Origin: Microthrixaceae bacterium
Lineage (GTDB): Bacteria; Actinomycetota; Acidimicrobiia; Acidimicrobiales; Microtrichaceae
Assembly: GCA_023957995.1 (NCBI GenBank)
Contig: JAMLGK010000003.1
Coordinates: forward strand, 62,001 to 126,000
Reading direction: 5' to 3'
DNA: 64,000 nt
This document shows positions 1-64,000 of this stretch, one piece after another. Under the pieces are notes generated by a model that did not search any database, had not been told where the DNA came from, and was given only the letters and a program-made list of their open reading frames with translations. The translations under genes and the position numbers were made by a program. Within the stretch, counting starts at the first letter, position 1; every line of letters begins with the position of its first letter.

Positions 1-470
1 GCGCGGAGAAGTACCGCTCCGAGATCGAATCGAAGCTCTCCGATCACTTCGGCGTCGCGGTGGGGTTGACCCTGGTGGCCGAAGATGACGCGCCTGCGAC
101 AACCGGGGGTGGCGAGGTCGGGGCACCTATGCCGGCAGCCGCCCCTGCCCAGGCGGCTCCGGCGGCAGCGGTCGCCGAGGCTGACGTGCCGGCTCCGGCC
201 AACCCCCGTCCCGCTCGACCCACTCCCCGGCCAGCACCGTCCACCCCACGACCGGCACCCCGGTCCGAGGAGCCCCCGACAGCGGACCGCCCGGGGCCCG
301 ACGAGCCCGTGGATCTGACCTCCGGTGGTCCGGCCGACTCCCCGGGCGACGAGGACCTCACCGCTCCGGTGGAGGAGCTCGAGGACGCAGACGTGAGCAA
401 CTCGGGCGTCGAACGGGTCACCGCAGCCTTTCCCGGTGCAGAACTGATCGATACGGAGGATCCGAAGTGA
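1..470 (+). CDS. dnaX: DNA polymerase III gamma/tau subunit, C-terminal end (partial)
   Basis: The reading frame is open from base 3 with no start inside the window, so this is the 3' end of a gene. The first residues (AEKYRSEIESKLSDHFG, then VAVGLTLVAED) look like the conserved late part of actinobacterial DnaX. They are followed by a long Pro/Ala-rich linker and an acidic tail ending at a TGA at 468-470. DnaX is the clamp-loader ATPase subunit; only its poorly conserved tail is visible. The gene overlaps the next one by four bases (GTGA) and leads into ybaB and recR, the usual order for this recombination/replication operon, which supports the call. Confidence 0.8.
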   Translation, partial: AEKYRSEIESKLSDHFGVAVGLTLVAEDDAPATTGGGEVGAPMPAAAPAQAAPAAAVAEADVPAPANPRPARPTPRPAPSTPRPAPRSEEPPTADRPGPDEPVDLTSGGPADSPGDEDLTAPVEELEDADVSNSGVERVTAAFPGAELIDTEDPK

Positions 471-943
471 GCGACGACCGCAGTCCCACCGATGACGATG
501 GCTCCGGTGCCCTCGAACCGGTGCAGCAGGAACCTGTCCCGCCCGCCACGGAGGTCCTGGGCGCCGAGGCGCTGGGAACCGACCCCCTGGCGGCCATGGG
601 CGGCGAGGGTGGTCTGGATCTGGGCGCCATGATGCAGATGGCGCAGGACATGTCCGAACGTATGGGTGACGCCCAGTCCGAACTCGCCGAAGCGCGGGTG
701 GAGGGCTCAGCGGGCGGTGGACTCGTCAAGGTGGTCCTCAACGGCCATCTCCACCTGCTCGAGGTGGTGATCGAACCCACAGCGGTCGACCCGGAGGACC
801 CGTCGATTCTCGGCGACCTGATCGTGGCCGCCTGGCGCGACGCCCATGACGACGTTGCCCGACTCCAGGCGGCGGCAGACCCACTCGGTGGGCTCGGCGG
901 TGCCCTGGGTGGCGGGCTGGGCGACCTGTTCGGCGGGGGTTGA
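467..943 (+). CDS. ybaB: YbaB/EbfC family nucleoid-associated protein
   Basis: This 158-residue protein starts at a GTG that overlaps the dnaX stop. The core (about residues 45-140) has the family pattern: a Met-rich helix ([19 protein letters not shown]), a strand with [11 protein letters not shown], and a second helix ending in HDDVARLQ. YbaB proteins are small DNA-binding dimers encoded between dnaX and recR. The protein is longer than the roughly 105-residue family core because of an acidic, low-complexity N-terminal extension of about 40 residues and a Gly-rich tail ([18 protein letters not shown]). The tail resembles actinobacterial homologues. DNA binding is known for the family and was not shown here. 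Confidence 0.88.
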
Positions 944-944
944 C

Positions 945-1568
945 GTGGCGACCGCCCAAGCCTCCGCGGTCCAGGATCTGATCGACGTCTTCGGTCGCCT
1001 ACCGGGTATCGGACCCAAGTCGGCCCAGCGCATCGCGTACCACCTGCTCAAGGCAGATGCGGAGGAGAGCCGTCGACTCGCAGCAGCTGTGGTGGCGGCC
1101 AAGGAACGAGTCGGGTTCTGCTCACGGTGCTTCAACCTGAGCGAGACCGAGATCTGCGCGCTCTGCACCGACGAGCGTCGCGATACCCACGTGCTCTGCG
1201 TGGTGGAGGAACCCCGCGACGTGATCGCGGTCGAGCGCACCCGCGAGTACAAGGGTCGGTACCACGTCCTGGGTGGCGCGATCGATCACCTGCAGGGCGT
1301 GGGTCCTGAGCAGCTCAAGATCCGCGAGCTGCTCGCCCGGGTCGACGCCGAGAACATCACCGAGGTGATCATCTGCACCAACCCGAACCTCGAGGGCGAG
1401 GCCACGGCGCTCTACCTCGGACGGGTCTTGTCGGTTCCGGGTCTCACGGTGAGTCGGATCGCCAGCGGCCTACCGGTGGGTGGCGATCTGGAATATGCCG
1501 ACGAACTGACCCTGGGTCGGGCCCTGGAGGGCCGGCGCACGGTGGATCACCCTGCGCCGGCCGACTGA
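945..1568 (+). CDS. recR: Recombination mediator protein RecR
   Basis: The 207-residue RecR acts with RecF/RecO in loading RecA onto SSB-coated gaps. Visible domains in order are an N-terminal helix-hairpin-helix ([19 protein letters not shown]), a four-Cys zinc finger ([16 protein letters not shown]) and a Toprim domain (VCVVEEPRD-type start, through [16 protein letters not shown]). It ends with the family's C-terminal strand region ([22 protein letters not shown]). GTG at 945 was chosen because it directly follows the ybaB stop and gives the usual family length. It is the last gene of the dnaX-ybaB-recR operon and converges on the thiolase gene 15 bases downstream. Confidence 0.95.
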
Positions 1569-1582
1569 ACAGGGATTCGGGT

Positions 1583-2767
1583 TCAGGCGATCGCCTTGAA
1601 GATGAGCGCCTCGCCCTGACCACCGCCACCACAGAGTGCAGCGGCACCGGTGCCGCCACCGCGGCGGCGCAGTTCGTTGATGAGGTGGAACGTGACCCGG
1701 GTACCCGAGGCACCGAGCGGGTGGCCGATCGCGATGGCCCCACCGTTCACGTTGGTCACCTCGTCGGTGATGCCCAGGTCCTGCATCGACGCGATGCCCA
1801 CCGCGGCGAATGCCTCGTTGAGCTCGTAGAGGTCGATGTCGGACTGTGCGATGCCCGACGAAGCCAACGCCGCCTTGATGGCACGGGCGGGCTGGGTGAG
1901 CAGAGAGGCATCCGGGCCGGCCACCTGGCCACTGGCGAGGATCTCGGCGATCGGCGCGGCCCCGAGGCGCTCTGCGGCCTCCTTGGAACACACGATCACA
2001 GCAGCGCCGCCGTCGGAGATCTGCGAGGCGTTGCCAGCGGTGATGTTGCCGGCCTTGTCGAAGGCGGGACGGAGGGCACCGAGGGACTCCAGCGTGGTGC
2101 CCGCTCGCACTCCCTCGTCCTCGGCGAAGATGATCGGGTCACCCTTGCGCTGGGGGATCTCCACCGGGATGACCTCGTTGTCGAACAGACCGTCCTTGTG
2201 TGCCCGGGCCGCACGCTCGTGGGACTTGGCCGCCAGGTCGTCCTGGGCATCGCGGGGCAGGCCCATCGAAGCGGCGTACTTCTCGGTGCCGGCACCCATG
2301 GCGCACTGGTCGAAGGCGCAGAAGAGGCCGTCGTACATCAGTGAGTCGACGACGGTCTTGTCACCCAGGCGCATACCTGCACGGGCGTCGGGGAGCAGGT
2401 ACGGGGCGTTGGTCATCGATTCCATACCGCCGGCTACCACCACATCGGCGGCGCCGGTGGCGATCATCTGGTCGGCCAGGGCGATCGAGTTCATGCCGGA
2501 GAGGCACACCTTGTTGACCGTCATCGCAGGGACGTCCATGCCGATGCCGCCGTTCACCGCGGCCTGGCGGGCGGTGATCTGACCGCCTCCGGCCTGCAGC
2601 ACGTGGCCCATGAGGACGTAGTCGACCGCGTCGGCGGCGATCCCGGCGCGCTCGAGGGCGCCCTTGATCGCGAACCCCCCGAGTTCCGCGGCGGAGAATC
2701 CCGCCAGGCTTCCCGACATCCTGCCGATGGGAGTGCGTGCGCCCCCGATGATCACTGAACCAGCCAT
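1583..2767 (-). CDS. Acetyl-CoA C-acetyltransferase (thiolase)
   Basis: The 394-residue thiolase carries the acyl-enzyme cysteine in NKVCLSGMNS (Cys88), the catalytic histidine in AIGHPLGASGTR, and the second active-site cysteine in CGGGGQGEA near the C terminus. The length matches the biosynthetic acetoacetyl-CoA thiolase family. The reaction joins two acetyl-CoA or cleaves acetoacetyl-CoA. The ATG at 2767 is preceded by AAGGGG at good spacing; longer upstream starts would add a non-conserved tail. It is transcribed away from the SDR gene, with ccr next after that. Supplying acetoacetyl-CoA to the ethylmalonyl-CoA route is therefore plausible, but beta-oxidation thiolase activity cannot be excluded. 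Confidence 0.9.
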   Translation of the reverse strand: MAGSVIIGGARTPIGRMSGSLAGFSAAELGGFAIKGALERAGIAADAVDYVLMGHVLQAGGGQITARQAAVNGGIGMDVPAMTVNKVCLSGMNSIALADQMIATGAADVVVAGGMESMTNAPYLLPDARAGMRLGDKTVVDSLMYDGLFCAFDQCAMGAGTEKYAASMGLPRDAQDDLAAKSHERAARAHKDGLFDNEVIPVEIPQRKGDPIIFAEDEGVRAGTTLESLGALRPAFDKAGNITAGNASQISDGGAAVIVCSKEAAERLGAAPIAEILASGQVAGPDASLLTQPARAIKAALASSGIAQSDIDLYELNEAFAAVGIASMQDLGITDEVTNVNGGAIAIGHPLGASGTRVTFHLINELRRRGGGTGAAALCGGGGQGEALIFKAIA

Positions 2768-2953
2768 ATCGACCCCTTCGTAGGTTCGGAGCCGAGAAGG
2801 CTCCAGTTGCGCTCCCACGGATCCGCCGAGGGAGGTCAGACAAAGGGTACCGGTGCACAGGTGGCTGAATCGAGGCGACCGGCCACCTATGGTCCGAGGA
2901 CCGACCGCGGCCGCATCGGGCGTCCCGCAAGTGGATCACGAGATGGAGAAGTC

Positions 2954-3790
2954 ATGGGCGCAGCTCTGAAGGGTTCGACAGCACTCGTCACCGGTGGTGG
3001 CAGCGGGATCGGCCTGGGTGCCGCGAAGGCGTTCGCGGTCGATGGTGCGTCTGTCCTGATCGTGGGGCGGAGCCAGGACAAGCTCGACGCCGCGCTCGAG
3101 GAGCTCTCACCGCTGGTCCACGACGGCGCCTCGGTGTCGTCGTTGTCGACCGATGTGACCGAGGAGTCCCAGGTGGAGGCTGCGGTTGCAGCGGCGGGCG
3201 AGTTGCCCGGAAAATTGTCGATCGCCGTGGCATCGGCGGGCGACGGGACCATCGGTCCGATCGTGGGCACCTCGGTCGAGGAGTGGGACCGGGTCCAGTC
3301 CGTGAGCCTGCGCGGGGTGTTCCTCACCTTCAAGCACGCGGGAGCGGCCATCGCCGCCAACGGAGGCGGGGCGCTCGTGGCCGTGTCGTCGCTGGCCGGG
3401 TTGCTCACCCACAGGTTCATGGGGCCCTACAACGTGGCGAAGGCCGGCGTGGACATGCTCGTGCGCACGACCGCCGACGAGATGGGGGCAGTGGGGGTCC
3501 GTGCCAACGGAGTGAACCCGGGGATCATTCGCACCGACCTGGTCGCGATGGTCACCGAGGACTCCGGGACGGGGAAGAGCTACCTGCGCAACTCACCGGT
3601 GTCGCGCTTCGGCGAGGTCGATGATGTGGCCGCGGCCATCCGGTTCCTGGCCGGTCCCGAATCGTCGTTCATCACGGGCGTGAACCTGCCCATCGACGGT
3701 GGTCACCACCTTCGTCGTGGTCCCGACTACAGCGAGATCACCGCTGCCATGTACTCCGAGGTGGTCGACCCGCGAATCGTCGAGAGCTGA
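2954..3790 (+). CDS. Short-chain dehydrogenase/reductase (SDR) family oxidoreductase
   Basis: This 278-residue classical-type SDR has the Rossmann cofactor motif TGGGSGIG near the N terminus, the VASAG strand in place of NNAG, an active-site Ser (VAVSSLAG) and YNVAK, the YxxxK catalytic pair. The family's C-terminal PGIIRTDL and INGxNLPIDGG-like elements follow. The substrate cannot be read from sequence. Its position between thiolase and ccr makes 3-hydroxyacyl-CoA/acetoacetyl-CoA reduction a candidate, but it is about 30 residues longer than PhaB-type reductases. ATG 2954 follows GGAGAAGTC, an acceptable ribosome site. A strong hairpin follows the stop and separates it from ccr. Confidence 0.85.
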   Translation: MGAALKGSTALVTGGGSGIGLGAAKAFAVDGASVLIVGRSQDKLDAALEELSPLVHDGASVSSLSTDVTEESQVEAAVAAAGELPGKLSIAVASAGDGTIGPIVGTSVEEWDRVQSVSLRGVFLTFKHAGAAIAANGGGALVAVSSLAGLLTHRFMGPYNVAKAGVDMLVRTTADEMGAVGVRANGVNPGIIRTDLVAMVTEDSGTGKSYLRNSPVSRFGEVDDVAAAIRFLAGPESSFITGVNLPIDGGHHLRRGPDYSEITAAMYSEVVDPRIVES

Positions 3791-3793
3791 CCT

Positions 3794-3846
3794 CCGTTCT
3801 GTGTTTCCTATCTAGCCCCACGAGCTAGCCAGGAGACACAGAACGG
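3794..3846 (+). terminator. Long hairpin between SDR and ccr, probable terminator
   Basis: The arms CCGTTCTGTGT (3794-3804) and ACACAGAACGG (3836-3846) pair perfectly over 11 bp. Pairing continues inside through TTCCT/AGGAG (one G-U pair) and CTAGC/GCTAG. There is no T-tract, as is common for actinobacterial terminators. It lies 4 bases after the SDR stop and 43 bases before the ccr start. Confidence 0.65.
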
Positions 3847-3875
3847 TCGAAGTGCGGCGCCCGGTTACCCGGAAG

Positions 3876-3881
3876 TAGCTT
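3876..3881 (+). promoter_or_regulatory. -10-like hexamer TAGCTT before ccr
   Basis: TAGCTT ends 8 bases before the ccr ATG and there is no Shine-Dalgarno sequence, suggesting a leaderless transcript. Confidence 0.45.
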
Positions 3882-3889
3882 GCGGGACC

Positions 3890-5227
3890 ATGCAGGAGAT
3901 TCTCGACGCCATCAACGCCGGTGCGACCGGCGACGACATCGCCAACATCGAACTGCCGGAGACCTACCGGGCAGCTCACGTGCTGCGCTCCGAGCAGGAG
4001 ATGTGGCAGGGGGTGGAATCCGCCGACAAGGACCCCCGCAAGAGCCTCCACGTCGGCGAGGTGCCGTTGCCCGAGTTGGCGCCCAACGAGGTGGTCATCG
4101 CCAACATGGCGAGTTCGATCAACTTCAACACCGTGTGGACCTCGATATTCGAGCCGCTGCCCACCTTCGGATTCCTCGATCGTCTCGGCAAGGAGTCGAT
4201 CTGGGGCAAGCGGCATGCCCAGGACTTCCACGTGGTCGGATCCGATTCCGCGGGAGTGGTGCTGCGGGTGGGCTCCGCGGTGCGCAACTGGTCCCCCGGC
4301 GACCACGTGACGGTCCACTGCAACGACGTGGACGACCAGGACCCCTCGGCACACAACGACTCCATGCTGGCTGCCAACCAGCGGATCTGGGGTTTCGAGA
4401 CCAACTACGGCGGACTCGCCGATCTGTCGATCGTCAAGGCGAACCAGCTGATGCCGAAACCGTCACACCTCAGCTGGGAGGAGTCCTCGGTCAACGCCCT
4501 ATGCGCGTCCACCTCCTACCGCATGCTCGTGGGCGACCACGCCGGTCGGATGAAGCAGGGTGACAACGTGTTCATCTGGGGTGCCACCGGTGGCATCGGG
4601 GCCTACGCCGTGCAGTTGGTGCTCAACGGCGGCGGTACCCCGGTCGGGGTGGTCTCCAGCGAGAAGCGCGTAGAGCTGCTCAAGGCGATGGGTTGCGAGA
4701 ACGTGATCGATCGGCGCGAGGAGGGCTACAAGTTCTGGTCCGACGAACACACCCAGGACGAGCGGGAGTGGCGTCGGCTGGGCAAGAAGGTTCGCAGCCT
4801 GATCGGCGAGGATCCCGACATCGTGTTCGAACATCCGGGCCGCTCCACCTTCGGCGCCTCGGTGTTCATCACCAAGCGCGGCGGCAAGATCGTCACCTGC
4901 GCCGCCACCTCCGGCTACATGATCGAGTACGACAACCGTCACCTCTGGATGAAGCTCAAGAGCATCATCTCGTCGCACTTCGCCAACTACGCCGAGGCCT
5001 GGGCGATGAACCGCCTGATCGACCAGGGCGCGATCCAGCCCGTGCTGAGCGACGTGTACGACCTCGAGCACGTGGGCGATGCCGCCCTGGCGGTCCACCG
5101 AAACCAGGCGGAGGGCAAGCTGGGCGTGCTGTGCCTGGCCCCCGAGGAGGGGATGGGCATCACCGATCCCGACAAGCGCGAGCGCATAGGCGAGGACAAG
5201 ATCACGTTGTTCCGCCGGATGAGCTGA
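3890..5227 (+). CDS. ccr: Crotonyl-CoA carboxylase/reductase
   Basis: The 445-residue enzyme belongs to the MDR superfamily and reductively carboxylates crotonyl-CoA with NADPH and CO2 to (2S)-ethylmalonyl-CoA, the signature step of the ethylmalonyl-CoA pathway. All four residues known to hold CO2 in the family are present: Asn80 in INFNTVW, Phe169-Glu170 in WGFETNYGG, and His363 in SSHFANY. The NADPH-binding GATGGIGAYAVQL motif is near residue 231. The length matches bona fide Ccr and exceeds simple enoyl-CoA reductases. A predicted leaderless promoter precedes it and a hairpin follows at 5258. Epimerase and ethylmalonyl-CoA mutase genes occur elsewhere in the window, which supports the function. 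Confidence 0.95.
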   Translation: MQEILDAINAGATGDDIANIELPETYRAAHVLRSEQEMWQGVESADKDPRKSLHVGEVPLPELAPNEVVIANMASSINFNTVWTSIFEPLPTFGFLDRLGKESIWGKRHAQDFHVVGSDSAGVVLRVGSAVRNWSPGDHVTVHCNDVDDQDPSAHNDSMLAANQRIWGFETNYGGLADLSIVKANQLMPKPSHLSWEESSVNALCASTSYRMLVGDHAGRMKQGDNVFIWGATGGIGAYAVQLVLNGGGTPVGVVSSEKRVELLKAMGCENVIDRREEGYKFWSDEHTQDEREWRRLGKKVRSLIGEDPDIVFEHPGRSTFGASVFITKRGGKIVTCAATSGYMIEYDNRHLWMKLKSIISSHFANYAEAWAMNRLIDQGAIQPVLSDVYDLEHVGDAALAVHRNQAEGKLGVLCLAPEEGMGITDPDKRERIGEDKITLFRRMS

Positions 5228-5257
5228 CCCGGGCCCGGGCCTGGGGTTCTGGTCGCA

Positions 5258-5278
5258 CCGAGTGCGGCGTGCACTCGG
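5258..5278 (+). terminator. Hairpin downstream of ccr
   Basis: The arms CCGAGTGC (5258-5265) and GCACTCGG (5271-5278) form an 8-bp perfect stem with a 5-base loop, about 30 bases after the ccr stop. There is no T-tract. Confidence 0.5.
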
Positions 5279-5385
5279 GGTCCATGGCTTCGACAGGTTC
5301 GCCGCAGGAACTCGGAGCTTTCGGAACCGTCGGTGCTTGCGTGTCCTCCAAGATGTGTGGGTCGACGGGTGCGGAGGTTCGCAGC

Positions 5386-5775
5386 GTGCGTTGGATCATC
5401 GATGGCAACAACGTGATGGGTGCGGGCGCCGACGGATGGTGGAACGACCCTGCCGGCGCGGCCGCAGAGTTGACCCAGAGGATCGCCCTCTGGTGCAGGA
5501 AACATGAGTCCGACCGGGTGTTGTTGGTCTTCGACGGCCGCCCGGTAGCGCAGGTGGCGGTCCTCGCCGGCGGCAACCTCGAGGTCGAGTTCGCTCCCGC
5601 CCGAAAGCGCGATGCAGCGGACGACCTGATCGTGACCCGCGTCGAGGAACTGTTCGTGGAACCGGAGCTGACCGTGGTCACCTCCGACAAGGGTCTCGTC
5701 GGACGGCTTCCACCCGGTGTGGCGGTGCGGAGCTCGGGATCGTTCCGGCGTGCGGAACTCGCACTCGGTCGCTGA
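5386..5775 (+). CDS. YacP-like NYN domain ribonuclease-type protein
   Basis: The 129-residue single-domain protein begins with a strand ending in DGNN (WIIDGNNVMGAG) and continues with LLVFDGRP, DAADDLIVTRVEE and VVTSDKGL. These are the spaced acidic residues of the NYN/PIN-like metal-dependent nuclease fold. YacP/Rae1-type proteins act on RNA, but no substrate can be inferred here. GTG 5386 was chosen because GCGGAGG sits 8 bases upstream; an ATG at 5353 is in frame but less well placed. The gene stands alone between ccr and the epimerase gene. Confidence 0.75.
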   Translation: MRWIIDGNNVMGAGADGWWNDPAGAAAELTQRIALWCRKHESDRVLLVFDGRPVAQVAVLAGGNLEVEFAPARKRDAADDLIVTRVEELFVEPELTVVTSDKGLVGRLPPGVAVRSSGSFRRAELALGR

Positions 5776-5846
5776 CTCCGGTCGCCCGCGCAGTGGTGCC
5801 GGGAGCGGACGTCCGCGTCCGACTTCCGCCACCGGCCGCACGGCGC

Positions 5847-5852
5847 CAGACT
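5847..5852 (+). promoter_or_regulatory. -10-like hexamer CAGACT before the epimerase gene
   Basis: CAGACT ends 6 bases before the ATG at 5859 with no ribosome binding site between them. It is a weaker match to TANNNT than others in the window. Confidence 0.3.
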
Positions 5853-5858
5853 TGTGGG

Positions 5859-6260
5859 ATGGAACTCACCGAGATCGATCACGTGGCCATCGCTGTTCGC
5901 GACCTGGATGCAGCCATCAAGTTCTACGCCGAGGCCTTCGGGGCCGAGGTGGCGCATCGCGAGACCGTCGACAGCGACGGGGTCGAGGAGGCGCTCATAA
6001 AGGTTGCCGACAGCTACATCCAGCTGACCGCGGCCACCAACGAGGATTCACCGATCGCCAAGTTCCTCGAGCGCAAGGGCGAGGGCCTGCACCACATCGG
6101 GTACCGGGTCGACGACTGCGCCCAGGCGCTCGCCGACATGGTTGCCGCGGGTGCCACTCCGATCGACGCGGCGCCACGGCCGGGCAGCCGAGGCACCACG
6201 GTGGCGTTCATCCACCCCAAGGGAGCGTTCGGGACACTCATCGAGCTCGTTCAGGAATAG
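5859..6260 (+). CDS. mce: Methylmalonyl-CoA (ethylmalonyl-CoA) epimerase
   Basis: This 133-residue vicinal-oxygen-chelate protein interconverts the 2R and 2S epimers of methylmalonyl-CoA and, in organisms with Ccr, ethylmalonyl-CoA. Metal ligands are visible in the expected places: His8 (DHVAIAV), Gln55 (SYIQL), His78/79 (LHHIGYRV) and Glu129 (GTLIELVQE). The length matches the family. ATG 5859 gives the standard N terminus immediately before the first betaalphabeta unit; the longer GTG start at 5793 would add a non-homologous arginine-rich stretch. With ccr upstream and the mutase at 35.1 kb it completes the epimerisation steps of the ethylmalonyl-CoA pathway. Confidence 0.92.
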   Translation: MELTEIDHVAIAVRDLDAAIKFYAEAFGAEVAHRETVDSDGVEEALIKVADSYIQLTAATNEDSPIAKFLERKGEGLHHIGYRVDDCAQALADMVAAGATPIDAAPRPGSRGTTVAFIHPKGAFGTLIELVQE

Positions 6261-6389
6261 TGGGTGAACCGAACCACGGCCGTCGGGTGAATCCCCCATG
6301 GTGGGGCCGGATCCAGTGGTCGCATCGAACACCGAACTGGGGACTCTGCTGCATTGCTTTCGAGCCCCGGGCGCGGTGCCATTGACGTG

Positions 6390-8372
6390 ATGGACACCGT
6401 GACGCGACCCCCGCGCCGCCTCGGCTCTCTGGACGGGCTGCGCGCTCTCGCTGTCACCGCGGTAGTCATCTATCACATCGACGACAGGATCCTGCCGGGC
6501 GGGTTCCTGGGTGTGGACGTGTTCTTCGTCCTGTCGGGCTACCTGATCACCAGTCTGCTGGTGGCCGAGAACAAGCGCAGCGGAGCCATCGCCCTGCGCG
6601 ACTTCTGGAAGCGCCGCGCCCGACGGCTCTGGGCAGCCGCATGGGTGGTGCTCGCGCTGGTGGCGTTGGCGGGTGTCTGGAACCTGTGGGGGGCAGACCG
6701 CCAGGCCCTGCTCCCCGGCGAGATCTTTGCGGCGGTCGCCCACATCGAGAACTACTGGGTGCTGGGTCACGGCGGCTACCTGAGCCAGTTCGCGGCCCCT
6801 TCACCGGTGCGACACTTCTGGTCGCTGGCGGTGGAGGAACAGTTCTACCTGGTGTGGCCCCTGGTGATGATCGGCGGACTCGCCGCGGTGAGGCGTTTCG
6901 GTCGCGCGGCCATGTGGACCCTGCTCGGTGTGCTGGCGGTGATGAGCCTCACCGCTGGTCTGGTGGTCAGCCCGGAGCAGGCCTACCTCGGAACGGCCAC
7001 CCGGGCGATCGCCCTCATCGTCGGTGCTCTCCTGGCCTGGTGGTGGTCATCCACTCCGTTGGCGGCACCCCGGCATGCGGGGTTGCGCCGTGCGGTGGCC
7101 GTGTGGGCGGGCCTCGGTGCCCTGGTGCTGCTGGTGGGACTGTTCACCCTGCATCCCCACGACGAGGTGCTGGCACGCGGTGGTTTCCTGACCGTGGCGG
7201 TTGCGTCGGCGGGGCTCACGGGCCTGGCGGTGATCCCGGGGACGGTTTCGGCTGGCCTCGCCGCACCCGCGCTGGTGTGGGTGGGTCGACGCTCCTACGG
7301 CATCTATCTGATCCACTGGCCCCTGATCGTGGCCATGGGACCCGGGCGTGCGACCTGGCTGGTGGCACTGGTGGTCATTCCGACCACGCTGGTGGGCGCC
7401 GCCGCGCTGCATTCACTGGTGGAGGCTCCGCTCATCGAACGGCGCTGGAAACCATCGCTGCAGTACCTGGGCTTCGGTGTACTCGCCCTGGTGATCTGCG
7501 GATCACTGCTGGTGGCGATCCCCACCACGACACCCACCAGGGAAGTTGCCGACAGCCTCCAACGGGTCGAGGATCCCAGCGCGGCCGGTTCGATCGAGTC
7601 GACCGGAGGTTCCAGCGGTTCGAGCACCACCACGACGATCTGCGTGCCGACGGTTGTCGCGGGTGCCACCCAGGAACTGCCCTCGGTGACCGACGGGTTC
7701 GATCCCGGGACCGTTCAGGAACTGGACGACCCCTCCGCTGAGGGATGCGATGACCAGATCGACGTGCTGGTCGTCGGTGACTCCACCGGGCGAGGGTTCT
7801 CCAACGGGTTGGCCGGTCTGGGTGACCCCGGGGTGAGGGTCTGGGACCGTACCGAACTCGGCTGTTCCCTCGGGGGGGAGGAGTGCCCGGAGTGGCGCCA
7901 GGACTGGGCCGCGGCAGTGAATGACATCCGGCCCGACCTGGTCGTGCTCTACGCCAATCCGGTCATGGACATCAAGGGAGTGGACGACGCCGACTTCGAC
8001 ACCGAGGACGGCGCGATCCAGCGCACCCTGGCCCTCGAGGAGGCCGCCAACGTGCTCACCGCGAAGGGGGCCGCGCTCATGTTCATCGCCCCGCCTGCAC
8101 CCAGGGCGCCGGAGGGACTGTTCTTCTGCGATGGCCGACGCAACGGCACCCCGTGTGACCCCGACGTCGTGGACGACTGGATCACCACCGTCGAAGACGT
8201 CTCGGAGTCCCGTGGAGCGGTCGTTCTCGACGTGGCCGGATTCCTCGATGAACTCGGCGACACCGAGACGACGCGACCCGACGGAATGCACTTCGGGTCG
8301 GCCTCACTGCAGGAGTTGGCTGTTTGGGCGCGCCCGATCCTCAACCTCGCGATCCTCGCCCAGGCCGGCTAG
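6390..8372 (+). CDS. OatA-like membrane acyltransferase with C-terminal SGNH domain
   Basis: The 660-residue protein has an N-terminal acyltransferase-3 membrane domain (LGSLDGLRALAV, VVIYHI, FFVLSGYLIT, HFWSLAVEEQFYLVWPL) with about ten hydrophobic segments up to residue 390. A Ser/Thr-rich linker follows, then an SGNH-hydrolase-type domain with the block I serine in LVVGDSTGRG and the Asp/His pair in PDGMHFGS near the end. Proteins of this build O-acetylate peptidoglycan, polysaccharide or cell-wall glycans; the substrate is unknown here. ATG 6390 is preferred because the family motif starts 10 residues later. GTG 6387 and TTG 6354 are alternatives, and no clear ribosome site marks any of them. 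Confidence 0.85.
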   Translation: MDTVTRPPRRLGSLDGLRALAVTAVVIYHIDDRILPGGFLGVDVFFVLSGYLITSLLVAENKRSGAIALRDFWKRRARRLWAAAWVVLALVALAGVWNLWGADRQALLPGEIFAAVAHIENYWVLGHGGYLSQFAAPSPVRHFWSLAVEEQFYLVWPLVMIGGLAAVRRFGRAAMWTLLGVLAVMSLTAGLVVSPEQAYLGTATRAIALIVGALLAWWWSSTPLAAPRHAGLRRAVAVWAGLGALVLLVGLFTLHPHDEVLARGGFLTVAVASAGLTGLAVIPGTVSAGLAAPALVWVGRRSYGIYLIHWPLIVAMGPGRATWLVALVVIPTTLVGAAALHSLVEAPLIERRWKPSLQYLGFGVLALVICGSLLVAIPTTTPTREVADSLQRVEDPSAAGSIESTGGSSGSSTTTTICVPTVVAGATQELPSVTDGFDPGTVQELDDPSAEGCDDQIDVLVVGDSTGRGFSNGLAGLGDPGVRVWDRTELGCSLGGEECPEWRQDWAAAVNDIRPDLVVLYANPVMDIKGVDDADFDTEDGAIQRTLALEEAANVLTAKGAALMFIAPPAPRAPEGLFFCDGRRNGTPCDPDVVDDWITTVEDVSESRGAVVLDVAGFLDELGDTETTRPDGMHFGSASLQELAVWARPILNLAILAQAG

Positions 8373-8385
8373 CCGGGTCCTCGGG

Positions 8386-8877
8386 CTAGGACGTCTCTGC
8401 GGTCTCCCCATCGGTGGGCGAGGCCTCGGCTGCAGCGGCGAGCGCTTCGAGCGTCTCGGTCATCGTGCGTCGGTTGTGGACCGAACGGCCCTTCACCCGC
8501 ATGAACAACCCGGTGGTCTTCGCGAACCAACCCGAACGGTGGTCCTCCCAGGTCTCGGTCACCTCGCAACCGCTGTCGGTGGGCGAGATCCGGTAGGCCC
8601 ACCGCGAGACCTTGAAGGGTCCTGAGGAGACATCGAATGCGAACTCGGTCGGCTTCTCGCACCCTACGACGGTGGCGAGGGTCGACCACCGCAGCACCCC
8701 CAGACGGTTGCGACCCACGAATTTCGCGCCGACCGCTGGCCCGGTCGCACCGCGCTTCCAGCGACCGCCGGTCGTCTCGGGTGACCACTCGCCCATGCGG
8801 GGCAGGTCGCTCACCATTGCCCAGACCCGCACCGGTGGAGCCTCGACCTTCTTCGACACACTCACTCGCTCCGACAT
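8386..8877 (-). CDS. SRPBCC (polyketide cyclase/START-like) family protein
   Basis: The protein has 163 residues. The opening VSKKVEAPPVRVWAMVSDLPRMGEWSP and later W-rich strands (VSRWAYRISP, VTETWEDHRSGWF) are typical of SRPBCC ligand-binding helix-grip proteins. The family binds hydrophobic ligands; nothing here names the ligand or a reaction. ATG 8877 was chosen because the fold begins directly after it; another ATG at 8901 is possible. It converges with the acyltransferase gene, with 13 bases between the stops. Confidence 0.75.
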   Translation of the reverse strand: MSERVSVSKKVEAPPVRVWAMVSDLPRMGEWSPETTGGRWKRGATGPAVGAKFVGRNRLGVLRWSTLATVVGCEKPTEFAFDVSSGPFKVSRWAYRISPTDSGCEVTETWEDHRSGWFAKTTGLFMRVKGRSVHNRRTMTETLEALAAAAEASPTDGETAETS

Positions 8878-9125
8878 CGCCGGAGCATAGATGTCCGACA
8901 CACACCCACGGGCGGCGAACCGAACCCGGAGTCGATGAACCGGTCACCCCGTCCACGTGACACCCCGCCGCGAACAGAATCGCACAGAAAATCTCAACTT
9001 CGATGTCGCAGCGGCCGATCGATCTCCGGTTCGGCTCCTTGCCGACGACGATCGGAGCTTCCGTGCAGACAACCCCTCCCCGACATGGTTCAACCCGTCC
9101 GGCCACCTCCGGACCAAACGCGTCG

Positions 9126-9749
9126 ATGGTCACGCGCCGGCGCCGTCGAAGCCGTTCGGCCGCGTTGCTCGCGGTGGTCCTGGTGCTCGCCGTCGGTCTG
9201 GTGGCCTGCGAGACGCCCGGCGAGCCATGCACGGGCGTCCTGAAGAGCCTCGGCCTGCGGCTCACGGAGCAGATGGCCCAGCAGGCACTCCAGGAGCACT
9301 ACAGCGGTGGTACCCAGCTGACCGAGGACGAGGTGAACTGGTGGTGGGCGGCGCTCGCCTTCACCTACCACCAGCCCCGTTGGCAGGAAGGCGACACCAC
9401 CGTGGACACCGACATGACCGAGGAGCTGACGTGCGTGAACGGGGTCTGGAAGTACTCCGACGAGCGGCGAACCACCACCACCACCACGACCACCGCCACC
9501 GCTGCGCCCACCATCGCTTCGGTGTCACCCTCGAACGGTACGACAGCATCCGCTGTGGTGATCTCCGGCACGGGGCTCACGGGTGCCACGACGGTGACCT
9601 TCGGTGGCCACGCGGCCTACTCGTTCAAGATCGCGAGCGACACCCGCATCGAGGCCACCGTCCCCCACGGCAGTGGCACCGTGGACGTGGTCGTGGTGAC
9701 CCCGAGGGGCACCGCCAAGAAGGCAGGCGCATTCACCTACCAGATCTGA
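9126..9749 (+). CDS. Predicted lipoprotein with C-terminal IPT/TIG domain
   Basis: This 207-residue exported protein has an Arg-rich N terminus, a hydrophobic core and a lipobox (VGLVAC, Cys28). Residues 30-110 are an unrecognised domain rich in Trp and Gln (DEVNWWWAALAF). A Thr-only linker of about ten residues leads to an Ig-like IPT/TIG domain (PTIASVSPSNGTT, VVISGTGLTGATTVTFGG, TVPHGSGTVDVVVVTPRG). TIG domains mediate extracellular binding. ATG 9126 is the start that places the signal peptide at the N terminus; an in-frame GTG-type extension to 9003 would bury it. No operon partner is evident. The role is unknown. Confidence 0.75.
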   Translation: MVTRRRRRSRSAALLAVVLVLAVGLVACETPGEPCTGVLKSLGLRLTEQMAQQALQEHYSGGTQLTEDEVNWWWAALAFTYHQPRWQEGDTTVDTDMTEELTCVNGVWKYSDERRTTTTTTTTATAAPTIASVSPSNGTTASAVVISGTGLTGATTVTFGGHAAYSFKIASDTRIEATVPHGSGTVDVVVVTPRGTAKKAGAFTYQI

Positions 9750-9848
9750 CCGCCGGCGACGGGTCGACCGACCGCGCTGCGCCGCCCCGGAGCTTCTGCC
9801 CGTTCGGCTGCTCGGGCGCCGGATCCCTTGCTGTGGCAGGGTTCACGA

Positions 9849-10727
9849 ATGCAGGTCCACCTGGTCGACGGCACCTACGAGCTGTTCCGCAACTTCTACT
9901 CACCCCGGGGTGGCCACACCAACGACGCTGGTGAGGAGGTCGGAGCGGTTCGTGGCGTGCTGCGCGGCACGGTCGCGATGCTCGCCGATGGATCCACCCA
10001 CATCGGCGTGGCGACCGACCATGTGATCGAGTCGTTCCGCAACGACATGTGGGCCGGCTACAAGGACGGCTCGGGAATCGATCCCGACCTGTGGGCGCAG
10101 TTCCCCTGGTTGGAGGACGCACTGCGGGCACTCGGGGTGACCGTGTGGGCGATGGTCGAGGTGGAGGCCGACGACGCACTCGCAGCAGCAGCCGCGGTAG
10201 CGGCGGCGGACGACCGTGTGGAACGGGTGGTCATAGCGACACCCGACAAGGACCTCGCCCAGTGTGTGCAGGGCGAGCGCGTGGTGCAGTACGACCGCCG
10301 CGCCCAACAGTTCCGCGGTCACGACGAGGTGCTCGAGAAGTACGGCGTGGCTCCCGAGTCGATCCCCGACTGGTTGGCACTGGTGGGAGATTCGGCCGAT
10401 GGATTCCCGGGACTCTCTGGTTGGGGTGCCAAGAGCGCGGCAGCGGTGTTGCGGGTCTACGGGCACCTCGACGAGATCCCGCACTCGCCGGGACAGTGGG
10501 ACGTGCCCGGGGTGCGCGGAGCGGCAAAGCTCGCAGCCACGCTGAGCAGCGACTACGAGAACGCATTGCTGTTCCGGACCCTGGCCAGGCTCGTCACCGA
10601 CGTCGAGGTGGGCGCGGTGGACGACTGGAAGTGGACCGGACCGACCGAGGATCTGGAGCAGTGGTGCGATCGGCTCGATGCCCCGGACGTGCTGGCGAAA
10701 GCTCGTTCTCTGGCCGGGACCACCTGA
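9849..10727 (+). CDS. 5'-3' exonuclease (PIN/H3TH, flap-nuclease family)
   Basis: The 292-residue protein resembles the 5'-nuclease domain of DNA polymerase I as a free-standing enzyme. The acidic metal-binding residues appear in HLVDGTYELFR, VEVEADDALAAAA and VIATPDKDLAQ. The helix-3-turn-helix DNA-binding element is LVGDSADGFPGLSGWGAKSAAAVL. The expected function is removal of RNA primers or 5' flaps. Many actinobacteria carry such a standalone paralogue beside PolA. ATG 9849 starts immediately before the first strand (QVHLVDG). The gene is intact and is the last clean one before the frameshift-rich region. Confidence 0.88.
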   Translation: MQVHLVDGTYELFRNFYSPRGGHTNDAGEEVGAVRGVLRGTVAMLADGSTHIGVATDHVIESFRNDMWAGYKDGSGIDPDLWAQFPWLEDALRALGVTVWAMVEVEADDALAAAAAVAAADDRVERVVIATPDKDLAQCVQGERVVQYDRRAQQFRGHDEVLEKYGVAPESIPDWLALVGDSADGFPGLSGWGAKSAAAVLRVYGHLDEIPHSPGQWDVPGVRGAAKLAATLSSDYENALLFRTLARLVTDVEVGAVDDWKWTGPTEDLEQWCDRLDAPDVLAKARSLAGTT

Positions 10728-10774
10728 AGACAGACCGGAATGACAACACCTGTCGACCTATTTGGTGTCTATCG

Positions 10775-10780
10775 GTACTC
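10775..10780 (+). promoter_or_regulatory. -10 hexamer TACTCT before the LAL-type regulator
   Basis: TACTCT lies 7 bases before the ATG at 10788, with no Shine-Dalgarno sequence between them. The arrangement predicts a leaderless transcript. Confidence 0.5.
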
Positions 10781-10787
10781 TTCATTC

Positions 10788-13384
10788 ATGGCGGTTGGGA
10801 GGGGCGACGAGCTAGGGCAACTGCGCGGCGCCCTGCAACGAGGAAGCTTGGTCGTGGTGTCTGGCGGCGTCGGGATGGGCAAGACCACCCTGGTGCAGGC
10901 GCTCGAAGCCGACATGGGTCGGCTTCTCACCGGTCAGTCCCTACCGTGCACGGCGCAACGGACGTACCAGCCGATTCTGAATGCCCTGTCCTGGGCTCCT
11001 GTGTCGGTGGAACCGCCGCTCATGGCAGATCGGGTGAGACAGGAGCTCGGTGCCGCCGACACCTTGGTGCTCGAGGATGTCCAGTGGTCCGACGAGGGCA
11101 CCTTGGCGGTGCTGGTCGGCTTGGCAGGACACTGTGGCGTGGTACTCACCGTCGAGCCCAGCAGCTCGACGGCACAGAGGGTCCGCCGTCTGGGTCACTC
11201 GCTGGGAGCGGAGTTCATCGACCTGAGACCTCTGGGACCCAGTGAATCGCGGGAACTCGTGGACGAACTGCGCCCCGATCTGATGATCGGCGAGAGGCAG
11301 AGGCTGGCCGACGCCTCAGGCGGGAACCCGATGGTGGCGCGACTGCTCGCCAACTCGTTCGATCGCGGCCTGGTGCCCCGCGGGGACGACAGGGCGCTGG
11401 TGTCGGCGGTCGTGCGACGCTGTTCGGCGCCGGCGCGCACCACACTCGCCCTGCTTGCGATGGCACCTGGTCCGCTGCCACTGGATCAGCTGGGCGAGAT
11501 CGAGGAGCTCAAGGGTGCTGGTCTGGTGACCGAGGAGCCTGATGGCTTCATCGGGCCGACACACAGGCTGTTCGCGGATTGGGCCCTGGAGTCGTTGGGG
11601 ACCGATGATCGCCGGGGACTGGCTGCCGTGCTCGCCGAAACGCCCGGTATACCGCGACGCCAACGCGCCGAATACCTGCTGGAGGCCGGTCGCGCGCGCG
11701 AGGCGCTCACACTCGCCACCCAGTGCCGTGCCGATCCGGTTCCGTCGGCGGAACAGGCCGCTGTCCTGCTGACCGCGGCGCGTGCATCCAAGCAGCTCCA
11801 CGACGCCCCCTCGATGGTCGACCCTGCGGAGCTGATCGATGACGGTGCCCACCACCGGCTGCTCGTTCGAGCTGCCGGCGCACTGAAACGACACCGGCCG
11901 CTTTCGCGACGCCGCCGAGCTGCTGGGTGATCTCAACAGCATCGAAGAACGGTCGCGTGCCGCGGCTGCAGTGGAGATGCTGCGCTCAGCGATCGGTTGT
12001 GGTGCCCGATCGACCGCAACAGAGGTGGCGCGGTCCATCGCGCCACTCATGGGCGGCGACGACGGGTGCACGCAGCGCGGGCTCGCTCGATGAGCGCGAT
12101 GGTGTTCGGCTGGTCCGAGGACCGCAGCCTCGCCGGCACCGAGCAGGTCGGACGCGCCAACGGCGGAGCGACGGCACACTGCGCTGGCCATTGCGAGGTC
12201 CTCTCGCCCGTCTTGCCGGCAGCAGGGCTGAGCGCCCGGCGCCTGGCGCTGTCGCACAGCCCAGTCAGTCCGACGTGCTGATGTCAACGACAGGTCCTTG
12301 CGGCACCGACAGAGGCAGCCGCAGCGGCACCGGCGAGGTCGTAGCTGAACTGGAGAGCGCGGAACCTGGTCATGGTCCAGATAAGCCTCGGGCAGCACGA
12401 GGAGGGCCGGTCGCTCGCACAGGAGCCGTGCACCTGGCTGGCACCCACGGCGAACCGGTGGGCGATCGAGTTCCACCCCGCTGATGTGCTTGAGCCGGTT
12501 CTACGACGGAGCTGATCATGACGAAGCTCCTCACATGGTTGCGTCGTTCGTGCGAACGGCCCCGGTCCGTCTCGAGACCCGCGCGGTCGCAACTGCGGTA
12601 CTGGCCACGCTGCTGGCCGATCGTCGGGAGATCGAACGAAGCGGCGAGGTCATCCGGGACTGGATCGCGCCAGCGGCGCTGGAGGGTTTCGCGACGATGA
12701 TCCAGGCGGTTCTGCCTGGGGCGACCCAGCGGGCCTGGATACTCGGTGACAATGGTCGAAAGGCCGTTCGGTTGGTCTCGCTGGGCGACCGACCTGGTTC
12801 CGGCTGGCTACCCGACGCTTGCGGGAACCCAGGTCGTCTGGCGCTGGGGCCCAGTACGAAGCCGGCATGGAGCTCACCGCACCGGATCCCGTCTCCTCGA
12901 CCGTGCCGAACTCGAGGCCGATGCGATCAGAGCGCTCGCAGAGGAGATGCCGAGGTGGCCGCGGATGGTTTCCTGGCTGCTGCGGGAGTCGTGGAGACCG
13001 ATTCTCCGTAGATGCGCCCTGCGTTCGTTGTAGTGCGGGCCGCGCACCTCACCGCAGCCGGACGACCGATCGGGCTGTCGAGATCTCGAGGGCGTCGAGG
13101 CGGAACTCGACGGGGCAGGGTGCGCGGCGTTGCGACCGCGGGTGGTGTCGGCATTGCGTGAAGCCGACGGTCGAGGCACCACGGGAACCTGCGGATCGCG
13201 CCCGGCGAAGGGATCACGCTCCGTGGAGCGAGCCGTGATGTCTCTCGCCGCAGAAGGACCCGGACCGCGAGATTTGCTCCGCTGGCTCGGCATCGCTCCG
13301 GCGACGGTGCAGTCACACGTACGTTCAGCCAAGCAGAAGCTGGGCGCGAGGGAGTCGGCCACGTGCGCTGGCAGCGTCGACTAG
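10788..13384 (+). pseudogene. LuxR-family large ATP-binding (LAL/MalT-like) regulator, broken by several frameshifts
   Basis: The first 380 codons are clean: VGRGDELGQL, Walker A (SGGVGMGKTTL), Walker B (TLVLEDVQWSD), then winged-helix and TPR-like parts of an AAA/STAND ATPase. Near 11890 the frame shifts (RAAGALKR continues as FRDAAELLGDLNS in another frame), and further shifts follow at about 12090, 12480, 12770 and after 13000. A clean fragment at 12500-12760 (VASFVRTAPVRLETR and on) and a LuxR-type helix-turn-helix at about 13230-13360 (LGIAPATVQSHVRSAKQKLGAR) show that the remainder is one protein of about 860 residues, the usual LAL size. Either the gene is decaying or this stretch is badly assembled; the same defect affects its neighbours. 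Confidence 0.75.
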
Positions 13385-13831
13385 GTATCCGGGGTCGAAC
13401 GAGAACATGGTGCTGTGGCCCGGGGCCGAGCCTGCGCCTCTGCAGTTCGAGATCCGCACTCGGGTATCCGCAGTTCGTCGATGCGCATCCTGACCTGAGC
13501 GGCAGCCGCTGCGGTGGTTCCCATGCGAAGTCGAGCGCGGGCATCGGCCAGGCGACGCGCTGCAGTGCGCGGGCTCACGTTGACCTTTCGCGCTGCCGCG
13601 TCCACGTCGAAGCCCTCCGAGACTCAGTACCTGGAGATGGCTGCTGTCGAGGCCCTCGGTAAGCGGTCGGTGTTCGGCGTCGTACCACTCGGCCTCGGCC
13701 AGGCGACGACCCTCGTCCCAGATTCCAGCTGCAGCATCGGCGTCATCGACTGCAACCGCAATCGACGCGCCCCGAATGAGCAGCTCGATCGTGGACTCGA
13801 CTCGAACGTCTTCAGAATCGATGACGACCAT
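13381..13831 (-). pseudogene. Small helix-turn-helix regulator with one frameshift
   Basis: On the minus strand an ATG at 13831 opens VVIDSEDVRVESTIELL and runs to about 13622, where a one-base slip is needed to continue into GFDVDAAARKVNVSPRTAARRLADARARL. That is a LuxR/sigma-type helix-turn-helix with the pattern of actinobacterial regulators, and it ends at 13381. About 150 residues result. The N-terminal half would be the end of a sensor domain if the real start lies further upstream. The C terminus meets the end of the LAL-type gene. Function is not assignable beyond DNA binding. Confidence 0.55.
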
Positions 13832-14154
13832 GAGGGGTGTAGGCGCCAAGGATCCTCGGGGACCTCGGTTGGCAGGCGAGTGGCGCGATCGGCAGCACGA
13901 ACTCGATCGCTATGGCATCGTCGAGAGCTTCGCATCACCACAGACGACCAGCCTGGGTGGTCGGGGCGCCTCGGAGAGTGGTGTTCGGTCTGTAATGGAG
14001 GCACCTGTCCTGTGTTCTCGCCCGCGCTTGGCAGGAAATGTGGATGTTTCCGACACAACGAGCTGTGAGCATCCTAGGCGGATCCCGAGAGGGATCTGCG
14101 GCTGGATGCCGTTGCCAGGGTCGGTTCGCCGACGGCGGCTGGGAGGGGAAACAG
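13832..14154. other. Intergenic stretch upstream of the giant Ig/RTX gene
   Basis: No recognisable gene was found. It may hold the 5' part of the minus-strand regulator in a shifted frame. A small hairpin, GATCCC/GGGATC with a GAGA loop, lies about 70 bases before the Ig/RTX start, and GGGAGGGGAAACAG is a good ribosome site for ATG 14155. Confidence 0.4.
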
Positions 14155-15584
14155 ATGAGGTTGTTTCGGGTGGTAGCACCACTGTTGGCGGTGGCCTTGA
14201 TGGTTATGTTCGTGCCGGTGGTGGAGGTCGGAGCGCAACCTGGCGCTCCGACCCTCACCGGCTATCCGCAGGGAACGATCGGTAGCGACAACGCCGCTTT
14301 CAGCTTCCATGCATCGGGCGCCGACAGCTACCAGTGCCGGGTCTTCGATACCGGTACTGCCGAGGCGGTGCTCGGCCCGCATGGGCCAACTGCACCGGGT
14401 CGACCACCGGCTACCACCAGGCCACTTCCCAACCCGAGGGTGAGCGCACCTTCGAGGTCCGCGCCCTCGAGGGCGGCACGCCCGGACCGTCGGTCGAACA
14501 CGATTGGTGGTCACATCAGATCCGGTGGGTGGATCTCGGAGCCCACAGGTACCTACGACTCGCGGTACGTCACCACCACGTTCACTGCTCCGGGCGCGGC
14601 GTCGTCTCGGTGTCGACTGGAACGGGCTTCCGCTGGATGGGGAAGCTGTCTGGGCAGCCCGCCAGCAGGGCATGTGGAGTCGGCCTGCTCGGTCGACGGC
14701 GCCTACACCCTCGAGGTGCGTGCCGTCGACGCGGCGGGCCCGGCCCGGTGGCTACGGCCAACTTCTGCGGTGGCCGCGGATCTGGACATCGACTGGATCT
14801 CGAAGCCTGAGGGCACCACGTCGTCCCGGTATGTGACGGTCTACGTTCACTGCCATCTGCAACCGAAGCCTCGACTGCCGGACTGACACAGGATCTGGGG
14901 ATTGTTCAAGCAGCTCCGGCCAGCAGGGCATGTGGGAGTCCACAAGGCTGGCCGACGGCGAACACACCCTCGAGGTGCGTGCGAAGGACGCAAAGGGCAC
15001 GGGCACCGTGGCCAGCGCCACCTTCTCACGGTGAGCGGCGCACTTGGCGTGAACTGGGTGTCGAGGCCGGCAGGCGCCTTCACCTCCCGGTATGTGACAG
15101 CGACGTTCACCGCGCCCGGGGCCGTCGACTTCCAGTGTCGGCTCGACGGCCTTCCCGCTGCGTGGGGGAGCTGCTCGGGCAGTTCGGGGCAGCAGGGCAT
15201 GTGGAGTCGCCCTGTTTCGATCCCGGAACCCACACTCGAGGGTGCGCTCGCGACAACGGCAACATCGGCGCAGCGCCAGAAAGCACCACGTTCACGGTGC
15301 AGCGACCGCTCATGCGGAGTGGATCGCCCGCCCACAGGGCAGCCTCGACGGAACGGCTGCACGGCAACGTTCACGGCACCCGGAGCCACCGGGTTCAAGT
15401 GCAAGGTCGACGGTGGGACGTACGTGAACTGCGGGTCTGGAATCCAGGGCACATGGGCCTCCACCGCGCCGGAGCCCACACCTGTAAGGTGAAAGCTGTC
15501 GATGGTACGGTTGAGGCTCCGGAGGCATCCACGACTTCACGATCGCACCGTCCACGGGGCCCTCACTCGAGGTGGAATGTCACC

Positions 15585-17000
15585 TCCGGTCCTGCTGCCG
15601 GATCCACGATCGCCACTTCATGGGCTGCGCTGTCGTGGAGGCAGCCGGTGCTGAGTGTTACCGGTGCTGAACTTCGACGGCCCCGACAGCGACCTGTCCG
15701 ACCGGAGCTGCTACACCCCGTGGCCAACTCCTACCTCGCTCTACGGCAGCTACACCGACCTGGCGGATGGCACCCACACCCTGCGCGTGAGGCAGAGGCA
15801 ACGGGCGGTTCAAAGGGGCCCGCTCGAACACACCTTCACCGTGGAGACCGCTCCGCCCTGACCGTCGCGGTGGTCTCCGGTCCTGCCGCCGGGATCCACG
15901 ATCGCCACTTCCTGGGCCGCGTTGTCGTGGGAGGCAGCCGGTGCTGGTGTTACCGCGTTGAACTCGACGGCCCTGACAGCGACCTGTCCGACCGAGCTGC
16001 TACACCCCGTACAACCTCACCTCGCTCTTACGGCAGCGCCAACCGCGATGCCCACACCCTGGTGCGTAGAGTGGGCAGAGTGCAACGGGCGGTTCAAAGG
16101 CCCGTGCTCGAACACACCTTCACCGTGGAGACCGGGCCCGCCCTGGACCGTCGCGGTGGTCTCCGGTCCTGCTGCCGGATCCAATGATCGCCGTTTCCGC
16201 GCTGCGTTGTCGTGGAGGCAGCCGGTGCTGAGCGTTACCGCGTTGAACTCGACGGCCCTGACAGCGACCTGTCCGACCGGAGCTGTTACACCCCGTACAA
16301 CGCCTACCTCTCGCTCTACGGCAGCTACACCAACCTGGCGGATGGCACCCACACCCTGCGCGGAGGCAGAGGCAACGGGCGGTTCAAAGGGGCCCGTCCT
16401 CGAACACACCTTCACCGTGGAGACCGACCCGCTCCTGACCGTCGCGGTGGTCTCCGGTCCTGCTGCCGGATCCACGATCGCCACTTCCTGGGCTGCGTTG
16501 TCGTGGCAGGCAGCCGGTGCCGAGTGTTACCGCGTTGAACTCGACGGCCCTGACAGCGACCCGTCCGGACCGGAGCTGCTACACTTCGTACAACGCCTAC
16601 CTCTCGCTCTACGACAGCTACACCGACCTCGCGGATGGCACCCACACCCTGCGTGTCCAGGCCGAATCCACCGGCGGCACCGCCGGACCGTTGCTGGAGC
16701 ACACCTTCACGGTCCAGAGCGGACCGTGGGCGAGCTTCTGGTCGCGCCCGCTTAACCGTGCCGCCCACGAGCACTGCTGCGTTGTCATGGTCTGCTCCGG
16801 GCGCAGCCTGTTACCGCTGAACTCGACGGCCCTGACAGCGACCTGTCCGACCGGAGCTGCTACACCCCGTACAACGCCTACCTCTCGCTCTACGGCAGCT
16901 ACACCGGCCTGGCGGATGGTACCCACACCCTGCGCGTACAGGCGGAGGCCACGGGTGGCGCAAAGGGGCCGGTGGGCCAGGACGTTCACCGTGGAGACGA
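15585..17000 (+). repeat. Five near-identical direct repeats of about 290 bp in the Ig-repeat gene
   Basis: Copies begin at about 15585, 15876, 16162, 16453 and 16740, the last with a diverged beginning. Each encodes a 97-residue Ig-like unit with GPAAGSTIATSW, YRVELDGPDSDLSDRSCY and LADGTHTLRV. The steps of 291, 286, 291 and about 287 bp are not all multiples of three, so consecutive copies fall in different frames. High identity implies recent duplication or gene conversion. Confidence 0.85.
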
Positions 17001-20000
17001 AGGCGCCGGAAACCACGATCACGCCAAGCCACTGCAGAACGCCAACAGTGCCAACGCCACCTTCGAGTTCAACGGTGACGAGCCCGCCACCTTCGAGTGC
17101 CGAATCGACGGCGGCACCTACCAGCCCTGCATCTCACCGTGGGGTCCCTCCGGCCTGGCAGATGGTCCGCACGAGGTGGAGATCCGCGCGACGGACAGCT
17201 TCGGAAACGTAGACGACCCTCATGGCCTGGTCGTGGAGCGTCGACACCGTCGCACCGGTGATCATCGACCTCGACGGTCCGCCTCCGGCGACCATCGATC
17301 CCGATGCCGTGCTCACCTTCGACGCGAACGAACCTGCGACCTTCGAGTGCCAACTCAACGACAGTTCGGACGAACTGCAACTCGAGAACCGGCCACCTGG
17401 GCTGCGGGCTGTGCCCGATGATTCCTACACGTTCAATGTGCGCTCACCGACCTCGCCGGCAACCTCGGCGAGGATCGCAGCACGTAGTTGGGTGCTCGGG
17501 ACCGATCCCCCGGAAACCGTGATCGATTCCGGTCCAGACGCGCTGGTCAACACCTCCGACGCAACCATCACGTTCTCCTCACCCGATGCCGGCGTCACCT
17601 ACGAGTGTCGTCTCGGCGCGGAGGATTTCGCCCCGTGCAACAGCCCGCGGACGTTCAACGGCCTCGGCGACGACTCCTACACGTTTGCTGTTCGGGCGGT
17701 CAACGCCGGCAGGTTGGCCGACCCGACACCGGCGTCGACCACCTGGACCGTCGACACGATCGCGCCCACCGTGGCGATCGACAGTGGACCGTCGGGCACG
17801 GTGGGCGTCGGTCCGGCCACCTTCACGTTCCTCCGAGGAGGCGGCAGCCCTGTTCTGCTCACTAGATGGTGGCGTTCCCGAGGCGTGCACCTCGGCCGCG
17901 CCACTGGCGTTCTCGCCGGCACGTCGCACACCTTCAGCGCGTGTGTACGCAACCGGACCCTGCGGGCAACACCGGTCCGACCGTGTCACAGACATGGATG
18001 GTCGATGAGGTGGCACCCGTTGTTCAACACCGCAGCCGGCGGACTACGCGGATCTCCGGCGATGCCACGGTCGGGTACACCGTGTGGACGACGCGACGGC
18101 GTCGGTGCAGTGCAGCATCGACGGTCAGGCGTTCGGGAGCTGCGGGCCGACCCCCGGGCGAGGTGACCTCGACGGGTCTCGGGGAGGGACCGCACACCGT
18201 GTCGGTGCAGGCCACAGACCCCGTCGGCAACGCGAGCGCCCCTGCGGTCGCCAGCTGGCAGGTCGACACGACCGATCCGGTGGTGACGATCACCGGTGGC
18301 AGATGAGCTGACCAACTCCACCACGGGTGAGTCACCTTCACCGTCGAGGATGCCTCACTCATCACGACGGAGTGCCGGGTGACGCTGCGGGCACTGATCC
18401 GTGGACCCCGTGCACCTCGGGTCAGACCTTCCCGGCACTTGGCGAGGGCCCCCACACCATCGAGGTGCGGGCCACGGACGCGGCAGGCAACGTGGGCCCC
18501 GTCGCGGGCCGTCAGTTCGACGTGGACACCACCGGCACCGGTGGTCGTGATCACCGACGGGCCCTCCGGCACCGTGAGCGATCCCGACGCCGAGATCTCC
18601 TTCGAGGTCGACGACGTAGATGCAACCGTGGAATGCCGACTGGTCGGCGACGACTGGAGCGCCGATCAAACCTCACCGGTGCAGTGCATCCGGGTCTCGC
18701 CAACGGTTCACACACGTTCGAGGCCCGGGCGACCGATCGCGCTGGCAACCTCGGCGATGTGGCCGAGCTCACCTGGTCGGTCGAGACGCTCGAACCCGAT
18801 ACCTCCATCGCCAGCCACCCACCTGAGCTGTCCAACTCGGCGAGCGCCGAGTTCACGTTCTCCTCCGACGTCGGTGGTGCCATCTTCGAGTGCTCGTTGG
18901 ACGGCGCTGACTGGGGTAGCCAGATGCCACATCGACCTTCGTCGACCTTACCGATGACACCACGGTCGCGAGAGCCACCGCCGGTGGCCTCACCGACCCC
19001 ACACCTGCGGCGTCTGTTGGACCGTGGACACCACTACCCCCGGGTACCGGAGCTGACCAGCGCATCGAGTGGCACCACCACGCCCGAGGACAGCATCTTT
19101 CGAGTTCACCGTGGACGATGACGATGTAACGACCAGCTGTCGACTCCGACAGCAACGACGAGGACGACTTGCTGCTATGTGACAGCGGTTTCGTGCCGAC
19201 GGTGGGTGACGGCGAGCACACACTCGAGATACGGGCGGTGGACCCAGCCGGGAACGTCTCGAACGTGGAGAGCAGCACCTGGAACGTCGATGCCACCCAT
19301 CCGGTGGTGGCCATCACCTCCGGGCCGTCGGGAGCCATCAACGTTCGTGACGTCGAGTACGGCTTCACCGTGGATGACGACGGTGACGCGGTCACCGTGC
19401 AGCCGGCCCCACTCGCTGGACACCGCATCGATCACATTGATCGAGGACTGCACCTCACCGGTCGACTTCGAGGACCTCGAGGACGGCAGGTACACCTTCG
19501 ACGTGATCGCCACCGACGAGGCGGGGCTCGAGGGCAGCGCCAGCCGGGACTTCACCGTGGACGCCACCGGACCCACCGTGGAGATCACCGATGGACCGTC
19601 GGGGAGCACAATCCTCGACCGACGGGACGATCCGCTTCAAGGTGGATGACCCGGACGCCAATCTGGAGTGCGTCTTCGACTCGGCTCGACTCTTGTGCGC
19701 CGGACGAGGACCTGACCCTCTCGGCGCTCACCGAGGGGACCCACACCTTTGAGGTGGTTGCCACCGATGCCCTGGGCAACGCGAGCTCCGACCAGGTCAC
19801 CTGGCCCTTCGTCGACACCATTGCACCAACGGTCACCATCACCTCGGGACCTGACGGTGAGATCATCGACGATGCCGCCTTCGAGTTCACCGCTGACGAA
19901 CCGGTCGACTTTGAGTGCCGCCTCGACAGCACCGTCGGTGGCAGCCGCTCCGGGAACCCTGCGGTTCCGAGATTCTCCAGCGTCGAGTACGAGGACCTGG

Positions 20001-20390
20001 CGGTCGACGACTACGTGTTCACCGCCGGAACCGATTCTGCAGGACTCCAGCGGTGGGACCTCACGAGCTCTCCGTTCGATCCTCGGTGAACCCGGCGGTG
20101 ACCGTCGGTGTCACCGGCGCAGCCCCTCGGTCTCTCTCCGTTGGCAACCACGGCCTCGTGACGACTTCTCGTACCGGGGTGACCCTCACCAACAACGGTG
20201 CGGCGACGGCCCAGACCTGGCGGAGATCCCACTCAGCGGTGACGTGAACCTGCGCGGTCCGCTGCCGACGGGTTGCACATCGCCCGACGACGACGGCCCG
20301 GTGACCTGTGCCCGAGCGTCTCTCGCGGTGGGTTCGGCCGCCACGTTCGACATCCCGGTCGAAGCGGTCTTCGACTGCGACGTGTGGGGC

Positions 20391-21776
20391 GACTCCGCCA
20401 ACAACACCCTGAACGGCACCACCGGTGGCGAGATCATCTGTGGTGGCGGTGGTGGCGACACCATCCAGGGCCGGGGCGGCAACGACACGGTGCTGGGCTA
20501 CGGTCCTCGCTCCGACGGCCTCGGTGTGCTCGCCGTAGGCACCGGTGCAGCCGTCACCTACGGCCCCGGTGACCTCTCCGGCGCCAGCACTTCCGACGCA
20601 GTCGTGGCGATCGCCGGGACCGACGGTGCCGACAACATCACCACCGCGACCGGAAAGGACCGTATCGACGGTGAGGAGGGTTCCGACGTGATCGTGGCCG
20701 AGAAAAGCCGAATCGATCGACGGCGGAGAAGGTGCTGCCGACGTGATCCAGACCGGCTCCGGCGGCGGCAGTGTGGATGCAGGACCCGGCGACGATGCCG
20801 TGTTCGGAGGCTCCGGACGCGACGTTGTCCTCGGCGGCAGCGGGTCGGACTGGGTGAACGGCGATGCTGGCGATGACCGTCTCGACGGCGAAGCAGGCAA
20901 CGACCTCATCGACGGCGGTACCGGGGCCGACCGCCTGTCGGGAGGCGACGATGCCGACACCTTGTTCGGGCAGTCCGGAGACGACCGACTTCTTGGTGAT
21001 GGCGGCAACGACCTGGCCGACGGCGGCGATGGTGCCGACCGTGTGTTCGGCGGCGATGGCGACGACACCGTACGCGGTGGTACCGGTGCCGATCCTGCGG
21101 TGAACGGTCAGGATGGTCGTGACTCGGTCTACGGCGATGACGGCAACGATGCGTTGGTCGCAGGCGGCGATGGAGACGACCTGCTGGTGGACGGCGGCAA
21201 CGGCGACGACCGGGTGTTCGGCAACAACGGCGACGACGCCAACGTCAACGGTGGCAACGGCAACGACGAGGTCTACGGTGGCAACGGTGACGACGTCGTG
21301 CGCGGAGGATTCGGGGACGACCGTGTCGACGGAGACGGCGGCAACGACCGCATCCATGGCGAGTGGGGCAACGACACCCTCAACGGAGACAACGGGCGCG
21401 ACTACCTCTATGGCGGCTGGGACAACGACGTACTGAACGGCGGAAGAGGCAACGACGACCTGCTCGGGGAGTTCGGTGACGATGACCTGGACGGCGGCAG
21501 CGGGTCCGATCGCCTCGAGGGCGGCTGGGGTCGCGACATCCTGCTGGGCCAGGGTGGCAGTGACCGGCTCCTCGGGGGCCTCGACCACGACTATCTGGCG
21601 GGCGGCGACGGCAAGGACTACCTGAACGGCCAGGAAGGTCGCGACGTCATGCGGGGCGGATCCGGCAATGACGAACTCGACGGCGGACCTGCATGGGGCC
21701 CTGCATGGATCGATGCAGATGACCACTGGAACCGTTTGTACGGCGATGATGGCAAGGACGTCTGCCGCTTCGGCCC
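20391..21776 (+). repeat. RTX (hemolysin-type calcium-binding) nonapeptide repeats
   Basis: About thirty or more repeats of the GGxGxDxLx type are present (GGSGRDVVL, GDAGDDRLD, GGNGDDVVR and so on). They begin with NNTLNGTTGGEIICGG and end with LYGDDGKDVCRFG. Such repeats fold into a calcium-bound parallel beta-roll outside the cell. One frame slip lies at about 20715; the part after it is intact. Confidence 0.92.
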
Positions 21777-21907
21777 GGGACTCGGAACAGACATGACGAA
21801 CTACCGGGACACCAGTTGTGAGCTGCGCACGCCGACCACCGGACCGGCCGGTCAGGGTTGGCTCAACGGGTCGAGGGCGCGGCTCGATCGAGGTGCCGCC
21901 GACCCCG

Positions 21908-23833
21908 CTACGTATCCCGGCTGACCACCACCGGCTGCCGCGACCGGTTGAGCCAACCCGACACGCGATGCCACCCTGCGCGGACGAAGCCGGTGATCCC
22001 GTCGGGGTAGAGCACCGCCATGGCCACCAACAACAGTCCCGACACCGCGAACTGGTACTCCGACGGGTTGCCCACGTCACCGCCGGTGGCGATGGCGAGA
22101 AGACCCACCGGAGCCAGGATTCCCGCCGTCAGTGAACCCGACATGGCTGCGATGCCGGCCAGATAGGTGAGCGCGACCAACGACAGCGAGCTGAACACGC
22201 CGAACGAGTCGGCCGAGAGCGTCAGGCGTTGGTACGCGAGCAGACATCCGCCGAGTCCGGCGAGCACAGCTGACAACGCGAACCCCGACAACTTCGCCAT
22301 CCTCACGTTGACCCCAGCGGCCGCTGCGGCCTGTTCGTTGGCGCGCACGGCCAACCAGGACAGCCCCGTGTTGCTGCGCCGGAGGTTCGCCACCAGCACC
22401 CCACACACGGCGAGCACCACAACGCACATCAATCCGAATGCGACCCGCGGGTAGGCGTCCCCCGCGGCGGTGATCGACAGGTCGATCGGGCCGACCGCGG
22501 GCTCGGGTACCTGCGCCGATGTGCCTCCCACGAACCAGTCCCACTTGAAGAGCAGCTCCTGGATCGCGACCGCTGCGCCGAGGGTCACGATCGCCAGGTT
22601 GAGTCCGCGTACCTTCACCGCTGGGAGTCCCACGAGGACTCCCAGGCATCCGGTCAGGGCGACCGCGACGAGCGGCGCGATCGGAAAGGGAAGTCCCGCA
22701 TCGGTGAGCCGAACCATCGAGAAGGCTGCGAAGCCCGCGAAGGCGTAGGGCGCGAGCGAGATCTGGCCGACGAACCCGGTCACAACCACGACCGAGAGCG
22801 CCATCACGGCGAAGATCACCGAGGTGATCAGGGCGAAGCGCCAACTGGATTCACCGAAGGACAACAGGGCCACCGCGGCGGCGATGAGAGCAACGGTGAC
22901 CGGCCAGATGGCTCGTGGCTCGGGAGCCACCGGGTAGCGGCCCTCGCGCAGATGACCCCGTGTGGGGAGGCTCTCCCCCCGAAAGACCATGACCGCCAGG
23001 ATGACGAGGAACGGAAGGCCCTGCTGCAGGCCCACGTCGGGCAACCAGTCGATGTCCGACTGGAGGTTCAACAACCAGGACTGCGCCATGCCGATCCCCA
23101 GGGCGGCCGCGGCGGTTATCGGATAGGAACGGAACCCTGCGATCAGGGCCGCTGCAAGAGCGGGCACTATCAGCAGGGCATTGTTGAGCGGATCGAGGGC
23201 GACGATCTGCGCCGAGAAGATCATCGCGAGTCCCGCCAGCGAGGTGGCGATCATCCAGTTCAACGCCGCGATGCGCTCGGGATTGATGCCGGCCAGCAGA
23301 GCACCCTTTTCGTTCTCGGCCGAGGCCGTGGTCACCAACCCGAAGCGGGTGTGGCGGCTGAGTGCCCAGAGCACGGCGGCCAGCAGCACCACCATGGCCC
23401 CGAGCAGGAGTCGGTCGCTGCCCACGAGTCGGCCCAGCACCATCACGTTCGACCGGGGCAACACGGGTCGAACCGTCGGTGTGAGCTGCCATTCGAGCCC
23501 GATGACAGCCCAGAAGTAGAGGAACAGCCCGACCGAGGCGACCACCCGGGCGAGGCCCGGCGCGTGCCGCAACGGTCTGAAGACGAGCGTGTGGATCACC
23601 AGGCCCAGCAGCGCTCCGAAGACCACGAACACCAGCAGGGCGGTGACCACGGTGGGCCTGGGCAGCAGCGGAATGCGGTGGGGGATGGCGAACAGTGGAA
23701 GGACCAGGTCGCCGGTCTCGCGGAACTCGAAGAAGGCGAACGCCAGGTAGGTGCCCGTGGCCGCGTGGGCGAAGTTGACCACGCCCGAGGAGCGGTAGGT
23801 CATGACCACGCCCATGGCGAGAGCGGCGATCAC
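21908..23833 (-). CDS. Fused branched-chain-type ABC permease (LivH-LivM)
   Basis: The 641 visible residues carry two permease halves: a LivH-like half (TYRSSGVVNFAHAATG near the start, LVFRPLRHAPGLARVVASVG) and a LivM-like half from about residue 310 (GFVGQISLAPYAFAGFAAF, KVRGLNLAIVTLGAAVAIQE, RANEQAAAAAGVN). There are about 17 hydrophobic segments. It would form the membrane channel of an importer for branched-chain amino acids, amides or urea-like substrates. The listed GTG lies inside the first helix. Homology-like sequence (SQLAYLILGLGGGA) continues upstream to about 23881 without ATG, GTG or TTG; the only start-like site is an ATC seven bases after GGAGA. It is downstream of the binding-protein gene and overlaps the RTX gene end by 17 bases. 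Confidence 0.88.
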   Translation of the reverse strand: MIAALAMGVVMTYRSSGVVNFAHAATGTYLAFAFFEFRETGDLVLPLFAIPHRIPLLPRPTVVTALLVFVVFGALLGLVIHTLVFRPLRHAPGLARVVASVGLFLYFWAVIGLEWQLTPTVRPVLPRSNVMVLGRLVGSDRLLLGAMVVLLAAVLWALSRHTRFGLVTTASAENEKGALLAGINPERIAALNWMIATSLAGLAMIFSAQIVALDPLNNALLIVPALAAALIAGFRSYPITAAAALGIGMAQSWLLNLQSDIDWLPDVGLQQGLPFLVILAVMVFRGESLPTRGHLREGRYPVAPEPRAIWPVTVALIAAAVALLSFGESSWRFALITSVIFAVMALSVVVVTGFVGQISLAPYAFAGFAAFSMVRLTDAGLPFPIAPLVAVALTGCLGVLVGLPAVKVRGLNLAIVTLGAAVAIQELLFKWDWFVGGTSAQVPEPAVGPIDLSITAAGDAYPRVAFGLMCVVVLAVCGVLVANLRRSNTGLSWLAVRANEQAAAAAGVNVRMAKLSGFALSAVLAGLGGCLLAYQRLTLSADSFGVFSSLSLVALTYLAGIAAMSGSLTAGILAPVGLLAIATGGDVGNPSEYQFAVSGLLLVAMAVLYPDGITGFVRAGWHRVSGWLNRSRQPVVVSRDT

Positions 23834-23936
23834 CGCTCCGCCACCCAGGCCGAGGATCAGGTAAGCGAGCTGTGAGGTGATGGCTGGTCTCCGACGATGC
23901 GGCGGTGCTGCGCGGGTGAGGGCGGACTGGGTCGGT

Positions 23937-25334
23937 TCAGCCGACCGTATCCGCGATGATCGTGGGTACGTCGACCCAACCCTCGGAGACCTCGACGAAC
24001 TCGCTGGATCCGACCAGCTCCACGATGACCTGCTGGGGGGCGCACATCGAAGGCAGCGCGGGGATCTGCTTCCCGTCGCAGGTGTAGGGGTGGCCGTCGA
24101 AGGACGGTTGGTCGATCTTGGAGCGGAACGCGTCCATGATCTCCTGTGATGTGGCGTCGGCCCCCAGGTCGTTCATGAGCGCCCAGAGGTTCATTCCTGC
24201 TCGGAACGAAACGGTGGCCGCCGAACGCGGCGAGGTCTCGGGTGCGTACTTCTCCAGGGCGAGCGTGTAGATCTCCGCATCAGCGTTGTCGGTGTCCTCC
24301 GGTTCGACCCGGCCCTCGACGTTGAACCTGTAGCCCTGGACGTTGTCGACGCCCACCTTGTCGAGCTGGCGCACATCGGCGCAGGCTCCCACCATGTAGA
24401 TGGTCGCGGTGGTGTCCAGGTCGATCAGGGCCTGCATCACCGGAGCACACGACAGGTCTGCTGCGGCGACCATGATGGCGTCCGGATTGCCCTCGACCGC
24501 TTTCTGCACCGGTGCTGCGAAGTCCTGGCTCACCATCGGGAAGCTCACCCGGTTGACCTCCGCGCCGAGGGCCTCGGCGACGTCGGCGCCGTACTGCAGA
24601 GCTGACATCTCGATCGCCGGGTACTCCGCATAGAGCACGGCCACCTTCTCGTTGCCGTCGACCGCAACCGCCTGGTGTGCGAAAGCGGTGAACGCCCCCG
24701 GGCTACCGCCGGAGAACTGGAACGACACGGGGCTCACCATCTCGTCGTTGTTGACCGGAATCCCACCGACCCAGGGAATGCCGTTCTCCTCGAGGATCGC
24801 GAGGGCAGCGCCGTTGGAGAGGCCGATTCCTCCGAGCACTGCGACGACGCCTTCGTCCACCAGCTTGCGCGCGCACCCCGCTGCCTCCTCGGGAGCGAGA
24901 GCGTTGCCGAGGAGGCAGGGCACGATCTCCATGGGGTGTCCGTCGATCCCGCCGAGTTCGGCATTGACGAACTTCTCGAATCCGTCGGTGGCGGTGTGCA
25001 GCTCGGGCATGGCTCCGACCGGAGCCGAGTCGACGTTCATGAATCCGACCTTTACCGGTGGCAACGAGTCGTCGGCGGCCACCGGCTCGGGGACCTCGCC
25101 CTCGAACCAGATCGCATCGGGGAACCTGCTCAACACGGTGGTTCCGTCACCTTCGGTCGGCTCGACCGAGCCGTTGCGCGAGAGCCGGTCGGCGTTGTCG
25201 GCCGCCAGGTCGCGCTCGGTCGTGTCGGAGGGTTCTGCCGATTCGCTGCAGGCAACGCCGAGCAGTGAGGTGACGCACAGGGCCGCGGTTGCGAGCAGCA
25301 AGCGTCGATGTGACAGTGATTCGATTCTGGCCAT
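23937..25334 (-). CDS. Branched-chain-type ABC transporter substrate-binding lipoprotein
   Basis: The 465-residue protein has a lipobox LLGVAC (Cys29), an acidic linker and a periplasmic-binding-protein type 1 fold of the LivK family from about residue 95 (VKVGFMNVDSAPVG, VVAVLGGIGLSNGAALAILEENGIPWVGG, EKVAVLYAEYPAIEMSALQYGADVAEALG). It should capture an amino-acid-like ligand outside the membrane and deliver it to the LivHM fusion encoded just downstream on the same strand. AGGGGATCTG precedes the ATG. The matching ATPases are not adjacent; livG-livF lie 13 kb away. Ligand specificity is not readable. Confidence 0.9.
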   Translation of the reverse strand: MARIESLSHRRLLLATAALCVTSLLGVACSESAEPSDTTERDLAADNADRLSRNGSVEPTEGDGTTVLSRFPDAIWFEGEVPEPVAADDSLPPVKVGFMNVDSAPVGAMPELHTATDGFEKFVNAELGGIDGHPMEIVPCLLGNALAPEEAAGCARKLVDEGVVAVLGGIGLSNGAALAILEENGIPWVGGIPVNNDEMVSPVSFQFSGGSPGAFTAFAHQAVAVDGNEKVAVLYAEYPAIEMSALQYGADVAEALGAEVNRVSFPMVSQDFAAPVQKAVEGNPDAIMVAAADLSCAPVMQALIDLDTTATIYMVGACADVRQLDKVGVDNVQGYRFNVEGRVEPEDTDNADAEIYTLALEKYAPETSPRSAATVSFRAGMNLWALMNDLGADATSQEIMDAFRSKIDQPSFDGHPYTCDGKQIPALPSMCAPQQVIVELVGSSEFVEVSEGWVDVPTIIADTVG

Positions 25335-25497
25335 CAGATCCCCCTGGTGCCGTCCGGCCGGGCCATGTTAGTGAACAGCGTAAACCGAAGCGGAACGGGT
25401 GCTCGAGGTGACACGAGAGCCGTTCCGTCGGATCACCCGAACAGTCTCATCTCCCCAACAGTCTCATGGTTGGAGCAGTCCCATCGCCCCAACGGGA

Positions 25498-26571
25498 TCA
25501 TTTCTCGAACAGTTCGGAGAACTCCTCGGGCACCGGTGAATCCAGCTGGGCCATCGAGCAGTCCGCCGGGTCCTTGTCGGGCCGCCATCGCACGAAACGT
25601 GCCGGATGGCGGAATCGTCCGTTGCTCACGTTCTCGCAGGTCACCTCGACAACCCGTTCAGGTCGCAGAGGGATCCAGGATGCGCTTGCTCTCCCCCCGG
25701 ACCAACGGTTGGGGGCGCCCGGCACCCTGGCTTCGGGATCGCCCGCACCCTCGGGTGCCCAGGGGTGGTTCACCTCGGCCCCCTCGGTCAGCGGGGCCAG
25801 CTCACCCACGAGCGTGCGTCGCTGGGCTGCTGAGAAGGCGCTGCAGACGCCCACGTGGTGCAGCGTCGCTCCGGGGCCTTCGCCCGCGTCGTCGTACAAC
25901 CCGAGCTTCAGCGATCCGACCCCGCCGTTGCGGTGTTCGGCGTAGCCGGCCACCACGCAGTCGACGCTGCGGTGGTGCTTCACCTTCACCTGGGCTCGTT
26001 TGTCCTCCTGGTAGGTCCCGTCGGTGGGTTTGGCCATCACTCCGTCGAACCCACCACCGTCGAAGCGACTGAACCACTCCCGGGCGAGCTCGGGGTCGTC
26101 TGTGGCGGGTGTGAGGTGCAGGGGGTCGCTGAGGTCCGACAGCAGTGCTTCGAGGGTGGAACGCCGTTCGCCCAGGGGCAGGGGTCGGAGATCGAGTTGG
26201 TCGAGGGCGAGGATGTCGAACAAGACCAGGTGCGCCGGTGTCTCCTCGGACAAGCGGATGATGCGCGATTCCGCGGGGTGTATCCGCTGGCCCAGCAGGT
26301 CGAAGTCGAGTCCGTCCTCAGAAGGCACCACCAGTTCCCCGTCCAACACGCACCGGGCCGGTATCTGGTCGATGATCGGCTGGATCAGTTCCGGGAAGTA
26401 GCGCGTCAGCGGCTTGCAGTTCCGCGAGGTCAGTTCCACCTCATCGCCGTCGCGGAACAACAGCGCGCGGAACCCGTCCCACTTGGGTTCGTACAGCAGG
26501 TCGCCCTCGGGTATCTCCTTGGCGGCCTTCGCCAACATCGGCTTCGCCGGAGGCATCACGGGCAGGTCCAT
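25498..26571 (-). CDS. ligC: ATP-dependent DNA ligase (LigC type)
   Basis: This 357-residue ligase has the nucleotidyl-lysine motif I EPKWDGFRA (Lys30), motif III HLVLFDILAL, motif IV FDGVMAKP and motif V VKVKHHRSVDCVVAGY, followed by an OB-fold C-terminal domain with the conserved end RFRHPARFVRWRPDKDP. The size and lack of polymerase or nuclease domains match mycobacterial LigC rather than LigD. A backup repair role is inferred. Its ATG overlaps the stop of the upstream LOG-family gene by one base (TGATG), indicating translational coupling. Confidence 0.9.
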   Translation of the reverse strand: MDLPVMPPAKPMLAKAAKEIPEGDLLYEPKWDGFRALLFRDGDEVELTSRNCKPLTRYFPELIQPIIDQIPARCVLDGELVVPSEDGLDFDLLGQRIHPAESRIIRLSEETPAHLVLFDILALDQLDLRPLPLGERRSTLEALLSDLSDPLHLTPATDDPELAREWFSRFDGGGFDGVMAKPTDGTYQEDKRAQVKVKHHRSVDCVVAGYAEHRNGGVGSLKLGLYDDAGEGPGATLHHVGVCSAFSAAQRRTLVGELAPLTEGAEVNHPWAPEGAGDPEARVPGAPNRWSGGRASASWIPLRPERVVEVTCENVSNGRFRHPARFVRWRPDKDPADCSMAQLDSPVPEEFSELFEK

Positions 26572-27218
26572 CAGTGGGTGTCCCCGTCGGAGTGCCCGGG
26601 GCCACCGTGGTCGAGGATCGTGGGTCGGTCCGGATCGCTGTCCTCGCCGAGGGTCGGGATCATGGCGAGCAGGTCGTCGAGGATCGACTCGTCCTTGCCG
26701 ACCACGATCAGGTCGCGGGCGGACTGCCGTCCGAAGCCCCGGTCGATGGAGTGGTCGATGAATGCGAGCAGGGGGTCGTAGTAGCCGTCGGTGTTGACCA
26801 GGCCCATGGGTTTGGGGTGCAGCCCGAGATATCTCCAGGTGAGTACCTCGAAGAACTCCTCCATGGTCCCGATCCCGCCGGGCAGGGTCACGAAGGCGTC
26901 GGCCTCGCGGTACATCTCGGCCTTGCGCGCCGGCATGTCGCTCACCACCCTCAGCTCGTCGATGGCGTGGTTGGCCACCTCCTTGTCGAGCAGCTGTTCG
27001 GTGATCACCCCGATCACGTGGCTGCCACCGGCCATGGCGGCCTCGGCCGCCAGGCCCATGAGCCCGACGCTGCCGCCACCGAACACCACATCGGCGCCAC
27101 GCTCGGCCAGGCCCGAACCCACACTCCGGGCCGCTTCCGCGAACACGGGGTCGTCGCCCAAGCGGGACCCGCAGTAGACCGCTATGCGCGGTCGCTTCTC
27201 GATCGAGATCCTGGACAC
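26571..27218 (-). CDS. LOG family protein (cytokinin riboside 5'-monophosphate phosphoribohydrolase-like)
   Basis: The 215-residue protein has the family signature PGGIGTMEEFFE and the lysine/arginine context MPARKAEMYREADAFVTLP. The N-terminal strand is IAVYCGSR and FGGGSVGLMG follows. LOG enzymes hydrolyse the N-glycosidic bond of nucleotide 5'-monophosphates; many bacterial members were misnamed lysine decarboxylases. The start is uncertain: GTG 27218 directly abuts GAGGAGG, which is very tight spacing, and GTG 27239 is the alternative. It is coupled to ligC, and its promoter region is shared with the divergent pccB gene. Confidence 0.85.
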   Translation of the reverse strand: MSRISIEKRPRIAVYCGSRLGDDPVFAEAARSVGSGLAERGADVVFGGGSVGLMGLAAEAAMAGGSHVIGVITEQLLDKEVANHAIDELRVVSDMPARKAEMYREADAFVTLPGGIGTMEEFFEVLTWRYLGLHPKPMGLVNTDGYYDPLLAFIDHSIDRGFGRQSARDLIVVGKDESILDDLLAMIPTLGEDSDPDRPTILDHGGPGHSDGDTH

Positions 27219-27286
27219 CCTCCTCAGGCTAGGTGACACCCCCGGGGTCCGCGGAAGGACTTTGGGAGCCTGATCGGTGCCACAGG

Positions 27287-27292
27287 TAGTTT
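27287..27292 (+). promoter_or_regulatory. -10-like hexamer TAGTTT before pccB
   Basis: TAGTTT ends 8 bases before the pccB ATG at 27301, with no Shine-Dalgarno sequence between them. Confidence 0.45.
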
Positions 27293-27300
27293 CCTGTCCC

Positions 27301-28851
27301 ATGGAACACCCCATCCGAGAACGGGTCGAGGACCTCGCGAAGCGACGGGAACAGGCGATCACCCCCGGATCGCAGCGATCGATAGACCGTCAGCACGAGC
27401 GCGGCAAGATGTTGGCCCGCGAGCGGATCCACTACCTGCTCGACGACGGCTCGTTCCACGAGCTCGACATGTTGGCGCGCCACCGTGCCGAGGACGCGCT
27501 CGCGGACCGTCCCTACGGCGACGGGGTCATCACCGGTTGGGGAACCGTCGACGGTCGCAAGGTGTTCGTCTTCTCCCAGGACTTCACGGTCTTCGGCGGG
27601 GCGCTCGGCGAGGTCTTCGCCGAGAAGATCCACAAGCTGATGGACCTGGCGCTGAAGGTGGGTGCACCGGTCATCGGCATCAACGACGGCGCCGGGGCAC
27701 GGATCCAGGAGGGCGTGGTCTCACTGGCGTCCTACGGCGGGATCTTCTACCGCAACGTCAAGGCATCGGGTGTCACTCCCCAGATCTCGGTCGTGATGGG
27801 TCCCTGCGCAGGTGGAGCTGTGTACAGCCCGGTCATGACCGACTTCATCTTCATGGTCGACGAGACCTCCTACATGTTCATCACCGGCCCCGATGTCGTG
27901 AAGCAGGTCACCGGCGAGGAGGTTTCCCAACAGGACCTCGGCGGTGCGCGTGTGCACACCGGCACCTCCGGTGTTGCGCAGTTCATCAGCCCCGACGACG
28001 AGTCCTGCCTCGATGACGTGAAGTACCTGTTGGGCTTCCTGCCCTCCAACAACCTCGAGGAGGCTCCCACCGAGGCCACCGCGGATCCGGTGGACCGAAG
28101 GTGTGAGGAGCTGTACGACCTGATCCCCGCCTCACCCAATCAGCCCTACGACATGCGTGAGGTCGTCAGGGCGGTGGCCGACGACGGTGACTTCTTCGAG
28201 TACGCAGCCAACTGGGCGGGATCGATCATCTGCGGCTTCGCCAGGCTGGGCGGCCAGAGCGTGGGGATCGTGGGCAACCAGCCGGCGATGTTCGCCGGTG
28301 TGCTCGACAGCGAGTCGTCGTCCAAGGCAGCCAAGTTCGTTCGCACCTGCGATGCGTTCAACATCCCGCTGGTCACCTTCGTGGACGTGCCCGGATTCCT
28401 GCCGGGGGTGGAACAGGAGCACGGCGGGATCATCCGACACGGCGCCAAGCTTCTGTACGCCTATTGCGAGGCGACCGTGCCGAGGATCTCGGTCATCACC
28501 CGCAAGGCCTACGGAGGCGCCTACGTCGTGATGGACTCGAAGTCGATCGGCTCCGACCTCGCGTTCGCCTTTCCCTCCGCCGAACTGGCGGTCATGGGTG
28601 CCCAGGGAGCGGTCGAGATCGTGCACCGACGAGCCCTGGCGGAGTCCGATGACCCCGAGGCCAAGCGCGCCGAACTCATCGAGGAGTACGACGAGGAGCA
28701 CCTCAACCCGTGGGAGGCCACCGACCGGGGATACGTCGATGACGTGATCGATCCGGCCGAGACACGCCTCAAGTTGATCGCCGGGCTCGAGGTGCTGCGC
28801 ACCAAGCGCGAAGAACTGCCGAACCGCAAGCACGGGAACATCCCACTGTGA
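27301..28851 (+). CDS. pccB: Acyl-CoA (propionyl-CoA) carboxylase beta subunit
   Basis: This 516-residue carboxyltransferase subunit transfers CO2 from biotin to propionyl-CoA, and possibly acetyl-CoA, giving methylmalonyl-CoA. The two crotonase-like halves show GVITGWGTVDGRKVFVFSQDFTV, NDGAGARIQEGV, GPCAGGAVYSP, then FVDVPGFLPGVEQE, RKAYGGAYVVM and AVMGAQGAVEI. The length matches actinobacterial AccD5/PccB. It is followed by an overlapping epsilon-subunit gene, which is typical of actinobacterial complexes. No biotin-carrying alpha subunit is in the window. ATG 27301 gives the standard N terminus (RERVEDLAKRREQA); GTG 27277, with GGGAG upstream, is an alternative. Confidence 0.93.
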   Translation: MEHPIRERVEDLAKRREQAITPGSQRSIDRQHERGKMLARERIHYLLDDGSFHELDMLARHRAEDALADRPYGDGVITGWGTVDGRKVFVFSQDFTVFGGALGEVFAEKIHKLMDLALKVGAPVIGINDGAGARIQEGVVSLASYGGIFYRNVKASGVTPQISVVMGPCAGGAVYSPVMTDFIFMVDETSYMFITGPDVVKQVTGEEVSQQDLGGARVHTGTSGVAQFISPDDESCLDDVKYLLGFLPSNNLEEAPTEATADPVDRRCEELYDLIPASPNQPYDMREVVRAVADDGDFFEYAANWAGSIICGFARLGGQSVGIVGNQPAMFAGVLDSESSSKAAKFVRTCDAFNIPLVTFVDVPGFLPGVEQEHGGIIRHGAKLLYAYCEATVPRISVITRKAYGGAYVVMDSKSIGSDLAFAFPSAELAVMGAQGAVEIVHRRALAESDDPEAKRAELIEEYDEEHLNPWEATDRGYVDDVIDPAETRLKLIAGLEVLRTKREELPNRKHGNIPL

Positions 28852-29036
28852 CCGGGATCCCAGCGGTGGAGATCACGCCCGAACCCACCGACGAGGAGGC
28901 CGCGGCGATCGTGGCCGCGGTCACCCTGGCCACTGCACAGAACGGTTCCACCGAGGAAGCACCCGAGATCCCGCGGTGGCGGTTCTCGGGTCGTTGGTGG
29001 TCGGCCCCGGTGTCGATGCGCAGGGCCCGCCCCTGA
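28848..29036 (+). CDS. accE: Acyl-CoA carboxylase epsilon subunit
   Basis: This 62-residue protein starts at a GTG overlapping the pccB stop (GTGA). It has the small-subunit pattern: an acidic helix (PTDEEAAAIVAAVTLA), a linker and the aromatic-basic end RWRFSGRWWSAPVSMRR, which resembles the W-x-x-x-GRWW region of actinobacterial epsilon subunits. Epsilon subunits bridge and stimulate the alpha-beta carboxylase complex. Its presence directly after pccB supports the call despite its short length. The next gene begins 2 bases after its stop. Confidence 0.85.
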   Translation: MTGIPAVEITPEPTDEEAAAIVAAVTLATAQNGSTEEAPEIPRWRFSGRWWSAPVSMRRARP

Positions 29037-29037
29037 C

Positions 29038-30060
29038 GTGGACGCCCCCGGGGAGCTGTTCACGGTCGCCGACGATGAGCTGATCTGTTGGCACGGTGCC
29101 CGGCAGACCCGCCTCGAGGGGCTCACTCCGGACACGGTGGTGCACAGCGATGGAATCGATGCCCGGACGTTGCCGCGCCACGGCGAGTTGCTGTGCCGGA
29201 TAGCAACGGTCAACGACGTCCACTTCGGTGAGACCGAAGCAGGCCGCCTGGGCGACAGCGACGAGTGGGAGACCTTCTCGGTCGCTCCGGGGGAGGACCC
29301 GTACCCGGAGGTGATGAACCGGGGTGCCATCCACGACATCTCCGGTTGGGATCCCGACCTGGTGGTGGTGAAGGGCGACCTCACCTCGGGTGGCACCAGG
29401 GCTGAGTACGAGCGGTTCCGCGAGTTCTACGAGCCCGCGTTCGGCGATCGGCTGATGGTCGTGCGTGGCAACCACGAGAGCTACCACCGGTTGGCGGTGG
29501 CCGATACCGCGTTCCAGGAGCGCGCCCTGCCGGGGGTGCAGGTGGTGCTTCTGGACACCTCGCGCGACGGTCACCCCAACGGTGATCTGAGCGGTGCCCA
29601 GCTGGAGCAGTTGGACGAGTTGGCGTCGCGGGCGGACAGGCCGGTGCTCGTGTTCGGGCACCACCCGATCTGGGACGAGCGGACCGAGGAGCGCAACGAC
29701 CACACCTTCGGGCTGCTGCCCTCGGCCACCGACGGGTTGATCGAGGTGTTCGGTCGCCGGGAGCGTCTGGTGGGGTACTTCGCCGGACACACCCACCGCA
29801 ACCGTGTGGTGCGCACGCCGTACCGGCCCGAGGTGCCGTTCGCAGAGGTGGCCTGCGTGAAGGACTTCCCCGGTTCGTGGGCCGAGTACCGGGTCTTCGA
29901 CGGAGGCATCCTGCAGGTGCACCGCCGAATCGCCACCCCCGAGGCGCTGCGCTGGAGCGAGAGGACCCGGGCGATGTTCGGCGGCGCCTATCCGGCGTAC
30001 GCCAGTGGCGCCCCCGAGGAACGTTGCTTCGTTGTCTGTGGTCCGCAGACTCCCCGGTAG
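29038..30060 (+). CDS. Calcineurin-like metallophosphoesterase
   Basis: This 340-residue protein shows all five metal-binding blocks of the family: DVH (Asp60, His62), GDLT (Asp114), GNHE (Asn145, His146), GHHP (His208/209) and GHTH (His251, His253). The spacing resembles CpdA-like cyclic nucleotide phosphodiesterases, but the substrate cannot be told. GTG 29038 lies 1 base after the accE stop, so it is probably cotranscribed with pccB-accE. The first 50 residues form an extra N-terminal strand region not needed for the fold. Confidence 0.85.
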   Translation: MDAPGELFTVADDELICWHGARQTRLEGLTPDTVVHSDGIDARTLPRHGELLCRIATVNDVHFGETEAGRLGDSDEWETFSVAPGEDPYPEVMNRGAIHDISGWDPDLVVVKGDLTSGGTRAEYERFREFYEPAFGDRLMVVRGNHESYHRLAVADTAFQERALPGVQVVLLDTSRDGHPNGDLSGAQLEQLDELASRADRPVLVFGHHPIWDERTEERNDHTFGLLPSATDGLIEVFGRRERLVGYFAGHTHRNRVVRTPYRPEVPFAEVACVKDFPGSWAEYRVFDGGILQVHRRIATPEALRWSERTRAMFGGAYPAYASGAPEERCFVVCGPQTPR

Positions 30061-30063
30061 GTT
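30058..30063 (+). promoter_or_regulatory. -10-like hexamer TAGGTT overlapping the metallophosphoesterase stop
   Basis: TAGGTT includes the TAG stop of the preceding gene and ends 6 bases before the next ATG (30070). It predicts a separate leaderless transcript. Confidence 0.45.
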
Positions 30064-30069
30064 GGTGCA

Positions 30070-30699
30070 ATGGAGACTCGATCGGTTCGGCTGCGGCGGG
30101 CGTTCAGTGAGGCCAGCAGGTTCGTGATGGACCTGGCCGACGGGATCGACGAATCCCGTTGGGGAGATCCCGGGGTCGGCGACTGGACCGTGGCAGAGCT
30201 CTGCGTGCACATCTCGCGTGCAGGGTCCACGATCTCGGACTACGCGGCGGAACCCGCCGAGCGGACGGTCATGTCGTCCACCGACTACTACCTGGTGGTG
30301 CTCGCCGACGCGAGTATCCACAGCGCCGTCGCGGAGCGCACGAAGGCCCAGGCAGCCGAGGTCAGCGAACCGATCCCGGAGTTCCTGCGCAGTGTGTTCG
30401 AGCAGGCCGAACAGACCATGCAACGGACACCCTCGTCGGCAGTGCTCGGATCGCGAGCCGGTGGGATCACGCTGGAGGACTACCTGCCGACCCGCGTCAC
30501 CGAGCTGGTCGTGCACGGCGTCGACCTGGCCGATGCACTGGGCTGCGAGCCCGAAGTGCCCGCGACCGCAATGGCGGTGACCCTCGAGACGCTCGCGGAC
30601 CTCAGCATGCACCGTCCCGATGTTCTGGCTCCCGCCGACGTGGTCAGGGCGCTGACCGGGCGGGGCAACCTGCCCGACGCCACCAACGTCCTCGGTTGA
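30070..30699 (+). CDS. Mycothiol-dependent maleylpyruvate isomerase-like (DinB-fold) protein
   Basis: The 209-residue protein begins with a helical DinB-type four-helix bundle: WTVAELCVHISRAGSTI carries the first likely metal histidine, and TRVTELVVHGVDLADALG carries the later Glu/His ligands. That arrangement defines the actinobacterial mycothiol-dependent isomerase N-terminal family. Many members are uncharacterised metal-dependent thiol transferases, so the substrate is open. It is preceded by its own -10-like hexamer and followed by a 7-bp hairpin at 30731, and it converges with the lipoprotein hydrolase gene. Confidence 0.8.
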   Translation: METRSVRLRRAFSEASRFVMDLADGIDESRWGDPGVGDWTVAELCVHISRAGSTISDYAAEPAERTVMSSTDYYLVVLADASIHSAVAERTKAQAAEVSEPIPEFLRSVFEQAEQTMQRTPSSAVLGSRAGGITLEDYLPTRVTELVVHGVDLADALGCEPEVPATAMAVTLETLADLSMHRPDVLAPADVVRALTGRGNLPDATNVLG

Positions 30700-30730
30700 A
30701 CCAGGCCCTCGTGCCCCGGTCGGGGCGTCA

Positions 30731-30747
30731 GTGCCTCGTGGAGGCAC
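30731..30747. terminator. Hairpin between convergent genes
   Basis: GTGCCTC and GAGGCAC form a 7-bp stem with a GTG loop, placed between convergent stops at 30699 and 30765. It could serve both strands. Confidence 0.5.
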
Positions 30748-30764
30748 GACCACTCGGGTACGGG

Positions 30765-31922
30765 CTACTCGCGGCGCTCCAGCAGTTCGAGGGTCGGGTC
30801 CGACCCGGTCTCCGGGTCCAGCAGCACCACGTAGGAGTCGTCGCCGCGTAGTTGTTCGATCAGGAAGGCGGTTGTCACCCGGTTGATGATCCTGTGGGCC
30901 TCGTCGATGTCGAGTTGTCCGTCCTCGCAACCCTCTGATGCGTAGTCGTTCACCGCTTCGACGAGAGCCTGGGGCAGTTCGGGCATCTCGGCCAGCTGGT
31001 CCTGGTAGCTGCAGATGTCGGTGAAGCTCTGGTGTTGTGCACCGGTGATGTCCGCCCGGACATATGGGCGACCCGGAACCAGCTCGTCGGGTCTCGGTGC
31101 GTTGGTGGCCACCTCCACGGTCTGGTCGTCGCTGGCCCACTCCACGAGGGTGGGGATGTCGATGGCCTCCAGCGATGCGTCGTCGAGTCCGGTGGCCGCG
31201 GCGAGGCCCACGATGGCATCGACGCGGTCGTCGGGCGGAACCTCGCCGACCCCACCCGCGACCGCGAGCGCCGTGTAGCCGCCGAAGCTGTGGCCGATCA
31301 CGCCGATCGACTCGGGGTCGATGCTGGCGGAGACCTCCTCGAACCCGGGGCTGCCCGCTAGGGCCGCATCGATGGTCAACGTCACGTCCTCGGGGCGATC
31401 GAGTGCCACCTGGTCGCGTGGTTCGCTGGTTCCGGCAAAGGTGTCGATGGCGGTGTTGCCCGTGTGGTCGGGCGCCACCACGATGAATCCGTGCGATGCG
31501 AGGTGCTCGGTGAGGAACGACGACACGTAGCGCAGGCCGCCGTTGCCGTGCGAATAGACCACCAGTGGGAACTCTCCGTCGGCCACGGGTAGGTCCGCGT
31601 AGCCCGACTCCGAGGGCACCTCGAGACCGGGGAACGGGTAGGTGGCAGGAGTAGCGCCTTCGGTGGAGCCGGGCTCCGCGGGGTACCAGATCTGCACCGG
31701 GAGCTTTCTGCCGCGCGCTCCGGTCACCTCGGCCGAGGCCACGCCGATCGCGAACTCGCCGGGCTGTTCGACGGCCAGAGCAAGGTCCGCGACGACCGCC
31801 GTGGTGGACGTGGTGGCTTCGGTCGTGCTCGTCGAGTCAGCCGAGGAATCCCCTCCGGAACAACCGAGCAGCACCAGCGACGGTACGAACAGGATGGCGG
31901 TCAGCGTGCGTCGGGCGAGCAT
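30765..31922 (-). CDS. Alpha/beta-hydrolase lipoprotein (PAF acetylhydrolase/dienelactone hydrolase-like)
   Basis: The 385-residue protein has a lipobox LVLLGC (Cys21) and a Ser/Thr-rich linker. Its hydrolase fold shows FPLVVYSHGNGG (oxyanion region), nucleophile GHSFGGYTAL, an acid candidate in WASDDQTVEV and a histidine in GAQHQSFTD. The pattern resembles secreted lipases and platelet-activating-factor acetylhydrolase-like enzymes. The natural ester is unknown. ATG 31922 places the signal peptide at the extreme N terminus; ATG 31940 is also possible. The gene is divergent from the CoA-transferase gene, with only about 50 bases between starts. Confidence 0.82.
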   Translation of the reverse strand: MLARRTLTAILFVPSLVLLGCSGGDSSADSTSTTEATTSTTAVVADLALAVEQPGEFAIGVASAEVTGARGRKLPVQIWYPAEPGSTEGATPATYPFPGLEVPSESGYADLPVADGEFPLVVYSHGNGGLRYVSSFLTEHLASHGFIVVAPDHTGNTAIDTFAGTSEPRDQVALDRPEDVTLTIDAALAGSPGFEEVSASIDPESIGVIGHSFGGYTALAVAGGVGEVPPDDRVDAIVGLAAATGLDDASLEAIDIPTLVEWASDDQTVEVATNAPRPDELVPGRPYVRADITGAQHQSFTDICSYQDQLAEMPELPQALVEAVNDYASEGCEDGQLDIDEAHRIINRVTTAFLIEQLRGDDSYVVLLDPETGSDPTLELLERRE

Positions 31923-31976
31923 CCCGGCACGATAGGGCATTGGCGCGGCCCGCTTCGTGGGGGTCACCATTTGGCG

Positions 31977-33119
31977 ATGCCCGATCGAGCCGCCGGCCCT
32001 CTGTCCGATCTGCGAGTGATCGACGCGGCCACGGTGTTCGCCGGCCCCGGCGCTGCTCGCTACCTGGGTGACTTCGGTGCCGACGTGATCAAGGTGGAGC
32101 GCCCCGGCGGCGGTGATACGTCGCGTTCGATCGGATGGCGTGACCGACGGGATGGAGAGACGTTGTGGTGGAAGCTGGTGGGGCGCAACAAGCGTTGCAT
32201 CAGCCTCGACCTCAAGGACCGATCGGATCTCGAGGTCATGAGGGACCTCTGCGCGTCCGCGGATGTGTTGGTGGAGAACTTCAGGCCCGGCACGCTCGAG
32301 CGACTTGGGCTGGCACCCGAGGAGCTCTGGGCCCGCAACCCGCGCCTCGTGGTCACCAGGGTCACCGGGTTCGGCCAGGACGGTCCGTACGCCTCTCGCC
32401 CGGGGTTCGCCACGCAGGCAGAGGCGATGTCGGGGTTCGCAGCCATTTCGGGTGAGCCCGAAGGCCAACCACTGTTGCCTCCGATCGCGCTCACCGACGA
32501 GGTGGCCGCACTCGCCGCTGCATTCGCCACGATGGTCGCGGTCCATTCGGGTGTGGGCCAGGTCGTGGACGTGAACCTCATCGAGTCGATGCTGCAGTTG
32601 ATGGGGCCCCTGGTCTCGCTCTACGGGCTCACCGGTGAGACCCAGGAGAGGCTCGGTGCAGGGATTCCCTACACGGTGCCGCGCAACACCTATCGGACCT
32701 CCGACGGGCACTGGATCGCCATCAGTACCTCTTCGGCAGCGGTCGCATCGCGGATGATGCGTCTCGTGGGCCTGGGCGATGTCGCCGAACTGGAGGGTTT
32801 CGAGGGACGTCAGGACAACCGTGAGCGGATCGACGAGGCAGTGGCGGGGTGGATCTCGGTGCGCCCGCGCGCCGTGGCCCTCGAGGAGCTGGAGGCGGCG
32901 GAGGTGGCAGCCGCTCCGGTGCATGACATGGCCGACATCTTCGCTGACGAGCATTTCGCCGCCCGGCGCGCGATCGCGGAGGTGGACGGGGTGCCGATGC
33001 AGCAACTGATCGCCAGGCTGTCGGCCACCCCGGGCTCGATCCGCTGGGCAGGACGCCCACAGGACGCGGACTCCGCCGATATCCGCGCCGAACTCGCCGA
33101 CCCTCCGCGAGATCCCTGA
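31977..33119 (+). CDS. Family III CoA-transferase (CaiB/BaiF)
   Basis: This 380-residue protein has the family landmarks LSDLRVIDAATVFAGPGAARYLGDFGADVIKVE, VLVENFRPGTLERLG and GFGQDGPYASRPGF. Family members move CoA between organic acids or racemise acyl-CoA. The aspartate that forms the glutamyl/aspartyl-CoA adduct in formyl-CoA transferase (PGxD) is replaced here: the segment reads PGFATQAEAMSG. This variant is seen in a subgroup of the family, so the donor and acceptor cannot be guessed. ATG 31977 is used. The gene converges with the GGDEF-like gene. Confidence 0.85.
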   Translation: MPDRAAGPLSDLRVIDAATVFAGPGAARYLGDFGADVIKVERPGGGDTSRSIGWRDRRDGETLWWKLVGRNKRCISLDLKDRSDLEVMRDLCASADVLVENFRPGTLERLGLAPEELWARNPRLVVTRVTGFGQDGPYASRPGFATQAEAMSGFAAISGEPEGQPLLPPIALTDEVAALAAAFATMVAVHSGVGQVVDVNLIESMLQLMGPLVSLYGLTGETQERLGAGIPYTVPRNTYRTSDGHWIAISTSSAAVASRMMRLVGLGDVAELEGFEGRQDNRERIDEAVAGWISVRPRAVALEELEAAEVAAAPVHDMADIFADEHFAARRAIAEVDGVPMQQLIARLSATPGSIRWAGRPQDADSADIRAELADPPRDP

Positions 33120-33164
33120 TCGTCCAGCAGTTCGAGAGCCGACCTCTGCTCCGCGGCCCGAGAG

Positions 33165-34040
33165 CTATTCCGCGATCGCGACCTCGATGCGGTCCTGGTT
33201 CCACTCACGCGCGGCCGTGAGTGCATCGCGAACCTGTTCCAGGAGGTCATCGCTGTCGAAGGCGTGAGCCGGGTAGCAGGCCACCCCCGCCCACAACGTG
33301 TGATGACCGGACGTGCTGACCAGATTGCGTCGGATCCGTTCCACGGTCCACACCGCGCCGTTCTCGGGTGTGTCCTCCAGGATCACACCGAAGGTGCCGT
33401 CCTCGAGTCGACACGCGATGTCGGAATCGCGCACGGTCGTGCGCACGGCCGCAGCCACCACCTCGGGGTCGGCGGGGCGGGTGCTGTCGCCCGGCAGGCC
33501 CTGAGTGATCTCGATCATCGCAACCGCCACGGGCCGCAGGTTTCGTCGGGCCGACGCGAGCCGACTCTCGAGGGCCACCACCAGGTAGTCCTCGGAGAAC
33601 AGACCAGTCGTGGGATCGGTCAGCGACGTCTCCGGAGCACCGACCACCGGGCCCGCACCGGATCCGTCGGCCGAGCCACCGCCCGAGGAGCTGCCGAGCC
33701 GCGGTTCGGTTTCGAACCCACTCTCGACCGCTGGGGCCGGGGTTCCCCCGTCGAGGTGAGCGGCGTCGTCACCGCGGTCACCGCTGGTCTCGTGTGTCGA
33801 GGGGTGACGGCCCGCAGCGTCGCGGGGTGCGGATACCGGTGCCCGGTCGGCATCCCGCTCGGGCGTACCGTCGCCGGTCGTGGTGCCGGCGGGTCTGGGG
33901 ATCAGCGCCGTGAAGCCCGCGAACAGGCCCAGAACTCCAGCGGCGAAGCCCATCTCGGGAATGTCGGCGAGAGCGGACCAGGCGCCGAAGACGAGGCTCG
34001 AGGCGCCGACCACGAGCGCGAGAATCCGGGTATCAATCAC
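33165..34040 (-). CDS. Membrane protein with degenerate GGDEF domain
   Basis: The 291-residue protein has two N-terminal membrane helices (ILALVVGASSLVFGAW and MGFAAGVLGLFAGFTAL) and a disordered acidic/Ser-Gly linker (about residues 50-140). The GGDEF-fold domain opens DPTTGLFSEDYLVVALESRL, and the signature hairpin reads LEDGTFGVIL instead of GGDEF. The active-site loop is therefore lost, suggesting a GTP- or c-di-GMP-binding or structural role rather than diguanylate cyclase activity. GTG 34040 has GGAGA five bases upstream; ATG 34073 is a longer alternative. Confidence 0.78.
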   Translation of the reverse strand: MIDTRILALVVGASSLVFGAWSALADIPEMGFAAGVLGLFAGFTALIPRPAGTTTGDGTPERDADRAPVSAPRDAAGRHPSTHETSGDRGDDAAHLDGGTPAPAVESGFETEPRLGSSSGGGSADGSGAGPVVGAPETSLTDPTTGLFSEDYLVVALESRLASARRNLRPVAVAMIEITQGLPGDSTRPADPEVVAAAVRTTVRDSDIACRLEDGTFGVILEDTPENGAVWTVERIRRNLVSTSGHHTLWAGVACYPAHAFDSDDLLEQVRDALTAAREWNQDRIEVAIAE

Positions 34041-34083
34041 ACGTTCTCCATCGGCGTCGGGAACCGTCGGCATGAGGATTCCG

Positions 34084-35124
34084 TCATCGACCGGACACTA
34101 TCGCCGCGAAGCGATCCACATCCTCGGTGGTCGTGGACCAGCTGGTGACCAGCCGGGCTTCGGCCGTCCCGTCGGTGCGTCGAACCGGATTGTCCTGGTA
34201 GAACCGCGCACCCGCTGCTCTCAGAGACTCGGTGGTGGCCGGATCGAGCCAGGCGAAGATCATGTTGGCGTCGACAGGGTGTGAAAGATCGATGCCCGAC
34301 CGGCGTAGCTCGTCGGCCAGCCTCGCAGCCATCTGGTTGGCGTGATCGGCCAACGTCAACCAGGTGCCGTCACCCAACCAGCTGACGAACTGGGCCGCCA
34401 TGAAGCGTTGCTTGGACAGCAGATGACCGGTCCGCTTGCGGAGCCGTTCGATGTCGTCGCGGACACGGGACGGGTCGAACACCACGATCGCCTCGGCCCC
34501 GAGCGCTCCACCCTTGGTGGCGCCGAAGGACATGATGTCGACTCCTGCTCGCCAGGTCAGCTCCGACGGGGTGGATCCAGAACTGGCCACAGCGTTGGCG
34601 AAGCGCGCTCCGTCCATGTGCAGCGCCATGTCATGGGAATGTGCCAGATCGGCCAACTCCGCCAACTCGTCAGGGGAGTAGCGGGTGCCGGTCTCGGTCA
34701 CCTGCGCCACCGAGAGGCTGGTGAGCGCCACGCTGTGAACGCCGGTGTCGTGCCGGGCGGCAAGGTAGGCCTCCACGATCGGGCGGGTCAGCTTGCCGTG
34801 TTCGGACTCGAGGGGCAACAGGCTGAGCCCTGCGCCGATCACGGTCGGCGCAGCGCACTCGTCGACCAGGATGTGGCTGTGCTCGGGGCACAGCACAGCA
34901 CCCCAACCCGGGTTCACGGCGGCGAGCGACAACGAGTTGGCTGCGGTGCCCGTCGGGACGCAGTACACATCCACTTCTCGGTCGAACACCTCGGCCATGG
35001 CCACGGACAGCTCGATGGAGCGTTGGTCTGCTCCGTAAGCGGCGTCGAAGCGCGACGCCTCCTCGGTGATCCCGGCTATCACCTCAGGGCACACCCCCGA
35101 ATTGTTGTCGCTGGCGAAGTTCAC
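34084..35124 (-). CDS. ltaE: Low-specificity threonine aldolase / beta-eliminating PLP lyase
   Basis: The 346-residue fold-type I PLP enzyme has the family start FASDNNSG, VPTGTAAN (phosphate-binding), DGARFANA and the Schiff-base lysine Lys204 in SFGATKGGALGAE. It should cleave L-threonine or L-allo-threonine to glycine and acetaldehyde. GTG 35124 starts 13 bases after the ethylmalonyl-CoA mutase stop on the same strand, so the two genes are likely cotranscribed. No metabolic link to the mutase is obvious. Confidence 0.88.
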   Translation of the reverse strand: MNFASDNNSGVCPEVIAGITEEASRFDAAYGADQRSIELSVAMAEVFDREVDVYCVPTGTAANSLSLAAVNPGWGAVLCPEHSHILVDECAAPTVIGAGLSLLPLESEHGKLTRPIVEAYLAARHDTGVHSVALTSLSVAQVTETGTRYSPDELAELADLAHSHDMALHMDGARFANAVASSGSTPSELTWRAGVDIMSFGATKGGALGAEAIVVFDPSRVRDDIERLRKRTGHLLSKQRFMAAQFVSWLGDGTWLTLADHANQMAARLADELRRSGIDLSHPVDANMIFAWLDPATTESLRAAGARFYQDNPVRRTDGTAEARLVTSWSTTTEDVDRFAAIVSGR

Positions 35125-35137
35125 GACGGTGGCCTGT

Positions 35138-37138
35138 TCACGAGCGATGGGCGATCGCCATGTCCGCCACCTTGGCCATGATCTCGCTGAGCTCGTAGTC
35201 CTTGGGGGTGAACACCTCCGCCACGCCGGCTTCGAGCAGTGCCGGGCGGTCCTCGTTGGGGATGATCCCTCCGGCGAACACCGGCGCCGTCACACCCTCT
35301 TCGCGGACCAACCTGATCACCTCGGGGATCAGTTCCATGTGGGAGCCAGACAGGATCGATATCCCGATCACGTCGACATCCTCGTCGCGCGCCGCCACGG
35401 CTATCTGCTTCGGAGTGAGACGGATGCCCTGGTAGATGACCTCGAACCCCGCGTCGCGCGCTGCGACGGCGACCTGTTCCGCGCCGTTGCTGTGGCCGTC
35501 GAGTCCGGGTTTCCCGATCAGCATCCGAGGCGGTCCACCGGGCAGGGATGCGAGCCGTTGGGCGATGGCGGCCAGTCCGTCTCCGGCCTGCCGGACGCCC
35601 ACCGCTGCAGCCACGCCGGTGGGGGCGCGGTACTCGCCGAAGGTGTCGCGCAGGACCTGAGCCCATTCGCCGGTGGTTCCACCGGCGCGTGCCAGGGCGA
35701 TCGTGGCGGGCATTATGTTCTCGTCGCTGTCGGCCACCCGGGCCAGCTCCTCGATGGCCGCCTGCACAGCGGGCTGATCCCGCTCCGCACGCCACCGTTC
35801 GAGTTCGGCGATCGTGTTCTTCTCCACCGCCGGATCCACGCGCAGGATGTTGTCCTCTCCTCCGAGTGGCGACTCGGCTGTCTCGGTGAAGCGATTCACA
35901 CCGATGACCGGGAGGTCACCGGACTCGATGCGTCGCATGCGTTCGGTGTGGGAACGCACCAGTCGGCCCTTGAGCTCGTCGATCGCCTCGAAGGCGCCTC
36001 CGAGGGCGAGCACCTCGTCCAGTTCGGCCTGCACCGATTCCTCCATCTCGGCGGTGAGGCGATCCATCACGACCGAGCCCTCGAAGAGGTCCGGATACTC
36101 CAACAGGTCGCTCTCCATGGCGAGCACCTGCTGGATCCGCAGCGACCACTGCTGGTCCCACGGCCGGGGGAGACCCAGGGCCTCGTTCCAGGCCGGTAGC
36201 TGCAGTGATCGTGCCCTCGCGTCGCGCGAGAGGGTGACGCCGAGAGCCTCCAGGACGATCCGCTGGATGTTGTTCTCGGGTTGGGCCTCTGTCAGACCCA
36301 GGCTGTTCACCTGGACTCCGTAGCGGAATCGTCGGGCCTTGGGGTCGGTCACGCCGTAGCGCTGTTCGGTCAGGCGATCCCACATCCTGGTGAACACGCG
36401 CATCTTGGCGGTTTCCTCCACGAACCGCATGCCGGCGTTGACGAAGAAGCTCACCGATGCGACCACGCCCGACATGGCCTCCGGTGCCACCTGGCCGGAA
36501 TCCCTCACCGCATCGAGCACGCCGATGGCGTTCGCGAGCGAGTAGGCAATCTCCTGGGTGGGCGTGGCTCCTGCCTCCTGCAGGTGGTACGAGCACACGT
36601 TCATCGGGTTCCAGCGCGGCACATGGGTGTTGCAGTAGGCGAACATGTCCACGATCAGCCGACGGCTGGCCTCGGGCGGGAAGATGTAGGTACCCCGGCT
36701 CAGGTACTCCTTGACGATGTCGTTCTGGGTGGTTCCCCGCAGGGCCGTGGTGTCGACTCCCTGCTCGGTGGCATTGGCGATGTAGAGGCCCAACATCCAC
36801 GCAGCGGGTGCGTTGATCGTCATCGACGTGTTCATCTCACCGGGAGGGATCCCGTCCAGGAGCGTTCTCATGTGGCCGAGATGTGCCACCGGCACCCCGA
36901 CCTTGCCGACCTCTCCCCGCGCCAGCGGGTGGTCGGGGTCGTATCCGGTCTGGGTGGGCAGGTCGAACGCGATCGAGAGTCCGGTCTGGCCCTTGGCCAG
37001 GTTGGTCCGGTAGAGCTCGTTGGATGCGGCTGCGGTGCTGTGACCGGAGTAGGTGCGCATCATCCACGGCCGGTCGGGTTCTGGCAGCCGTGCGGGGCTG
37101 GGACTGTCGGTGCGAGCCGGTTCGGTCATGTCGGCCAT
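35138..37138 (-). CDS. ecm: Ethylmalonyl-CoA mutase (MeaA-like, B12-dependent)
   Basis: The 666-residue protein joins a methylmalonyl-CoA-mutase-type TIM barrel (MRTYSGHSTAAASNELYRTNL, AFDLPTQTGYDPDHP, MTINAPAAWMLGLYIA) to a C-terminal B12 domain with the lower-axial-ligand motif GLDGHSNGAEQ, then ISILSGSHMEL and FAGGIIP. Fused single-chain mutases with this opening belong to the MeaA/Ecm group that converts ethylmalonyl-CoA to methylsuccinyl-CoA. Ccr and epimerase in the same window support Ecm over a plain methylmalonyl-CoA mutase. ATG 37138 is used; a second ATG at 37129 is in frame. The upstream region carries unusual repeats. Confidence 0.88.
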   Translation of the reverse strand: MADMTEPARTDSPSPARLPEPDRPWMMRTYSGHSTAAASNELYRTNLAKGQTGLSIAFDLPTQTGYDPDHPLARGEVGKVGVPVAHLGHMRTLLDGIPPGEMNTSMTINAPAAWMLGLYIANATEQGVDTTALRGTTQNDIVKEYLSRGTYIFPPEASRRLIVDMFAYCNTHVPRWNPMNVCSYHLQEAGATPTQEIAYSLANAIGVLDAVRDSGQVAPEAMSGVVASVSFFVNAGMRFVEETAKMRVFTRMWDRLTEQRYGVTDPKARRFRYGVQVNSLGLTEAQPENNIQRIVLEALGVTLSRDARARSLQLPAWNEALGLPRPWDQQWSLRIQQVLAMESDLLEYPDLFEGSVVMDRLTAEMEESVQAELDEVLALGGAFEAIDELKGRLVRSHTERMRRIESGDLPVIGVNRFTETAESPLGGEDNILRVDPAVEKNTIAELERWRAERDQPAVQAAIEELARVADSDENIMPATIALARAGGTTGEWAQVLRDTFGEYRAPTGVAAAVGVRQAGDGLAAIAQRLASLPGGPPRMLIGKPGLDGHSNGAEQVAVAARDAGFEVIYQGIRLTPKQIAVAARDEDVDVIGISILSGSHMELIPEVIRLVREEGVTAPVFAGGIIPNEDRPALLEAGVAEVFTPKDYELSEIMAKVADMAIAHRS

Positions 37139-37199
37139 TCTGCCCGTTGGGTCGCTCCTGCTGCGAGGGCGTCGGTGTCCACCCTGCATGCAGCCCCGG

Positions 37200-37237
37200 C
37201 CTGGTTTGCCCCAAAACGCCTGGTTTGCCCCAAAACG
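37200..37237. repeat. Two tandem 19-bp direct repeats upstream of ecm
   Basis: CCTGGTTTGCCCCAAAACG occurs twice back to back (37200-37218 and 37219-37237) without a mismatch. It lies 62 bases upstream of the ecm start and could be a regulator binding site. Confidence 0.75.
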
Positions 37238-37241
37238 CAAA

Positions 37242-37267
37242 GTGACCCGGTCCGAGGACCGGGTCAC
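37242..37267. promoter_or_regulatory. Perfect 11-bp inverted repeat in the ecm promoter region
   Basis: GTGACCCGGTC (37242-37252) and GACCGGGTCAC (37257-37267) are exact reverse complements around CGAG. No gene ends here, so a terminator is unlikely and an operator is the better reading. Confidence 0.5.
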
Positions 37268-37510
37268 AGCGTCGGGGCGGAGTGAGGGCCACAAGGCGCC
37301 AGCACCTGGAAAGCGCTGGTGGCGATGCGTTTGGAGGGAGATTACGTGTCCCTCACTCCTTTGCCCCGGCTGTGTTCCGATGGGGGCGAAACCATCGGTC
37401 TTTGTAGTATCGTCACTTTCGGTGCCGATTCCAACACCCATTCGGAAAACCCTGAGAGTTTGTTGAGAATTGATGCCGGTTCAGGGTTCGTACCCCCTTC
37501 GGAGCATGCC

Positions 37511-37780
37511 GTGACATCGGTGACTTTCGCCCAGGACGACTTCGAACCGTTCCTCGGCGCCGACTTCTTCCCCTGGATGATCCTGGCCTTCGGTGCCGCC
37601 ATGGTCATAGGCAACGTCCTGGCGCTGCTCAGACCTCCTGCGTCGGTGACCGCCGACCGGCGAGATGATCGCGATGGTGCAGACGCGCGACCCCGGCGAC
37701 CGCCGCTCACCCGCTCGGTGGTGATGATCGTGGTGGGTCTGGCCGCCGCGGCCTGGGGCCTGGCGTCCCTGCTGTCGTGA
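37511..37780 (+). CDS. Small two-helix membrane protein, unknown function
   Basis: The 89-residue protein consists of a short acidic N terminus, a membrane helix (FFPWMILAFGAAMVIGNVLAL), a charged Asp/Arg-rich loop of about 28 residues and a second helix (SVVMIVVGLAAAAWGLASLL). GTG 37511 was chosen because GGAG lies six bases upstream and it gives a compact protein; 37319 is an open but unlikely longer start. The stop codon lies inside the first unit of a 17-bp tandem array. I recognise no family. Confidence 0.5.
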   Translation: MTSVTFAQDDFEPFLGADFFPWMILAFGAAMVIGNVLALLRPPASVTADRRDDRDGADARPRRPPLTRSVVMIVVGLAAAAWGLASLLS

Positions 37781-37782
37781 GA

Positions 37783-37850
37783 GTCGCGCTGTCGTGAGGG
37801 TCGCGCTGTCCTGAGGGCCGCGCTGTCCTGATGGTCGCGCTGTCCTGGAG
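37783..37850. repeat. 17-bp tandem repeat, four copies
   Basis: Consensus GTCGCGCTGTCCTGAGG, in copies starting at 37783, 37800, 37817 and 37834 with one to three mismatches. A partial copy covers the stop of the preceding gene. Confidence 0.85.
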
Positions 37851-37941
37851 CGCGCGACCGACCTGGCGGGTGTCGACCGGTCCGTCCGACGCCGGTGATC
37901 CCTAGGGGGGACACCTCGAGGACGCCGCTGGTCGTTGCTCT

Positions 37942-37995
37942 ATGGTTGCGGCCATTGCGATGGTTGCGGCGATCGCGATGGTTGCGGCGATTGCG
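37942..37995. repeat. 18-bp tandem repeat, three copies
   Basis: Units ATGGTTGCGGCGATTGCG start at 37942, 37960 and 37978 with one or two changes, all compatible with the same peptide MVAAIA in the plus frame. The frame stays open to a TGA at 38029-38031, just before livG, but no ribosome site precedes it. Confidence 0.8.
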
Positions 37996-38043
37996 CCGGG
38001 ATCGATCGGATGGTCCGTCGGTTGTCGGTGAGGGGATGATGGT

Positions 38044-38868
38044 GTGATGAACCGGGACCTGGCCGTCGAGGCTCTCTGCGTGACCTACGGCGGGATAGTG
38101 GCGGTGGACAGCCTCTCGCTCGAGGTGAGGTCCGGCCAACTGGTCGGGCTCATCGGACCGAACGGGGCCGGCAAGACCACCACCGTGGATGCCGTCTGCG
38201 GGTTCACCGCCCACACAGGGGTGGTGCGTCTGGGGGACCGGAACCTCTCGCGGGCACCTGCACACTTGCGGGCTCGGGCCGGAATTGCCCGAACCTGGCA
38301 ATCGGTGGAGCTCTTCGAGGACCTGACCGTGCGCCAGCACTGCGCCGTGGCCGCGCACCAGGGTTCGTTCACCGACCTGCTCCTCGACGCGGTGGCTCCG
38401 CGCCGCAAGGGTGCAGTCGCCGGTTCGGAAGCAGCGCTCGAGACCATGGGTCTGATCGACGTGGCCGATGAACGACCCGGGGAGCTCCCGCACGGCACAC
38501 AGAAGCTGGTCGGTGTGGCGCGGGCACTGGCGTCCTCCCCGGCGGTGCTGATGCTCGACGAACCAGCCGCCGGGCTCGACTCCCAGGAGAGCATGGAGTT
38601 CGGTCGCCGGTTGCGCTCCGTGGTCGACAGCGGCCCGGGAGCGTTGCTGATCGACCACGACACCCAACTCGTGATGGACGTGTGCGACCACGTGTACGTG
38701 GTCGACTTCGGTTCTGTGATCGCTTCGGGACCACCCGAGCAGGTGAGGAACGATCCGGTCGTGGTCGAGGCCTACCTGGGCGTCGGTGCCCACCGTCTGG
38801 TCGACGACACGGGACGCAGCGACACGGGGCACAGCGAGGCTGCCCCGACCTCAGGGGGTGCTTCGTGA
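38044..38868 (+). CDS. livG: Branched-chain-type ABC transporter ATP-binding protein (LivG)
   Basis: This 274-residue ABC ATPase has Walker A GPNGAGKTT, an unusual signature ELPHGTQKLVGVARAL in place of LSGGQ, Walker B VLMLDEPAAGL, and the LivG-type IARTWQSVELFEDLTV after the Q-loop. A 30-residue tail beyond the core is Asp/Thr rich. GTG 38044 has GAGGGG about 8 bases upstream; ATG 38047 is equally in frame. Its stop overlaps the livF start (GTGA). No permease or binding protein adjoins, so the most likely partners are livK and livHM at 21.9-25.3 kb. Confidence 0.9.
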   Translation: MMNRDLAVEALCVTYGGIVAVDSLSLEVRSGQLVGLIGPNGAGKTTTVDAVCGFTAHTGVVRLGDRNLSRAPAHLRARAGIARTWQSVELFEDLTVRQHCAVAAHQGSFTDLLLDAVAPRRKGAVAGSEAALETMGLIDVADERPGELPHGTQKLVGVARALASSPAVLMLDEPAAGLDSQESMEFGRRLRSVVDSGPGALLIDHDTQLVMDVCDHVYVVDFGSVIASGPPEQVRNDPVVVEAYLGVGAHRLVDDTGRSDTGHSEAAPTSGGAS

Positions 38869-39572
38869 GCTCGCCGGTGCTGGAGTTGGAGGGGCTCTGT
38901 GCCGGCCACAACGGACTCGCCGTGGTGAGAGATCTCGATCTCAGGGTCGAGCCCGGCGAGGTGGTTGCCCTTCTGGGTCCCAACGGGGCCGGCAAGACCA
39001 CCACGCTGCTCACGGTCTCGGGCCTGTTGAAGCCGCTGGCGGGATCGATTCGCTTCAACGGTGAGAGCATCGTCGGCGCACGACCCGACCGCCTTGCCCG
39101 CGATGGTCTCGGACACGTACCCGACGATCGTGGGTTGTTCCCGGGGCTCTCGGTGGCGGAGCACCTGGAGCTGGCCACCGCCCGGAAGGACCGTGCCGGT
39201 ATCGGTGAACGGGTGGGGCACTGGTTCCCCGCGCTCGACGATCTCATGGATCGACGGGCGGGACTGCTGTCGGGGGGCGAACAACAGATGCTCGCCCTCG
39301 CCCAAGCGCTGTTGCGAAACCCCCGCCTCCTCATGATCGACGAGATGAGCCTCGGTCTCGCTCCGATCGTGGTGGAGAACCTGTTGCCCACGGTGCGTCG
39401 CGTGGCCGAGGAGAACGCGTGTGGCGTGCTGCTGGTCGAACAGCATGCTCCGATGGCCCTGCAGGTGGCAGACACCGCGGTGATGCTCAACCATGGCGCC
39501 GTCGTGGCATCCGGACCAGCGAGCGAGCTCGCCTCGGACAGTGACCTGCTCCTCAGCGGATACCTGGGCTGA
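38865..39572 (+). CDS. livF: Branched-chain-type ABC transporter ATP-binding protein (LivF)
   Basis: The 235-residue ABC ATPase has Walker A GPNGAGKTTTLL, signature LLSGGEQQMLALAQAL, Walker B LLMIDEMSLGLAP and the LivF-typical GHVPDDRGLFPGLSVAEHL and VLLVEQHAPMALQVAD. Walker B ends in DEMS rather than DEPS/T, a common LivF variant. GTG 38865 overlaps the livG stop, so translation is coupled. It forms the second nucleotide-binding half of the importer. Confidence 0.92.
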   Translation: MSSPVLELEGLCAGHNGLAVVRDLDLRVEPGEVVALLGPNGAGKTTTLLTVSGLLKPLAGSIRFNGESIVGARPDRLARDGLGHVPDDRGLFPGLSVAEHLELATARKDRAGIGERVGHWFPALDDLMDRRAGLLSGGEQQMLALAQALLRNPRLLMIDEMSLGLAPIVVENLLPTVRRVAEENACGVLLVEQHAPMALQVADTAVMLNHGAVVASGPASELASDSDLLLSGYLG

Positions 39573-39624
39573 GGAGCGCCGGGGGATCGTCACCGGGCCC
39601 CCGACGGGTGCTCGGTGCCGTCGC

Positions 39625-39630
39625 TACACT
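39625..39630 (+). promoter_or_regulatory. -10 hexamer TACACT before the DUF1269-like gene
   Basis: TACACT lies 45 bases before the ATG at 39675. This gene, unlike many others here, has a leader with a clear ribosome site (GAAGGAAAC). Confidence 0.45.
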
Positions 39631-39674
39631 CCGAGTGAACCCGAGGGATCCCCCCGAAACAGAAGGAAACAAAA

Positions 39675-40163
39675 ATGGCAGACCTGATTGCGATCGGATA
39701 CGACGACACCACCACCGCCATCCAGGCGATGGAGACAGCAGAGGGACTGGCCAAAGACCTGATCCTCCAGCCCGACGCCATCGCCGCGATCGTGCGCAAT
39801 GAAGACGGCAAGATCAAGACCATCACCAACGCCCACGAGGTGGGTGCCGGCGCCACCTGGGGAATGTTCTGGGGTCTGCTGTTCGGCGTGCTGTTCTTCG
39901 TGCCGGTGTTCGGCATGGTGTTGGGTGCGGCCTTCGGCGCACTCGGCGGCAAGCTCTCCAAGGACGCCGTCAGCAAGGAGTTCCAGGACCAGGTGCGTGC
40001 AGCGCTCCAGCCCGGTACCTCCGCACTGTTCATGATCGTGGAGCAGGTGACCAGCGACAAGGCAGTGGACGCCCTCTCGGTCCATGGCGGCAACGTCATC
40101 AAGACCTCGTTCTCCAAGGACGTCGAGGCCGAGATCCAGCGCGAGCTCCACGGCGAGGGCTGA
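39675..40163 (+). CDS. DUF1269-like (glycine-zipper) membrane-associated protein
   Basis: This 162-residue protein begins with LIAIGYDDTTTAIQAMETAEGL and KTITNAHEVGAGATWG. A Gly-rich hydrophobic segment (MFWGLLFGVLFFVPVFGMVLG AAFGALGG) forms one or two membrane helices, followed by a soluble tail (VQAALQPGTSALFMIVEQ-like, then VIKTSFSKDVEAEIQREL). The layout matches the DUF1269 family, whose function is unknown. It has a strong Shine-Dalgarno site and its own promoter-like hexamer. It sits alone between livF and the TAP-like hydrolase. Confidence 0.78.
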   Translation: MADLIAIGYDDTTTAIQAMETAEGLAKDLILQPDAIAAIVRNEDGKIKTITNAHEVGAGATWGMFWGLLFGVLFFVPVFGMVLGAAFGALGGKLSKDAVSKEFQDQVRAALQPGTSALFMIVEQVTSDKAVDALSVHGGNVIKTSFSKDVEAEIQRELHGEG

Positions 40164-40282
40164 CACCCTGACCGGTTCACACCGGTCCGTGTGATCAGAA
40201 CAACCTGACGAAACGATCGGGGTCCGGCCTGGGGGTCGGTCCCCGATCCGCGTCAGGGCAGGTTCGCGCCGCAGCGCAGTCG

Positions 40283-40320
40283 GCCGGACCAACTCGGTGT
40301 TGCCGGTCCAACTCGGAGCA
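40283..40320. repeat. Two imperfect 19-bp direct repeats
   Basis: GCCGGACCAACTCGGTGTT and GCCGGTCCAACTCGGAGCA lie in tandem, with the start of a third unit following, in the 189-base convergent gap between the DUF1269-like and TAP-like hydrolase genes. Nothing else is seen in that gap. Confidence 0.6.
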
Positions 40321-40352
40321 GCCGGTACTGGTGGGTGTCGGGCTGGACCGAC

Positions 40353-42152
40353 TCAGTTCTCCGCCATGCACTGGGTGGTGATGCCGGTCACCTTCTCGGT
40401 CAGGGCATCGGGGTCGCCACCGAGGAGCAGGTCCTCGAGCCCGGTCTCGCCCAGCTCGTCGGTCAGACGGTCCACGATGCACGCTGCCACCGGTTCGGGG
40501 ATGCCCGCAGCTGTCATCTGCTCGAGGAGCTGATCGGTGATGTTGCCCACACCGGAGCCGTCACCCGAGGTGACCGCCGGGCATCTGGTGCCCGGCTCGG
40601 GGAGCTCCAGATCGACCAGATAGGCCACGACCGCATCGTCGACGCATGCACCTCCGCGCAGGAACGCCGTGTGGCCGTCACCCTCGTATGTGAGCAGTAC
40701 GGATCCCTTGAGTGCTTCGGCCATCTCCTCGGACCACTCATAGGGCGTCGCGGGGTCGCCAACGGTGCCGACCACGAGGATCGGTGGGGCTCCGGCACCG
40801 GTCCATTCCGGCACGGGGTTCGCCGGAAGCGGCCAGTCGACACAGGCGAGCGGACCCGTCGCGAGGATCTCGCCGAAGGTCGGTGCGTCAGCGGTTGCCC
40901 GCTCGCCCGCTTCGATGGCCTCCTGCACGGTGGGACGCTGGTCGGAGTCGGCGCAGTTCACCATGATCTGTGCGTCCGAGGAGTTGTCCCAGGAGCCGTC
41001 TGGTTGCCGTCCCAGCTGCCGGTCGGCCAGCGACAGCAGCACCTCGGCTCCTCCACCTTCGAGGTCGTCGATCGCGCGGGCGACCGATCCCCACACCTCG
41101 TCCTGGTACAGCGACGTCAACAGGCCGATGTCGAACAGGTCCCGGGTGAGCTGACGTGTGCCCGACGCGGTGTCCACCATGAGGGGTTCCTCGTCGAGCG
41201 AGGCGCGGACATCTGCGATGCTCTGCTCGGTCCTCCCGGAGAGCGCACAACCCGGGTCGCTGTCGCAGGTCTCCACGAAGCTGTCATAGGTCCGTTCGAA
41301 CCCCATCACGCCGGCGGCGAGTTGCTCCTCCTCGCTGGCGGTGGGCGAGACAGATCCGTCGAGGACCATGGCGCGGACGCTCTCGGGGAACATAGTGGCG
41401 TAGGTCGCTCCGATAGCGGTTCCGTAGGAGAAACCCACGTAGTTGAGTTGATCCTCGCCGAGGGCGAGGCGGATCTCCTCCATGTCACCCGCCACGTCGG
41501 CGGTGGACATGTGGTCGATCAGCTCGGGGTTGTTGGACTCACAACCCTCGCGGAGCTCCTCGGTGTCCGAGATGGCGCGGTCGAGTTCCTCGGCATCGTC
41601 GGGGCTGATGTCTCCCTCGATCTGCGCTTCCTTCTGTTGGTCGGTGAGGCAGCGCACCGGGGAGCTCTCACCCACACCCCTGGGGTCCCAACTGACGAGG
41701 TCGAAGCTGGTGTGGAGTTCCTCCGGCATCGAAGGTGCGGCCGCCGAGAGGAATTCGATTCCGGATCCACCCGGCCCGCCCGGATTGAACAGCAGCGACC
41801 CGATCCGCTCATCCGGTGAGCCCGATGCGGGGACCCTTGCCAGAGCGAGGTCTATCCGGGGGGATTCGGCGTCGGCGCGATCGATCGGCACCGACAGCAC
41901 TGCACACTCCATGTCGGGTCCGGTGAATCCGTTCTCACAGGGGCCCCAGGAGATCCCGTTGCCGGAGACCGCCTGGTTCTGTTCGGAACGCTCGTTGCTC
42001 TCCGAGCTCGCGATGTCGCCCGAATCGAGCGAGCAGGCCGACGAGACCAGCAGAAGCGTCGCCAGGACCGCCAACCACAGCGTTGTGCGTGGCCGTGTTC
42101 GAGCGGATAGGTCGACGCGGGCCGGCCTGGTTCGTTGGCGTTGGTTCGTCAC
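40353..42152 (-). CDS. Secreted TAP-like alpha/beta hydrolase (tripeptidyl aminopeptidase family)
   Basis: The 599-residue exported hydrolase has a basic N terminus with a hydrophobic stretch (LWLAVLATLLLVSSACS). The core shows the oxyanion motif FNPGGPGGSG, nucleophile GFSYGTAIG, acid VGDPATPYE and histidine GDGHTAFL, with a TAP C-terminal region (CVDWPLP). Relatives are Streptomyces tripeptidyl aminopeptidases and mycobacterial Hip1/CaeA-like serine hydrolases. After the fold there are about 70 extra residues (QLLEQMTAAGIPEPVAACIV) that look like a small helical domain. Cys near the signal end may be lipidated but SSAC is a poor lipobox. GTG 42152 is preferred over GTG 42185. Confidence 0.87.
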   Translation of the reverse strand: MTNQRQRTRPARVDLSARTRPRTTLWLAVLATLLLVSSACSLDSGDIASSESNERSEQNQAVSGNGISWGPCENGFTGPDMECAVLSVPIDRADAESPRIDLALARVPASGSPDERIGSLLFNPGGPGGSGIEFLSAAAPSMPEELHTSFDLVSWDPRGVGESSPVRCLTDQQKEAQIEGDISPDDAEELDRAISDTEELREGCESNNPELIDHMSTADVAGDMEEIRLALGEDQLNYVGFSYGTAIGATYATMFPESVRAMVLDGSVSPTASEEEQLAAGVMGFERTYDSFVETCDSDPGCALSGRTEQSIADVRASLDEEPLMVDTASGTRQLTRDLFDIGLLTSLYQDEVWGSVARAIDDLEGGGAEVLLSLADRQLGRQPDGSWDNSSDAQIMVNCADSDQRPTVQEAIEAGERATADAPTFGEILATGPLACVDWPLPANPVPEWTGAGAPPILVVGTVGDPATPYEWSEEMAEALKGSVLLTYEGDGHTAFLRGGACVDDAVVAYLVDLELPEPGTRCPAVTSGDGSGVGNITDQLLEQMTAAGIPEPVAACIVDRLTDELGETGLEDLLLGGDPDALTEKVTGITTQCMAEN

Positions 42153-42214
42153 ATCTCGAGGGTACAGACGGCAGGGCGTCGACACGGGTCGCGGCCGCTG
42201 GGGAAACTCCCTCA

Positions 42215-42333
42215 GATCAGTGTCTCGCTCAGATCAGTGTCTCGCTCAGATCAGTGTCTCGCTCAGATCAGTGTCTCGCTCAGATCAGTGTCTCGCTCAG
42301 ATCAGTGTCTCACTCGGATCAGTGTCTCAGCTG
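42215..42333. repeat. 17-bp tandem repeat, seven copies
   Basis: GATCAGTGTCTCGCTCA is repeated starting at 42215, 42232, 42249, 42266 and 42283 with no mismatch. Two diverged copies follow at 42300 and 42317. The array lies between the TAP-like hydrolase start and the stop of the 59-residue gene, whose stop codon falls in the last copy. There are no spacers, so this is not a CRISPR. Confidence 0.95.
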
Positions 42334-42506
42334 TCGCTGTCTCCGAGGTCGCTGTCGCCGAACTCGATCTTGCGGAACTGTTCGTCGGAGAGTCGGTCCT
42401 CGGGAGCCAACCCCTCGCGCTCGCGCCGCCGGTTGGTGAGCATCGCCGCATACGCGATGGCCACGACCACACCGGCGATTCCGAATATGAGGATCCCTTG
42501 CCACAT
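42327..42506 (-). CDS. 59-residue single-span membrane protein
   Basis: This short minus-strand gene begins with ATG 42506 behind GGATGAGGAG. It encodes one membrane helix (GILIFGIAGVVVAIAYAAML), a basic stop-transfer patch (TNRRREREG) and an acidic tail (PEDRLSDEQFRKIEFGDSD) that ends in repeated GDSD. The topology rule (basic residues after the helix) and the ribosome site support expression. The stop codon lies in the last unit of the 17-bp array. The function is unknown. Confidence 0.65.
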   Translation of the reverse strand: MWQGILIFGIAGVVVAIAYAAMLTNRRREREGLAPEDRLSDEQFRKIEFGDSDLGDSDS

Positions 42507-42603
42507 CTCCTCATCCGATCACACAGCGGCGCTTCGTGCACGTTCTTGGCCGTGATCTGCAGGCGAGGTCCCTCCGCTGGGCCGTGGGTGTGGCGAGAGC
42601 CTT

Positions 42604-42609
42604 AGGCTC
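42604..42609 (+). promoter_or_regulatory. -10-like hexamer TAGGCT before the carotenoid oxygenase
   Basis: TAGGCT ends 6 bases before ATG 42616, without a ribosome site, so a leaderless transcript is predicted. Confidence 0.5.
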
Positions 42610-42615
42610 ACCGGC

Positions 42616-44013
42616 ATGGCAAGTGCACCACAGACCGAATCCGAATCCACGACCAGCCCGTATCTGTCGGGCAACTTCGCGCCGGTCATCGATGAGGTCA
42701 CCCAGTTCGATCTGCCCGTCATCGGGGAACTGCCCGCCGAGCTGACGGGTCGCTACCTGCGCAACGGACCGAATCCCATCGGTGATGTGGATCCGGCGGG
42801 CCACCACTGGTTCATCGGCGACGGCATGGTGCACGGGATCCGCCTCGATGAGGGCCGAGCAGCCTGGTACCGCAACCGGTACGTCGGTTCTTCGCGGCTC
42901 TCCGACGCCCGCGGAGAGCCCGAAATCCCCGGCCCGAACTGGAACGGCAACCCCTATGGACCCAACACCAACGTGGGGGCCTGGGCCGGTACCACCTGGG
43001 CCATGGTCGAGGCCGGTGGCTGCCCGGTGGAACTGGGCTACGAACTCGACACGATCGGTCGGAACGACTTCGGAGGCACGATCACGGGCGCCTTCAGTGC
43101 CCATCCGAAGTACGACCCGGTCACCCGCGAGCTCCACGCGATGGTCTACGCACTACCCGAGTGGATGGACCACGTCGCCTACATCGTCATCGGCGCCGAT
43201 GGAAAGGCGCGCAAGGAACTCGAGATCCCCCTGGCAGGCATGCCGATGGTGCACGACATGTCGCTCACCCGCACCTGGGCGCTGCTGTACGACCAGCCGG
43301 TGACCATCGACATCGAACTGGCCGCCAGCTCGATCTTCCCGTTCCGGTGGAATCCCGACCATGGTCGGCGCGTGGGGTTGGTGCCGCGCGAGGGCACCCC
43401 CGACGAGATCGTGTGGATCGACCTTCCGCTCGGCTATGCGTTCCACCCGCTCAACGCATACGACACCGAGGACGGGCGCGTCATCGTCGACATCTGCACC
43501 TACGACCGGATCTTCGACCGCGACCGGTTCGGTCCGTTGGGCGACGGGGCCTTCGGTCGGCTGGAGCGGTGGGAGCTCGATCCGGTGACCCGCACGGCAT
43601 CCATCTCGGTCATGGACGAGCGGCCCACCGATTTTCCTCGCGGCAACGACGCCGTGGCCACCAGGGAGCATCGCTACGGCTGGTTCCTGTCGGGCTCGGC
43701 AGACGAGACCGACACGTGGTCGACGGTCAAACAGGATCTCTCCACCGGCCGGCGTTGGGAGTTCGACCACGGTCCGGCGCGCCAGGCCGGGGAAGCCGTC
43801 TTCGTCGCCCGCGACGACGCTCGTTCCGAGGACGACGGTTGGCTGCTCACCTATGTCAACGACCACAACACCGGTGGCGCGGACTTCGTGGTGATGGACG
43901 CGCTGGACTTCGAGAGGGACGACTACGTCGCAAGGGTTCCTCTTCCCCAACGGGTTCCGTTCGGATTCCACGGCAACTGGGTGAGCGACAGGACGGTTCC
44001 ACCCTCGGGGTGA
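42616..44013 (+). CDS. Carotenoid cleavage oxygenase (RPE65/CCD family)
   Basis: This 465-residue seven-bladed beta-propeller oxygenase cleaves C=C bonds in carotenoids or stilbene-like substrates using Fe(II). All four iron-binding histidines can be placed: SAHPKYD, MVHDMSLT, YAFHPLNAYD and the last in GFHGNWV near the C terminus. The N-terminal RYLRNGPNP and GHHWFIGDGMVHGIRL blocks are classical. The length is normal. The SRPBCC gene starts about 70 bases later on the same strand and may be cotranscribed. Confidence 0.93.
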   Translation: MASAPQTESESTTSPYLSGNFAPVIDEVTQFDLPVIGELPAELTGRYLRNGPNPIGDVDPAGHHWFIGDGMVHGIRLDEGRAAWYRNRYVGSSRLSDARGEPEIPGPNWNGNPYGPNTNVGAWAGTTWAMVEAGGCPVELGYELDTIGRNDFGGTITGAFSAHPKYDPVTRELHAMVYALPEWMDHVAYIVIGADGKARKELEIPLAGMPMVHDMSLTRTWALLYDQPVTIDIELAASSIFPFRWNPDHGRRVGLVPREGTPDEIVWIDLPLGYAFHPLNAYDTEDGRVIVDICTYDRIFDRDRFGPLGDGAFGRLERWELDPVTRTASISVMDERPTDFPRGNDAVATREHRYGWFLSGSADETDTWSTVKQDLSTGRRWEFDHGPARQAGEAVFVARDDARSEDDGWLLTYVNDHNTGGADFVVMDALDFERDDYVARVPLPQRVPFGFHGNWVSDRTVPPSG

Positions 44014-44086
44014 GGACCACGTGACCGGCAAGGCCGCGCTGGGGTTCTGTCGGCGATGAGCAGACGACGATGATTTGGAGACAACG

Positions 44087-44593
44087 ATGACGACCGACGA
44101 CACCGACACCGCCGAGAGGATGGAGGTGACGCGACTGATCGCTGCAACGCCCGCCGAGGTGTTCGAGGTGCTGTGCGACCCGGCGGGTCACGTGGCGATC
44201 GACAGCTCGGGGATGCTCCAGGCGGCCACGGGGGATCCCGTGGGTGCGGTCGGGGACACCTTCGTGGTGCACATGGACCGGGACTCGTTGAACGACTATC
44301 CACTCGGCCTCTACGACGTCACCGTGTGCATCACCGCGTTCGAGCCCGACCGCGAGATCGCCTGGACGATCCAGGGCCAGATGGAACCCCAGATCGGCCA
44401 TGTCTACGGGTACACGTTGGAGCCACACGAGGACGGCACGCTGGTGACCTCCTACTACGACTGGTCCGACATCCATCCACAGTGGCGCGAAGCGGGGATC
44501 TTCCCGGTCATGTCCGAGCTCGCGCTGCGCGCGACGCTGGGAATCCTGGCGCGCACCGTCGCACCCGGCAGGCCGCGGCCGACCGGCGACTGA
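44087..44593 (+). CDS. SRPBCC family protein
   Basis: The 168-residue protein starts at ATG 44087 behind TTGGAGACAACG. The opening EVTRLIAATPAEVFEVLCDPAGHVAIDSSG is the standard SRPBCC first strand and helix. VTVCITAFEPDREIAWTI and LVTSYYDWSDIHP follow. A hydrophobic-ligand role is likely for the fold, and the carotenoid oxygenase next to it hints at an apocarotenoid, but that is only context. Its stop codon is part of an inverted repeat shared with the convergent TetR gene. Confidence 0.75.
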   Translation: MTTDDTDTAERMEVTRLIAATPAEVFEVLCDPAGHVAIDSSGMLQAATGDPVGAVGDTFVVHMDRDSLNDYPLGLYDVTVCITAFEPDREIAWTIQGQMEPQIGHVYGYTLEPHEDGTLVTSYYDWSDIHPQWREAGIFPVMSELALRATLGILARTVAPGRPRPTGD

Positions 44594-44631
44594 GCCGGCA
44601 GCTCACCTGCGACCCGCGCCTGGGCTCAGTC
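44588..44631. terminator. Inverted repeat covering both convergent stop codons
   Basis: GACTGAGCC (44588-44596) and GGCTCAGTC (44623-44631) are exact reverse complements. Each contains the stop codon of one of the two convergent genes (SRPBCC and TetR), so the element probably ends both transcripts. Confidence 0.55.
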
Positions 44632-45309
44632 CTGCGGCTGCAGGGCGCGCTCGAGGCCGTCGAGGACCACCTCGAGTCCGAAGTCGAACTCATCCGCGAA
44701 GTCGTAGCCCTCGCGGGTGATGTGCTCGCTCACCAGTTCGGCGAGGTGGGGGTGGGACTCGCCCAGCCCCTCCATGATCGCCTCGGCGAGGTCCACCGTC
44801 TCGTCGCGGCCCTCGAACGGCAGGCCCGCCTCCTGCAGCGAGAAGCCGTAGACGTAGGCGTCGAGCAGCGCGATCGCGTGCGCGGTGAGGGGTACCGAGA
44901 ACCCCCCGTTGCGGAGACAGCCGAGCGTTGCGTCGAGGTGGCGCATCGTCGCCGCGCCCGGAGAGGTGCGCGAGTCGAGCAAGGGGGTGGCCCACGGGTG
45001 TGTGCGGAGCACCGACCTGGTGCTCTGGGCCCGTGTGGTCATCGCCTCGCGCCACGGCTCGCCGGGTATCGGGTCGCCGATCATGTCGAACACCTCGTCG
45101 ACCATCGCGTCGATGAGGTCCTCCTTGTTGGCGACGTGGTTGTACAACGACATCGCCTCCACGCCGAGCGACCGGCCGAGCTTGCGCATCGTGAGGCCGT
45201 CGATGCCGCCCTCGTCGGCCATGCCCATGGCGGCGGCGACCACCGATGCGCGGTCGAGGCGCCTGGTCCTGCGTACGTTCGATGACTCGTTCGCTGCCTC
45301 GTCCGACAT
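44626..45309 (-). CDS. TetR family transcriptional regulator
   Basis: The 227-residue regulator has an N-terminal helix-turn-helix (DRASVVAAAMGMADEGG, then LTMRKLGRSLGVEAMSLYNHVANKEDLIDAM). Its C-terminal ligand domain resembles the TetR(C)-type class (WREAMTTRAQSTRSVLRTHPWATPLL). GGAGAACC precedes ATG 45309. It is divergent from a reductase gene. Two matching CTTAC-N3-GTAAG sites lie between them, so autoregulation and control of the reductase are likely. The ligand is unknown. Confidence 0.92.
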   Translation of the reverse strand: MSDEAANESSNVRRTRRLDRASVVAAAMGMADEGGIDGLTMRKLGRSLGVEAMSLYNHVANKEDLIDAMVDEVFDMIGDPIPGEPWREAMTTRAQSTRSVLRTHPWATPLLDSRTSPGAATMRHLDATLGCLRNGGFSVPLTAHAIALLDAYVYGFSLQEAGLPFEGRDETVDLAEAIMEGLGESHPHLAELVSEHITREGYDFADEFDFGLEVVLDGLERALQPQD

Positions 45310-45367
45310 GGTTCTCCGTTCCGGTGGCGGCCGTGTGAGCGTCTTGGCGTGCCCGGCCCTTGACGAC

Positions 45368-45380
45368 CTTACAGCGTAAG
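45368..45380. promoter_or_regulatory. TetR operator 1 (CTTACAGCGTAAG)
   Basis: The arms CTTAC and GTAAG surround AGC. It is one of two near-identical palindromes in the TetR/reductase divergent promoter, with centres 32 bp apart. Confidence 0.75.
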
Positions 45381-45399
45381 TATATGGTTTCACCAACGG

Positions 45400-45412
45400 C
45401 TTACAGTGTAAG
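45400..45412. promoter_or_regulatory. TetR operator 2 (CTTACAGTGTAAG)
   Basis: The arms CTTACA and TGTAAG surround one G. It matches operator 1 at 12 of 13 positions. TATATGGTTT between the two sites may contain the -10 element. Confidence 0.75.
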
Positions 45413-45464
45413 TCGCAAGTCCGGCAGGACGGCCGGAGCAGACTTCGACCCGAGAGGTTCAGCG

Positions 45465-46502
45465 ATGACCAACGGAGCAACGACCATGAGCGACAAGTCC
45501 ACCGCAGCGGCGAGTGGAGTCCCCGAGACGATGAGCGCCATCACCCAGGACCGCTACGGCGAGGCACTCGAAGTGCTGTCGACCGGCCGCGTGCCGGTCC
45601 CCGATCCCGGAGCCGACGAGGTGCTCATCGAGGTGGCCGCTGCCGGGGTCGACCAGGGGACCTGGCACCTGGTGGCCGGGATGCCCTTGGTCGTGCGCCT
45701 CGGATTCGGGTTCCGTCGCCCGCGCAACCCGGTTCCCGGGCTCGATGTGTCCGGCACCGTGGTCAAATGCGGTGAAGAGGTCCGGGACCTCGCGCCGGGC
45801 GATGCCGTGTTCGGGATCGCGAAGGGCTCCTTCGCGCAGTACGCCGTGGCCAAGGCGACCAAGATCGTGAAGCGACCCGACTCCCTGCCGGAGCTCGACG
45901 CGGCGGGACTCGCGGTGTCCGGAATCACGGCGCTGCAGGCGGTCCGCGACGTGGCACGGGTGAGCCCGGGCGAACGCGTCCTCGTCGTCGGTGCTTCCGG
46001 CGGTGTCGGGTCGTTCGCGGTCCAGATCGCCAAGAGCCAGGGTGCCGAGGTCGTCGGTGTCTGCAGCGCCGGCAAGGCGGACTTCGTCCGCTCCCTCGGG
46101 GTCGATGACGTGATCGACTACCGCAGCGAGTCGCTGGACGCACGCGGCGTTGGCTACGACGCGATCATCGACACCGGTGGCGCCAACCCGCTCCGCGCAC
46201 TGCGCTCGGTGCTCACCGAGCGCGGCCGCCTCGTGATCGTGGGTGCGGAGACCGGAGGGAAGCTGATCGGCGGTGTCGACCGGCAGTTGCGCGGCGTGCT
46301 GCTGTCCATGTTCTCGCGACAGACCATCAAGACGTTCATCGCCGCCGAGAAGGGCGAGAGCATGACCGTGCTCGCCGATATGGTCGACCGCGGCGATGTG
46401 AGGGTGGGTCTCGGGGCGACCCGTCCACTGCAGGAGGCTGCAGCCGCGATCGACGATCTGCGTGCCGGCCGCTCCCGCGGCAAGACGGTCCTCACCGTCT
46501 GA
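45465..46502 (+). CDS. Zinc-independent alcohol dehydrogenase-like NAD(P)H:quinone-type reductase (MDR family)
   Basis: The 345-residue MDR protein has the substrate-side domain VPVPDPGADEVLIEVAAAGVDQGTW and PGLDVSGTVVKCG, the nucleotide motif VLVVGASGGVGSFAVQIAKSQG, and YDAIIDTGG with LRSVLTERGRLVIVG. There are no structural-zinc cysteines, which places it with quinone reductase/enoyl reductase-like MDRs. ATG 45465 follows GAGAGG; ATG 45486 with GGAG upstream is an alternative. The divergent TetR gene and its two operators suggest induction by an aromatic or quinone-like compound. Confidence 0.88.
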   Translation: MTNGATTMSDKSTAAASGVPETMSAITQDRYGEALEVLSTGRVPVPDPGADEVLIEVAAAGVDQGTWHLVAGMPLVVRLGFGFRRPRNPVPGLDVSGTVVKCGEEVRDLAPGDAVFGIAKGSFAQYAVAKATKIVKRPDSLPELDAAGLAVSGITALQAVRDVARVSPGERVLVVGASGGVGSFAVQIAKSQGAEVVGVCSAGKADFVRSLGVDDVIDYRSESLDARGVGYDAIIDTGGANPLRALRSVLTERGRLVIVGAETGGKLIGGVDRQLRGVLLSMFSRQTIKTFIAAEKGESMTVLADMVDRGDVRVGLGATRPLQEAAAAIDDLRAGRSRGKTVLTV

Positions 46503-47100
46503 GCAGGTGGGTGCCGGCGGTCGACGCCCAGGCGAGCCGTACGAGGATCACGCCCGCCGCGAGCGAGCCGCCGGTGCCCCCGACCAACAGCGCGTTGTCG
46601 CCCGTGTAGAGGCCGTAGACCACCCAGATCATCGCCTCTGTGAGAGCCATCGACCAGGTCACCGGGGAGATCGCCGTGAGGTCGGTCGAGCGCAGCGAGG
46701 TGACCGCCGCGGGCATGAACTGCACGGCGTAGCAGAGTCCGATGGCCACACCTGCCACCTCCCAACCGCCGAAGGCCAGGAAGGGCAACGGGAACCCACC
46801 GAAGGTGACGGCGCCCACGAGGATCGGCCGCAGCCCGACCCGTCCCACGATCCCCAGGTACTGGATCGCCATGACCACGTAGAGAACCGAAGCCGTGAGC
46901 GACACCGGCAGGATTCCCCAGAGCGATTCGGCGATGCCGTAGGCACTCCACCAGTTGTTCATGGCCACTCCGACGCCGACCCAGATGCCCGAAAGGCCAT
47001 CCACGCTGCGAACGCGGTGCAGGCGAGCCACTTGCGGCACGATCATGCCGGCGCCCATGACGTTCGCTACCACCAGCAGGATGGGGAGAACGACTGACAA
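46492..47100 (-). CDS. Seven-helix PQ-loop (SWEET-like) transporter
   Basis: The 202-residue protein has about seven membrane helices arranged 3+1+3. The first triple-helix unit carries the PQ motif (GMIVPQVARLHRVRSVDGLS) and the asparagine pair MNNWW; the second unit repeats the pattern as QFMPAAVTSLRSTDLTAIS. Single-unit SemiSWEETs of about 90 residues are the usual bacterial form; a covalently duplicated form like eukaryotic SWEETs is less common. TTG 47100 is preceded by GAGGAG. The divergent FGGY kinase 92 bases away suggests a sugar or polyol substrate. It overlaps the convergent reductase gene by 11 bases. Confidence 0.75.
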   Translation of the reverse strand: MSVVLPILLVVANVMGAGMIVPQVARLHRVRSVDGLSGIWVGVGVAMNNWWSAYGIAESLWGILPVSLTASVLYVVMAIQYLGIVGRVGLRPILVGAVTFGGFPLPFLAFGGWEVAGVAIGLCYAVQFMPAAVTSLRSTDLTAISPVTWSMALTEAMIWVVYGLYTGDNALLVGGTGGSLAAGVILVRLAWASTAGTHLLRR

Positions 47101-47180
47101 CTGATCTCCTCGGAATCGAGTCCGGTCGCTCCAACGGGACGGGTCCAGCACCGTAGGCCACACCACGTGGTGGGATCGGA

Positions 47181-47186
47181 CAGTAT
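47181..47186 (+). promoter_or_regulatory. -10-like hexamer CAGTAT before the FGGY kinase
   Basis: CAGTAT ends 6 bases before GTG 47193, with no ribosome site between them. Confidence 0.4.
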
Positions 47187-47192
47187 TGGCGG

Positions 47193-48734
47193 GTGACATC
47201 CTCAGCTGCGGTCGGTATCGACGTCGGGACCACAAATGTGAAGGTGGTGCTCGTCGATCCGGCCGGGTCGGTTGTGGGCACTGCCCAGCGCCAGCTCGTC
47301 ACCCACATGGATGGCGACATCGGCGAACAGGACGCATCGGATCTCTGGAGCTCGGTCGTCTCTGCTGTCTCCGAGGCAACCTCGAAGGCCCCGGAGGTGG
47401 CTGCACAGGTCGGCGCGGTCGGCTGTTGCAGCCAGTACTCCTCGATCGTTCCCGTGGACGCGGACGGTGACCCCGTGGCCCCGATGGTGATGTGGACCGA
47501 CAAGCGCGGTACCGACCACAGCTTCGAGTTGCTGATGGAAACGGACGACGCGCTCGATCTCTGGGTGGAACGTCACGGGATCCCCCCGGTGGGAGGGGGG
47601 TTGTCCCTGGCGCACATGCTGCACCTGCAGCGCGACCGCCCGGATGTGCACGCGGCCACCTCCACCTGGCTGGAACCCATGGATTTCGTGACCATGCGGC
47701 TCACCGGTGAGGTGCAGGCCAACCAGGGCACCATGTTCATGAGCCAACTCTGCGACAACCGGTCCCTCGGGGTCACCGAGTACGACAGCGTGCTGGTCGA
47801 ACGCAGCCGGATCGACGCCGACCGACTCCCGCCACTCGGGTCGCAGGAGGAGCCGGTGGGCACCCTGCGCCCCGATGTGGCAGCGCAGATGGGGCTACCC
47901 GACACGGCGCTCGTCTACGGAGGTGTCAACGACACCGTCGCGGGAGCGGTTGCATCGGGTGCCTTCGGCGCGGGAACGGCGGGTCTCTCGATCGGCACCA
48001 CGAGCGTTCTGATCGACACGCTGGCGGAGAAACGTGTGGACCTCGACCACGAGTTGTTGTCCATGCCCGGTCCGTTCGAGGACACCTATGTCCTCTGGGC
48101 CGAGAACGGCATCGGTGGAAGGGCCCTCGAACACATCCTCCTCAACGTGGTGCACGCGGTGGACGAACTGGCCGACCACCACACGGGCGACGAGTACCGC
48201 ATGCTCGATGCTGCTCTCGGGTCGGTTCCGGCAGGGAGCAACGGGCTGCTCTTCCTGCCCTGGTTGAACGGATCACTGTCGCCGGCCAGTTCCCCGACCA
48301 TGAGGGGCGGCTTCATCAACATGTCCCTGGAGTCCACCCGCACCGATCTGGTCCGGGCCGTCACCGAGGGTGTCGCCCACAACCTGCGTTGGTTGTTGCC
48401 CTTCGCGGAACGGTTCACCGGCAGCCCCATGGAGGAGATCGCCTTCCTCGGTGGTGCGGCGCGCTCGCGCGAGTGGTGCCAGATCCTCGCCGATGTGCTG
48501 GACAGGCCCGTCGGGTCGTTGGCCGAGCCCGACTGGGCAGTGGCCCGCGGTGTTGCCGACCTGGCCCGCTACCGTCATGGAGCCATGGAACGCACCGAGC
48601 TCACCGGTCCGGCCGATCTCGGAGAGCGCTATCTCCCGATCGAGGGCCACCGTGCCCGCTACGACGAGATGCACGAACAGTTCGAGGCAGCCTTCGATGC
48701 GCTGAGGCCGATCCACGAAGCACTCAACTCTTGA
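47193..48734 (+). CDS. FGGY-family carbohydrate kinase (xylulokinase-like)
   Basis: This 513-residue ASKHA kinase has phosphate-1 GIDVGTTNVKVVLVD, a substrate loop in MWTDKRGTDHSF, the catalytic-Asp motif GGVNDTVAGAVASGA, phosphate-2 SIGTTSVLIDT, and an adenosine motif near the end in FLGGAARSREWCQILADVLDRPV. It transfers phosphate from ATP to a sugar or polyol; xylulose-like substrates are typical of the closest-looking families but the sugar cannot be read. It is divergent from the SWEET-like gene and 49 bases upstream of a PLP lyase gene on the same strand, so the three may form one catabolic unit. Confidence 0.9.
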   Translation: MTSSAAVGIDVGTTNVKVVLVDPAGSVVGTAQRQLVTHMDGDIGEQDASDLWSSVVSAVSEATSKAPEVAAQVGAVGCCSQYSSIVPVDADGDPVAPMVMWTDKRGTDHSFELLMETDDALDLWVERHGIPPVGGGLSLAHMLHLQRDRPDVHAATSTWLEPMDFVTMRLTGEVQANQGTMFMSQLCDNRSLGVTEYDSVLVERSRIDADRLPPLGSQEEPVGTLRPDVAAQMGLPDTALVYGGVNDTVAGAVASGAFGAGTAGLSIGTTSVLIDTLAEKRVDLDHELLSMPGPFEDTYVLWAENGIGGRALEHILLNVVHAVDELADHHTGDEYRMLDAALGSVPAGSNGLLFLPWLNGSLSPASSPTMRGGFINMSLESTRTDLVRAVTEGVAHNLRWLLPFAERFTGSPMEEIAFLGGAARSREWCQILADVLDRPVGSLAEPDWAVARGVADLARYRHGAMERTELTGPADLGERYLPIEGHRARYDEMHEQFEAAFDALRPIHEALNS

Positions 48735-48783
48735 CAGTCCCGACAGTCCCGACAGACCCGCTACCGAATCACCAGGAGATCCA

Positions 48784-50166
48784 ATGAGTTCCCATCCCTA
48801 CACCGAGCGATTCGAGGTCCTCCGGGCCATTCCCGAAAAGGGCCGTGACGAGTCCGAGATCCTCGCCGAGCTGGCGGAGATGGCCCATGAGGAGGACGCC
48901 ACGTGGGAGACCGGACAGTGCTCGGGCACCATGTACTGCGGAGACCACGAGCACTACGGGTTCATGAACCAGGCGTTCGGGCTCTTCGCCCACATGAACA
49001 CCCTGCAGCGCGACATGTGCCCCAGCGCAACCAAGTTCGAGGGTGAGATCATCGCGATGGCACTGGACCTGCTCAACGCAGACGCCGTCGAGGACGGCGA
49101 GACCTGTGGCCTGATCACCAGCGGGGGGAGCGGGTCGATCGCACACGCCGTGTTGGCCTACCGGGACCATGCCCGTCAGACCCGTGGGATCACCAACCCG
49201 AACTTCGTGAAACCGGAGACCGGGCACCCGGCGTTCAACAAGGCCTGTCATCTCTTCGGTGTGGAGCTGCGGACCGTGCCTGTGGACCCGGACACGACGG
49301 TCGTCGATCCGGCTGCCATGGCCGAACACATCGACGAGAACACCGTTGCGATCATGGGGTCGGCCTGCAACTACGGCTACGGAACGATCGACCCGATCGC
49401 CGGGCTCAGCGACCTGGCGATCGAACGCGGCGTCGGCCTGCACGTGGACGGCTGCCTCGGTGGTTTCATCCTCCCCTGGGGCGAGAAGCTCGGCTATGAC
49501 ATCCCGCCGTTCGACTTCCGACATCCGGGGGTCACCACGATCAGCGCGGACACCCACAAGTACGCCTACGGATTCAAGGGCACCTCGGTGCTGGCCTTTC
49601 GCGACAAGGCCCTGCGCAACTCGCAGTACTTCTACCTGCCGGAGTGGACCGGCGGTAAGTACTGCTCTCCCGGAATGGACGGTTCGCGCTCCAACGGGCT
49701 GATCGCGGCCACCTGGGCGGGCATGGCACGCCTCGGGTCCGAGGGCTACCTCAAGTACGCCAAGGCGATCTTCGAAACGGCGTTCGCCATGCAGGACGCC
49801 GTGCGCAGCCACCCCGAACTCCGGATCATGGGCAACCCGTCGTTCTGTTTCAGCTTCACCTCCGACGAGTTCGACATCTATCACGTGAACGACTTCATGC
49901 GAACCCGTGGCTGGCGCTTCAACGGACAGCAGTATCCCAACGCGATCCACATGGCGGTCACCCGTCCCCAGACCCAACCCGGAGTGCTGGAGCGGTTCAC
50001 GACCGACCTCGCCGAAGCCGTTCCGTATGCCCTCGAGCACGCGGGGGACACCCCCGACAGCGGCGCCATCTACGGCGGCGTCGAGGGCGGCATGACCGAC
50101 GAGGCCGATGAGTTCATCAGGGCCCTCATGGCCGACCTCATGGACGCCCAGCAGTCCCTACCCTGA
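48784..50166 (+). CDS. PLP-dependent lyase/decarboxylase, sphingosine-1-phosphate lyase-like
   Basis: The 460-residue fold-type I PLP enzyme carries the Schiff-base lysine Lys259 in SADTHKYAYGFKGTS, the SPL-type hallmark, with LHVDGCLGGF upstream and ITSGGSGSIAHA at the phosphate site. SPL-like enzymes cleave phosphorylated amino alcohols, and others in the group decarboxylate amino acids. An upstream kinase gene would fit a phosphorylate-then-cleave pathway, but that is inference. CAGGAGATCCA is a good ribosome site for ATG 48784. A hairpin follows the stop. Confidence 0.87.
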   Translation: MSSHPYTERFEVLRAIPEKGRDESEILAELAEMAHEEDATWETGQCSGTMYCGDHEHYGFMNQAFGLFAHMNTLQRDMCPSATKFEGEIIAMALDLLNADAVEDGETCGLITSGGSGSIAHAVLAYRDHARQTRGITNPNFVKPETGHPAFNKACHLFGVELRTVPVDPDTTVVDPAAMAEHIDENTVAIMGSACNYGYGTIDPIAGLSDLAIERGVGLHVDGCLGGFILPWGEKLGYDIPPFDFRHPGVTTISADTHKYAYGFKGTSVLAFRDKALRNSQYFYLPEWTGGKYCSPGMDGSRSNGLIAATWAGMARLGSEGYLKYAKAIFETAFAMQDAVRSHPELRIMGNPSFCFSFTSDEFDIYHVNDFMRTRGWRFNGQQYPNAIHMAVTRPQTQPGVLERFTTDLAEAVPYALEHAGDTPDSGAIYGGVEGGMTDEADEFIRALMADLMDAQQSLP

Positions 50167-50177
50167 CCGTCCCGAAT

Positions 50178-50208
50178 CCTCCGGCTCCCAACCGGGTGGA
50201 CCCGGAGG
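50178..50208. terminator. Hairpin between convergent PLP lyase and MarR genes
   Basis: CCTCCGG (50178-50184) pairs with CCGGAGG (50202-50208), and inner GGGT/ACCC pairing is possible. It sits between the stops at 50166 and 50210. Confidence 0.5.
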
Positions 50209-50209
50209 C

Positions 50210-50698
50210 TCAGAGCTCGGAGTCGGGACGTAGTCGGCGTTCCAGTAGGGAGTCGAGGGCTCCGAGGTGGTCGCTGAGCAGACCCAGGTTCTGCATGAGA
50301 TGGTCCATCGCCGCTGCTCCGACAGCGTCCTCTGCCTCCTCGAAGAGTTCGCGGCGCGCGGTACGGGCCGCGTCGACCGCCTGGTTTCCGCGCGCGCTGA
50401 GGCGGATCCATGACACCCGTGCGTCGTCGGGGTTGCGCTGTCTCTCCACCAGGCCGCGGCGCTCGAGGTCCGCGACCTGCTTGGACATCGCCTGCTGGGT
50501 CACGCCCGATGACACTGCGAGCTCGGAGATGCTCCGGGGCCCGGCCGTGAGGTGTTGGAAGACGTAGCCGTCGCTGGCTCGAACCTGTTCGCCGGCGACC
50601 CGGCGAACGGCCTCCAGCGTGCGGGCGCGGAGTTCCGACGCGCACGCTTCGACGAGAAGGGCGAGGTCCCCTGCGGGGTCCCTTGCTGGTTCGGCCAC
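50210..50698 (-). CDS. MarR family transcriptional regulator
   Basis: The 162-residue winged-helix regulator reads YVFQHLTAGPRSISELAVSSGVTQQAMSKQVADLERRGLVERQRNPDDARVSWIRLSARG, which contains recognition helix and wing. Flanking helices form the dimer interface. GTG 50698 is used, but GTG 50713 is in frame and would fit a leaderless transcript. It is divergent from a flavin-oxidase-fold gene, with two ACACAAC-type palindromes between them, as is typical for MarR autoregulation. The inducer is unknown. Confidence 0.9.
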   Translation of the reverse strand: MAEPARDPAGDLALLVEACASELRARTLEAVRRVAGEQVRASDGYVFQHLTAGPRSISELAVSSGVTQQAMSKQVADLERRGLVERQRNPDDARVSWIRLSARGNQAVDAARTARRELFEEAEDAVGAAAMDHLMQNLGLLSDHLGALDSLLERRLRPDSEL

Positions 50699-50710
50699 CC
50701 CGAGAACATA

Positions 50711-50726
50711 CACAACTGTGGTTGTG
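50711..50726. promoter_or_regulatory. MarR operator 1
   Basis: CACAAC and GTTGTG flank TGTG. It shares the CACAAC half-site with the stronger palindrome 10 bases downstream and overlaps the possible GTG 50713 start of marR. Confidence 0.65.
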
Positions 50727-50735
50727 GGACCGTAG

Positions 50736-50756
50736 ATACACAACTAAGTTGTGTAT
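50736..50756. promoter_or_regulatory. MarR operator 2, perfect palindrome abutting a start codon
   Basis: ATACACAACT and AGTTGTGTAT are perfect 10-bp arms around a single A. The palindrome ends one base before ATG 50757 and contains TAAGTT (50745-50750), the likely -10 of a leaderless promoter, so bound repressor would block the polymerase directly. Confidence 0.8.
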
Positions 50757-51224
50757 ATGCCATCACGAAGAGCAGACCTGACCGAGACAGTTGCCGTGGC
50801 CCGGCCGATCGTCGAGCGGATCGTGTGGGCCACCGTCGCCACCGCAGGTGCCGACGGGGAACCGCGTACCCGGATCATGCATCCGGTGTGGTTCTGGGAA
50901 GGCGAGGTGCCCACGGCGCTGATCTCCGCGCGTCGCACCCCGGTCAAGGTGAGCCATCTCGAACAGAACCCGTCGATCAGCTGCTACTACTGGGATCCAG
51001 CGCACGACACCGTCGCCGTCGAGGGGCGAACGAGTTGGGTGCCGCCCGAGCGGGTCGCCGACGCATGGGAGAGGGTGGCAGCGCCGGAGCCTCCGGTGGG
51101 GTTCGATCCGGCGATGATCTGGCCCGACGGTCCCACAGATCCGGGCTGCGGTTTCCTGGAGGTGGTGGCCCACCGCATCCTGGCCACTCCCGCAGCCCGG
51201 GAGGGGCTTCTCTGGTCCGCCTAG
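50757..51224 (+). CDS. Pyridoxamine 5'-phosphate oxidase-fold (flavin/F420-binding) protein
   Basis: The 155-residue split-barrel protein has ERIVWATVATAGADGEPRTRIMHPVWFWEG as the first strands, then TPVKVSHLEQNPSISCYYWDPAHDTVAVEGRTSWV. These are the features of general-stress or F420/FMN-binding proteins of this fold, not of true PdxH. The catalytic role is undefined. ATG 50757 directly follows the palindrome; GTG 50751 would place the start inside it. Expression is expected to be repressed by the divergent MarR protein. Confidence 0.82.
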   Translation: MPSRRADLTETVAVARPIVERIVWATVATAGADGEPRTRIMHPVWFWEGEVPTALISARRTPVKVSHLEQNPSISCYYWDPAHDTVAVEGRTSWVPPERVADAWERVAAPEPPVGFDPAMIWPDGPTDPGCGFLEVVAHRILATPAAREGLLWSA

Positions 51225-51341
51225 GTCGGTGCAATGCGATGCCGGTAGCGAGTTGGTCCCACACTCGACCCCGGGAGTCGTCGGGCTCCAGCAGGTCGCC
51301 ATGGAGTCCTCCGGGTAGATCCGGCGACTGGGATCCCTGGG

Positions 51342-51347
51342 TAGCCT
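51342..51347 (+). promoter_or_regulatory. -10-like hexamer TAGCCT before the YjbR gene
   Basis: TAGCCT ends 6 bases before GTG 51354, in a GGTAG-CCT-CTACC inverted repeat. A leaderless transcript is suggested. Confidence 0.45.
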
Positions 51348-51353
51348 CTACCA

Positions 51354-51749
51354 GTGGCCCATCCACAGATGTTCGACGACGACGACCCGGTCCTCGCCAG
51401 GGTGCGCGGGGCAGCGCTCCGATTTCCCGACGCGCAGGAGAAGGTGTCCCATGGTCGACCGGCATTCTTCACCAAGAAGGTGTTCGCCTACTACGGCGGA
51501 TCCCTGAAGGTCGACGGCGAGTGGGTGCAGCACCCGCACTCGATCGTGGTCGTTCCCGACTCAGCGGAGCGCGAGGCGCTGCTCCAGGACGAGCGTGTGT
51601 ACCTGCCCGCCTACCTCGGGCCGTCGGGGTGGATCGGCGTGGACCTGGAAGACATCTCCGACTGGACCGAGGTGGTCGAACTACTGGATTCGTCCTACAG
51701 GCTCACCGCCCCCAAACGGAGCATCGCAACGCTCGATTCCCTGGACTGA
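51354..51749 (+). CDS. MmcQ/YjbR family protein
   Basis: The 131-residue protein has the small alpha/beta fold typical of YjbR: ARVRGAALRFPDAQEKVSHGRPAFFTKKVFAYYGG, SIVVVPDSAEREALLQDE and YLPAYLGPSGWIGVDLED, ending with ELLDSSYRLTAPKR. These resemble DNA-binding/cyanobacterial CyaY-like folds, but their function is not established. GTG 51354 follows a -10-like hexamer and lacks a ribosome site. It is followed by a strong inverted repeat at 51802. Confidence 0.82.
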   Translation: MAHPQMFDDDDPVLARVRGAALRFPDAQEKVSHGRPAFFTKKVFAYYGGSLKVDGEWVQHPHSIVVVPDSAEREALLQDERVYLPAYLGPSGWIGVDLEDISDWTEVVELLDSSYRLTAPKRSIATLDSLD

Positions 51750-51801
51750 ACCCGCCCGCGGGCGAGGGTGCCGAGCACCCCCCGGCAGCTGGCACCGTCG
51801 A

Positions 51802-51849
51802 GGGAGCCCTGCCAGCCCGGCGACCACAGATCGTCAGGGCAGGGCTCCC
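51802..51849. terminator. 12-bp perfect inverted repeat between convergent genes
   Basis: GGGAGCCCTGCC (51802-51813) and GGCAGGGCTCCC (51838-51849) are exact complements around 24 bases. It lies between the stops of the YjbR gene (51749) and the DUF998-like gene (51887). Confidence 0.6.
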
Positions 51850-51886
51850 ACGGGAATGGCCGCACCTTGATCAGCCATGGCGGTCG

Positions 51887-52582
51887 TCATCGTCGAGTCC
51901 GCTCCTCGCGGTGCGGACGGGGATCGGTTTCGTTCCGTGAGGGCCATGCCTCCCTCGCGTACCAGAGGTAGCCCAGGGCAAACATGAGTCGCTGCAGTGC
52001 GCCGTCGATGCGGTCGTTCATGGTCATCCCGAGGGGGAGGATCACCGAGGCGATCACGGCCAACGAATCGAGCACGATCCAGGGGCCGCGGCTCGAGTGA
52101 TTCCGGATTGCGACCGAGACGACACCGAGGGCGAACGCGAATCCCAGCACGGTGGCGGCGATGGAGTGGAGCAGGTCCTCGGTCGGATCGAAGTCGGTTC
52201 CCGGTACCCATGAACGCAACGAGAATGCCGCCACAGCGCACATGCAGACCCCGAAGGTCACGTGCAGAGCCGCAGCCGGCTGCCCCCAGGTGCCACTGCG
52301 TCGCCAGGCGATCCACAGCACCGCCAACCCGAACAGGAGGAATCCGCTGCGCGCCACCCAGGCCCCGTCGACACCCTGCGCGCCCGACTCGCTGGTCGTG
52401 TTCGCCAGCACCGAGTAGGAGGTATCCAGCACGAAGGGTGCTGTCACCAGGGCCGCGGCGGAGACGGCAAGGAGGCCGACACCCAGCCAGCGGGAGCCCA
52501 TCGCCTCAGTGCCTACCGAGTCGAGGCCTGCCGGGTTCACAAGGGCGGGCTGCCATCGACCAGATTCTGGCGCCTCCGTCAC
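51887..52582 (-). CDS. DUF998-like integral membrane protein
   Basis: The protein has 231 residues with about six membrane helices (WLGVGLLAVSAAALVTAPFVL, FLLFGLAVLWIAWR, LHVTFGVCMCAVAAFSL, IAATVLGFAFALGVVSVA, IVLDSLAVIASVILPLGM, LMFALGYLWYA). DPTEDLLHSIAA and FSLRSWVPGTD resemble the DUF998 pattern. Function is unknown. GTG 52582 is preceded by GGGTGG; GTG 52603 upstream is possible. A longer open frame continues to 52672 without conserved sequence. Confidence 0.65.
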   Translation of the reverse strand: MTEAPESGRWQPALVNPAGLDSVGTEAMGSRWLGVGLLAVSAAALVTAPFVLDTSYSVLANTTSESGAQGVDGAWVARSGFLLFGLAVLWIAWRRSGTWGQPAAALHVTFGVCMCAVAAFSLRSWVPGTDFDPTEDLLHSIAATVLGFAFALGVVSVAIRNHSSRGPWIVLDSLAVIASVILPLGMTMNDRIDGALQRLMFALGYLWYAREAWPSRNETDPRPHREERTRR

Positions 52583-52688
52583 GGCGTCGCCACCCGTGTT
52601 CACCGATCGGTGTCGGGGGTGAGGATCGCTGGTTCGACGCCGTTGCACACTGCCGGTCGCATCCTCCGGCACGGCAGGGATGCCGATC

Positions 52689-52762
52689 TGGAGCGGGTGA
52701 GGAGAATCGAACTCCCGTATTCAGCTTGGGAAGCTGATGTTCTACCATTGAACTACACCCGC
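52689..52762 (-). tRNA. tRNA-Gly(CCC), CCA encoded
   Basis: Reverse complement of the interval folds as a cloverleaf: acceptor GCGGGTG/CACCCGC, a D arm with AATGGTAG, anticodon stem TCAGC/GCTGA around the loop TTCCCAA (anticodon CCC), and a T arm containing GTTCGATTC. The discriminator is T and the CCA end is encoded. The mature tRNA is 74 bases. A -10-like TAGAGT lies about 52 bases upstream on the minus strand (52814-52819). Confidence 0.95.
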
Positions 52763-53052
52763 GTGATTTGCTGGCCGGGACGGCGGGATGGCCGCTGCCC
52801 GAAGCGTGGGTCACTCTAGCGCCCGGCCCGATGCGGTCTCACGCCCGGGTAGTTCCACCCGGCCCCGGGCGTCGTCGACGAGGGTAGGCCGACCCATCGG
52901 TGGGAAACCTGCCCATGGGGGACCTGCGCGTTCGTCTGTACAACTGGACCCCTAGCAAGTCCGAGAAGCGATGATCCCCGCGCCAACCGTTGGTCGCAGG
53001 CGCGGGAGTAGCCAGGCGAAACCGGCTCGGGCCGTCACAGGTGAGGTTTCAC
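52763..53052. other. Region between tRNA-Gly and the surface protein gene
   Basis: No gene was found. It holds a perfect 9-bp inverted repeat (ACGCCCGGG at 52841-52849, CCCGGGCGT at 52864-52872). A second hairpin (CCCGCGCC 52977-52984, GGCGCGGG 52999-53006) lies in the leader of the surface protein. GTGAGG precedes ATG 53053. Confidence 0.5.
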
Positions 53053-56000
53053 ATGTCTGTCCGGCACTCGACCCGACGACCGAGCTCGACCACACGGCGG
53101 GAGCGCCCGATAGCGATCGCAGCGGTGCTCGGCCTTCTCGCGCTCGTGATGTCCTTCCTGCCCGGCGCAGCCGCTTCGGCTGCTCCCGCTGATGACGGCA
53201 ATCCCGACCTGCCCCAGAAGTGCGGTCTGGACATGACGATCATCATCGACCGCTCGGGCAGCATCGGCAACTACAACGACGACGTCGCCGACGCTGCGAA
53301 CGCGCTCATCGACGGCGTGTCCAACACGGGCTCGAAGGTGCAGGTGATCTCGTTCTCCAGCAGAGCCACTGCCGTGACCCTCGCCGGTGGGGTGGGCAGC
53401 AGCAGCAACATCTCCGACCTGACGTTGCTGCCCGCCGAGAACGTGCAGCTCACGCAGTACACCTCCTCCGGCGGCACCAACTGGGACGACGCGCTCGAGA
53501 TGGCGCGCCGCCAGCCAGCGGTCACGCCGCTGACTGTCGTGCTCACCGACGGCAACCCGACATATCACAACAGCGGCAACGGTGTGAACGGCCACGGCAA
53601 CAGCCTCGGTGGCAACGGGGGCTCGACCAGTACCGCCGATGTGAACAAGGCGGTGCAAGAGGCCGACCTCCTGAAGGCTGCCGGGAGCCACATCCTCGCA
53701 GTCGGGATCGGAAGCAACCTGAACACCGCGAACCTGGAGGCGATCTCCGGGGAGGAACGCCTGACCGCTACCAACGGCGTGAGCTTCTCCGAGGCCGACT
53801 GGACAACCGTCGGGTTCACCCAGCTCAAGGCCCTCCTCGAGGACTTCACCAAGGAACTCTGTGCGCCGTCGCTGAACATCACCAAGACCGAGATCCCACT
53901 CGAGGGTGCCGAACGCCCCGGTGACGGCTGGACTTTCGACCTCGAACTGGAGAGCGCTCCGCAGGAGTGGGAGAACCCGGCCCAGCAAGCTGGACTGACG
54001 ACCGCGTCCCAGGTCACCGACGAGGGCAAGGCCAGTTTCAAGTGGGAACAGGGCGCCACCCAGACGATGGGTGCAGAGGTGGGTGAGCAGCCACGTGAAG
54101 GCTGGGTGTTCTCCTCCGCGACCTGCCAGCGCCGCAACTACGACAGCGGCGCGGTGAGCCAGCTCACGCTGGCTCCACAGATGGCCCAGGACGGCTCGGT
54201 CAGCTGGGTGATACCCGGTGGACTCGGTCCGGCCGACTCGGTGAACTGCAACGTCCGCAACCGCCAGGTCGCTCCGGCGCGGATCGACGTGCGCAAGGTG
54301 ACCGCTCCGGCCGCCATGCCCGGGGAGTTCGACTTCAGCCTCGACGGCAACGGTGAGTCCCGCACGCTCGAGGACCTGAACCACGGCGACACCGAGAGCT
54401 TCGGCAACGTCGCACCGGGCACCTACGCGGTGGGCGAGGCAACCACGCCAAACTTCACCCAGACGTCCGCGGCCTGCGACAACATCGACACGCCGGCGGG
54501 AGAATCGCTGGACCCGTCGACCCTCACGGTCGCCGAGGGTGAGCACTGGTTGTGCACCTTCACCAACACTGCGGACGACGGCTCGATCACCGTCCGCAAG
54601 GTGGCCCAGGGTGCAGACGGCACGTTCGGGTTCTCATCGGACTTCAACGGCTCGTTCGAGCTCGCAACCTCCGGAGGTTCCGCCTCGACCGCCGCGGTTC
54701 CCGTTACGCCCGGCCGCTACTCGGTCAGCGAGGCCACCCCCGCCCCCTGGACCCAGGTCTCGGCGGTCTGCGACGACGGCTCGCCCGTCGGTGACATCGA
54801 GGTCGGTCCCGGTGAGGATGTCACCTGCACCTTCACGAACCTCGCGCCGGATCCCTCCATCGAGGTCACCAAGACAGCCGGCACCGCCTCGGTCGACGAA
54901 CCGGGTGCGACCGTGACCTTCACGGTCGGAATCACCAACACCAGCGTCGAACCGGTCACCATCGATTCGGTCACCGACACCGTGGACGGTGGCAGCCCCT
55001 TCGACGTGGACGCGCTGGCGGCCACGACGTGTGACGACCTGATCGGCACCACGCTCGCCGCAGGAGCCTCGACCAGCTGCACGTTCGACTACGAGGTCCA
55101 GGGTGACGCAGGCGACGTGGTCGACGACGTCATCGAGGTCACCGGCCACGACGGCGACGACAACACGGTTTCCGATTCCGACGATGCCACGGTCACCGTG
55201 AACGACGTCGATCCCCGGGTCCAGGTGGACAAGGTCGCCGGCGCCACGAGCGTCGCCGAACCGGGCGCGGATGTGGAGTACACCGTGACCGTCACCAACC
55301 CGGGAGCCGAGGCCGTCACGGTCGATTCCCTCACCGACTCGATCGAGAACGGTCCGGCGGTGGACATCACGACCACCGGAGCCGTGGTGAAGGCCACGAC
55401 CTGTGGGCAGGTCCTGGGGGCCACGATCGCCCCCGGTGGTTCGAACCAGTGCAGCTTCACCGTGGAGGTGAGCGGTGACGGAGGCACCTCGGTCACCGAC
55501 GTGGTGGAGGTCGAAGCCAGTGACAACGACGGCAACGACGTCTCCGACACCGACGACGCCCGGGTGGACATCACCGACGTGGTGCCGACCGTCGCGCTGA
55601 CCAAGAGCGCAGCCAGCACCTCGGTGCCCGAACCGGGTGCGAACGTCACCTTCTCGTTCGTGATCGAGAACACCGCCGCCGAGGCGGTCACGATCACGTC
55701 GCTCACCGACACGGTCTTCGGCGACATCACAGCGGAGTGCGACCTGGTGGGTGACACCCTCGCCCCGAGCGACGGCCAACCCGGAACCGGACCCGACAGC
55801 GCTCGTTGTGAGGTGACGAGGGGTCTGCTCGGCAACGCCGGCGACCAGCACCACAACATCGCCACCGTCGTGGTCGCTGACGACGACGGAAACTCGGCTT
55901 CCGCGCAGGACGACGCGACGGTGGCGTTCACCGACGTCCTACCGGCCATCTCGGTCGACAAGGACGCATCGCGCGGATCGGTGCCCGAACCGGGTGCGAC

Positions 56001-57603
56001 GGTGGACTTCACCGCCACCATGACCAACACGGGTGTCGAGCCCGTGACGATCACCGGGGTCACCGACTCGATCGGCGGGTCCGCCCCGTTCGACGTGACC
56101 TCCGTGTCGGGCCCGGTGCTCGACACCGATTGCGGAGCCGCTGTGGGAACGGTCGTCGATCCCGGCCAGAGCTACGACTGCACCTTCACGGTGCTGGTCT
56201 CGGGCAATGCCGGGGCGACGGTGACCGACGTGGTCAGTTTCACCGCAACCGATGACGAGGGCAACGAGGCCACCGATGACGACGACGAGAGCGTCGATGT
56301 CGATGACGTGCTGCCCTCGATCGTGGTGACCAAGGATGCTTCGGTGTCGGAGGTGGATGAGCCGGGTGCTGATGTTGAGTTCACGTTCTCGGTCACGAAC
56401 ACCTCTGTGGAGGATGTGACCGTCACCTCGGTCGTGGATTCTGTGTTCGGTGACATCACCGACGAGTGCTCGCTGCGGGGTGCTGTTCTGGCTCCGGGTG
56501 GGACCACCGATTGCACGATCACGCGGTTCGTGGGTGGTAACGCCGGGGATGTCCACGAGAACACCGTGGTCGTCACCGCAACCGACGACGAACAGAACCC
56601 GGCCACCGGTACAGATGACGAGGACGTCGATGTCCTCGACGTGCTGCCGGTGATCGAGGTGACCAAGACCGACGGTGAGGCATCCGTGGATGCCCCGGGG
56701 GGGACCGTCACCTACACGGTGGACGTCGCCAACATCGGAGTGGAGCCCGTGACCCTGGACTCCCTCACCGACACCGTCGACGGTGGTGATCCGATCGATG
56801 TGAGCATCGTTGCGGAGCCGATCTCCGCTACGACGTGCGAACTCGGGGTGCAGATCGCACCGGGGGACACCTACAGCTGCACGTTCGACATCGAGGTGCT
56901 CGGTGACGGCAGCAGCGACGTGTTCGACGTGGTCAGCGCGACCGTCAGCGACGACGAGGAGAATCCGGCCGAGGACTCCGATGACGAGCAGACGCCGGTG
57001 GACCCCGTTGCGGATCTCGGCATCACCAAGACCGCAGACTCACAGGAGGTCAACTCCGGTGACCAGGTCAGTTACACGCTCACGGTGGACAACGACGGAC
57101 CCTCGACCGCCACGGAGGTGACCGTGACCGACGAGCTTCCCGAGGGACTCGCGCTGGTCTCGGTGGACGGAGACGAGGGCGAGGAGTGGGATTGCGACGC
57201 CTCGACAGATGAAGTCGTCTCGTGCAGGCTCCTGGCCCTCGCGGCCGGTGAGAGTGCCACGCTGACGGTGGTCGCGGCTGTGGACTCGGACCCCGGGACG
57301 ATCCGCAACACCGTTGTGGTCGCTTCGGAGACCCCGGATCCCGACGACACGAACAACACCGATGACGAGGATGTGGACGTGGTGGCCGAACCGGTGCAGA
57401 CCACGACCACGACCCCGGTGACCGTCGAGTCCGAGACTGCGGTCCCGCCGGCTTCTCCGAACACCTCGGGTGGGAGTGCTTCCAGCACGCCGCTCGCCTT
57501 CACCGGTGGATCGGCACTGCTGCTCTCCCTCGGTGGCCTGGTGGTGCTGCTGGTCGGTGCGGCGCTGGTCGTGCTGCAGCGCCGACGCAGCATTGCCAGC
57601 TGA
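53053..57603 (+). CDS. Surface-anchored VWA / DUF11-repeat protein
   Basis: This is a 1516-residue cell-surface protein. A signal peptide (AIAAVLGLLALVMSFLPGAAA) is followed by a von Willebrand A domain with MIDAS DRSGSIG, SGGTNWDDAL and VLTDGNP. Two prealbumin-like/SpaA-like segments come next (IDVRKVTAPAAMPGEFDFSL, ITVRKVAQGADGTFGF). Six repeats of about 110 residues begin with the pattern VTKxAxxxSVDEPGAxVTF, and one canonical DUF11 repeat (LGITKTADSQEV) follows. The end has a TTTT linker, LAFTG, a membrane helix and RRR. The build suggests metal-dependent adhesion and sortase-like or membrane anchoring. No sortase gene is in view. The reading frame is intact throughout. Confidence 0.88.
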   Translation: MSVRHSTRRPSSTTRRERPIAIAAVLGLLALVMSFLPGAAASAAPADDGNPDLPQKCGLDMTIIIDRSGSIGNYNDDVADAANALIDGVSNTGSKVQVISFSSRATAVTLAGGVGSSSNISDLTLLPAENVQLTQYTSSGGTNWDDALEMARRQPAVTPLTVVLTDGNPTYHNSGNGVNGHGNSLGGNGGSTSTADVNKAVQEADLLKAAGSHILAVGIGSNLNTANLEAISGEERLTATNGVSFSEADWTTVGFTQLKALLEDFTKELCAPSLNITKTEIPLEGAERPGDGWTFDLELESAPQEWENPAQQAGLTTASQVTDEGKASFKWEQGATQTMGAEVGEQPREGWVFSSATCQRRNYDSGAVSQLTLAPQMAQDGSVSWVIPGGLGPADSVNCNVRNRQVAPARIDVRKVTAPAAMPGEFDFSLDGNGESRTLEDLNHGDTESFGNVAPGTYAVGEATTPNFTQTSAACDNIDTPAGESLDPSTLTVAEGEHWLCTFTNTADDGSITVRKVAQGADGTFGFSSDFNGSFELATSGGSASTAAVPVTPGRYSVSEATPAPWTQVSAVCDDGSPVGDIEVGPGEDVTCTFTNLAPDPSIEVTKTAGTASVDEPGATVTFTVGITNTSVEPVTIDSVTDTVDGGSPFDVDALAATTCDDLIGTTLAAGASTSCTFDYEVQGDAGDVVDDVIEVTGHDGDDNTVSDSDDATVTVNDVDPRVQVDKVAGATSVAEPGADVEYTVTVTNPGAEAVTVDSLTDSIENGPAVDITTTGAVVKATTCGQVLGATIAPGGSNQCSFTVEVSGDGGTSVTDVVEVEASDNDGNDVSDTDDARVDITDVVPTVALTKSAASTSVPEPGANVTFSFVIENTAAEAVTITSLTDTVFGDITAECDLVGDTLAPSDGQPGTGPDSARCEVTRGLLGNAGDQHHNIATVVVADDDGNSASAQDDATVAFTDVLPAISVDKDASRGSVPEPGATVDFTATMTNTGVEPVTITGVTDSIGGSAPFDVTSVSGPVLDTDCGAAVGTVVDPGQSYDCTFTVLVSGNAGATVTDVVSFTATDDEGNEATDDDDESVDVDDVLPSIVVTKDASVSEVDEPGADVEFTFSVTNTSVEDVTVTSVVDSVFGDITDECSLRGAVLAPGGTTDCTITRFVGGNAGDVHENTVVVTATDDEQNPATGTDDEDVDVLDVLPVIEVTKTDGEASVDAPGGTVTYTVDVANIGVEPVTLDSLTDTVDGGDPIDVSIVAEPISATTCELGVQIAPGDTYSCTFDIEVLGDGSSDVFDVVSATVSDDEENPAEDSDDEQTPVDPVADLGITKTADSQEVNSGDQVSYTLTVDNDGPSTATEVTVTDELPEGLALVSVDGDEGEEWDCDASTDEVVSCRLLALAAGESATLTVVAAVDSDPGTIRNTVVVASETPDPDDTNNTDDEDVDVVAEPVQTTTTTPVTVESETAVPPASPNTSGGSASSTPLAFTGGSALLLSLGGLVVLLVGAALVVLQRRRSIAS

Positions 57604-57630
57604 TCCCACCGGGACAGGTGTCACAGGGAC

Positions 57631-57671
57631 TTTCCGCTACGGCTGATATATCCTACGAGCCGTAGCGGAAA
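57631..57671. terminator. 14-bp perfect inverted repeat after the surface protein gene
   Basis: TTTCCGCTACGGCT (57631-57644) and AGCCGTAGCGGAAA (57658-57671) are exact complements around GATATATCCTACG. It is 28 bases after the stop and 33 before the next start. It can be a terminator, or an operator around a TATATC -10 for the downstream gene. Confidence 0.55.
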
Positions 57672-57703
57672 CCCCGCTCGGAAATCCCCGGGGGACAGCA
57701 ACG

Positions 57704-58555
57704 ATGTCAGTCACCGAAGTCGACCAGTCGGCCCGCTCCGACAGCTTTCCCGAGGGCATCGCGATGCAACCACGCGAGTATTCCTTCGAGGACCTGGACG
57801 CGATCCCGAAGTACTGGAACCTCGACAACCCGGTGCTGACGCACTTCGAGAACGCGTTTTCGATCATGATCCCGCCCGGCGAGCGGTTCTTCATCGACTC
57901 GGTCAGGGCCTACGAGGACCGGGTCACCGACGACGAGGGTCGGGCGCTCATCGAGGCGTTCGTGCGACAGGAGGGCCTCCACGGCGAGGCGCACGACCGC
58001 TTCAACGCCTCCTACGAGCGCTATGGCATCGACATCGCGCGACAGGAGGCCTATGCGGCGAAGGTCTTCCGGCGTGCACGGCGTTGGCTGCCGGCCAAGA
58101 TCCAGCTGGGCATCACGGTCTTCTCCGAGCACCTCACAGCAGTGGGTGCGCACACCCTCCTCGACGCTCCCGAGGTCGAGGACGAAATCGACCCCCAGAT
58201 GCTGTCGTTCTGGCGCTGGCACGCGGCCGAGGAACTCGAACACAAATCGGTGGCCTTCGACCTGTTCCACCGGGTCGGCGGGGGATACGCCACCCGGATG
58301 CTGTCCGTGCTGGCCGCCGCGCTGTTCCTCGCGGTCCCGATGGTGAGGATCACCAGGGCACTGCTTCGTGAGGACCCCCACCAAGCGACGGCAGCGGATC
58401 GCAAGCAGGCCCTGGCTGTGCAACGCAGGATGGGACGTCGCCAGCTCCCGCTGTTCCTCGCCTACTTCAAGCCCGGATTCCACCCCTGGCAGATCGACGA
58501 CTCGGGGATGCTCCGGGAGTGGTACCGGCAGGGGTCGCTCGCGCAGGCTTCCTGA
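57704..58555 (+). CDS. Predicted metal-dependent hydrolase (di-iron-type, DUF2236/PF10118-like)
   Basis: The 283-residue mostly helical protein carries paired Glu/His motifs that form a likely di-iron site: [40 protein letters not shown] and [17 protein letters not shown]. The pattern matches the family annotated as predicted metal-dependent hydrolases, whose reaction is undefined; a ferritin-like oxygenase role is also possible. A hydrophobic stretch ([16 protein letters not shown]) suggests membrane contact. GGGGGAC precedes ATG 57704. A perfect inverted repeat lies just upstream. Confidence 0.78.
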
Positions 58556-58571
58556 GCAGCGACACCGGCAC

Positions 58572-58577
58572 TACGGT
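58572..58577 (+). promoter_or_regulatory. -10-like hexamer TACGGT before dcd
   Basis: TACGGT ends 7 bases before GTG 58585, with no ribosome site. Confidence 0.4.
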
Positions 58578-58584
58578 GCCAGCC

Positions 58585-59154
58585 GTGATCCTCTCCGACG
58601 CCACCATCCGTTCCGAGGTCGCGGCCGGCCGGATCGTCATCGATCCATATGACGACGCCATGGTCCAACCGAGCTCGATCGACGTCCGCCTCGACGACAG
58701 GTTCCTGGTGTTCCGAAGCCACACGCGTGCGGTGATCGATGTCAAGGAGGACCTGACCGACCTGACCGAGATGGTTCGTGCAGCAGAGGGTGAACCGTTC
58801 ATCCTGCACCCCGGTGAGTTCGTGCTCGGTTCCACCGCGGAGCGGGTGAGCCTCCCCGACGACATCGTGGGCCGTATCGAGGGCAAGAGCTCCCTGGGCC
58901 GCCTCGGGCTCCTGATCCACACCACCGCAGGCTTCGTGGACGCCGGATTCGAGGGATTCCTCACGCTCGAGCTCTCGAACGTCGCGACCCTGCCGATCAC
59001 CTTGTACCCCAACATGAAGATCGGTCAGATCAGCTTCCTGCGCATGGACCGCCCGGCCGAGGTGCCCTATGGCGCCGGATCGCTCGGGTCGAAGTACGCG
59101 GGCCAGGTGGGACCCACCCCGAGCCAGTACTGGAAGAACTTCGACGAGTCCTGA
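58585..59154 (+). CDS. dcd: dCTP deaminase
   Basis: The 189-residue enzyme deaminates dCTP for dUTP/dTTP synthesis and in actinobacteria often goes on to dUMP (bifunctional DCD-DUT). Family blocks visible are [64 protein letters not shown] and the C-terminal [12 protein letters not shown]. The length matches mycobacterial bifunctional enzymes. GTG 58585 is the start that gives the conserved [10 protein letters not shown] terminus. It is the only gene of the pathway in view. Confidence 0.93.
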
Positions 59155-59181
59155 CTGCCAGGACCCGGGTAGTAGGCCCGG

Positions 59182-61443
59182 TCAGGTCTCGGTCTCGGTT
59201 GCGTTGGCGGTCACCGCGACGGGTTCTGCGTTCTCGATCGCCTCGAGGATGTGCATGGCGAGGTCGCCGACCTTGACGTCCTCTTCTTCGACACCCTGGG
59301 ACTTCACGCCGTCGTCGATCATCACGTAGCAGAACGGACAGGCGGTGGCGATGCGGGTCGCGCCGGTCGCCAACAGCTCCTGGGAGCGCTCGACGTTGAC
59401 CTGCTTGCCCGTGTTCTCCTCCATGAACATGCGGGCGCCACCCGCGCCACAGCACATGCCCTTGGTGCCGTTGCGACCGGCTTCGACGATGTCGATGCCG
59501 GCGAGCGATCCGATCACGTTGCGGGGAGCGGTGTAGACGTCGTTGTGACGACCGAGGTAGCACGAGTCGTGGTACACGACCCGCTCGTCCAGCTTGGCTC
59601 CGGTGAGATCCAGACGGCCCGAGTCGATCAGCTCCTCGAGGAACTGGCTGTGGTGCACCACCTCGTAGTTGCCACCCAGCTGCGGGTACTCGTTGCCGAG
59701 GGTGTTGAAGCAGTGGGGGCACTGCGTGATGATCTTGCGCACGCCCATCCCGTCGAGGGTCTCGATGTTCTGCATGGCGAGCATCTGGAAGATGTACTCG
59801 TTGCCCGAACGACGGGCCGGGTCGCCGGTGCAGTTCTCCGCGGGACCGAGGATGGCGAAGCTCACCTCGGCGCGCTGGAGCAGCTTGGCCATCGACTGGG
59901 TGACCTTCTTGTTCTTGTCGTCGAAGGAGCCCGCGCAGCCGACCCAGTAGAGGTACTCGGCGGTGAGCGGGTCGCCGCCGTCGATGATCTCGATGCCCTC
60001 CAGGTCCTCGGCCCAGTCCGCTCGCTCGGTGTTGGAGATTCCCCAGGGGTTGCCCGAGTTCTCCATGCCCCGGTAGGCGTTGCCGAGCTCGGTGGGGAAG
60101 TCGGACTCCATGAGCGACAGGTAGCGGCGCATGTCGAGGATCTTGTCGAGGATCTCGATGTTCACGGGGCAGTTCTCGTCACAGGCCTTGCACGAGGTGC
60201 AGGCCCACACCTCCTCGGAGGTGATGCGCTCGAACACCGAATCGGCCGACACCGTGATGTCGCCGTCGACCCCGATCGGGGGTGAGACCTTCGGGTCGCC
60301 GGTGGCCGCCATGACCTCGCCGGTCTTGAGGACGATCTCACGGGGGTCGAGGGGCTTGCCCGTGGCGTGGGCGGGGCAGACAGCCGTGCAGCGGCCGCAC
60401 ATGGTGCACGAATCGGTGTCGAGCAGTTGCTTCCAGGTGAAGTCCTCGATCGCCGTGGCGCCGAAGGACTCCATCTCGGTCTCCATGAGGTTCGGCATCG
60501 CCTTCATGGCGCCCTTCGGGCGGTCCCTGTCGGACAGGTACATGTTGAGCGGCGAGGTGAAGATGTGTCGCAGCATGGTGACCGGAAGGATGATCAGGAA
60601 GGCCACGAAGCTGAGCACGTGGATGATCCAGAGTGCCTGGTGCGTGGTGGACAGCGCGCTCTCGGAGAGGTTGTCGAACACCTGGGCCAACGGGTAGCCG
60701 ATGAAGGACCACTTCTCGAACGCGGGCATGCCTTCATATGCGATCCGGGCGCCCTCGGTGAGGAAACCGGTGAGGCCGATGGCCAGCAGGACCCCGAGGA
60801 TCAGGGCGTGCTCGGGCTTGGTCTTGATGCGGATCCGGTAGGGCTTCTGCACGTAGCGGCGCAGGATCGCCCAGACGACTCCGGCGGTGAACACCACGCC
60901 GGCCGCGTCGCCCACGAAGGAGTAGGCCTGGTAGGTGGTCCCGTGGAGGAACTTGGCGCTCTCGGGGAGCTGGTGGTTGATCTCGAGCACCGTGGTCACT
61001 GCGAGCAGGATCAGGAACCCGAAGTACATCATCGAGTGCATGATCCCGGCAGCCGGGTCACGCAACAGGGTCTGCATGTAGAGCCCGGCGCGCAGGTTCT
61101 CGAAGCGCTTCTTGGCGTTCTTGGGTGTGAGGTCACGGCGGTCGGGACCACCACGAACCCAGTTCTTCATGCGCTGGGCGAACATGAAGCCGCCGTACAC
61201 GATCACGATCGGGATCACGGTGTAGAACGCCACCTTCAACCAGGCGGGGATGTTGTCGAACACCTCGCGGGTGACCGAGCTGTCGTCGTGGAACTGGAAC
61301 ACCGACGCGGCGATTCCGGACGCGACGGTCACCAGGGCTACCGCCACTCCGACGACTATCGCGATCTGATAGGGCTGGAGGCGCTTGGGTCCGGGAACCG
61401 TCGACTCAGGTGCCTCTTCGGGAGCTGTCTCGGTGGCAGTCAT
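59182..61443 (-). CDS. etfD: Membrane iron-sulfur oxidoreductase, EtfD/heterodisulfide reductase-like
   Basis: The 753-residue protein has an N-terminal membrane domain of about six helices resembling nitrate reductase gamma. Two 4Fe-4S sites follow (CTMCGRCTAVCPA and CTSCKACDENCPVN), then two CCG domains (GCAGSFDDK, CPHCFNTLGNEYP; SCYLGRHNDVY, CCGAGGARMF, CPFCYVMIDDG). The layout matches mycobacterial Rv0338c (EtfD), which passes electrons from ETF to the quinone pool during acyl-CoA oxidation; that link is established knowledge for the homologue and inference here. It is divergent from the parA gene. Confidence 0.85.
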   Translation of the reverse strand: MTATETAPEEAPESTVPGPKRLQPYQIAIVVGVAVALVTVASGIAASVFQFHDDSSVTREVFDNIPAWLKVAFYTVIPIVIVYGGFMFAQRMKNWVRGGPDRRDLTPKNAKKRFENLRAGLYMQTLLRDPAAGIMHSMMYFGFLILLAVTTVLEINHQLPESAKFLHGTTYQAYSFVGDAAGVVFTAGVVWAILRRYVQKPYRIRIKTKPEHALILGVLLAIGLTGFLTEGARIAYEGMPAFEKWSFIGYPLAQVFDNLSESALSTTHQALWIIHVLSFVAFLIILPVTMLRHIFTSPLNMYLSDRDRPKGAMKAMPNLMETEMESFGATAIEDFTWKQLLDTDSCTMCGRCTAVCPAHATGKPLDPREIVLKTGEVMAATGDPKVSPPIGVDGDITVSADSVFERITSEEVWACTSCKACDENCPVNIEILDKILDMRRYLSLMESDFPTELGNAYRGMENSGNPWGISNTERADWAEDLEGIEIIDGGDPLTAEYLYWVGCAGSFDDKNKKVTQSMAKLLQRAEVSFAILGPAENCTGDPARRSGNEYIFQMLAMQNIETLDGMGVRKIITQCPHCFNTLGNEYPQLGGNYEVVHHSQFLEELIDSGRLDLTGAKLDERVVYHDSCYLGRHNDVYTAPRNVIGSLAGIDIVEAGRNGTKGMCCGAGGARMFMEENTGKQVNVERSQELLATGATRIATACPFCYVMIDDGVKSQGVEEEDVKVGDLAMHILEAIENAEPVAVTANATETET

Positions 61444-61588
61444 AACGGGGTCAACCTACCTCGCGGGAACTGCTGGACACATCCTTGGCGCCACCTGCGA
61501 TCAGCGGTCGCTCCACCGGGCCGTACAGCTGTCAGCGCGTCGGGTGCCGCGTGCTGTTGAATGGGGCGCCGAGCAGAAAGGGAAGCCG

Positions 61589-62335
61589 ATGAAGGTCATC
61601 GCCGTGGCTGGCGCCAAGGGCGGCGTCGGGAAGACCTCCATCGCGGTCAACCTCGCGTGTCTGGCCGCCGACGAGGGTTTTGCCACATTGCTCTGGGATC
61701 TCGATCCCCAGGGTTCTGCGAGCCACTGCTGCCGGGTCGAACCGCACATCCGCGGCGGTGCCGGCGCCATGTTCGGTGGAAAGCACGACCTCGATCGTTA
61801 CGCACAGCCGACCGAGATCGAGGACCTGGACCTGGTGGCGGCCGACCCGACCCTCGCGGAGGTGGAGCCGATCCTCTCCCAACGGCGTTGGCCCGCACGG
61901 GCGGTTCGCAAGATGCTGCATCCGCTCAAGGAGGAGTACGACCTGGTGGTGCTCGACTGCCCGCCCGGACTCGGACTGCTGGCCGAGGCGGCATTCACCG
62001 CTGCCGACCTGGTGGTCGCGCCCATAGTTCCTTCGCCCCTGGCTCTGAGGAGCCTCGAACAGACCTCCCGGTTCATCGGGGAGCGGGGCATCGACACCGA
62101 GCTGATGGCGGTGCTGTCGATGGTCGACCGGCGCAAGGTGCTGCACCGTCAGATGCTCCCGTTGGCCGAGACCGATGATCGTTTCGCCGGTGCGGCCGTG
62201 CCGTTCTCCTCTGCTGTGGAACGGATGGGGCTGGAGCAGGTTCCCTCGGTTCTCGCATCGCCGCGCAGCCTCGGTTCGGCGACCCTGAAACAGCTCTGGC
62301 GGGAGGTGCGCGAACGGGTGGATCTGGGCGACTGA
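61589..62335 (+). CDS. ParA/MinD-family ATPase (orphan)
   Basis: This 248-residue P-loop ATPase has deviant Walker A KGGVGKTS, LLWDLDPQGSAS (Walker A') and LVVLDCPPGLG (Walker B). Members position chromosomes, plasmids or protein complexes. No ParB-like gene or parS-like repeat is next to it, so it may be an orphan positioning ATPase rather than the chromosomal partition protein. AAAGGGAAG precedes ATG 61589. An upstream in-frame extension to 61385 overlaps the divergent EtfD-like promoter and is unlikely to be translated. Confidence 0.85.
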   Translation: MKVIAVAGAKGGVGKTSIAVNLACLAADEGFATLLWDLDPQGSASHCCRVEPHIRGGAGAMFGGKHDLDRYAQPTEIEDLDLVAADPTLAEVEPILSQRRWPARAVRKMLHPLKEEYDLVVLDCPPGLGLLAEAAFTAADLVVAPIVPSPLALRSLEQTSRFIGERGIDTELMAVLSMVDRRKVLHRQMLPLAETDDRFAGAAVPFSSAVERMGLEQVPSVLASPRSLGSATLKQLWREVRERVDLGD

Positions 62336-62350
62336 CCCCGCCGGACCCGC

Positions 62351-63112
62351 TCAGCCGCCGGATGCCTGCTTGGCCACTGCCTCGGCGCGGGCGGCGACCT
62401 CGGCGGGGTCCATCAGGTATCGCTCGGTGACCTCCAGCGCACTAGTCGGTGCCATGTGGTCGTCGAGCTCGTAGCGCAGGGGAACACCGGTCGGGATGTT
62501 GAGCTCGGTGATCTCCGAGTCCGAGATGCCCTGCAGGTGCTTCACCAAGGCTCGCAGCGAATTCCCGTGGGCGACCACGAGCACGCGCTTTCCGGCCTGG
62601 AGGTCGGGCACGATCGAGTCGTACCAGTAGGGCAGCATGCGGGCCACCACGTCAGCGAGGCATTCCGAGCGGGGTACCAGCTCGGTCGGCAGGTTCGAGT
62701 ACCGGGCGTCGTCGTTCGGATTCGATGGGTTGTCGGGCTCGATCGGAGGGGGCGGCACGTCGTAGCTGCGTCGCCAGATCTTCACCTGGTCCTCGCCGAA
62801 CCGCCGGGCAGTCTCGGCCTTGTCGGCACCGGTGAGTTCGCCGTAGTGACGCTCGTTGAGGCGCCAGCTGCGCCTGACCGGCACCCAGAGCCGCTCCATC
62901 TCGTCCAGCGCGAGGTTGGCCGTGCGGATGGCCCTCACCTGGAGCGACGTGTGGAGGACATCGGGCTCGAACCCGGCCTCGGACATCATCACCCCGGCGG
63001 CGGTTGCCTCGGCAGCGCCCGCCTCGGTCAGGTCGCAGTCGAACCAGCCGGTGAAGAGGTTCAGCTTGTTCCACTCGCTCTGTCCGTGCCGCAGCAGCAC
63101 CAGCTCAGCCAT
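62351..63112 (-). CDS. gpmA: 2,3-bisphosphoglycerate-dependent phosphoglycerate mutase
   Basis: The 253-residue glycolytic mutase has the phosphohistidine motif [28 protein letters not shown] and the second histidine AHGNSLRAL. The insert between the two ([16 protein letters not shown]) is typical of dPGM. GGGAGA precedes ATG 63112. It converges on parA with 15 bases between stops and is divergent from a glycosyltransferase gene. Confidence 0.95.
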
Positions 63113-63243
63113 GGGGTCTCCCGGATCGTCGTGTCGGTCGTGTCGGACCGGCGGCCCGAGACCCCGATGGTGCCCCACCCGGAACCGTTCTGCCAACGGC
63201 TGGGGGTCGCCCGTGCCGGGACTCGGCACGTATCGGTGGTGCG

Positions 63244-63249
63244 TACACT
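63244..63249 (+). promoter_or_regulatory. -10 hexamer TACACT before the glycosyltransferase
   Basis: TACACT ends 6 bases before GTG 63256. A 6-bp hairpin (GTGCCG/CGGCAC, 63213-63229) lies just upstream. Confidence 0.5.
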
Positions 63250-63255
63250 CGCGGC

Positions 63256-64000
63256 GTGTCTCCCACAGAGCCCCCGATCGAGCCGTTGGCAGCCGTCTCA
63301 CCCCGGGTGAGCGTGGTGATCCCCTGTCACAATTCCCTCGGTCTGCTGCCCGAGACCGTCGATGCCGTTCTGGGCCAGTCGTTCCGGGACCTCGAGGTCG
63401 TGCTGGTGGACGACGGTGGCGACGACGACCTGGCCGGCTGGTGCGAGTCGGTCGCGGACCCCCGGATGCGTTGCGTGCGCCAGCAGAACGCGGGGGTGTC
63501 GGCTGCGCGGAACCTCGGAATCTCGGTGAGCCGCGGTGAGCTGGTGGCGTTCTGTGACTCCGATGACGTGTGGGTGCCCCATGCCCTGGAAGCTCTGGTT
63601 GCACGCTATGACGAGGCGGTTGGCGAAACGGTGGCCGGGAGCGCGCCCGCGGGCGAGGTGGGACTGGTCTACGGGTGGTACCAGGTGGCCGACTCCGAGG
63701 GCGTTCCCACCGGCCGGGTGGCTGCCTACCGCATCGAGGGCGAAGCCTGGGAGGACCTGGTGCGGGTCAACCCGGTCGGGGCCTCGGCGACCCTGGTGCC
63801 GCGGGCGGTCCTGGATTCGGTGGGTGGGTTCATCGACAACCGCGACCGGTTCCCCGTGGACGTGGAGGACTGGGATCTGTGGTTGCGCATCGCCCAGGAC
63901 CACCGGCTCGCGGTCGTACCCGAGGTGCTCTACCACTACCGCCGTCACGACTCGAACTCGTCGGTAGCGGTTGATTCACTGGAGAGCGCGTACCGGGACC
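63256..64000 (+). CDS. Family 2 glycosyltransferase (N-terminal part, runs off the window)
   Basis: The visible 248 residues begin [15 protein letters not shown], then the GT-A fold: [69 protein letters not shown] (DxD-like metal motif) and a later [10 protein letters not shown]. The enzyme transfers a sugar from a nucleotide donor; acceptor and donor are unknown. The frame is open to the window end without a stop. GTG 63256 follows the -10-like TACACT and there is no ribosome site. Confidence 0.85.

Follow-up and report, generated by a model that had tools for sequence, protein, structure and literature searches.

The 58 bp that separate a gene for a MarR-family regulator from a divergently transcribed gene for a PNPOx-like protein very probably hold two back-to-back promoters, each giving rise to a leaderless mRNA, together with two operators through which the regulator would repress both its neighbor and itself. 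The features of the locus are listed in Table 1, with all positions referring to the window, namely the entire 64,000-nucleotide (64-kb) stretch of DNA that was analyzed. In the proposed mechanism, a MarR dimer on operator A would block the target -10 and the first base, and a dimer on operator B would adjoin the marR -10 and cover the target -35 (TTGTGG). The bound MarR would exclude RNA polymerase such that the target and marR itself are repressed, and a small ligand would free the repressor to allow production of what may be a flavin- or F420-type enzyme. The proposed repression and autorepression follow from the positions of the operators relative to the promoters, and the MarR protein is the presumed binder of both sites.

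Table 1. Features of the divergent marR/PNPOx-like locus
Feature	Position	Strand	Description
marR	50210-50698	-	162-aa regulator of the MarR family; GTG 50698 is its predicted leaderless start
Target gene	50757-51224	+	155-aa PNPOx-like protein; ATG 50757 is its predicted leaderless start
Start-to-start gap	50699-50756		58 bp; contains both predicted promoters and both predicted operators
Operator A (predicted)	50736-50756		ATACACAACT-A-AGTTGTGTAT; core CACAAC-TAA-GTTGTG; abuts ATG 50757
Operator B (predicted)	50711-50726		CACAAC-TGTG-GTTGTG; 12 bp from operator A core
Target -10 (predicted)	50745-50750	+	TAAGTT; within operator A, 6 nt before ATG 50757
Target -35 (predicted)	50722-50727	+	TTGTGG; separated from the -10 by 17 nt; coincides for the most part with the right half-site of operator B
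marR -10 (predicted)	50705-50710	-	TATGTT; 6 nt before GTG 50698; adjoins operator B

The two proteins and the predicted operators between their genes

The regulator contains a MarR winged-helix domain as judged by Pfam, with matches to both MarR_2 (PF12802, E = 2.9e-12, 47 bits against a cut-off of 27) and MarR (PF01047, E = 3.7e-10, 40 bits against a cut-off of 24.6). The solved structures nearest to it are weak matches, the best having an E-value of 3e-6. The target belongs to the PNPOx-like proteins on the basis of a 34.2-bit match to PF01243 (gathering cut-off 28.1). Its score against TIGR03618, which describes the Rv1155-type F420-dependent PPOX oxidoreductases, is 28.9 bits and thus falls below the NCBIfam cut-off of 79.05. 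A search of the PDB sequences yielded no relative of the enzyme, and its structure model is poor (pLDDT of 54). A paralogue that is 35% identical to the target is encoded in the same genome (L009, G000:C35:55864-56256), and the palindrome does not accompany it.

The initial annotation described a perfect palindrome with 10-bp arms positioned up against the target start codon and covering the sequence TAAGTT. Both observations are correct. The arms of operator A are separated by a 1-nt center, the base immediately following them is the A of the ATG, and the TAAGTT hexamer lies entirely inside the repeat, which was also detected in an inverted-repeat search. Note that the spacer within the core of operator A is 3 nt in length, whereas that in the other sites is 4 nt. 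The core of operator B is located 12 bp from the marR start codon, GTG 50698. Judged by sequence, the arrangement is that of a 16-20-bp palindromic operator lying over promoter elements beside a divergent target, the site itself being a predicted one.

Farther along the window two additional features were observed. The sole tRNA of the window, a tRNA-Gly (ccc), is encoded at 52689-52762 on the minus strand. A match to the c-di-GMP-II-GAG riboswitch at 52955-53036 on the plus strand, scoring exactly at the gathering threshold (40 bits), is situated just upstream of a large gene for a repeat-containing, surface-type protein whose open reading frame extends to 57603.

Leaderless start signals

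Whether an operator can sensibly touch a start codon depends upon the manner in which the mRNA begins, and the initial annotation had proposed that the target is transcribed without a leader. A sample of 464 kb, composed of the window and 20 segments of 20 kb drawn from its genome, was surveyed for TANNNT hexamers preceding start codons. For in-frame ATG codons, 27, 14, 9, and 5 matches were observed at gaps of 6, 7, 8, and 9 nt, respectively, as compared to a total of 15 over the 20 offsets from 11 to 30. For GTG codons the maximum is likewise at 6 nt, with 14 matches. When 270 genes were chosen by codon-position GC, 81 carried the leaderless signature, against a background expectation, by arithmetic from the offset counts, of approximately 10. 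A count of Shine-Dalgarno-like sequences gave no peak but carries little information, as internal candidate starts were included in it.

The locus under study has a TANNNT -10 at the distance from the start codon (approximately 6-9 nt) that is seen in other parts of the genome and is characteristic of leaderless actinobacterial transcripts. Indeed, the gap is 6 nt both for ATG 50757 (TAAGTT) and for GTG 50698 (TATGTT), and thus each gene conforms to the leaderless pattern of its own genome. That the target is transcribed without a leader is strongly supported by this sequence signature and by its retention, together with the operator, in the three related loci described below. From the same signature marR also looks to be leaderless from GTG 50698, although no good -35 was seen for it upon inspection of the sequence. 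The exact 5' ends of both mRNAs are, in this sense, predicted ones.

A second reading is that MarR recognizes the operator but that the target mRNA has a leader, having been initiated at a promoter farther upstream, inside or beyond marR, in which case the palindrome would function either as a roadblock or, at the start codon, as an RNA hairpin. An RNA copy of the palindrome could fold, and a simple sigma-70 scan of 50150-51400 revealed no promoter-like site at the locus. The position of TAAGTT, exactly at the leaderless offset of the genome, argues against such a leader, as do the retention of TANNNT at 6-8 nt in the orthologues and the preservation of the 17-nt spacing between the -35 and -10 elements in a relative of the same genus. 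We consider a leadered target quite unlikely.

The CACAAC/GTTGTG site that had been proposed to overlap a possible marR start is indeed present as operator B. The overlap, however, holds only for a longer marR frame beginning at GTG 50713, and GTG 50698 is the better supported start codon. The longer version is open and would encode a protein of 167 aa, with operator B covering its start codon. It lacks a TANNNT at gaps of 5-10 nt, whereas GTG 50698 has one at a gap of 6, a value shared by the marR starts in two relatives, one of the same genus and the other of the same family. Initiation at GTG 50713 is thus an unlikely alternative that would affect marR alone and would be compatible with the leaderless reading of the target.

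Uniqueness and conservation of the predicted operator

Perfect inverted repeats with 10-bp arms and gaps of 0-8 nt occur in eight rows of the 64-kb window when nested ones are counted, as compared to a mean of 1.5 and a maximum of 5 in 20 first-order Markov simulations. Other perfect repeats with arms of at least 10 bp, all of them G+C-rich, are located at 14226-14253, 22621-22645, 37242-37267, and 46202-46223. Rarity of the palindrome by itself was rejected as proof of function, given that such repeats arise by chance and that others are present in the window. Repeats with at least six A/T per 10-bp arm, as found in operator A, appeared in none of the 20 simulations. For the 13-bp core with two or fewer mismatches, 0.67 occurrences are expected in the shuffled window. 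Among the 81 signature-bearing promoters of the 464-kb sample, the palindrome score of 10 observed here is the highest, with a shuffled expectation for the entire set of 0.02.

Within the whole 3.54-Mb genome, the operator core with up to three mismatches occurs once. The pattern ACAACN{3,4}GTTGT is found at two sites in the genome, both of them inside the 58-bp gap. The reversed-pattern control also gave two, and thus what carries information is the location of the two real sites in a single gap. A chance origin of the palindrome is very unlikely. A search for a wider regulon with the looser pattern CAACNNNNGTTG was set aside as uninformative (72 places versus 54 for the control), the tighter pattern yielding only the two sites of the locus.

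For comparison with relatives, the PNPOx-like protein was sought in the genomes of the family, the order, and the phylum, with matches in 6 of 33, 22 of 397, and 9 of 396, respectively; matches to MarR were found in 14 of the 397 order genomes. Three loci proved informative, those of G020, from the genus of the genome under study (G000), G005, from the same family, and G073, from another family of the order. The G020 enzyme is 55% identical to the target, and its gene is separated from marR by the same start-to-start distance of 58 bp. Two operators are again present with the 12-nt separation observed in the window, and whereas 23 of the 24 half-site bases are identical, only 2 of the 12 between the sites are. 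The 17-nt spacing of the -35 and -10 elements is kept, and the gaps are 6 nt for marR and 8 nt for the target.

In G005, the genes are 51 bp apart with a single operator, CACAACATTGGTTGTG, between them, and both starts have a gap of 6 nt. This operator is positioned upstream of the target -10 rather than over it, and therefore the placement of an operator on the start codon is not strictly conserved. In G073, 3 bp separate the end of the operator core from the target ATG, and the gap is 7 nt. The G073 target has no adjacent marR, and the best MarR match elsewhere in that genome, which is 86% complete, is weak (E = 5e-6), so that the site may be recognized by a different protein in that organism.

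Across 30 PNPOx loci, from which the weak matches L007 and L008 were left out, a CAAC-N-GTTG palindrome lies upstream of all three genes with an adjacent marR and of 1 of the 27 without. The ACAACN{3,4}GTTGT sites are concentrated at this locus in G000 (2 of 2), G005 (1 of 1), and G020 (2 of 3). In G073 there are nine such sites in the genome, none of which is at the PNPOx gene, and 13 in the control. The search of the 396 phylum genomes returned only distant PNPOx relatives, none of which is preceded by the palindrome.

An order-wide search with ACAACTAN{1,2}GTTGTN{2,10}ATG gave 17 matches in 16 of the 397 genomes and nine control matches. Sixteen of the 17 were displayed (L042 was absent due to an offset filter), two of which are the loci of the present family; in 7 of the 14 displayed loci outside the family, the ATG is the first codon of an open reading frame of 159-403 aa. 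Because a -10-like TA..GT close to an ATG is built into the search pattern, the excess reflects, in part, leaderless promoters. It was therefore rejected as evidence for this particular MarR. One of the sites, L046, which lies near position 1500 on the minus strand in a different genome from the order, consists of a similar palindrome, ACAACTAGGTTGTGGTCATG, which ends at the start of an open reading frame that reads like a TetR-type regulator.

These comparisons bear upon the possibility that a different regulator binds the palindromes, with the neighboring MarR controlling something else. The operator-like site of G073, with no marR beside it, is in keeping with such a possibility, as are the palindromes of the same general shape found up against the starts of other genes in the order, that of L046 among them. 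Set against it are the co-occurrence of palindrome and adjacent marR and the fact that five of the six ACAACN{3,4}GTTGT sites in G000, G005, and G020 combined fall at this locus. A regulator other than the adjacent MarR strikes us as highly improbable. The placement of a MarR operator over the target -10, as originally proposed, is supported by the conservation of operator and signature in the three related loci and by the association of the palindrome with marR, and the predicted regulon comprises just marR and one PNPOx-like gene.

Relation to known systems and implications

The divergent pair has counterparts among characterized regulators. In Streptomyces formicae, the MarR protein ForZ acts on a divergent exporter target, forAA, at a genome-unique site that spans the target transcription start; the regulator transcript is leaderless, and the one site is proposed to autoactivate forZ (PMC12421854). 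Shared with the locus described here are the MarR family, the divergent target, the single genomic binding region between the genes, the placement of a site across the target transcription start, and the leaderless regulator, the last three being predicted in our case. In contrast to ForZ, with its one site, exporter, and autoactivation, the present pair has two predicted sites, a leaderless signature at both genes, and an enzyme as its target. CrtR of Corynebacterium glutamicum, the regulator of crtE, is a MarR protein with a divergent target, autoregulation, a tiny regulon, and a leaderless regulator transcript in an organism in which 33% of the transcripts are leaderless; crtE has a 114-nt leader, and a TTAA motif lies 25-28 bases upstream of its transcription start (PMC5401885). 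The two systems have in common the MarR family, the divergent target, autoregulation, a tiny regulon, and a leaderless regulator (these three predicted here), and a leaderless-rich actinobacterial host, and they differ in the TTAA motif and in that crtE is leadered whereas the target here is predicted to be leaderless.

A parallel for an operator lying over the promoter of a leaderless transcript, a placement that is predicted in our case, comes from Rhodobacter sphaeroides. For AcuR and the acuR-acuI-dddL operon, the operator overlaps the promoter of an mRNA beginning directly with the AUG, as demonstrated by 5' RACE and operator mutants (PMC3017554). AcuR, however, belongs to the TetR family and is encoded by the first gene of the operon it represses rather than by a divergent one.

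In Tn1721 tetR and lambda cI, the operators lie in the same compact control region as the leaderless repressor genes. The resemblance to the present locus is in the leaderless repressor gene, and the difference is that these are mobile-element repressors of other families. Both are named as leaderless in the AcuR report (PMC3017554). The locus itself was absent from the literature found on leaderless MarR operators that touch a start codon and on leaderless Acidimicrobiia.

Given the precedents of ForZ, CrtR, and AcuR, the layout belongs to a known kind, and the best reading of the design is that of an ordinary MarR divergent pair compressed by leaderlessness. The compact repressor-promoter-start design put forward in the initial annotation is thus upheld computationally, although it is not unusual, being the predictable result of leaderless transcription. 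When mRNAs have no leader, an operator is forced up close to the start codon, and its contact with the ATG is accordingly expected under leaderless transcription, a neat but ordinary layout. What the locus contributes, as read from the sequences, is the combination of two operators, two genes that are leaderless by signature, and a conserved geometry in a little-studied class.

A more far-reaching, and in our view doubtful, proposal is that in the Acidimicrobiia the operator, the -35 and -10 elements, and the initiation codon of this module may constitute one fused element in which the half-sites serve as the target hexamers, and that selection acts on the 58-bp double-leaderless geometry itself. 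The idea of selection derives from the exact retention of that geometry in two species that have diverged in the intervening bases. If such a fusion exists, a change in the operator would alter promoter strength and start-codon context together.

In this genome, the computed leaderless signature accompanies approximately one in four of the genes examined, and the locus shows the layout of routine repressor control where mRNAs have no leader. With its genome-unique pair of operators, it offers a clean test case for the fusion of promoter and operator at leaderless genes in a little-studied actinobacterial class.
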